In this document: positions 1 through 35,888 of the stretch, one piece after another | Layout: the number at the start of each line of letters is the position of its first letter | Numbering within the stretch: the first letter of the stretch is position 1 | Assembly (NCBI GenBank): GCA_009928955.1 | Contig: SABN01000024.1 | Location: forward strand, 1-35,888 | Direction: 5' to 3' | Source: Opitutia bacterium | GTDB lineage: Bacteria > Verrucomicrobiota > Kiritimatiellia > CAIQIC01 > Lenti-01 | DNA: 35,888 nucleotides | Program-made: the position numbers and the translations under genes | Notes under the pieces: model-generated | The model's database searches: none | What the model was told of the DNA's origin: nothing | Seen by the model: only the letters and a program-made list of their open reading frames with translations

Positions 1-1
1 C

Positions 2-826
2 GGCTTCTCCGGCGCCGACCTCGCCAACCTCATGAACGAAGCCGCCCTCCTCGCCGCCCGCCGCGGCGCCGACGCCATCGTCGAAAAGGATCTCGAGGAG
101 GCCCGCGACAAGGTCCGCTGGGGCCGCGAGCGCCGCTCGCGCGTCCTCGACGACAAGGAAAAGCGGATGACCGCCTGCCACGAGGCCGGCCATGCCATCG
201 CCCTCGCCCTCACCGAAGGCACCGAACCCCTCCACAAGGTCACCATCATCCCGCGCGGACGCGCCCTCGGCGCCACGATCCAGCTCCCCGAGAAGGACAA
301 GTACACCGAAAGCCGCAAGCAGCTTCTCGGCATGATCGTCGGCACCATGGGCGGCCGCGCCGCCGAAAAAATCTGCTTCGGCGAAATCACCACCGGCGCC
401 GCCTCCGACATCAAGCAGGCCACCCACATCGCCCGCCTCATGGTCACCGAATGGGGCATGAGCGACGAACTCGGCCCCCAATCCTTCGGCACCCGCGACG
501 AAATCCTCTTCTTCGGCCGCGAAGTCTCCCGCTCCAACGACATCTCCGAAGACACCGCCCGCAAGATCGACGCCGAGGTCAAGCGCATCATCGACGAATC
601 CTACGCCAAGGCGCTCGACCTCCTTTCCCAGAACCGCGCCAAGCTCGACCTCCTCACCAACATCCTCATCGAGCGCGAATCCCTCGACGGCCGCGATGTC
701 GACGAACTCCTCGCGCATGGCCGACTCCTCTCCGCCGCGGAACGCAACGCCGCCGACGCCGCCAAAGCGGCCGTCGCGAAGTCCGCCCCGCCGGCCGAAT
801 CGCCTCCCGCGCCCCCCCCGGCTTAG
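2..826 (+). CDS. ftsH: ATP-dependent zinc metalloprotease FtsH, C-terminal part (5' truncated by window edge)
   Basis: Frame is open from base 2: GFSGADLANLMNEAALLAARRG..., then zinc-protease motif HEAGHA and typical FtsH peptidase domain. Confidence 0.95.
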   Translation, partial: GFSGADLANLMNEAALLAARRGADAIVEKDLEEARDKVRWGRERRSRVLDDKEKRMTACHEAGHAIALALTEGTEPLHKVTIIPRGRALGATIQLPEKDKYTESRKQLLGMIVGTMGGRAAEKICFGEITTGAASDIKQATHIARLMVTEWGMSDELGPQSFGTRDEILFFGREVSRSNDISEDTARKIDAEVKRIIDESYAKALDLLSQNRAKLDLLTNILIERESLDGRDVDELLAHGRLLSAAERNAADAAKAAVAKSAPPAESPPAPPPA

Positions 827-840
827 CTGCGGCTCATCGG

Positions 841-964
841 TTTTCCACGCAATGGAAAAAGATTTTCCATTTTTTCCACGCAATGGAAAAAAGTTTTCCA
901 CCCCGTGGAAAAACAGGCCCGATTTTTCCACGCCGTGGAAAAAAGTTTTCCACCCCGTGGAAAA
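841..964. repeat. Array of five 19-bp palindromes TTTTCCAC-NNN-RTGGAAAA (841-859, 872-890, 894-912, 924-942, 946-964) plus a half unit at 863-869
   Basis: Read directly from sequence; start-to-start spacing 31, 22, 30, 22 bp. Confidence 0.95.
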
Positions 965-1016
965 CTTTCCTGCTCAGTTGTCTCCTGTCCCCCGTCCCCT
1001 GTCTCCTCCCCTCCTC

Positions 1017-1757
1017 ATGGGCATCCTGAACCTCACGCCCGACTCCTTCTCCGACGGCGGCCGCTTCCTCGATCCCGCCGCCGCCGAGGAGCAGGCCCTG
1101 CGCCTCGAAGCCGATGGCGCGCAGATCCTCGACATCGGCGCCGAATCCACGCGCCCCGGCCATGCGCTCGTTTCCGAAGAGGAGGAACTCCGCCGCCTCC
1201 TCCCCGTCCTCGACCGCCTCGCCGGAAAATTGAACATCCCGATCTCCATCGATACGAGCAAGGCCCCCGTCGCCCGCGCCGCCTTCGACCACGGCGCCGC
1301 CATCCTGAACGACGTCGCCGCCCTCTCCCGCCCCGGCATGGCCGACTTCGCCCGCGAAGGCGATTTCCCCGTCCTCCTCATGCACGGCGTGGCCCATGTC
1401 CTCCCCGATGCCGATGCCGCGCCCTCCGCTACCATCGCCGCCTGGCTCGCCGGGCGCATCGCCGAACTCGGCCTCGACCAAGAACGCCTCGTCCTCGATC
1501 CCGGCATCGGCTTCGGCACCACCCGGCCGCAGGATGCGGCGATCCTGGAAAACCTCGCGCCCCTCGCCGCCCTCGGCCATCCCCTCCTGATCGGCCTCTC
1601 CCGCAAGCGCATCGTCCGCACCCTGCACCCCGACGCGGACCGCGACCTCGCCAGCGCCCAGATGGCCCTCCGCGCCTGGCAAAACGGCGCGACGATTCTG
1701 CGCCTGCATGAATTGCGCCCGTTCACCGAATGGTTCCGGAAGGAAATCGCGCCATGA
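1017..1757 (+). CDS. folP: Dihydropteroate synthase
   Basis: MGILNLTPDSFSDGGRFLD ... DIGAESTRPG ... ISIDTSK ... DPGIGFG; longer ORF from 696 reads through the palindrome array, so start is assigned at MGILN. Confidence 0.9.
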   Translation: MGILNLTPDSFSDGGRFLDPAAAEEQALRLEADGAQILDIGAESTRPGHALVSEEEELRRLLPVLDRLAGKLNIPISIDTSKAPVARAAFDHGAAILNDVAALSRPGMADFAREGDFPVLLMHGVAHVLPDADAAPSATIAAWLAGRIAELGLDQERLVLDPGIGFGTTRPQDAAILENLAPLAALGHPLLIGLSRKRIVRTLHPDADRDLASAQMALRAWQNGATILRLHELRPFTEWFRKEIAP

Positions 1758-2170
1758 GCCTGTTCCCCGTCAGCTTTGAAAAGGAAGACCAGCTCGTCCT
1801 GCGCATGGCCAAGCTCGGCATCCTGGAAAGCGACCTGCAGGAATGGTTCATCCGCGGCGGCGGCCCCGGCGGACAGAAGACCAACAAGACCTCCTCCACC
1901 GTTTGCCTGCGCCACAAGCCCACCGGCCTCGAAGTCCGCTGCGCCCAGGAACGCTCCCAATCCCTCAACCGCTTTCTCGCCCGCCGCGACCTCTGCGACA
2001 AGATGGCCGCCAAGATCCACGGCGAAAAGTCGAAGAAGGAGCAGGAGCGCGAGAAAATCCGGCGCCAGAAGCGCCGCCGCTCCCGGCGGCAGACCGCGAT
2101 CATGGTCGACGCCAAGAAAAAGCACGGCGCGAAAAAAGCCCTGCGCCAGAAGCCGTCCCGCGACGAGTGA
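1754..2170 (+). CDS. Peptide chain release factor-like protein (class I RF GGQ domain, basic tail)
   Basis: RGGGPGGQKTNKTSSTVCLRHKPTGLEV with Lys/Arg-rich C-terminus; ATGA overlap with folP stop. Confidence 0.85.
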   Translation: MSLFPVSFEKEDQLVLRMAKLGILESDLQEWFIRGGGPGGQKTNKTSSTVCLRHKPTGLEVRCAQERSQSLNRFLARRDLCDKMAAKIHGEKSKKEQEREKIRRQKRRRSRRQTAIMVDAKKKHGAKKALRQKPSRDE

Positions 2171-2184
2171 ATCGCGCAACCGCC

Positions 2185-2261
2185 TTGTAGGGGCTCAGCT
2201 TGCTGAGCCCGCTTCGGCTGCCGAATATAGATCCCGGTCCGAGCAAGCTCGGCCCCTACAA
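2185..2261. repeat. Intergenic inverted-repeat element with two internal hairpins
   Basis: TTGTAGGGGCTCAGCTTGCTGAGCCC ... GGTCCGAGCAAGCTCGGCCCCTACAA; ends are inverted copies; GGGCTCAGC-TT-GCTGAGCCC is a near-perfect hairpin. Confidence 0.85.
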
Positions 2262-2280
2262 CTGGACGAATCGACGTTTC

Positions 2281-3561
2281 TCACCCCTCGCGCGAAATAT
2301 CCGCGCCCAGCGCGCGCAGGCGCGCCTCGATGCGCTCGTAGCCGCGGTCGACCATCTCGGCCTGCTCGATGATCGTCGTCCCCTTCGCGCACAGCGCCGC
2401 GATGATCAGCGCCATGCCCGCGCGGATGTCCGGGCTCGTGATCAGCTGCGCCCGCAGCTTGACCGGCCCGCTCACCACCACGCGGTGCGGATCGCACTGC
2501 ACCAGCGTCGCCCCCATCTCCAGCAGCCGGTCCACGAAATACATCCGGCTTTCGAACAATTTCTCGAAGAACAGGACCTCGCCGCGCGTCTGCGTCGCCA
2601 GCACCAGCGCCACGCTCAGCAGGTCCGAGGGAATCGCCGGCCAGATGCCGTCCTCCATCTTGGGAATCGCCCCGCCCAGATCCTTGCGCACGCGCAGCGC
2701 CTGCCGCGCGGGCAGCACCAGCTTTCCGCCGGCGATCTTCCACTCCACGCCCAGGCGCCCGAACGCCCGCTGCATCACCTTGAGCGTCGTGGCGTCGGGC
2801 AGTTCCGTCACCGTCAGCGCCCCGCCCGTGGCGACCGCCGCCGCGAGGAAGCTGCCGATCTCGATGTAGTCGGGTCCCACGCGGTGCTTGGCGCCGCCGA
2901 GCTGTTGGACGCCTTCGATCTCGATGCGGTTCGTGCCGAGCCCCGTGATCCGCGCGCCCATCTTCTTCAAGAGCGCGCCCAGATCCTGCACATGCGGCTC
3001 GCCGGCCGCGTTGGTGATCACCGTGCGCCCCGGCGCGAGCGTCGCGGCCATCAGGATGTTCTCGGTGGCCGTCACGCTGGCCTCGTCCAGCAGGATCTCC
3101 GCGCCGCGGAATGTTCCCCGCCGCAGATGGAACGCATCGCGCTTCCACGCCATGCCGATGCCCAGCTGATCGAGCCCCTCGAAATGCGTGTCGAGCCGGC
3201 GGCGGCCGATCACGTCGCCGCCCGGCGCAAAGAGCGTCGCGCCGCCGCGCCGGGCCGGCAGCGGGCCGGCCAGCAGGATCGCGCCGCGGACCTTCGCGCA
3301 GAGATCCCGGTCCAGGGCGGTTTTCGCCAACCCCTTCGCGCACAGCTCGACGGCGTGCCCCCGGCGCGCGACCGCCACGCCCAGGTCGGCCAGCAGGAGG
3401 AGCATGTTCTCCACGTCGAGGATGTTCGGCACGTTCTCCAGCACCAGCGGCGCGTCGGTCAGCACGCAAGCGGCCAGCATCGGCAGCACCGCGTTCTTGT
3501 TGCCCAGCGGCTGGAAGACCCCGCCGATCTTCCTCCCGCCCCGGATGATGAAGCGCGCCAT
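2281..3561 (-). CDS. murA: UDP-N-acetylglucosamine 1-carboxyvinyltransferase
   Basis: MARFIIRGGRKIGGVFQPLGNKNAVLPMLAA ... IDRGYERIEA-like C-terminus (VDRGYERIEARLRALGADI). Confidence 0.93.
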   Translation of the reverse strand: MARFIIRGGRKIGGVFQPLGNKNAVLPMLAACVLTDAPLVLENVPNILDVENMLLLLADLGVAVARRGHAVELCAKGLAKTALDRDLCAKVRGAILLAGPLPARRGGATLFAPGGDVIGRRRLDTHFEGLDQLGIGMAWKRDAFHLRRGTFRGAEILLDEASVTATENILMAATLAPGRTVITNAAGEPHVQDLGALLKKMGARITGLGTNRIEIEGVQQLGGAKHRVGPDYIEIGSFLAAAVATGGALTVTELPDATTLKVMQRAFGRLGVEWKIAGGKLVLPARQALRVRKDLGGAIPKMEDGIWPAIPSDLLSVALVLATQTRGEVLFFEKLFESRMYFVDRLLEMGATLVQCDPHRVVVSGPVKLRAQLITSPDIRAGMALIIAALCAKGTTIIEQAEMVDRGYERIEARLRALGADISREG

Positions 3562-3577
3562 GCCCGGACTCCCGCCG

Positions 3578-5425
3578 CTATTCCACCGTGACGCTCTTGG
3601 CCAGGTTCCGCGGCTTGTCGATGTCCGCCCCGCGCGCCTTGGCGTTGTGATAGGCGAACAGCTGCAGGGCGACGACGTTGATCAGCGGCGAGAATTCCTC
3701 GAGGGTCGCCGGCACGGGGATGAGGTCCTGCGCGATGCCGCGCAACGTCCCGTCGCCTTCCGCCACGACGGCGATGATGCGCCCCTTGCGCGCCTCGACC
3801 TCCTTGAGGTTCGAGATCATCTTGCCGTGCACCTCGTCGGCCGTCGGCGTGCAGAGGCACACCACCGGCAGGAACTCGTTGATGAGCGCGATGGGCCCGT
3901 GCTTCATTTCGCCGGCCGCGTAGCCTTCGGCGTGCTGGTAGGAGATCTCCTTGTTCTTCAGCGCGCCTTCGAGGGCGATCGGATAGTTGAACCGGCGGCC
4001 GATGTAGAGCGCGTTGAAGCACTCGTAGTACTTCTGCGAAATCGCCCGGATGTGGTCCTGCTGTTCGAGCACGCGGTGGATGGCGTCCGGAATCCGGCCG
4101 AGCTCCGCCGTCAGCTCCCGCTCCCGCTTCGCGTCCAGCGCGCCGCGCAAGCGCCCCAGCCGGATGGCCAGCAGGGCGAAGGCCATCAGTTGCGCGGTGA
4201 AGGCCTTGGTGGAGGCCACGCCGATCTCCGGCCCGGCCTGCGTCAGCAGCGCCGCATCGCTTTCGCGCAGCAGCGTGCTGCCCGAAACGTTGCAGATGCC
4301 GAGCACCTGGCAGCCCATCCCCCGCGCCAGCCGCACCGAGGCCAGCGTGTCCGCCGTCTCGCCCGACTGCGACACCGCGATCACCAGCGTGCGCTCCGGC
4401 AGGCGCGGGCCGCGATAGCGGAACTCGCTGCCCAGATCCGTCTCGCACGGGATGCCCGCCCACCGCTCGATCAGCAGGCGCCCATACATCCCCGCATAGT
4501 GGGCCGTGCCGCAACTGAGGATCAACACGCGCTGCAGATCGGGCGCCGCCGCCGCCAGCAGGGCCGCGGCTTCGCCCAGATCCACCGAACCGTCCTTCCC
4601 GACATGCGCGTCCAGCAGCGTACGCAGCCCGCGCGGCTGTTCGTGGATCTCCTTCAGCATGAAGGTCTCGAACCCCGCCCGCTCCGCCGCCTCGGCCCGC
4701 AGGGTGACGGCCTTGATCTCCGGCACCACCGGCGTCCCGTCCAGCTTCGTCAACGCCACGCCGGCCGGCCGCAGCTCCGCCACCTCGCCGTCGTTCAGAT
4801 AGATCACCTTCTTCACGCGGTTCAGGATGGCCGGCACGTCGCTGGCGATGTATTGCTCGCCCTCGCCCACGCCGATGATCAGCGGGCTGCCGCAGCGCGC
4901 GGCGTAGAACACGCCCGGCTCGTCGCGGAACACGATGCCCAGCGCATAGGCGCCTTGGGCGCGCCGCAGCGCCTCCCGGACCGCGTCGGCCGGGCTCTTC
5001 CCGCCGGCCTTCCGGATCTCCTCGATCAGGTGGGGGATCACTTCCGTGTCGGTCTGCGACCGGAACACGTGCCCCTGGGCCTCCAGTTCCGCCCGCAAGG
5101 AAAGATAGTTTTCGATGATGCCGTTGTGCACCACCGCGATGGTTCCGGAACCATCGAGATGCGGATGGGAATTGGCTTCGGAGGGCTCTCCGTGCGTGGC
5201 CCAGCGCGTGTGGCCGATGCCCAGCCCCCCGGCGAGCGGGCTCGCGTCGAGCGCCTCTTCCAAACTCGAAAGGCGTCCCACCCGCTTGCGGACGGCCAAG
5301 ACGCCGTCGGCCTGCAACACCGCCACGCCGGCCGAGTCATAGCCCCGGTATTCCAGCCGCTTCAGCCCCTCGATCAACAGCGGAACCGCGTTCTTCGGCC
5401 CCACATATCCCACGATGCCGCACAT
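3578..5425 (-). CDS. glmS: Glutamine--fructose-6-phosphate aminotransferase (isomerizing)
   Basis: MCGIVGYVGPKNAVPLLIEGLKRLEYRGYDSAGVAV; two SIS domains; C-terminal KPRNLAKSVTVE. Confidence 0.97.
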   Translation of the reverse strand: MCGIVGYVGPKNAVPLLIEGLKRLEYRGYDSAGVAVLQADGVLAVRKRVGRLSSLEEALDASPLAGGLGIGHTRWATHGEPSEANSHPHLDGSGTIAVVHNGIIENYLSLRAELEAQGHVFRSQTDTEVIPHLIEEIRKAGGKSPADAVREALRRAQGAYALGIVFRDEPGVFYAARCGSPLIIGVGEGEQYIASDVPAILNRVKKVIYLNDGEVAELRPAGVALTKLDGTPVVPEIKAVTLRAEAAERAGFETFMLKEIHEQPRGLRTLLDAHVGKDGSVDLGEAAALLAAAAPDLQRVLILSCGTAHYAGMYGRLLIERWAGIPCETDLGSEFRYRGPRLPERTLVIAVSQSGETADTLASVRLARGMGCQVLGICNVSGSTLLRESDAALLTQAGPEIGVASTKAFTAQLMAFALLAIRLGRLRGALDAKRERELTAELGRIPDAIHRVLEQQDHIRAISQKYYECFNALYIGRRFNYPIALEGALKNKEISYQHAEGYAAGEMKHGPIALINEFLPVVCLCTPTADEVHGKMISNLKEVEARKGRIIAVVAEGDGTLRGIAQDLIPVPATLEEFSPLINVVALQLFAYHNAKARGADIDKPRNLAKSVTVE

Positions 5426-5472
5426 GCTCCGATCCTTTCGCCGTTCAGTTCATCCCAAAACCAATTAAACGG

Positions 5473-5505
5473 AAAAGACCGGGATCACGCAACGGTGCCC
5501 CGGTC
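5473..5505 (-). terminator. Rho-independent-like terminator downstream of the prepilin gene
   Basis: On minus strand GACCGGG-N15-CCCGGTC followed by TTTT. Confidence 0.5.
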
Positions 5506-5529
5506 CATTCATGCGGAATGGCAGATCCG

Positions 5530-6153
5530 TTAGGAGCCAGGTCCGACCACGACGAGCGAGATGCCCGTCGCCGGGGCCTGGGCCGGATTCATCAATTCGC
5601 TCGTCAGTTGCTGTCCCTTCAGCGAGAAGGAGGAGCCGCCCTTGAGAACGGCCACCATGCCGGCGGTCCCGAAAGGATCCACGGTCAGCAGGGTGACGGG
5701 TCCCGGCGTCGTCGGAACCGCCGCGGGACCGTTCTTGGTGTAGAGCCAGGTGGTCCCCTCGTTCGGATCGCCTCCCACGAAATTCACCAGGTTCCACGCA
5801 TTCGCCGCCGCGTTGAGCGGCTGCCCGGGCGGCGGCGGCGGCAAGCCGCGCGCGCCGAAGAAGCTCGCCGAGACTGTCATGACGCCCGAGGTCATCAGGT
5901 TGATGAAATATTGCGTCGAGGAGGTCGCGTTCGACGGCCAGGCCGAATAGCCGCCGCCGAGCACCACGTCGTCCATTTGGCCCGCGAACGCGGACTTGTA
6001 GATGTTGGCGCCGTTGGAGACGGTCTGCACCATCGCCGCGCTCAACAAGGCCTTGTTGACGGCCGGAACCAGGATGGCGGCGAGCATGGCGATGATCGCG
6101 ATCACCACCAGCAGTTCGATCAGGGTAAAACCAATGGCCTTGCGCTTAGTCAT
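5530..6153 (-). CDS. Prepilin-type N-terminal methylation protein (PulG/type II pseudopilin-like)
   Basis: MTKRKAIGFTLIELLVVIAIIAMLAAILVPAV; alternative start at 6162 (MKVMTKR); AAGGAG upstream. Confidence 0.9.
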   Translation of the reverse strand: MTKRKAIGFTLIELLVVIAIIAMLAAILVPAVNKALLSAAMVQTVSNGANIYKSAFAGQMDDVVLGGGYSAWPSNATSSTQYFINLMTSGVMTVSASFFGARGLPPPPPGQPLNAAANAWNLVNFVGGDPNEGTTWLYTKNGPAAVPTTPGPVTLLTVDPFGTAGMVAVLKGGSSFSLKGQQLTSELMNPAQAPATGISLVVVGPGS

Positions 6154-6242
6154 AACTTTCATGTCTCCTTGGATTGACAACTCTTTAACGATCATACGCT
6201 TTCGAGGCGCCAAGTCAACCCCGTCCTTGCGAAAAACGAAGG

Positions 6243-6710
6243 TCAGGTCGCGGCGGCCCAGACGGGAAACAGTCCGTGCGCCAGGAAGGCGATCGCCACG
6301 CCCAGCAACGCTCCCATCACCACCTCCAGCCGCGTGTGCCCCAGGAACTCCACCAGTTTCTCCGGCGAGAACTTGTGGTTGCGGTAGAACTCTTCCGCCA
6401 TCTGGTTCAGCAGCCGCGCCTGCACCCCGGCCGCGCGCCGCACGCTCTGGGCGTCGATCATGATCAGCGCCAGCATCCCCGTCGCCACCGCGAACACCGG
6501 CGATCCAAACCCCGAACGCAACCCGACCGACACCGCGCAGGCCGCCGAGGCCGCCGTATGCGAACTGGGCATGCCCCCCAGCCGGAACAGGAAGCCATAA
6601 TCGAACTTCTTCTCCCGGATCGCGAAGGTGAGCAGTTTGATGAACTGGGCCACCATCCAGCCCGCCACCGCCGCCACCAGCGTCACGTTGTTGATGAAAT
6701 CATGGAACAT
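6243..6710 (-). CDS. Divergent PAP2 family protein (YuiD-like, DUF212)
   Basis: GWMVAQFIKLLTFAIREKKFDYGFLFRLGGMPSSHTAASAA ... MIDAQSVRRAAGVQARLLNQM ... LGHTRLEVVMGALLG. Confidence 0.88.
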   Translation of the reverse strand: MFHDFINNVTLVAAVAGWMVAQFIKLLTFAIREKKFDYGFLFRLGGMPSSHTAASAACAVSVGLRSGFGSPVFAVATGMLALIMIDAQSVRRAAGVQARLLNQMAEEFYRNHKFSPEKLVEFLGHTRLEVVMGALLGVAIAFLAHGLFPVWAAAT

Positions 6711-6823
6711 ATCGCGGCATCCTATGAAAATCCGGCCGCCGCCCGCAATCCTAAATCCAATTCTCTTGCGTCCGCTCCGGTTTTGTGGTTCCGTTGCCGC
6801 CATAACTTCCGTCAGGCAGGCCC

Positions 6824-7369
6824 ATGGGTACATCCTCAAAAGAATTGGCTCAGCAGTTGCGCAAATTGGCCAAGCGCCAGCATGGATGCTTCACCGCGTC
6901 GCAAGCCATCGAAACCGGCTATGCCGACAGCGTCCACCTCTACCACATCAAAAACGGCGAGTGGATCCGCGTGTTCCGGGGCATCTATCGCTTCGCCGAT
7001 GCGCCGGAAACGCCCGCCGCGCGCTGCATGGCCGCCCTCCTCTGGACCCGGGACAAAAACGGGAAAATCCAAGGCTTCCTGACCGCCGGAACCGCCGCCG
7101 CCCTCCGCGCGGGCACCCTGCCGGACGGACAGCCCATCCAAATCGGCGTCTTCAAAGGTTTCCGGCGCTCTTCCGCCGCCCCGGATGGCATCGCACTCTC
7201 CTTCTGGAGTCAAAAGTTTCACAAAACCTCAAAATTTTGCGGTCTTCCCGTCCAGGAACCGGCGGCGAAGCCTTCTCCGGGCCTTCCCGCCGCCCCGGCC
7301 AACCTCGACCTCCCCGATTATTACGATTGGCTCGATTATCAGGCGGTTCGATGCTCCCCCGGCACCTGA
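6824..7369 (+). CDS. AbiEi-like (type IV antitoxin N-terminal winged-helix domain) protein, no adjacent AbiEii
   Basis: LRKLAKRQHGCFTASQAIETGYADSVHLYHIKNGEWIRVFRGIYRFADAP is typical of the AbiEi_4/AbiEi N-terminal domain. Confidence 0.65.
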   Translation: MGTSSKELAQQLRKLAKRQHGCFTASQAIETGYADSVHLYHIKNGEWIRVFRGIYRFADAPETPAARCMAALLWTRDKNGKIQGFLTAGTAAALRAGTLPDGQPIQIGVFKGFRRSSAAPDGIALSFWSQKFHKTSKFCGLPVQEPAAKPSPGLPAAPANLDLPDYYDWLDYQAVRCSPGT

Positions 7370-8823
7370 AATCCTTCATTTCCCTGCTGTTTCCGCTGCT
7401 TTTCCTCTCCGGACCCGCATCGGCCCTCTATTTCCGCCTCGATGGCGACCGCCTCTGGCTCCAAGCCGAGCAGACGCCGCTGGTCGACATCCTCGACCAA
7501 TTCGCCCGCCTCGGCGTCGAGGTCCGGCTCGACCCGCGCATCCAGTCCACCGTCACCGGCGCCGTCCGGGGCGAAAACGTGGACGAGGCGCTGGAAGCCC
7601 TGCTCGAATCCTATGACTATCTGCTGACGTGGAAAATGCTCCGGGGGCCCCTCGGACGCATCCCCAAGCTGCAGGAAATGCAGGTGTTCCTGCCGGGCGG
7701 AAAAACCGCCGCCCTTCCGATCCCCAAAAAATCGGCGAAATTCGACTTCACGCGGGGCGTTCTCGGCACCGCTCCCGAATTCGTGAAGGATGAGCTGCTC
7801 ATCGGCGTGCGCCCCGGCGCTTCCTATGACCGGTTCAAGCGCCTGCTCGACGGCATCGGCGGCATGATCGTGGAATCCGATTCCGCCACGGGCATCTACC
7901 TCATCCGCTTCCCGGCCGGCACCAACGTCGAGGCGCTCCTGCGACAACTGGCCGACAACCCGCTCGTCGCCCACGCCGAACTGAACCTGGTGACCCGCCT
8001 GCCCGCCGCGGCCCCGTCCGCCGCGACCCGCCCCCCCGCTCTTCCCGCCGTCCGTCCCCCCGCCGATGGCTCCATCCCCGTCGCCGTCCTCGACAGCGGC
8101 CTCGATCCGCGCGCCGGCCTCTCCGCCCTCGTCTCCGCCGGCTGGGACGCCGTCGATCCCGACCGCGCCCTTTCCGACCCCGCCGGACACGGCACCCAGA
8201 TGGCCTTTCTGGCCTCCGGCCTCTTGGCGGCCGCGGGATCGGACCCCGCCGGCCAGATCCTTCCGCTGGTGTCCGTCCGCGCCTTCGACGAAGACGGCAA
8301 GACCTCCAACTTCGCCATCCTCCAGGCCCTCGCCTATGCCGCCCAGGCCGGCGCCAAGGTCGTCAACATGAGTTGGGGCTCCGAAACCGACAGCGATTTC
8401 ATGCGCACCGCCATGCAGGTGGCCGCCGACAAGGGCTTGCTCCTCGTCGCCGCCGCCGGCAACGCGCCCACCGGAATGCCCGTCTATCCCGCCGCCTATC
8501 CCGTCGTGATCGCCGTCGGCGGCGTCGATGCCTCCGGCCAGCCCTGGACGAATTCGAACCATGGCGACTTCCTCGATCTGTCCGCTTCCGCCTTCGCCTC
8601 CTTCCCCATTGGCCACAACGGCCCGGCCGGCGATTACGCCGGAACCTCCATCTCCTCCGCCGTCGTCGCCAACGCCCTCGCCCAATACATGAACCGGAAT
8701 CCGGGCGCGACCGCCGCCGCCGCCCGCGCCGCGCTCACCCAAGCCCTCTCCCCCGCCCCCGCCGGCGGCTACGGCGGCGGCATCCTCGATGCCGCCGCCC
8801 TGCGGCGCTTCCTGAATCCGTAA
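7351..8823 (+). CDS. Secreted S8 subtilisin-like serine protease with N-terminal STN-like and prodomain regions
   Basis: Signal peptide SFISLLFPLLFLSGPASA; PLVDILDQFARLGVEVRLDPRIQSTVTGAVRGENVDEALEALLESYDY (STN-like); catalytic segments VAVLDSGLD, GHGTQMA, AGTSISSAVVANA. Confidence 0.85.
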   Translation: MLPRHLKSFISLLFPLLFLSGPASALYFRLDGDRLWLQAEQTPLVDILDQFARLGVEVRLDPRIQSTVTGAVRGENVDEALEALLESYDYLLTWKMLRGPLGRIPKLQEMQVFLPGGKTAALPIPKKSAKFDFTRGVLGTAPEFVKDELLIGVRPGASYDRFKRLLDGIGGMIVESDSATGIYLIRFPAGTNVEALLRQLADNPLVAHAELNLVTRLPAAAPSAATRPPALPAVRPPADGSIPVAVLDSGLDPRAGLSALVSAGWDAVDPDRALSDPAGHGTQMAFLASGLLAAAGSDPAGQILPLVSVRAFDEDGKTSNFAILQALAYAAQAGAKVVNMSWGSETDSDFMRTAMQVAADKGLLLVAAAGNAPTGMPVYPAAYPVVIAVGGVDASGQPWTNSNHGDFLDLSASAFASFPIGHNGPAGDYAGTSISSAVVANALAQYMNRNPGATAAAARAALTQALSPAPAGGYGGGILDAAALRRFLNP

Positions 8824-8830
8824 GCGCCGC

Positions 8831-8941
8831 TTGCTGAACTCTGGCTTGAACGGTCGGGACGGAGCCCGACCCTCCAGAAAACAAGCATAACCGCGTGTTC
8901 TTGGAAATGGAGGGACGACCTCCGCGTCGCCCGGGTTCGTT
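8831..8941. repeat. 111-bp multi-hairpin dispersed repeat, copy A
   Basis: Gapless match to 35778-35888 with 8 mismatches counted by eye; internal hairpin GGTCGGG-acgga-GCCCGACC. Confidence 0.9.
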
Positions 8942-8986
8942 CCGCAAGAGGCTCATCCGGCTGGAATTTCTCGCGCGCGCGCAGAG

Positions 8987-9045
8987 GGCACAGAGAACCA
9001 CGGAGCCCATCGCCTTTCCCGGTGTTCTCCGCGTTCCTCTGTGCC
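8987..9045. repeat. Intergenic imperfect inverted repeat (GGCACAGAGAACCACGGAG ... GTTCTCCGCGTTCCTCTGTGCC)
   Basis: Right arm is the reverse complement of the left arm with a few changes. Confidence 0.75.
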
Positions 9046-9167
9046 CCCGGTGAAAGCCTTCTTCTTCCTCCTTCTTCTCTTCCGTGCACAAATCCCAAAA
9101 TGCCTGTTGTTCCCCCGCCGGATTCCGTGATACAAATCCGGCACACGATCCGATTCGGGAGAACAAC

Positions 9168-9476
9168 ATGAGCACGGAACTGAATCAGCAGACGTTCAAG
9201 GATTTCATCGCCTCCGGCCTTTCGCTGGTGGACTTCTGGGCCCCGTGGTGCGGCCCCTGCCGCATGCAGATCCCCATCCTCGACCAGGTCGCCGAAAAAC
9301 TGCCCGCCGTCAAGATCGGCAAGGTCAACGTGGACGAAAACGGCGAACTCGCCGTCCAGTTCGGCGTCAACACCATCCCCTATCTCGTCCTCTTCAAGGA
9401 TGGCCTGAAGGTCAACGAATTCGTCGGCATGCGCCAAGCCAACGTGCTGGTCGACGCCCTCAACGCCGCGAAATAG
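9168..9476 (+). CDS. trxA: Thioredoxin
   Basis: LVDFWAPWCGPCRMQIPILDQVAEKL ... NTIPYLVLFKDG. Confidence 0.95.
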   Translation: MSTELNQQTFKDFIASGLSLVDFWAPWCGPCRMQIPILDQVAEKLPAVKIGKVNVDENGELAVQFGVNTIPYLVLFKDGLKVNEFVGMRQANVLVDALNAAK

Positions 9477-9487
9477 CGCCGGAGCCC

Positions 9488-9721
9488 ATGCCGCTTTTCG
9501 AATACATCTGCCGGGCCTGCGGCGAGATCTCCGAGCAGCTCGTGACCGGATCGCGCCAGCCCGCCTGCCCGAATTGCGGATCGAAAAAACTGGAGAAACA
9601 GCTCTCCAGCTTCAGCGCCCAGGTCTCGCCGACGTCGTTTTCCACCCCGCCCTGCGGAACCGCCGCCTGCCCCACCCGCGGCTGTGGATGCTCGGGCGGC
9701 GGATGCCCCCACAGTCATTAA
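9488..9721 (+). CDS. FmdB-family zinc ribbon protein
   Basis: MPLFEYICRACGEISEQLVTGSRQPACPNCGSKKLEKQLSSFS; Cys-rich tail. Confidence 0.88.
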   Translation: MPLFEYICRACGEISEQLVTGSRQPACPNCGSKKLEKQLSSFSAQVSPTSFSTPPCGTAACPTRGCGCSGGGCPHSH

Positions 9722-9740
9722 CCCCAACGGAAACACGCCC

Positions 9741-10685
9741 ATGAAAAATCCCCTCGCCGTCATCGCCATCGGAGGCAATTCCCTCATCCTGGACAGCAAG
9801 AAAATCACCGTCTCGGACCAATACCGCGCGGCCAGCGAAACCTCCCACCACATCGCCGCGCTCGTCGCCGCCGGCTACCGCGTCGTCGTCACCCACGGCA
9901 ACGGCCCGCAGGTCGGCTTCATCCTCCTCCGCTCCGACCTCGCCCGCAACGTCCTCCACGAGGTTCCTCTCGACAGCTGCGTCGCCGACACCCAGGGCGC
10001 CCTCGGCTACCAGATCGGTCAGACCCTCGCCAACGAACTCCGCCGCCAGAACATCCAGAAGTCCATCGCCACCGTCGTCACCCAGGTCCTCGTCGACAAG
10101 AACGACAAGGCCTTCTCCAACCCCACCAAGCCCATCGGCTCTTTCTATACCGAAGCCGAAGCCCAGCAGCACAAGGCCGACAGCGGCTGGGTCCTCAAGG
10201 AAGACGCCGGCCGCGGCTGGCGCCGCGTCGTCGCGTCGCCTCAGCCCCTGCGCATCGTCGAGGAAGATACCATCCGCCTCCTGCTCGAACAGGACGTCGT
10301 CGTCATCGCCGTCGGCGGCGGCGGCATCCCCGTCCGTGAAAACGAACAGGGCGACCTCGAAGGCTGCGCCGCCGTCATCGACAAGGATCTCGCCTCCTGC
10401 CTCCTCGCCAAGAATCTCAAGGCGGATCTCTTCATCATCTCCACCGGCGTCGACAAGGTCGCCGTCGACTTCAAGAAGCCCACCCAGCGCGAACTCGACC
10501 GGCTCACCGTCGCCGAGGCCAAGCAATATCTCGCCGAAGGCCAGTTCCCCGCCGGCAGCATGGGCCCCAAGATCGAAGCGGCCATCGACTTCCTCGAGCA
10601 TGGCGGCCAGGAAGTCATCATCACCCAGCCCCACCTCCTCGAGGAAGCCATCGCCGGCAAGAACGGCACCCATCTGGTGCCCTGA
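9741..10685 (+). CDS. arcC: Carbamate kinase
   Basis: VIAIGGNSLI ... VVTHGNGPQVG ... SMGPKIEAAIDFLEHGGQEVIITQP. Confidence 0.93.
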   Translation: MKNPLAVIAIGGNSLILDSKKITVSDQYRAASETSHHIAALVAAGYRVVVTHGNGPQVGFILLRSDLARNVLHEVPLDSCVADTQGALGYQIGQTLANELRRQNIQKSIATVVTQVLVDKNDKAFSNPTKPIGSFYTEAEAQQHKADSGWVLKEDAGRGWRRVVASPQPLRIVEEDTIRLLLEQDVVVIAVGGGGIPVRENEQGDLEGCAAVIDKDLASCLLAKNLKADLFIISTGVDKVAVDFKKPTQRELDRLTVAEAKQYLAEGQFPAGSMGPKIEAAIDFLEHGGQEVIITQPHLLEEAIAGKNGTHLVP

Positions 10686-10696
10686 CCGCCCCCCGC

Positions 10697-10882
10697 ATGT
10701 CCGCATATGCCCTCTCCTGCCTGGTCGTGTTCGCTCTCGCCGGCGGGCTGATGTGGATGTTCCGGCCCAGGAAATGCAAGGAATGCCAGGGCACCGGCAA
10801 GCGTCTTTGCCACGACGGCGCGGAATCGGATTTTCACTATGCCGATTGCGACAAATGCAAGGGCACCGGCTGGAAAATTTAA
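10697..10882 (+). CDS. Small membrane-anchored protein with two CxxCxG(x)G zinc-binding motifs (DnaJ central-domain-like)
   Basis: One N-terminal TM, then KCKECQGTGKRLC and CDKCKGTGW. Confidence 0.6.
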   Translation: MSAYALSCLVVFALAGGLMWMFRPRKCKECQGTGKRLCHDGAESDFHYADCDKCKGTGWKI

Positions 10883-10903
10883 GCGGGATCCCGGCGGAAA
10901 AAG

Positions 10904-10979
10904 TGGTGAGACGGGCGGGGCTCGAACCCGCGACCACAAGCTTAAAAGGCTCGTGCTCTACCAACTGAGCTACCGTCCC
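10904..10979 (-). tRNA. tRNA-Lys (anticodon TTT), CCA encoded
   Basis: GGGACGGTAGCTCAGTTGGTAGAGCACGAGCCTTTTAAGCTTGTGGTCGCGGGTTCGAGCCCCGCCCGTCTCACCA folds as a cloverleaf. Confidence 0.97.
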
Positions 10980-11237
10980 ACGATTTCCGACCGCGCGAAA
11001 ACGTGTGGTTCTACGCCATTTCCCCCTCCCCGCACAAGCAAAAACAGGCCCTGCCGCCGCTCCGCGGCATCCGGCGCGGCCCATCACCGCCGCAGCCTCC
11101 GTCCCCGTCGCCGCGCCACTCCCATCTGATTCCGGTTGCGGATCTCCCGGGTTTTCACGGCATTCGGGAGCGGGGTTGTCCGGAAATGGCTCATTATTCG
11201 CTTGCATTCAGTTCCCGCTGACGCATCATCGGTTTTA

Positions 11238-12281
11238 ATGAAAACCAAACAATTCGCGTGGGCGGCGGCGCTGGCGATGCTGGCCGGATGCAGTGGTTCC
11301 GAATCCCCGCCCCCCCCGGCGGCTCCGGACGCGGCATCGCACCCGGTCATGATCGGATTCTCCTTGGGCGGCGTCCGCCTGGAACGGTGGAAAAAAGACG
11401 AGCAGAGCATCGTGGATCGCGCGCGGGAGCTGGGCGCGACCGTCGTCGCCTTTTCCGCCCTCGAGAATCCCGACCTGCAAAACAACCAAGCGGAAAACCT
11501 CATCATCCAAGGCGTGGACGTCCTTCTGGTGGTTCCGCAAGATTCTGAAAAATCGGCCCGGATCGTCGAACTGGCCCACAAGGCCGGCATCCCGGTGATC
11601 GCCTATGACCGGATCATCCGGAATTGCGCGTTGGATTATTACGTGTCGTTCGACAACGTGAAGGTGGGGGAATACCAGGCGGCGGGCGTGATCGCCGCGC
11701 TCGCTCCGGACCGCACGAACCGGCTCGCCTACATCGGCGGCTCGCCGGTGGACGCCAATTCGGCCCAGTTGAAGCAGGGCGCCATGCGGGTGCTCCAACC
11801 GCTGCTCGCAAGCGGCAAGGCCACCTTGGAATTGGAAACCTTCACCGCGGATTGGAGCGCCCAGAACGCCTATCAGGACATGAAGAATTTCCTGGACGCG
11901 GGCGGCCGGGTGGAGGGCGTCGTCGCCGCCAACGACGCGACCGCCAGCGGGGCGATCCAGGCGCTTCACGAATATGGATTGCCGGCCCTGCCCGTTTCCG
12001 GCCAGGACGCCGACTTGGGCGCTTGCCAACGCGTGGCCCAAGGCCGCCAGGCGGTGACGGTCTACAAGCCGATCGACCAGCTGGGCCGCATGGCGGCGGA
12101 AATGGCCGTGCAGGTGGCCCGCGGATTGCCCGTCCCCGTCAACGCCTCGGTCAACAACGGATTCCACGACGTCCCCTCCGTTCTGCTCGAATCGATTCCC
12201 GTCACCCGGGAGAATATGAACGACACCGTGGTCCGGGACGGCTTCCACACGCACGCCGAAGTCTTCGGGAGCCATCCGTGA
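11238..12281 (+). CDS. Periplasmic sugar-binding lipoprotein (ribose/xylose-binding type, PBP1 fold)
   Basis: Lipobox [97 protein letters not shown]. Confidence 0.88.
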
Positions 12282-12312
12282 GCCGAACCGCCGGAAAAGA
12301 TTCGAAGCGTCC

Positions 12313-14608
<2,296 letters not shown>

Positions 14609-14616
<8 letters not shown>

Positions 14617-15787
14617 ACCCTCCATCGAAACCCTGTCCCAAATCCTCGTGGTGGACGATACCCCGGAAAACCTGCAGATCGTCGGCGAAACGCTGTCGCG
14701 CCACTTCCCCTGCGACTTGTCGTTCGCCACCGATGGCCGGCAGGCGCTGGAAGCGCTCAAGGAGTCCCTTCCGGATTTGATCCTGCTCGACGTGATGATG
14801 CCCGGCATGAGCGGACTCGATGTCTGCCGCACGCTCAAGACGAACGCCCGCACGGCGGACATTCCGGTGCTGTTCCTGACCGCGAAGGTCGAAAGCGCCG
14901 ACGTGGTGGCGGGCTTCGAGGCGGGCGGGGTCGATTACATCACCAAACCCTTCCATCCGCCCGAGTTGGTTGCGCGCGTCAAGACGCAACTCGAAATCCG
15001 GCGGACGGAAGCGGAACGATTGAGGCTCGAAACCCAAAACCGGATTCTTCAAAAGACCAACAGCCTGAGCCGCATGGCCGGAGCCATCGCCCATAGCTTC
15101 AACAACAAAATGCAATCGGTGATGGGATATCTGGAATTGGCCGCCGACGCCCTGCGCGAGGGAACCCCGGCAGAGAATTGGGTCGCCGCGGCCCGCCAAG
15201 CCTCCCAGAACGCTTCGGAATTGGGCCATCTCATGCTGACGTATCTCGGCCAGGCCCCGTGCAAACTGGAACCCCTCGATTTGTCGGAAATTTGCCGGCG
15301 CCTGCCGCCGGATCTTCCCTTCTCGCCGCCCTTGCCGGCGCAACCAGTCATCGCTCTGCCGGCGGCAGGCCCGCTCGTGAAGGCGAATGCCCAGAAGATC
15401 GAGTTGATGCTCAACCATCTGCTGGCCAACGCCCAAGAGTCCATCGGACCGAACCCGGGCATGGTCCGGCTGAATCTCAAGACGGTTCCCGCCGCGGACA
15501 TTTCGCCGGCCCACCGCTTCCCTCCCGATTGGGATCCGCAAGATTCCCGGTACGCCTGCATTGAAGTGGCCGACACCGGCTGCGGCATTCCGCAAACGGA
15601 TCTCGAGGGGATCTTCGATCCGTTCTTCACGACCAAATTCACCGGACGCGGCATGGGTTTGCCCATGGTGCTGGGCATCACCCGCACCCATGGCGGCGCG
15701 ATCACGGTGGAAAGCGCGCCAAATCTCGGAACCATCGTGCGCGTCTTTCTCCCGATCTATTTTCCGGAGGCACCCCCCGCCCCCTGA
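14609..15787 (+). CDS. Receiver-histidine kinase (REC-HisKA-HATPase), overlapping upstream kinase by 8 bp
   Basis: [18 protein letters not shown] ... [18 protein letters not shown] ... [38 protein letters not shown]. Confidence 0.9.
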
Positions 15788-15853
15788 TCGCCCGCTCCGG
15801 GCCGGGCGGCGCCGGCCCGGCCCCGAGAGCAGCTGTTCGCTCCCCTTTCCCTG

Positions 15854-15882
15854 TCGACACCTGATTTTACCGGCGATATGCT
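15854..15882 (+). promoter_or_regulatory. Putative sigma-70-type promoter (TCGACA-N17-TATGCT)
   Basis: Shared motif with 17555-17583 and 18923-18952, preceded by a pyrimidine tract. Confidence 0.5.
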
Positions 15883-15922
15883 CCCCTCCGGTTGAGGATA
15901 GGCAAAGGCGGGCAGGATCCCC

Positions 15923-16135
15923 ATGGCCGACAAGACTTCGAAACCCGATGAGTTGAACCCCAAGCGGTTCGGAACGTTTGGGGGCGTGTTCACGCCGAGC
16001 CGGCTGGCGATCCTCGACGTGGCCATGTTCCTGCGGTTCACTGGCGCCTTCGTCCCCGTCCTCCAAGAAACCATGCATTCCCCCGGCGATGTGATTCGCG
16101 GCCGCGGCGCCGGCGCCGTCCCGCGGCAGGCCTGA
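15923..16135 (+). pseudogene. Remnant of the N-terminus of an SLC12/APC-family permease (possibly a small leader ORF)
   Basis: NPKRFGTFGGVFTPSRLAILDVAMFLRFTGAF resembles the start of cation-chloride-cotransporter-like permeases, then similarity ends. Confidence 0.5.
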
Positions 16136-16153
16136 CCGAAAGAAACAAACCCC

Positions 16154-17482
16154 ATGCGACCCGCCATCGAAGAATTGGACCCGGCGCCGAATGCCCATGC
16201 GCACGTCGGCCGCCATCCCGCCGACCTCGCCGACGAACTGCAGCGGCTCGGCACCGAAGAAGCCGTCGCCCGCTTGCGCTCGCTCCCGCCCGAGACCGCG
16301 TCCGAAGTGCTGTCCGAGCTGAACGAGGAATTCGCCCAGACCATCACCGCGCAGCTCTCCAGCGTGGAAATCACCCAGTTGATCCAGGAGCTGCCGCACG
16401 ACGAGGCCGCCGACATCGCCGCCGAACTCGAGCCCGGGCAGCGCTCCGAAGTGCTCGCGCAACTCGCCGCGCCGGAATCCGCCAAGGTTGCGCAACTGAT
16501 GCGCTACCCGGAGGATTCCGCCGGCGCCATCATGAAGGATGAATTCATCGCCCTGCCCGCCACCCTCACCATCGGCCAAGGTCTCGACGCCATCCGCCGC
16601 AAGGATGAACGCGAATTCGACGGCGCCACCTATGTCTATGTCGTGGACGACCGCAAGAAACTGCTGGGCGTCGTCCCGATCCGCAACTTCGTGTTCCTGC
16701 CCCCCGCGCGCCCGCTCAAGGACGCCATGATCCCGGATGTCCGCTTTGTCCGCGCCGACACCGACCAGGAAGAAGTCGCCCGCTTGTTCAGCCAATACCA
16801 CTACATGGCGCTGCCCGTGCTCGAAGCGGACGGCCGCCTCGTCGGCGTGGTCGAAGCCCGCCAGGTCATCGCCGTCATCCGCGAAGAGGCCACCGAGGAC
16901 ATGCAGCGCATGGTCGGCGTCTCCGGCGAAGAAAGCGCCTTCACCCCCTGGCCCCGCGCGCTCGCCATGCGCATGCCGTGGCTGTTCATCAACCTGGCCA
17001 CCACGTTCATGGCCGCCGGCGTCATCGCCTTCTTTGAAAGCACCCTCGCCCGCTGGACCGCGCTCGCCATCTTCCTGCCCATCATCGCCGGACAAGGCGG
17101 CAACTCGGGCATGCAGGCCCTCACCGTCACCATCCGCAGCATGGCGCTGGGCGAATTGGCCGGGAACACCGGCCGCCAGGTCCTCGTCAAGGAACTGGTC
17201 ATGAGCCTCCTCAACGGTCTGGCCATCGGAGCCACCGTCGGCCTGGTCGGCTGGCTCTGGAAAGGCAGCCTCCTGCTGGGGGCCATCGTCGCCCTAGCCA
17301 TGTTTCTCAATATCCTGGCGGCCGCCGCCGCCGGCGTCCTCATCCCCCTCGCCCTCCGCGCGGCCAAGGTGGATCCCGCCCTCTCCTCCAGCATCTTCCT
17401 CACCACCGTCACCGATGTCGCCGGCTTCTTCTTCTTCCTCGGCCTCGCCACCTTCCTCATCCCCCTGTTCGGCAACCTCTGA
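16154..17482 (+). CDS. mgtE: Magnesium transporter MgtE
   Basis: MgtE_N repeats, CBS pair (YVYVVDDRKKLLGVVPIRNFV; LPVLEADGRLVGVVEARQ), membrane domain FLPIIAGQGGNSGMQALTVTIR. Confidence 0.95.
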   Translation: MRPAIEELDPAPNAHAHVGRHPADLADELQRLGTEEAVARLRSLPPETASEVLSELNEEFAQTITAQLSSVEITQLIQELPHDEAADIAAELEPGQRSEVLAQLAAPESAKVAQLMRYPEDSAGAIMKDEFIALPATLTIGQGLDAIRRKDEREFDGATYVYVVDDRKKLLGVVPIRNFVFLPPARPLKDAMIPDVRFVRADTDQEEVARLFSQYHYMALPVLEADGRLVGVVEARQVIAVIREEATEDMQRMVGVSGEESAFTPWPRALAMRMPWLFINLATTFMAAGVIAFFESTLARWTALAIFLPIIAGQGGNSGMQALTVTIRSMALGELAGNTGRQVLVKELVMSLLNGLAIGATVGLVGWLWKGSLLLGAIVALAMFLNILAAAAAGVLIPLALRAAKVDPALSSSIFLTTVTDVAGFFFFLGLATFLIPLFGNL

Positions 17483-17554
17483 TCCATCCGCCGCCCGCGC
17501 CGCCCCCTTGCGTGGCGTCGCCCCGCTTGTCGCCCCGCTTGGCCTCCCTTTTCC

Positions 17555-17583
17555 TCGACACCTCTTTTCGCCCGCGCTACGCT
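17555..17583 (+). promoter_or_regulatory. Putative sigma-70-type promoter (TCGACA-N17-TACGCT)
   Basis: Same motif and spacing as the other two promoters; 42 bp upstream of the LamG gene start. Confidence 0.5.
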
Positions 17584-17624
17584 GTCTCCACTTCGGGTTT
17601 CATCCGGCAACAGGAGAACGGCGT

Positions 17625-18863
17625 ATGAACGGCATCCATCTTGACAGACTGGCCGGCGGCGGCTTCTTGCTCCTGTTGCTCGCCTTTTCGGCTTTTGCCG
17701 ACGCGCAACTGGATGACGCCAAAACCAAGTACGGCGCCAGCGACGAGCAGATCCTGCGGGAATCCACCCGGGAGAAGGACCGCCTCCTCGACCACTACCA
17801 CCAAGCGCTGGACCGCGCGGCGCAGGAACTTCAACAGCAAGGCCGGCTCGACGATTATCTGGCCGCAAAAAACGAGTTGGAGCGCTTGGCCCTGGAAAGA
17901 TCCATCCCGGCGAAATCTCCGGCGCAACGGGCCGCCGGCCTCGCGAGTCTCGAAAACACCGCCTGGATCACCCTGGAGCGAATCCAACAAGGCGAGTGGC
18001 GGCGACGCGCCGATTTGGCCAGGCGGTACGTCGAATTTCTTGGCCGGCGGGGGCGGCAACTAACCGCCGAGGGCCAGATCGAAGCGGCTACGGCTGTGAA
18101 CGCCGAAAAGAAAAGGGTCGAATCCATCCTCGCCGAGCTGACCGCGAAACTCCCGCCGCCCGAGCCATCCCCGGCCCCCGCTGCGACCGCCGCGGCCGGT
18201 CCCACCGCCCCGCGCGCCGGTCCCCTGGCCCGGCCCGGCGATCCCAAGCGCCGAACCGCCTTTCAACCGCCGACGAAAGACATGGAGCTGTGTTTGACTT
18301 TCGAAAAGGGCCTCGCCGATCGAATCAAGACTCCCAAGATCACGTGGGAAAAAGCCGAAGTGATCGAAGACGGAAGATTCGGCAAGGGGTGTCGGTTCTC
18401 CGGAAACGGGCGGCTCACCCTCGATTCGATTCCCGTGCCCGACGAAGGCACGTGGTGCATCTGGGCGCGGATTTCTCCGGACGCCGATCTGATCCAGCAA
18501 AAGGCGATCATCGATGCCAATGGCATGGGCTTTTCCGTGAGCTCCGGCGAACTGAGCTGCAATTTCTACGATGGCGTCAGCACCTCGGTCGGAACAATCA
18601 CGCCGGTCAAAGGAAAGTGGATGCATCTGGCCGTGACCTGGGGAAACCAGGAGCGGCGATTTTACGCCGATGGCGATCTCGTCGCGACCGTGGCTTATTC
18701 CGGAAAACCATACGCCGCCAAGCGAACCATGCAAATCGGTGCCCGTTGGACCGGAGCGGAGCGACATTTCATGGGCGACGTGGATGAACTGATTCTCTAC
18801 AGCCGCTGCCTCTCCCCGGCGGAAATCGCTTTGGTCGCCGCCAAGGAAAGCGGCGAGAATTAG
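17625..18863 (+). CDS. Secreted coiled-coil / LamG-like (concanavalin A-like) domain protein
   Basis: Signal peptide; C-terminal GTWCIWARISPDADLIQQKAIIDANG ... GKWMHLAVTWGNQERRFYADGDLVATVAYSGK ... MGDVDELILYSRCLSPAEI. Confidence 0.8.
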   Translation: MNGIHLDRLAGGGFLLLLLAFSAFADAQLDDAKTKYGASDEQILRESTREKDRLLDHYHQALDRAAQELQQQGRLDDYLAAKNELERLALERSIPAKSPAQRAAGLASLENTAWITLERIQQGEWRRRADLARRYVEFLGRRGRQLTAEGQIEAATAVNAEKKRVESILAELTAKLPPPEPSPAPAATAAAGPTAPRAGPLARPGDPKRRTAFQPPTKDMELCLTFEKGLADRIKTPKITWEKAEVIEDGRFGKGCRFSGNGRLTLDSIPVPDEGTWCIWARISPDADLIQQKAIIDANGMGFSVSSGELSCNFYDGVSTSVGTITPVKGKWMHLAVTWGNQERRFYADGDLVATVAYSGKPYAAKRTMQIGARWTGAERHFMGDVDELILYSRCLSPAEIALVAAKESGEN

Positions 18864-18922
18864 CCGTTTGGCCCCCCCCAAACCGCTCCGCTCGCTTTGT
18901 TGCCGTCCATTCCCTTTTCCCG

Positions 18923-18952
18923 TCGACACTTCTTCGGCCGGCGCGCTATTCT
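18923..18952 (+). promoter_or_regulatory. Putative sigma-70-type promoter (TCGACA-N18-TATTCT)
   Basis: Same motif; upstream of the 18992 ORF. Confidence 0.45.
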
Positions 18953-18991
18953 TTTTCTTCCCGTCCCGGACCTTGCCCGAATTCACGACCG

Positions 18992-19279
18992 ATGAACGAT
19001 TATCGAAAACTAGTCCTGTTCGCGGCGCTGATCTACGCCTATGTCGTCGCGATCTGGCTGTGCGACATTCCCTTCCGGCTCTTCACCTCCCGGAGCGGCG
19101 GCGGCCTCGGCATCGATTCTTACCTCTTGTCCGCCTGGGCCGCCTGCTTTTGGCGGGGACCGCACACCTTCAGCGCCTTCGATCCCCATCCCTTCCGCTC
19201 GACGGCCGTTTTCATCGGCGTGCTCGGCATGGCCCTCTCCCTCGGCGCGAAACTCGCCGTCCGCTTCCTGCTCGATTGA
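18992..19279 (+). CDS. Small membrane protein of unknown function (two TM segments)
   Basis: MNDYRKLVLFAALIYAYVVAIWLCDIPFRLF ... STAVFIGVLGMALSLGAKLAVRFLLD; upstream promoter-like motif. Confidence 0.55.
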   Translation: MNDYRKLVLFAALIYAYVVAIWLCDIPFRLFTSRSGGGLGIDSYLLSAWAACFWRGPHTFSAFDPHPFRSTAVFIGVLGMALSLGAKLAVRFLLD

Positions 19280-19399
19280 GCCCCTCGCGCCCGCCACCGG
19301 CTCCCGGGCGCTTTCCCTTGCGCGCTCTGCGGCGGTTCGGCGGTTCGCACGGCTCTTCCGCTATTGCGGCACGGCCCGTTTGGGTGTATCAAACCGCTC

Positions 19400-20785
19400 A
19401 TGCCGTTTTCAGGTCCATCCGACACCATCGCCGCCATCGCCACGGCGCCCGGCGAGGGCGCCATCGCCATCGTCCGCGTCTCCGGTCCCGACACCTACGC
19501 CCTCGCCGACCGGTTTTTCCGCTGCCCGGCGCCCGCGCCGTCTGCGCGCGCGGCCGGCACCTTCGCGCATGGACAAGTCGCGGACCCCGCCACGGACGAA
19601 GTCCTCGACGACGCCCTGCTGCTGATGTTTCGCGCGCCTCATTCCTACACCGGCGAGGATTCCGTCGAAATCCACTGCCATGGCGGATCCCAGGCCGCCC
19701 AACGCATCCTCGGCGCCCTCCTTTCTTCCGGCGCGCGCCAGGCCGAGCCCGGCGAATTCTCCAAACGCGCCTTTCTCAACGATAAACTCGATCTGACGCA
19801 AGCCGAGGCCGTCCTGGACCTCATCCATGCCCGCTCCGAACGCGCCGCGCGCCTCGCCACCGCCCAGTTGGAAGACACCCTCGGATTGCGAATCCGCGCC
19901 CTCTACGATTCCCTCCTCGCCGTGGCGGCCGACATCGAGGCGATGCTTGATTTTCCGGATGATGAACTGCCGCAATCGGTTCCGAAAGAAGTTGGCGAAC
20001 GCTTGTCCGTCATTTCCGCCGAGATCCAGACCCTGCTCGACACCTGGCACGAGGGCCATGTCCTGCGCGAAGGCGCCCGCATCGTCATCGCCGGCGCCCC
20101 CAATGTCGGCAAATCCACCTTGCTGAATCTCCTCGCCGGCCGCGAACGCGCCATTGTCTCCCCCCACCCCGGCACCACCCGCGACACCATCGAAGAGTCC
20201 ATCACCCTGCAGGGATACCCGCTGCAGCTCGTCGATACCGCCGGCCTCCGCGACGCCCCCTGCGAAATCGAGCAGGAGGGCATCCGCCGCACCCATCGCG
20301 CCCTCGCCGAGGCCGATCTGTGCATCTGCCTCGTCGATGCCTCCCGAACGCTTTCCGCCGACGAAAAATCTTTCCTGGCGGCGCACGACCCTCAAAAACT
20401 GCTCGTTTTGCTCAACAAGATCGATCTGGGACAGGAAATTCGACCTGAAAGTCTTCCCGGACTCTGTTCCTTGTCCATTTCGCTTAAAAATTCGCCTTCC
20501 ATGGACCCCGTGGTCGAAAAAATCCTTGAGAAAGTGCTCCGAACCCCCTCCGGAAACGACCACGGGGCCTTGGCAATCTCCGAAAGACATAAAAATGCCC
20601 TTCTCATTGCATTGGATGGGGTTAAAAGTGCGGAAAACAGACTGAACAGCGGTTTGGAGGCCGATTATTTGCCTGCGGCGACCCATGCGAGGTCTGCAGT
20701 GGAGCAAATCGGCTTCATTTTCGGGAAAAATTGCACCGAAGAGATGCTCGATGCCATTTTTTCAAGGTTCTGTGTAGGAAAATGA
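19400..20785 (+). CDS. mnmE: tRNA modification GTPase MnmE
   Basis: DTIAAIATAPGEGAIAIVRVSG; GAPNVGKSTLLNLLAGRERAIVSPHPGTTRDTIEE; C-terminal FCVGK. Confidence 0.97.
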   Translation: MPFSGPSDTIAAIATAPGEGAIAIVRVSGPDTYALADRFFRCPAPAPSARAAGTFAHGQVADPATDEVLDDALLLMFRAPHSYTGEDSVEIHCHGGSQAAQRILGALLSSGARQAEPGEFSKRAFLNDKLDLTQAEAVLDLIHARSERAARLATAQLEDTLGLRIRALYDSLLAVAADIEAMLDFPDDELPQSVPKEVGERLSVISAEIQTLLDTWHEGHVLREGARIVIAGAPNVGKSTLLNLLAGRERAIVSPHPGTTRDTIEESITLQGYPLQLVDTAGLRDAPCEIEQEGIRRTHRALAEADLCICLVDASRTLSADEKSFLAAHDPQKLLVLLNKIDLGQEIRPESLPGLCSLSISLKNSPSMDPVVEKILEKVLRTPSGNDHGALAISERHKNALLIALDGVKSAENRLNSGLEADYLPAATHARSAVEQIGFIFGKNCTEEMLDAIFSRFCVGK

Positions 20786-20880
20786 CATCGGTCATTTATC
20801 TGGTGGGGACGCCGCGCCGACGGCGTCCAAAAGAAAACCGCCCGCTCGTCACGGCAAGACGCCCCCACCCAAATCCATAT

Positions 20881-20896
20881 TGTGATTACATTCACA
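20881..20896. promoter_or_regulatory. CRP/FNR-type palindromic site TGTGA-TTACAT-TCACA upstream of mnmG
   Basis: Matches TGTGA-N6-TCACA exactly; adjacent TATAGA could be a -10. Confidence 0.45.
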
Positions 20897-20924
20897 TTAT
20901 AGAAATTCACCCCTCCCCCACCCC

Positions 20925-22823
20925 GTGAACTCGTTCGATGTCATCGTCATCGGCGCCGGTCACGCCGGATGCGAGGCCGCGCTGGCTGCGGCCCGGATGG
21001 GCGTTCGCACGGCGCTGATCACGATGGATCCGCTTGCGGCGGCGCGGATGTCCTGCAACCCGTCCATCGGCGGCATCGCCAAATCGCATATGGTTTTCGA
21101 ACTCGATGCCTTGGGTGGCGAGATGGCGCTGAACACCGATTGCACCGGAATCCAGTTCCGCGTGCTGAATCGCCGCAAAGGCCCGGCCGTCCGCGCCAAC
21201 CGCGCCCAATGCGACAAGCCGGCCTATTCCGCCCGCATGCACGCCGTGCTGCAGGCTCAGAACAACCTGACGCTGATCGCCGATCAGATCGAAACCCTCC
21301 AAGTCCACAACGACCGGATTTCCGGCGTTTGGGGCCGAAAATCGGGCTTTTTGGAGGCCAAAGCCGTCATTTTGACCGCCGGAACCTTCCTGCGCGGCAA
21401 GATTTTCGTCGGAAAATCCGTCGTCAACGGCGGACGCCTGAACGAGCCATCCGAGGAGAAACTCAGCCTCCAACTCCAGAGCCTCGGCTTCCGGATGGAG
21501 CGCCTCAAGACCGGAACCCCGCCGCGGCTGCACAAGGACAGCATCGATTATGACCGAATGGCCGTCCAGCCCGGCGAGGACCCGCCGCCGTTCTTTGGCT
21601 GGCGCTGCCGGACCGCCAACGGATTGTTCCACGTGGAACAATCCCGCCCCCGGACCGGATCGGAAACCGGCGGACCCGCCGTTGTTCCACGTGGAACAAT
21701 CGATCTCCCCCCGTTCGCACCTTGGATTCCGGGATCCAACCAACTCCCGTGCTGGCTGACGCATACCAACGAAAAGACCCTCGAGATCATTTCGTCGCAT
21801 CTGGCCGATTCCGCGCTCTATGGCGGGTTGATCGCAGGAACCGGCGTCCGCTATTGTCCGTCCATCGAGGACAAGGTGGTCAAATTCCCGCTCCACGCCG
21901 ACCACCATGTGTTCGTCGAGCCGGAGGGCAGGGGGGTGCCAGAGATGTATCCCAACGGCACCTCCAACAGTTTGCCGGTCGAGACGCAACGGGAAATGAT
22001 CCATTCCATTCCCGGCCTCGAGCGGGCGGAGTTCCTGGCGCCAGGATATGCCATCGAGTATGACTTTTTCGATCCCACCCAATTGACCCACGCCTTGGAA
22101 ACCAAGAGGCTGGGGGGGCTGTATTTCGCGGGGCAGGTGAACGGCACCACGGGATACGAAGAAGCGGCTGCGCAAGGCCTGATGGCCGGCATCAATGCAT
22201 CCTTGCATTTGATTGGTAGAGAAAGCATTATATTGAAACGCCACGAGGCGTACATTGGTGTTATGATCGATGATCTGGTGACGAAAGGAACGAACGAGCC
22301 CTACCGGATGTTCACGTCGCGGGCGGAACACCGGTTGCTGCTGCGACAAGACAACGCCCTGTTCCGCTTGGCGGCGCACGCCGAAAGCCTGGGTATCGTT
22401 CCGGCGGAGCGGTTGCGCGAAGTGCGGTCGATGGAGCGCGCCATCGCCCAGGAAATCGACCGCTTGAACCGGACGCACCATGAAGGCACCTCTCTGGCCC
22501 AATGGCTGAAGCGTCCCGAGACGGATTATGCGACGTTGCCCGGGCGGAGGGACGACCAGCCGCCTGAAGTGGCGGAACAGGTGGAGGTGGAGCTCAAGTA
22601 CGAGGGCTACATCGCGCGCGAGTTCCGGCAGATCGAGAAATCGGACCAAGTCTCCCGCCAGCAGATCCCGGCCGGCTTCGACTATCAGGCCATCCGCGCC
22701 CTGCGCTATGAATCGCGCGAAAAGCTTTCCGCCATCCGGCCCCGCGATCTTGGCCAAGCCTCCCGCATCTCCGGCATCACGCCGGCCGATATTTCCATTC
22801 TGTCCGTCTGGCTCAAAAAATAG
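20925..22823 (+). CDS. mnmG: tRNA uridine-5-carboxymethylaminomethyl(34) synthesis enzyme MnmG (GidA), GTG start
   Basis: [40 protein letters not shown]-like [30 protein letters not shown]. Confidence 0.97.
21623..21642. promoter_or_regulatory. parS-like ParB-binding site 1 (ATTGTTCCACGTGGAACAAT)
   Basis: Perfect 20-bp palindrome; core TGTTCCACGTGGAACA (21625-21640) matches the bacterial chromosomal parS consensus. Confidence 0.85.
21682..21699. promoter_or_regulatory. parS-like ParB-binding site 2 (TTGTTCCACGTGGAACAA)
   Basis: Perfect 18-bp palindrome with the same 16-bp core (21683-21698), 58 bp centre-to-centre from site 1. Confidence 0.85.
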
Positions 22824-22882
22824 GGCGCGCGCCTGGATCGACTTTGAAAAGAAAGCACCCCGATGCTTGATCAAATGAAACC

Positions 22883-23005
22883 ATGCATAGTTAATTAACT
22901 ATGCGCAGGCTGGAAACATCATAATTGTCTTTTGCTTAATCTAATGAGAAGCAATTATTCAATCGAATCATTACTTTTACGACGCATAGTTAATTAACTA
23001 TGCAT
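22883..23005. repeat. Twin perfect palindromes (GCATAGTTAATTAACTATGC) in inverted orientation flanking an AT-rich segment
   Basis: Copies at 22885-22904 and 22984-23003; with flanks, 23-bp inverted copies at 22883-22905 and 22983-23005; line 22921-22980 is 25% G+C. Confidence 0.95.
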
Positions 23006-23038
23006 TGAATATTTTGCAGAAAATTCAAAAACAGATTT

Positions 23039-23755
23039 CTATTTTGTCAGGATTTGGATGGCGATTTGGGCGGCGGGACCGCCCGCATCCGCCCAACGGG
23101 AAGGAAATGCCGCGGAATGGGCCAGCCGGTTGTTGAGTTTGGCCATGTGAATGGCGGGCGGCAGATGGCGAGCGGCCCGTTCGGCGGCGGAACCCCATGC
23201 GGGATCGGCATTGGGGAGCCGCGCGCCAGCTTGCAGGGCCATGCCCGCCAGATAATGGGTGAATCGGGCCCCGGAATAGTCTTCTCCGAACCCGCCGTCT
23301 GGATTTTGTTGGCGGAGCAGATGGGCCATGCCGGAGCGGAGGACGAACGCCCGCGAACCATCGAGAATGGCGGGATCGGCATGGATCAGGGCGAGCAGCG
23401 CAAGCGCGGTCACGCCGGTGTCGTAGCGGGAGCGCAAGTTCTGTTCGTCGGCGGACCAGCCGCCATCGGCCCGCTGGGCGGACATGAGGATTTCCACGGG
23501 CGAGCGGGGGCGGGGCGCCGGCATGGAGGCCGGATGGATCCGCCACAGGCCCGCCACGCCGAACAGGATCGCGAAGGCGGCGGCCGCACGCCATGCGAAG
23601 ACCAACCTGGTGCTGCGCGGTTCAGGCCTCTGCCGCAGGCGCTCCATCGTGCGCGCGGAAAACCCGGGGGAGGGCTCCGGGGCCGGTTGCCCGCGCAGGC
23701 GAGCCCGCAGGTCGGCGAACCGGGGGTCCTGAAGGGGATCAGGGGCGTTTTTCAT
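23039..23755 (-). CDS. Membrane protein with short cytosolic N-terminus (anti-sigma-like position) and external prenyltransferase/squalene-cyclase repeat domain
   Basis: MKNAPDPLQDPRFADLRARLRG ... TM WRAAAAFAILFGVAGLWRI ... SAQRADGGWSADEQNLRSRYDTGVTALALLALI; 17-bp overlap with the sigma gene. Confidence 0.7.
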   Translation of the reverse strand: MKNAPDPLQDPRFADLRARLRGQPAPEPSPGFSARTMERLRQRPEPRSTRLVFAWRAAAAFAILFGVAGLWRIHPASMPAPRPRSPVEILMSAQRADGGWSADEQNLRSRYDTGVTALALLALIHADPAILDGSRAFVLRSGMAHLLRQQNPDGGFGEDYSGARFTHYLAGMALQAGARLPNADPAWGSAAERAARHLPPAIHMAKLNNRLAHSAAFPSRWADAGGPAAQIAIQILTK

Positions 23756-24290
23756 CGAACATCTCCTGCAGGGTGGACAAGGCGTTGAACACGCGCGATT
23801 TGACGGTGCCGACAGGGATGGAGAGGATCGCGGCGATCTCGTCGTAGGCCAACCCCTGATGGACGGCCAAGACGAGCACTTCGCGCAGCTTGGGAGAGAG
23901 GCGATCGAGCGCCGCCTGGATGTCGAGCCGCTTCCGGAGCTTGCCGATGCCGCCATCGGTGAAGACGGGCATTTCCTCGCGGTAGCGCTCGGCGAAGATC
24001 CGGAAGCGGATCTGCCGGCGCACGTGATCCAGCCACGCATGCCGGGCGAGCGTGTAGAGGAACGTCGTGAATTTCGCCGCGGGCCTGTATTTTTTCCGGT
24101 AGTTCCATAGGCGGATGAACGTCTCCTGGGCGAGATCTTCTCCAGCGGTGGAAGCGCCCATGCGGGCGAAAAAGTTCAGCACGGGTCGTTGATGGCGCGC
24201 CAGCAGGACGGCAAAGGCGTCTTCGCGTCCGTCGCGCACCTGCGCCATGAGAGCGAAGTCGTCGGGTTCGGACTGGACGGGATCGGGCAT
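23739..24290 (-). CDS. RNA polymerase sigma factor, ECF type (sigma-70 regions 2 and 4)
   Basis: GEDLAQETFIRLWNYRKKYRPAAKFTTFLYTLARHAWLDHVRR; LSPKLREVLVLAVHQGLAYDEIAAILSIPVGTVKSRVFNAL. Confidence 0.92.
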   Translation of the reverse strand: MPDPVQSEPDDFALMAQVRDGREDAFAVLLARHQRPVLNFFARMGASTAGEDLAQETFIRLWNYRKKYRPAAKFTTFLYTLARHAWLDHVRRQIRFRIFAERYREEMPVFTDGGIGKLRKRLDIQAALDRLSPKLREVLVLAVHQGLAYDEIAAILSIPVGTVKSRVFNALSTLQEMFDEKRP

Positions 24291-24434
24291 GAAAAGGCAT
24301 TCTTGGACCCAACGCGCAAAAAAAGAAAGTCTTTTGCGAACGGCGGCGCCCCTGGATATTCCGCGCGGAAAAAGGAATGAACCTTTTGCCGGGGAACGGC
24401 GCTTCCACGCAAAACAGGACGGGTTTTCGAAAGG

Positions 24435-25574
24435 ATGGACCTCATGAAGAAGTGGATGGTCGGAGGGGTGGCGGGATGGATGGCGGTCCATGCGGCGGTC
24501 GGCGCCGGCTGGCCGGTGGATCTGGAGGCCGAGGCGCGCGCGGCGATGGCGAAGGGCGCGGCCTGGCTCGCGGCGCAGCAGCAGGCGAACGGCCACTGGG
24601 CGCTGGTGGATTCTCCCGCGCTGACGGGGCTTTCGATGTGGGCGCTGCAGCAGACCGATCCGGCGGCCTACCGCCCGGCGATCGACCGCGCGCTGGTGTT
24701 CCTCCTGACGAGCGTGCAGGAAGACGGCTCGATCTGGCGCCAGCCGGCGGCGCAGCGGAAGGGCGGGGGGCTGGCGAACTACAATACGGCGGTCTGCATG
24801 TCGGCGTTGCACGCGCTGAACCGCCCCGAGCTGGTGCCGGTGGTGCAGAACGCGCGCACCTATCTCTCCAAGATGCAGTATCTCGATCCCAGCGCCTATC
24901 GCGGCGGCATGGGCTACGACGCGGATCAGGGGCGACCCTACGCGGACCTGTCGAATTCCTACATGGCCTACGAGGCGATGCGCCTGACGCAGGAGGTCGA
25001 GGATCTGCGCGCCGCCGGCGAACCCAAAGCCGATCTGGACTGGGCGGCCGCGCAGGAATTCCTTTCGCAGATCCAGAACCTCAAGGCCGTGAACACGAAT
25101 TATTGGATCAGCGAAAGCGTGGACGACCGCGGCGGATTCGCCTATACGCCTGGCGCAGGACCTTCGACCACCAACGCGGAGGGCAAAGTGGCGCTGCGTT
25201 CCTATGGCAGCATGACCTATGCGGGCCTGCTCTCGCTGATCTATGCGCAGGTGGATGCGCAGGACGTGCGCGTGCAGGCCGCCAAGGACTGGGCGGGCCG
25301 GCACTGGTCGCTCGAGGAAAATCCCGGCATGGGGCAGGAAGGCCTCTACTATTTCTTCAACGTCCTCGCGAAGACCCTCGCGGCGGCCGGCGACGAGACG
25401 TTGACGCTCCCCGATGGCCGCACCGTGGCTTGGCGCGAGGAGGTCGCGCGCAAGCTGATCGCGCTGCAGCAGCCGGAAGGCTTCTGGGTGAACGAAAACA
25501 ACCGCTGGTGGGAGGCCGATCCGACCCTGGTGACGGCCTACACGCTGCTGGCGCTCTCCGCCGCAATGCCCTAG
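24435..25574 (+). CDS. Secreted prenyltransferase/squalene-cyclase-fold repeat protein
   Basis: Signal peptide; KGAAWLAAQQQANGHWALVDSPALTGLSMWALQ ... SVQEDGSIWRQ ... YNTAVCMSALHAL ... LIALQQPEGFWVNENNRWWEADPTLVTAYTLLALS. Confidence 0.82.
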   Translation: MDLMKKWMVGGVAGWMAVHAAVGAGWPVDLEAEARAAMAKGAAWLAAQQQANGHWALVDSPALTGLSMWALQQTDPAAYRPAIDRALVFLLTSVQEDGSIWRQPAAQRKGGGLANYNTAVCMSALHALNRPELVPVVQNARTYLSKMQYLDPSAYRGGMGYDADQGRPYADLSNSYMAYEAMRLTQEVEDLRAAGEPKADLDWAAAQEFLSQIQNLKAVNTNYWISESVDDRGGFAYTPGAGPSTTNAEGKVALRSYGSMTYAGLLSLIYAQVDAQDVRVQAAKDWAGRHWSLEENPGMGQEGLYYFFNVLAKTLAAAGDETLTLPDGRTVAWREEVARKLIALQQPEGFWVNENNRWWEADPTLVTAYTLLALSAAMP

Positions 25575-25652
25575 ATCCCGCTTCCCGCGGCGTTCAGTCG
25601 CGGCTCGGTTCCGCGCGGGCGCTGTTCCTCGCCACGGGAAACGGGGAAGCCG

Positions 25653-25722
25653 CGGCGCGGAAATTTCTTCACTATCACTTATAATTATATGTGATAGTGA
25701 TTTCCGGGGCCTTGCCGCGCCG
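25653..25722. repeat. Nested inverted repeat between convergent genes (core TCACTATCAC-N12-GTGATAGTGA)
   Basis: Core arms 25669-25678 and 25691-25700 are perfect; outer arms CGGCGCGG (25653-25660) / CCGCGCCG (25715-25722). Confidence 0.85.
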
Positions 25723-25737
25723 GAACGCGGGGAGACA

Positions 25738-26556
25738 CTACCGCTCGAATTGTCCGAGGAAGGCTTCCAACTCGGCGTTGCCCGCGGCGCCGGGCTTGAA
25801 CCAGGAGCTGTCGTTGTGTCCGCCGGACAGGAGGACGAACGTCTTGGGCGGCGCGGCGGCGGCATGGAGGATGCGCCCGCTCTGGAAGGGGATGACCTCG
25901 TCGGTCGTGCTGTGGCCGAAGAGCTTGGGCATGGCGTTCAGCGCGGCGGCCTTGGCGGCGGAATCGTAGGAGACGGAAAGGAGGCGGGCGAGGGGGAAGT
26001 TCGGATACCAGCGGCGGGCGATGTCGGCGGCGGAGGCGAACGCGCCCTCCACGACGAGGGCGGCGGCGGGGCGGTCGGCGGCCAGTTGGATGGCGACGGC
26101 GGCGCCCAGCGAATTGCCATAGACCAGGATCGGCAGCGGGCCGCTCATGGCCGCGGCGGCATCGAAGGCGGCGCGGGCGTCGTCGTAGAAGCCGTTTTCG
26201 GAGGGGCGGCCGCCGCTGCGGCCGTACCCGCGATAGTCCCAAAGCAGGAGATGGAACCCGCGCTTGAAAAACTCGGGGGCGAGATGCGCGTTGCTGCCGA
26301 TGTTGCCGGCGTTGCCATGGCAATAGACGACGGTTCCGCGCGGGCGGTTGGCGGGAATCCACCAGCCGTGGAGGGGCGTGCCGTCCGAGGCGACGAACTG
26401 CACCTCCTGATAGCGGAGCTGGAAGTGGGCGGGCGTCGCGAAAATCTCCGCCGAGGGATGATAGAGCGTGGCGAATTCGAAACGGCGCAGATAGATCCCG
26501 CCGGCCGCGGCGGCGACCAGCAGCAGGAACAGGCTGAAGAGCAGGACTTTTTTCAT
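25738..26556 (-). CDS. Alpha/beta hydrolase (membrane-anchored, BEM46/YfhR-like)
   Basis: GTVVYCHGNAGNIGSNAHLAPEFFKRGFHLLLWDYRGYGRSGG; nucleophile elbow VYGNSLGAAVA; HNDSSW. Confidence 0.88.
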   Translation of the reverse strand: MKKVLLFSLFLLLVAAAAGGIYLRRFEFATLYHPSAEIFATPAHFQLRYQEVQFVASDGTPLHGWWIPANRPRGTVVYCHGNAGNIGSNAHLAPEFFKRGFHLLLWDYRGYGRSGGRPSENGFYDDARAAFDAAAAMSGPLPILVYGNSLGAAVAIQLAADRPAAALVVEGAFASAADIARRWYPNFPLARLLSVSYDSAAKAAALNAMPKLFGHSTTDEVIPFQSGRILHAAAAPPKTFVLLSGGHNDSSWFKPGAAGNAELEAFLGQFER

Positions 26557-26562
26557 CGCCCG

Positions 26563-27690
26563 CTATATTTCCAGTTTTTTCGGGAAGGTGGCGAGCACTT
26601 TGTGGCCGGTGCGGGTGACGACCACGGTGTCTTCGATGCGGACGCCGCCCACCCCCGGATAATACAGGCCCGGTTCGACGGTGAGGACATTTCCGGCGCA
26701 GAGGCGCCCGGGTTCGTTGCGCAGGCCGGGGGATTCGTGGATGTCGAGGCCCACGCCGTGGCCCACGCTGTGGATGAAGCCGCATTCCCGGCCCGGCGGA
26801 GAGAGGCGCGTCTCGTGGCCGGCCGCGCGGAAGAATTCCTCGACGGCCCGCTGCACGGCGCGCGATTCGACGCCGGGGCGGACCATGGACAGCGCGAGTT
26901 TCTGCGCGGCGAGCACATCGCGATGGAGGCGGCGGACCGCGGCGGAGGCGCGGCCGCGGACCACGGTGCGGGTGAGGTCGCCCCAGTAGCCGGTCGCCTT
27001 GTCGCGCGGAAACACGTCGATGACGATTGGCGCGCCGGCGCGCAACGGGCCGGAGCCGACATCGTGCGGCCGCGCGCCCTGCGGGCCGGCGGCGACGATG
27101 GTTCCTTCGGCGGAGCACCCGTGCCGCAGCAGGGTTGCCTCGATGAGATCCTTGAGAGACTCGGAGGTGAGCGGCTTGCCGTGGTGCTTCAGAAGCCCGG
27201 ACGACGTGATCTGCGCGTCATGGATGCAGCGGATGGCGGCGCGCACCGCGGCGACGGCGGCGCGCTGCGATTTCGCGATGCAGGCGATTTCGCGGGGCGA
27301 CTTGCGGGCGCGGCGGGGAAAGGCGGGCGTGGCGGCCAGGCGGACTTCCACGCCGCCGCGTTCCAGCGCGCGAACGACGCCGACGGGGAAATGCGGACCG
27401 ACCTGCACGGTGCGGAACTTCAGTTGGCGCGCCAGCGCCAGGATCTGGTCGTTCAAGGTGCGGCGACGCGGCGCGGCATCGGCGAACAGCTGGGCGGGGG
27501 TATGGAGCCGCGCGGCCGGGCAGGTTTTGCGGGCTCGGGCGGCCTCCAGCGCGGAAACCAGCAAATGGAGGCGGGCCCCCTCCAAAAACAGGCAGAACGG
27601 ATCGGTCGCCACGAGGCCGGTGGCATAGCGAACATCGTTTTCTTCCAAGCCTGTGGCCATCAAAATGCGGAGGACTGTTGATTTCTTCAT
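26563..27690 (-). CDS. M24 family metallopeptidase (Xaa-Pro aminopeptidase-like)
   Basis: IVIDVFPRDKATGYWGDLTRTVVRG; FIHSVGHGVGLDIHESPGL; LTVEPGLYYPGVGGVRIEDTVVVT. Confidence 0.9.
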   Translation of the reverse strand: MKKSTVLRILMATGLEENDVRYATGLVATDPFCLFLEGARLHLLVSALEAARARKTCPAARLHTPAQLFADAAPRRRTLNDQILALARQLKFRTVQVGPHFPVGVVRALERGGVEVRLAATPAFPRRARKSPREIACIAKSQRAAVAAVRAAIRCIHDAQITSSGLLKHHGKPLTSESLKDLIEATLLRHGCSAEGTIVAAGPQGARPHDVGSGPLRAGAPIVIDVFPRDKATGYWGDLTRTVVRGRASAAVRRLHRDVLAAQKLALSMVRPGVESRAVQRAVEEFFRAAGHETRLSPPGRECGFIHSVGHGVGLDIHESPGLRNEPGRLCAGNVLTVEPGLYYPGVGGVRIEDTVVVTRTGHKVLATFPKKLEI

Positions 27691-27965
27691 GTTTTTGGCT
27701 GAATCCGGTTTCCAGTGGCTTGTTAACAGGTCGATTCTCAAGGGGTTAGGGACGCTTTTCAATCACAAAATTTCTTGTCAATAGGGGCGGGAAAGATTTT
27801 CTGATTTTTTTAAAAAATACACCATATGGATGGTTTAAAATGGATGGCCACAATATCGTGTGGCGCGGAATATATATTTCGGAAAGAGCAGAGAAGGTTC
27901 TTGCTCAAAATCGAGGTGGACCCTACAGTCGGCGCTGGTTTAGGGGCTGAGGACCGAGAAGTGGT

Positions 27966-27985
27966 TGTGAACAAGCTGTGGATAA
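27966..27985. promoter_or_regulatory. Two adjacent DnaA boxes upstream of dnaA (TGTGAACAA, TGTGGATAA)
   Basis: 27977-27985 is the exact complement of TTATCCACA; 27966-27974 is TTGTTCACA in complement; 11-bp pitch. Confidence 0.65.
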
Positions 27986-28116
27986 GTGGTCCGAAGGCCC
28001 GTCCTGCCGAGTCCAAAACGGGACGAGCCGAGGCTTGGCGGGACGCATAAATTTGGGTTGTGCAGGGTCCTCGTCCGTGAGAGACTGGCGGACCGAGGCA
28101 GGAAGAGGAATTTTCA

Positions 28117-29496
28117 GTGGAAACGAACAAGGCAAAACAGATTTGGACGAAGGCCTGCGAATTCCTCGCGTCCGCTGTTTCGGCGGATGTCTACAACCGC
28201 TGGATCGGCGTCATCGAAGCGATCGGGGATGAGATGCCCGGCCAGCTGACGTTGACGGTGCCCAACGGGTTCTACCAGGACTGGCTCGAAGAGCATTACC
28301 TGGGGATGATCCGGGAAGCGATCGATGCATCGGGGGCGGAGAATCTGGTCATCACCTTCATGGTGGACGGGGCGCGCCAGCCGCCGGAGGGGATGCCGGC
28401 GGCGAAACCGGGGGAAGAAAAGGAGAAGGCGCAGAAAGGCCGGGTCCTGAAGTCCTACAACGTGGGGGGGGCGCTCAATCCGCGGCACACGTTCGACAAC
28501 TTCGTGGTGGGGCCGTCGAACACGTTCGCGCACGCGGCGGCGCTGGCGGTGGTGGAGGCGCCGGGGCGCGCCTACAATCCGCTGTTCATCCACGGGGGCA
28601 CGGGGCTGGGCAAGACGCATCTGATCCAGGCGATGGGGCAGGCGGTGCTGAAGCGCGGGAAGGGGACGGTGTGCTACACCTCGTGCGAAGCCTTCACCAA
28701 CGAGTTCATCCAGGCGCTGCAGCAGCACGAGATCGCGACCTTCCGGAGGAAGTACCGCCACATCGACTTGTTGTTGATCGACGACATCCACTTCCTGGCG
28801 GGCAAGGAAAGCACGCAGGAGGAGTTTTTCCACACGTTCAACACCCTGTACGAAAACCAGAAGCAGATCGTGATGACGAGCGACCGGCCGGTGAGCGAGA
28901 TCGCCAACCTGCAGAAGCGCCTCGTTTCGCGGTTCGAGTGGGGTCTGGGGACGGAGATGGAGATGGCGGATCTCGAGACGCGGGTGGCGATCCTGCGGCG
29001 GAAGCGCGAGCAGCTGAGCATCCAGCTGCCTGACGACGCGCTCTTTTTCATCGCCGAGCACGTGCGCTCGAACATCCGCAAGCTGGAAGGGTCGCTGCTG
29101 CGGGCGGCGTCCTACGCCTCGCTGACGCGCAAGCCGCTGACGACGGAAGCGCTGGAATATCTGCTGCGGGACACGATCGAGCAGGAGAACCAGACCGCGC
29201 TGACGATCGAAGGGATCCAGCGGATGGTCGCGGAATACTACGACATCCGGCTGGGGGACATGACCAGCAAGCAGCGGCCGCAGAACATCGCGTTCCCGCG
29301 CCAAGTGGCGATGTATCTGTGCCGGGAGATGACCGACCAGTCGCTCCCGGCGATCGGGAACGGATTCGGGCGCAACCATGCGACGGTTCTGCATGCCCAC
29401 CGGAGCGTGGGCGGCAAGATGAAGAAGGACTCGGGCCTGCGCCAAACCATCCTGTCGCTTCAGCAGCGTCTCGGCGGAGTCTCCGCACCTTCCTGA
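28117..29496 (+). CDS. dnaA: Chromosomal replication initiator protein DnaA (GTG start)
   Basis: NPRHTFDNFVVGPSN; GGTGLGKTHLIQAMG; IDLLLIDDIHFLAGKESTQEEFFHTFN; C-terminal FGRNHATVLHA. Confidence 0.98.
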   Translation: METNKAKQIWTKACEFLASAVSADVYNRWIGVIEAIGDEMPGQLTLTVPNGFYQDWLEEHYLGMIREAIDASGAENLVITFMVDGARQPPEGMPAAKPGEEKEKAQKGRVLKSYNVGGALNPRHTFDNFVVGPSNTFAHAAALAVVEAPGRAYNPLFIHGGTGLGKTHLIQAMGQAVLKRGKGTVCYTSCEAFTNEFIQALQQHEIATFRRKYRHIDLLLIDDIHFLAGKESTQEEFFHTFNTLYENQKQIVMTSDRPVSEIANLQKRLVSRFEWGLGTEMEMADLETRVAILRRKREQLSIQLPDDALFFIAEHVRSNIRKLEGSLLRAASYASLTRKPLTTEALEYLLRDTIEQENQTALTIEGIQRMVAEYYDIRLGDMTSKQRPQNIAFPRQVAMYLCREMTDQSLPAIGNGFGRNHATVLHAHRSVGGKMKKDSGLRQTILSLQQRLGGVSAPS

Positions 29497-29559
29497 TATG
29501 ATTTGGCGGAACCCCATCTCACCTCAGGCAAACGGGGGGGGGATAGGATTTCCGGCGGC

Positions 29560-29732
29560 TGTGGACAACCCGGTGGAAACCGGGGGACGGCCTGTGGACA
29601 ACCGGCGGAGATTGTGGGCAACCGGAAGTTGCGGAGGTTGGGCACAGGAAGAGGGGGGCGGTTTTCGACAGGGCCAACGGGCACGGGAGCCATGTCCTGT
29701 CGATTCTGTTCTTGATGTCCACACTGTCCACA
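29560..29732. promoter_or_regulatory. Cluster of DnaA-box-like 9-mers in the dnaA-dnaN intergenic region
   Basis: TGTGGACAA at 29560-29568 and 29593-29601, TGTGGGCAA at 29613-29621, ATGTCCACA at 29715-29723 and CTGTCCACA at 29724-29732. Confidence 0.55.
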
Positions 29733-29800
29733 GGACATACTGATACGACTTAGATCATAGATGGATAAGAAAGAGATAACAGCCACGAGGCGGAGGCGGA

Positions 29801-30895
29801 ATGAAAATCAAAGTGAACAAAGAGGCGATCATCGATTGCCTCCAAAAAGTCCAGTCGGTGATCAATCCCCGGAACGCCCTCCCCGTTCTTTCCAACGTGT
29901 TGTTCCGGGCGGAGAACGGGAAATTGGAGCTGACCGCGACGGACATGGCCTTGACCGTCCGGGCGACCTTGCCGGCCGAAGTCCTCGAAGCCGGTTCGAC
30001 GACGTTGCCCGCCAAGCGGATTTTCGGCGTGTTCCGGGAATTGAGCGTGGACGAGGCGGAAATGGCGGTCAACGACCAGAACATCGCGTTCATCCATTCC
30101 GGCAGCTCCGATTTCCGGATCCACGGGATTTCCGAGGCGGACTATCCGAGCCTTCCGGAGATGACCGATGCGAAGGCGTTTTCGTTCGACCAGGGGGCGT
30201 TCCGGAACATGCTGCGGCTGACCTCCTATGCCGCGTCGACCGATGCCAACCGGCCCCTGCTCAATGGCGTGCTGCTGAGCTTCAAGGGGGGCAAGCTGAG
30301 CGTGGTGGCGACGGACAGCCGCCGGCTCGCGCTGGTGGAGCATGAAGTCGAGTTTCCGGCGGACGCGGGGATGGACCTGATCGTGCCCCTCAAGACGGTC
30401 GACGAGCTCGTGCGGACCTTGGGCGATTCCGGCCTCCTGAAGATCCTGGCGACTCCGAAGCAGATCGCCTTCGAGTTCGACGGGGTGCTGATCATCTCCA
30501 AGCTGGTGGAGGGGACCTATCCGAACTTCCGGCAGGTGATTCCGCAGGCCAACGGCGACCGGGTGGCGATGGAGCGCGAAACGCTCCTGACGGCGGTCCG
30601 GCGCACCTCCCAGCTGGTGAGCGACGCGGTGTCGGGCGTGAAGCTGACCTTCACCAAGAACCGGCTGGAGATCTTGGCGCAGGCGGCGGAGATCGGCGAG
30701 GGGCGCGAGACGATGGATGTGAAGTACAACGGGCCGGACATCGGCATTTCGTTCAATCCCGCGTTTTTGATGGATCCGCTGAAGGCGCTGACGACGGACG
30801 AGGTGTTTTTGGATCTGATGGACGATACGAGCCCGGGCGTGATGCGTTCGACGATCAGCTTCGTGTATGTGCTGATGCCGATCCGGGTCACCTGA
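29801..30895 (+). CDS. dnaN: DNA polymerase III subunit beta (sliding clamp)
   Basis: MKIKVNKEAIIDCLQKVQSVINPRNALPVLSNVLF ... YVLMPIRV C-terminus. Confidence 0.97.
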   Translation: MKIKVNKEAIIDCLQKVQSVINPRNALPVLSNVLFRAENGKLELTATDMALTVRATLPAEVLEAGSTTLPAKRIFGVFRELSVDEAEMAVNDQNIAFIHSGSSDFRIHGISEADYPSLPEMTDAKAFSFDQGAFRNMLRLTSYAASTDANRPLLNGVLLSFKGGKLSVVATDSRRLALVEHEVEFPADAGMDLIVPLKTVDELVRTLGDSGLLKILATPKQIAFEFDGVLIISKLVEGTYPNFRQVIPQANGDRVAMERETLLTAVRRTSQLVSDAVSGVKLTFTKNRLEILAQAAEIGEGRETMDVKYNGPDIGISFNPAFLMDPLKALTTDEVFLDLMDDTSPGVMRSTISFVYVLMPIRVT

Positions 30896-30940
30896 CCGGC
30901 GGAGAAGGCGGGGGAGCGGAAAGTCCCCCAGGAAGTTGAA

Positions 30941-30969
30941 AAGCCGTCTCCGGAACGAGGCGGCTTTTT
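30941..30969 (+). terminator. Rho-independent terminator after dnaN
   Basis: AAGCCGTCTC-cggaac-GAGGCGGCTTTTT, 10-bp stem with one G:U. Confidence 0.85.
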
Positions 30970-30975
30970 GCAGAT

Positions 30976-31049
30976 TGGTTGCCCGACTAGGATTTGAACC
31001 TAGACAAACAGCTCCAGAGGCTGCTGTGCTACCGTTACACCATCGGGCA
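30976..31049 (-). tRNA. tRNA-Gln (anticodon CTG), CCA encoded
   Basis: TGCCCGATGGTGTAACGGTAGCACAGCAGCCTCTGGAGCTGTTTGTCTAGGTTCAAATCCTAGTCGGGCAACCA folds as a cloverleaf. Confidence 0.95.
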
Positions 31050-31132
31050 AGAGGAGGCAGGAACGCGGAGAAGGTACTTTTTTTGGGAATGAAGTCAAGC
31101 CTTGCCTCCGGAGGCCTGGGCCGGACAAGGGA

Positions 31133-33445
31133 ATGAGCGGAAAGATGAGCGATTTTCAAAAAGACAACGTGGCGCTGATGTGCGACATCGGCGAGCTGGT
31201 CGGCCTCTTCGATTTCGAAGCCGGTCTCGATGCGTTCCTGGCGAAGGCGGTGTCCACGGTCGCTTGGCACATGCGGGCGGCGGTTTGTTCGATCTATCTG
31301 TACGAATCCGAGACCCAGGAACTGGTGTTGCGCGCCAACCAAGGGCTGAATCCGGGCTTGATCGGGAAACTCCGCCTGAAGATCGGCGAAGGCATCACCG
31401 GAATGGCGCTGAAGGAGATGCGGCCGGTCTGCGAGGCCCAGGCGACTGAAAATCCGCACTACAAGTACATTCCCGGCAGCCAGGAAGAGCGCTTTGTTTC
31501 GTTTCTGGCGGTGCCGATCCTGCGCAAGATGGACCCCGTGGGCGTGATCGTGACGCAGGATCCCCAGTGGAATTATTTCACGCCGAACGACATCCAGGCC
31601 CTGAAAGTCATTTCCTCCCAGCTGGCGGGCGTGATTGAAAACGCCCATTTGCTCATGAAACTGCGCGGGACGGGGGAATTGACCTCGCCCGCCTTGCCGG
31701 GTTTTTCAGAAGGCGGATTCGATTTGGGCACCCATTGCGTGCGCGGGCAATGGGCCTCGGGCGGGATGGCGATGGGGCTTTCCACGCGCATCGGACAATA
31801 TCTGTCGCCTGGGGCGGAGGGGGATTCATGTCCGCTGGGCCTGACGGAGGCGGATTTCGACCGGGCCCTGGCGGTGACCGAGCGGCAGCTGATGGAACTG
31901 CAGCGCCGGCTGGAGGACAAGATCCACGATGCGGCCTCGATGATTTTCGGCGCGCATGTGTTGATGCTCAAGGACGAGGCGTTTTCCGGCGAGATCCGCG
32001 CGCAGATCCGCGCGGGGAAGAACCCCTGGTCGGCGATTTTGGACGAAGTGCGCCGCTATGCGGACCTCTTCTCGCACAGTCCGAACCCGGCCTTGCGGGA
32101 GAAGGTGCTCGACGTGGAGGATCTGGGCCACCGCCTGCTCCACAATCTGTCCGCCACCGCTTCGGAAAGCATCGGGCCCGACTATGCCGGCCAGATCATC
32201 ATCGCGGAGGAGCTGTTGCCGTCGGACATCCTGAAGCTGTCGGCGGAAGGGGCGGCGGGACTGCTGCTGCTGGGCGGCGGGCAGCATTCGCACGTGGCCA
32301 TCCTCGCCAAGGCGCTCCAGATCCCGCTGGTGATCGCTTCGGACCCGCGCCTGCTGCATCTGCCGGAGAACACGCCGATCCTGCTGGACGCGAAGGAGGG
32401 GCAGATCGTGGTCCGGCCCGGGCCGGAGACGATCCAGACCATGAAGGCGCTGATCCGGTCCCTGGCCGATTCGGAGCGGTTGGCCGGCCAGGTCAAGCCG
32501 GAGACCCGCACGCAAGACGGGGTGGAGATCCAGCTGCTGGCGAACCTGAACCTGGTGAGCGAGCTGGACGTGGCCCTGAGCGTGAAGGCCAAGGGCATCG
32601 GCCTGTACCGGACGGAGTTCCCCTTCATCGTGCGCAGCACGTTTCCGACGGAAGAAGAGCAATATCTGGGCTACAAGCGCGTGCTGGACCGGATGGAAGG
32701 CCGGCCGGTCGTGTTCCGCACGCTGGACATCGGCGGCGACAAGGCGCTGTCGTACTTCCCGGTGCAGCATGAGAACAACCCGTTCCTGGGGTTGCGGGCG
32801 CTTCGTTTTTCGTTGCGGAACCCGGAAATCTTCAAGCAGCAGCTGCGGGCGATGCTGCGGGCGGCCTATGGGAATCCGCAGGCCAAGGTGATGTTCCCGC
32901 TGGTGGCGTCGCTGGATGAATTCCTGGCGGCGAAGGATTTGGCGCGCGTCTGCCAGCAGGAGCTGGAGCAGGAACGGATCCCCAACCGGATGCCGGAGCT
33001 GGGCGTGATGGTCGAGCTGCCGTCGGCGGCCGTGATGGCGAACGAGCTGGCGGCCACGGCGGATTTCCTGAGCATTGGCAGCAACGACTTGATCCAATAC
33101 CTGCTGGCGGTGGACCGCACGAACGACGAGGTGGCCGTTTGGTACGCGCCGCACAACCCGGCCGTGCTCCGGTCGCTGCAATTCATCGTGAAAGCGGCCC
33201 GGAAGGCGGGCAAGCCGGTTTCGCTGTGCGGCAATCTGGGCTCGGACCCGCAGATGCTGCCCTTCCTGCTGGGCATCGGGCTGCGCACCTTGAGCTTGGA
33301 TCCGGTGGTGCTTCCGGCGGTGCAGGGCCTGATCGAGAAAATCGATCTGAAGCAGGCCCGGCAGCAGGCGCTGGCCATGCTGTCGTTCGGACGCATCGAG
33401 GAAGTGGCGGAATACCTGAAGGCCGCGCCCGCGGGCGCGGGATAG
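31133..33445 (+). CDS. ptsP: Phosphoenolpyruvate--protein phosphotransferase with N-terminal GAF domain (PtsP, EI-Ntr)
   Basis: GAF domain, then LLLLGGGQHSHVAILAKALQIPLVI (phospho-His), GIGLYRTEFPFI, FRTLDIGGDKAL, FLSIGSNDLIQYLLAVDR, LCGNLGSD. Confidence 0.93.
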   Translation: MSGKMSDFQKDNVALMCDIGELVGLFDFEAGLDAFLAKAVSTVAWHMRAAVCSIYLYESETQELVLRANQGLNPGLIGKLRLKIGEGITGMALKEMRPVCEAQATENPHYKYIPGSQEERFVSFLAVPILRKMDPVGVIVTQDPQWNYFTPNDIQALKVISSQLAGVIENAHLLMKLRGTGELTSPALPGFSEGGFDLGTHCVRGQWASGGMAMGLSTRIGQYLSPGAEGDSCPLGLTEADFDRALAVTERQLMELQRRLEDKIHDAASMIFGAHVLMLKDEAFSGEIRAQIRAGKNPWSAILDEVRRYADLFSHSPNPALREKVLDVEDLGHRLLHNLSATASESIGPDYAGQIIIAEELLPSDILKLSAEGAAGLLLLGGGQHSHVAILAKALQIPLVIASDPRLLHLPENTPILLDAKEGQIVVRPGPETIQTMKALIRSLADSERLAGQVKPETRTQDGVEIQLLANLNLVSELDVALSVKAKGIGLYRTEFPFIVRSTFPTEEEQYLGYKRVLDRMEGRPVVFRTLDIGGDKALSYFPVQHENNPFLGLRALRFSLRNPEIFKQQLRAMLRAAYGNPQAKVMFPLVASLDEFLAAKDLARVCQQELEQERIPNRMPELGVMVELPSAAVMANELAATADFLSIGSNDLIQYLLAVDRTNDEVAVWYAPHNPAVLRSLQFIVKAARKAGKPVSLCGNLGSDPQMLPFLLGIGLRTLSLDPVVLPAVQGLIEKIDLKQARQQALAMLSFGRIEEVAEYLKAAPAGAG

Positions 33446-33458
33446 CGGGCGCGGGCGG

Positions 33459-33992
33459 GTGGACACCCTGTTCCATGGCGTGGTCGGCGCGGCCTTGTGC
33501 AGCCGGACGGGGCTGGCCGGCGGGCGGCGGGGGCCGGTGGACGGGCAGGGGCGGCGGATATTTTCCGATTGGACGCTGTGGGCGGCCTTTTTCTTTGGCA
33601 TCCTGCCCGACTTGGCCTCGCTGGGCATCCACTTTTCAATGGATCTGTTCGCCGGCGACGGGGTGAAGTGGCACGGCATTCCGGACTTTGTCTTCGTGCT
33701 CTACAACCTCACCCACAGCCTGGCGGGCATCGCGGTGGGCTATGGCCTGCTGGTGGCCTGGAAGCGCGCGCTGTGGTTGCCGGCGCTGGCCTGGCCGGTC
33801 CATGTGCTGACGGACGTGCCCACCCACGGCGATGGGCGGTTCATGACCCCCATCCTCTGGCCCTTTTCGGAGTGGGGGTTCGTCGGCTGGAGCTGGTGGC
33901 AATATCCGGATGTGTTTTACGGCGGCTGGATCTTCGTGGGGGCCCTGTGGCTCGCGGTGATCGCGCTGCGCCTGACGTGGAGGAAGAAATGA
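33459..33992 (+). CDS. Membrane protein, metal-dependent hydrolase-like (YdjM/DUF457-like), GTG start
   Basis: MDTLFHGVVGAALC ... FFFGILPDLASLG ... NLTHSLAGIAVGY ... WPVHVLTDVPTHG. Confidence 0.6.
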   Translation: MDTLFHGVVGAALCSRTGLAGGRRGPVDGQGRRIFSDWTLWAAFFFGILPDLASLGIHFSMDLFAGDGVKWHGIPDFVFVLYNLTHSLAGIAVGYGLLVAWKRALWLPALAWPVHVLTDVPTHGDGRFMTPILWPFSEWGFVGWSWWQYPDVFYGGWIFVGALWLAVIALRLTWRKK

Positions 33993-34531
33993 GCTTTCTG
34001 GAATTGGTGAACCGGCGGCAGAGCGTGCGGCGATATGCGCCGGGCCGGCGCATCCCGCGCGAGACGCTGGACCGCTGCCTGGAGGCGGCGCGGTTGGCGC
34101 CCTCGGCCTGCAATTCGCAGCCGTGGTCGTTCGTGGTGGTGGACGATCCGGAACAGGTGCGCGCGCTGGCGGAGGCCACCTGCGGCCATGCGCCCTACGC
34201 CATGAACCAGTTCGCGATGGATGCCTCCGCCCTCGTCGCCGTCGTGACGGAGAAGATGAAGCTCGCCGCGCGCCTGGGCGCGCAGTTCCGCGGCGTGCAA
34301 TACAGCCTGATCGACCTCGGGATCGCCTGCGAGCATCTCGTCCTCCAGGCGGCGGAGGACGGCCTCGGGAGCTGCTGGATCGGCTGGTTCAACGAGCGGG
34401 TAGTGAAGAGCCGCCTCGGCCTTCCGCGCGGCAAGAAGGTCGATCTGCTGATCTGCCTGGGCTACGCCGCCGACGGCCGGATGCGGGAGAAGATCCGTCG
34501 GCCCCTCGACGAGGTCCGCCGCTACGCGTGA
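33989..34531 (+). CDS. Nitroreductase family protein (ATGA overlap with upstream gene)
   Basis: MSFLELVNRRQSVRRYAPGRRIPRETLDRCLEAARLAPSACNSQPWSFVVV. Confidence 0.93.
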   Translation: MSFLELVNRRQSVRRYAPGRRIPRETLDRCLEAARLAPSACNSQPWSFVVVDDPEQVRALAEATCGHAPYAMNQFAMDASALVAVVTEKMKLAARLGAQFRGVQYSLIDLGIACEHLVLQAAEDGLGSCWIGWFNERVVKSRLGLPRGKKVDLLICLGYAADGRMREKIRRPLDEVRRYA

Positions 34532-35175
34532 CCGGCGCCGGGAAGGAACCGGGCGGCGAAGGCGGGGAAGGCGGGGAAGACGAGGTCGGGGATTTCCGTT
34601 CCGGGGTGGCCGAATCCGCTTTGGAGGAAGATGGAGCGGATGCCGGCGCGGCGGGCGGCTTCGAGATCGGTGTGGTGGTCGCCGACCATCCAGGCCTCGG
34701 CGGGGGCATGGCCGGTGCGGCGCAGGACTTCCTGCAAGGGGACGGGGGAAGGCTTGAGTTCGGGGGTGTCGCCGCCGCCGAGCAGGACGGCGAAGAGCGG
34801 CGTCCATCCGAAGTGGTCGAGGAGGCGCCGGGCGTGGGGAGCGGGCTTGTTGGTGGCGAGGGCGAGGGCATGGCCGGCCGCGCGGAGGGCGTGGAGGCCG
34901 GCGTCGACGCCGGGATAGGCCTGGGTGTGATCGACGAGATGCGCGGCATAGGCCTCGCCGATTTCGCGCGCGGCGAGATCCGGATCGACGGGGGCGCCTT
35001 CGAGGGCGCGGAGGGCCAGGACGCGGACGCCATCGCCGACGTAGGCGGCGACGGTGCCGAGCGGAAGCGGGGGAAGATCGTGCCGCGCCCGCATGCGGTT
35101 GACGGCGGCGGCGAGATCGGCGCGCGAATCGATGAGGGTGCCGTCGAGGTCGAAGATGAACAGCCGGGGCTTCAT
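34522..35175 (-). CDS. HAD family hydrolase, phosphoglycolate phosphatase-like
   Basis: MKPRLFIFDLDGTLIDSRADLAAAVNRM ... ALATNKPAPHARRLLDHFG ... MVGDHHTDLEAARRAGI. Confidence 0.9.
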   Translation of the reverse strand: MKPRLFIFDLDGTLIDSRADLAAAVNRMRARHDLPPLPLGTVAAYVGDGVRVLALRALEGAPVDPDLAAREIGEAYAAHLVDHTQAYPGVDAGLHALRAAGHALALATNKPAPHARRLLDHFGWTPLFAVLLGGGDTPELKPSPVPLQEVLRRTGHAPAEAWMVGDHHTDLEAARRAGIRSIFLQSGFGHPGTEIPDLVFPAFPAFAARFLPGAGHA

Positions 35176-35639
35176 GGCTGCGGGCCCGGGGCGGGGGTGA
35201 AAAAGGCGCGGAGGGCGGCGGGGAGTTGCGGGAGGAGGAAGGCGAGGCCGCCGAGCATGCCCATGAGGAGGTCGAGGAGGGTGTCGGCGAGGCTGAGCTG
35301 GCAATGGGTGCCGAAGAAGCGGTCGGCCGTCCACTCGGCGAATTCCCAGAAGACGGCGGCGGTGCCGGCCAGGGCGAAGAGGAGCAGGATCCGGAGGAGG
35401 GGGTCGGGCGGGCGGACGAGGCCGCGGCCGGCGAAGACGCGCAGGGCGCCGCCGGCGAAATGCGCGATGGCGAAACCGCCCAGGAAATGGAGGGGGATGT
35501 CGATGGCGGGCCAGCGGGCATAGCCATCGACGACGTGGGCGCAGCCTTCGTGGAGGAGGAAGACGCCGAGGGGAAGCCAGGCGTGGCGGCGGAGGATTTC
35601 GAGGCCGGCGGCGAGGGATTGGCGGAGGACGGGGTTCAT
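35172..35639 (-). CDS. Small polytopic membrane protein, DUF2238/VanZ-like
   Basis: IDIPLHFLGGFAIAHFAGGALRVF ... FWEFAEWTADRFFGTHCQLSLADTLLDLLMGMLGGLAFLL; ATGA overlap with HAD gene. Confidence 0.6.
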   Translation of the reverse strand: MNPVLRQSLAAGLEILRRHAWLPLGVFLLHEGCAHVVDGYARWPAIDIPLHFLGGFAIAHFAGGALRVFAGRGLVRPPDPLLRILLLFALAGTAAVFWEFAEWTADRFFGTHCQLSLADTLLDLLMGMLGGLAFLLPQLPAALRAFFTPAPGPQP

Positions 35640-35658
35640 GGCGGGAATCCTATGCGAT

Positions 35659-35760
35659 TTTTCCACGCAATGGAAAAAATATTCGGGGTTTTTCCACGCA
35701 ATGGAAAACTTTTTTCCACGGTGTGGAAAAACGGGGCTGATTTTGCCACAGTATGGAACA
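35659..35760. repeat. Second array of the 19-bp palindrome TTTTCCAC-NNN-RTGGAAAA (35659-35677, 35690-35708, 35712-35730, degenerate 35741-35760)
   Basis: Start-to-start spacing 31, 22, 29 bp, same order as the 841-964 array. Confidence 0.93.
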
Positions 35761-35777
35761 CTGTTCCATGGAGCCTG

Positions 35778-35888
35778 TTGCAGAACTCTGGCCCAAACGG
35801 TCGGGACGGAGCCCGACCCTCCAGAAAACAAGCGCAACCGCGTGTTCTTGGCAATGGAGGGACGACCTCCGCGTCGTCCGGGTTCGTT
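35778..35888. repeat. 111-bp multi-hairpin dispersed repeat, copy B (may continue beyond window)
   Basis: Gapless match to 8831-8941 with 8 mismatches; contains GGTCGGG-acgga-GCCCGACC and GGACGAC-ctccgc-GTCGTCC hairpins. Confidence 0.9.

Follow-up and report, generated by a model that had tools for sequence, protein, structure and literature searches.

Directly downstream of mnmG, the stretch of DNA analysed here (35,888 nt, referred to as the window) carries two identical palindromes, raising the question of what such a pair is and what recognizes it. The window is contig C320 of the source genome (G000; 3.42 Mb, 345 contigs); this and the other genomes used are drafts, and gene models came from a home-made codon model trained on hand-picked genes. 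Reading the sequence alone, the original prediction described two perfect 20-bp palindromes 99 bp apart around an AT-rich segment, and offered an origin unwinding or initiator locus, a nucleoid or partition site, or a miniature mobile element as candidates. The description of the locus held up well (Table 1). The two palindromes are perfect, and when flanks are included the copies form 23-bp inverted repeats of each other (22883-22905 and 22983-23005). They are housed in the 215-bp gap between the mnmG stop (22823, plus strand) and the stop of a minus strand gene (23039), confirming the placement between convergent genes. No chance match to the palindromes was obtained in 100 dinucleotide shuffles of the window, even with 3 mismatches allowed. 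The spacer is AT-rich as claimed; the claimed figure of about 25% G+C was too low, as 22905-22983 measured 33% as compared to 65% for the window.

Table 1. Features of the window around the palindrome pair.
Feature	Position	Strand	Remarks
parS TGTTCCACGTGGAACA	21625..21640	.	inside mnmG; conserved in G001 (C28:251617)
Second parS TGTTCCACGTGGAACA	21683..21698	.	inside mnmG, 58 bp from the first; conserved in G001 (C28:251675)
mnmG (gidA)	20925..22823	+	left convergent neighbour; NCBIfam TIGR00136, E 5e-226
Left palindrome GCATAGTTAATTAACTATGC	22885..22904	.	operator type T242; same as operator upstream of the C242 tandem-ArsR gene
AT-rich spacer	22905..22983	.	between the putative operators; 33% G+C; spacing phased
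Inner inverted repeat ATAATTG/CAATTAT	22921..22958	.	probably incidental
Right palindrome GCATAGTTAATTAACTATGC	22984..23003	.	identical to left copy, 99 bp away
Uncharacterised gene	23039..23755	-	right convergent neighbour; codon-statistics gene model
ECF-sigma-like gene	23739-24248	-	3' side overlapped by the 23039..23755 gene; sigma label by eye from sequence
Single T249 operator TCACTTATAATTATATGTGA	25675..25694	.	belongs to a different paralogue (that of contig C249); flanking genes convergent (25574 + / 25738 -)
dnaA	28117..29496	+	gene model; name by eye from sequence
dnaN	29801..30895	+	gene model; name by eye from sequence

The inner inverted repeat (22921-22927 and 22952-22958) was present as predicted. 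A similar spacer was sought in the orthologous slots of congeners and none was found, so this repeat is probably incidental. RNA folding of 22824-23040 gave a low energy (z -4.2 and -3.1) because the palindrome copies are inverted relative to each other. Simple scans of 22700-23200 found no promoter or terminator. On the far side of the locus the ECF-sigma-like gene and its downstream partner adjoin a gene with prenyltransferase/squalene-cyclase-like repeats (window 23039-25574), and this synteny is kept in a related genome (G001).

The genome-wide palindrome search that had been proposed was carried out and returned 5 exact copies and 2 near ones; the control gave 0. The motif TTAATTAA occurred 19 times in the genome as compared to 3 for the reversed control. 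Copies of the palindrome (T242) were mostly paired, with spacings of 99 bp on C320, 99 bp on C242, 100 bp on C175, 87 bp on C229 and 86 bp on C120, and the same or slightly altered palindromes were present in congeners. Matches in named public genomes came from Kiritimatiellae, Verrucomicrobia and Lentisphaerae metagenome-assembled genomes, with scattered single matches elsewhere. Exact 18-mers in Haemophilus, Proteus, Lutibacter, Methanobrevibacter, a Bacillota metagenome-assembled genome and one viral contig were each single and were treated as chance matches in AT-rich DNA. A second TTAATTAA-centred family, ATTTCGGASTTAATTAASTCCGAAAT, corresponds to the operators of the C115 paralogue, whose gene lies beside alaS, and has dispersed singles on G000 contigs C88, C115, C174, C188 and C205 (L009, L010, L014, L017 and L019).

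One T242 pair with the same 99-bp spacing sits 20 bp upstream of a gene beside dnaK (C242:3315-3887) that encodes an uncharacterised 191-aa tandem ArsR-type protein beginning MAKLHPTLWRTCRMLSG. T242-type pairs also precede the dnaK-linked orthologues in G004 and G009, with a single palindrome in G016. No palindrome precedes the gene of the closest homologue (G003:C71, 69% identity), and G005 (66% complete) has the palindromes without a detected close orthologue. NF033788 matched above cut-off in two stretches per protein in 3 of 3 proteins, and PF01022 (HTH_5) also scored above cut-off. Two winged helices are seen in the AlphaFold model (pLDDT 92.5), their recognition helices spanning 46-58 and 143-155, and both domains are ArsR-like in sequence and fold. 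No solved structure covering both domains well was found (best TMq 0.39), and PADLOC matches were generic helix-turn-helix (HTH) matches. Nine members of the family were detected in the source genome and 1-10 in 12 of the 17 genomes of its GTDB family; in a phylum sample, 25 of 289 genomes had a match at E <= 1e-12, all in the same class.

Genes of this family were examined for upstream palindromes in G000, G001, G003, G004, G006, G009 and G016. A paralogue-specific palindrome of about 20 bp was located upstream of 41 of the 42 genes, usually two per gene. The palindromes of the paralogues have their own arms and one of a few centres, as can be seen by comparing GCATAGTTAATTAACTATGC for the C242 protein with TCACTTATAATTATAAGTGA for C249 and TCGGAATTAATTAACTCCGA for C115. 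When all alignment columns were scored against the operator centre, residues 47, 48 and 45 ranked at the top (z 16.8, 9.8 and 9.6). With the limit that the paralogues are related and so are not fully independent trials, P47-R48 went with an AATT centre (11/11), S47 or T47 with TATA (one TGCA exception with S47-Y48), Y48 or K45-R46 with TGCA, and E or Q at residue 46 with A at base 7 (8/8), other residues going with T (24/24). Residues 45-48 are where the first recognition helix begins. The resulting rule fitted most of 12 further genes outside the set from which it was made: the fit was exact for L105, L107, L109, L110, L116, L119, L121, L127 and L128, while L264 was one base off, L120 was ambiguous and L108 had a new residue, G47, with AATT. 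Similarity of the operator arms correlated weakly with any protein region (Spearman <= 0.29).

Spacings between paired palindromes clustered at 66, 77-79, 86-90, 97-100 and 120-121 bp. The best period was 11.15-11.2 bp with a phase near zero (about 0 at 11.0), with p <= 0.001 against a jitter null. R was 0.83 for 25 dispersed pairs, 0.80 with one value per slot and 0.60 for 25 own-promoter pairs; the own-promoter pairs in this test were those of at least 40 bp, as the short ones (17, 18, 26 and 27 bp) misfit and were left out. G001 spacings are nearly all 77-79 bp, so part of the phasing may come from shared ancestry. Two operators of one protein thus lie at whole helical turns, and this phase would place both palindromes on the same face of the DNA, as for bridging by a protein.

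We therefore read the twin palindromes, with a probability of about 0.72, as a helically phased operator pair for the C242 tandem ArsR-type protein, one of about nine paralogues. The cognate palindromes, the covariation of protein and operator, the phasing, the position preference and the slot conservation are established at the level of sequence; binding in trans by the C242 protein is a well-supported prediction. Two protein dimers, or a tetramer, would take one palindrome each and bridge both, and such bridging would force the AT-rich spacer to bend, closing a loop of about nine turns.

At the promoters of the family genes themselves, matches to a TTGACA-like hexamer show a peak at exactly 7 bp before the start-proximal palindrome, so that RNA polymerase and the protein should compete. 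With the start-proximal palindrome covering the -10 region, the complex would be expected to repress its own gene. This hexamer was absent at dispersed sites (mean of 1.59 of 6 matches as compared to 2.59). In an ordinary transcription-factor regulon the dispersed sites would control nearby genes or small RNAs, as the clearly operator-like own-promoter sites might lead one to expect. The 18 of 48 dispersed sites that are tandem or divergent, about one third, could be ordinary regulatory sites of this kind. As an account of the set this is nevertheless unlikely, as dispersed sites were enriched at convergent gene ends, no -35 hexamer adjoins dispersed palindromes, and the 22700-23200 region showed nothing promoter-like.

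For the T242, T249 and T28 types, about 6-12 additional sites or pairs were found per genome. Convergent placement was found for 30 of 48 dispersed sites (a count that includes orthologous slots, not all of them independent) as compared to 15 of 101 in the background set, the intergenic regions of >= 100 bp on contig C28 of G001 (Fisher P 8e-9). The window itself holds a second example: its single T249 operator extends to a 30-bp near-perfect palindrome, CACTATCACTTATAATTATATGTGATAGTG (25670-25699). Single palindromes are likewise common among the T249 sites of G000 and G006, so a loop is not always possible.

The palindromes lie close to stop codons (median distance 46 bp), mostly at convergent ends, as bidirectional RNA hairpins serving as terminators or mRNA stabilisers would. 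Canonical terminators are rare in this lineage whether a site is present or not, and T28 and T249 fold fairly well (-18.8 and -11.8 kcal/mol). However, the T242 palindrome of the window forms only a weak hairpin (-9.3) and lacks a U tract, and the copies within any one genome all have one sequence, which matches an HTH-gene operator. Helical phasing, as found for the pairs, would moreover be unnecessary for RNA hairpins. We consider this explanation quite improbable.

Orthologous slots were compared between species. Beside mnmG, the slot is occupied by T242 pairs in three genomes (G000, G004 and G005) and in G001 by a T28 pair, whose palindrome is that of a different G001 paralogue; in G002 and G009 the slot is without such a pair. 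The proteins to which T249 (G000 and G006) and T28 (G001) belong are syntenic orthologues; the two palindromes are entirely different, and yet they share slots (G000 C214, G006 C2 and G001 C10; G000 C338 and G001 C12; G006 C125 and G001 C28:272 kb). Other shared slots are C229 with G004 C63, and C120 with G004 C87 and G005 C186. That slot positions are kept while the palindromes change speaks for selection on the positions and against transient insertion. In two genera the mnmG slot is filled by an imperfect inverted repeat, TGTAATATATTG...CAATATATTACA (L078 in G002 and L080 in G015), and in G010 three TTCCA-N4-TGGAA-type repeats lie downstream of mnmG (L082).

The same comparison bears on the miniature mobile element that had been proposed. 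In a REP/REPIN-like or MITE-like element, inverted palindromes around a variable spacer would be spread by a transposase. The units do resemble REPINs in being inverted, extragenic pairs with a variable spacer of preferred length and several copies per genome (PMC3116915), 8 Y1/RAYT-like transposase matches were present in the genome, and one G001 pair (295 and 298 kb) arose by recent duplication. Against this, target-site duplications were found in 0 of 21 units, no T242 or T249 palindrome (<= 4 mismatches) occurred in the RAYT loci examined in the genome, and spacers had no homology in G000, G004 and G005. Homologous interiors were clear only for the G001 295/298 kb duplicate, the weak G001 similarity elsewhere being in part extended palindrome edges. 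The slots are common to species while the palindrome sequence differs, and the palindromes match HTH-gene operators and covary with the HTH protein. The mobile element proposal was thus not borne out, and we regard it as highly improbable.

The prediction that the locus lies near the replication origin was borne out. The minimum of the cumulative GC skew falls at about 22.1 kb of the window (in G001 at C28:252,928, beside that genome's own pair), mnmG contains the two parS sites, both canonical, and dnaA and dnaN follow 5-7 kb downstream, dnaA at about 5 kb. In G001 the origin contig C28 carries 8 of the 12 T28 sites or pairs (binomial P about 5e-6 for an even spread). Clustering of T242 at the origin of the source genome was not demonstrable, as the majority of the contigs with T242 sites failed to map to G001 C28. 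These observations are what an origin-unwinding or initiator locus would lead one to expect, but near-identical pairs occur at many other loci, the same unit serves elsewhere as a promoter operator, and the pair is missing from this slot in other species. No DnaA boxes were found near 22.9 kb, and a single TTATCCACA box lies at 27977 upstream of dnaA. The gap at 27700-28120 that contains this box is the more likely oriC, and an initiator role for the palindrome pair is extremely improbable. A nucleoid or partition site had also been suggested. Its protein-binding part comes close to the operator pair reading; identity with parS was rejected, as the palindrome differs from the TGTTYCACGTGRAACA type and the true parS sites are separate.

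What an operator pair for the C242 protein would do beside mnmG is more conjectural. At such convergent ends there is no promoter to repress, and the complex could act as an architectural element or a transcription roadblock parting two units. A roadblock, boundary or chromosome-organising role there is a guess. Near the origin, the complex might also add to local chromosome organisation. Tentatively, and with the balance of probability against it, the tandem-ArsR proteins with their many paralogues and fast-changing palindrome codes may be architectural proteins of a bacterial boundary or insulator system that marks the borders between convergent genes and keeps them apart through small phased loops, in which slots are kept while code and occupant change and some members mark the origin region.

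Together these data tie an orphan palindrome pair to a tandem-ArsR family for which literature searches found no published description of such a palindrome/protein system. They offer a readable protein-DNA code (residues 45-48 and the operator centre) and a natural record of how numerous binding sites altered in step with their protein but stayed in place. If the dispersed sites at convergent ends do function, they would constitute a dedicated bacterial boundary or roadblock system.

Proteins of the ArsR/SmtB family are single-domain homodimers, usually with metal or thiol sensor cysteines. As in ArsR/SmtB autorepressors, each domain here is ArsR-like and a palindromic AT-rich operator lies over the gene's own promoter. 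In contrast, there are two tandem domains per chain, the family alignment has no conserved cysteine pair, and about nine paralogues occur per genome, each one checked having dispersed sites away from promoters. As in the repression loops of Lac, Gal and AraC, two operators lie 7-9 turns apart at whole-turn spacing; Lac repressor loops of similar length have been studied (89-100 bp, PMC2682762; about 7 turns, PMC5081198). Unlike in those loops, most pairs here lie between convergent genes without a promoter-like hexamer, and an operator overlapping a promoter was found at the HTH genes' own promoters, not at dispersed sites including the window pair. REPINs or REP sequences with their RAYTs (PMC3116915) share the inverted doublet, the variable spacer, one palindrome type per cognate gene and co-evolution; they differ in that the cognate gene here encodes a winged-helix protein instead of a transposase, the slots persist from species to species, and no RAYT association was found. 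The parS/ParB system is similar in having palindromic sites bound in trans (putatively so here), a handful to a dozen per genome, and an origin cluster, seen here for one G001 paralogue. It differs in that true parS is separate, in mnmG, and that the tandem-ArsR proteins have no sequence relation to ParB, phased pairs of sites and multiple paralogues. The palindromes may also be likened to the sites of MatP/matS, Noc and SlmA, which are dispersed nucleoid-site systems.
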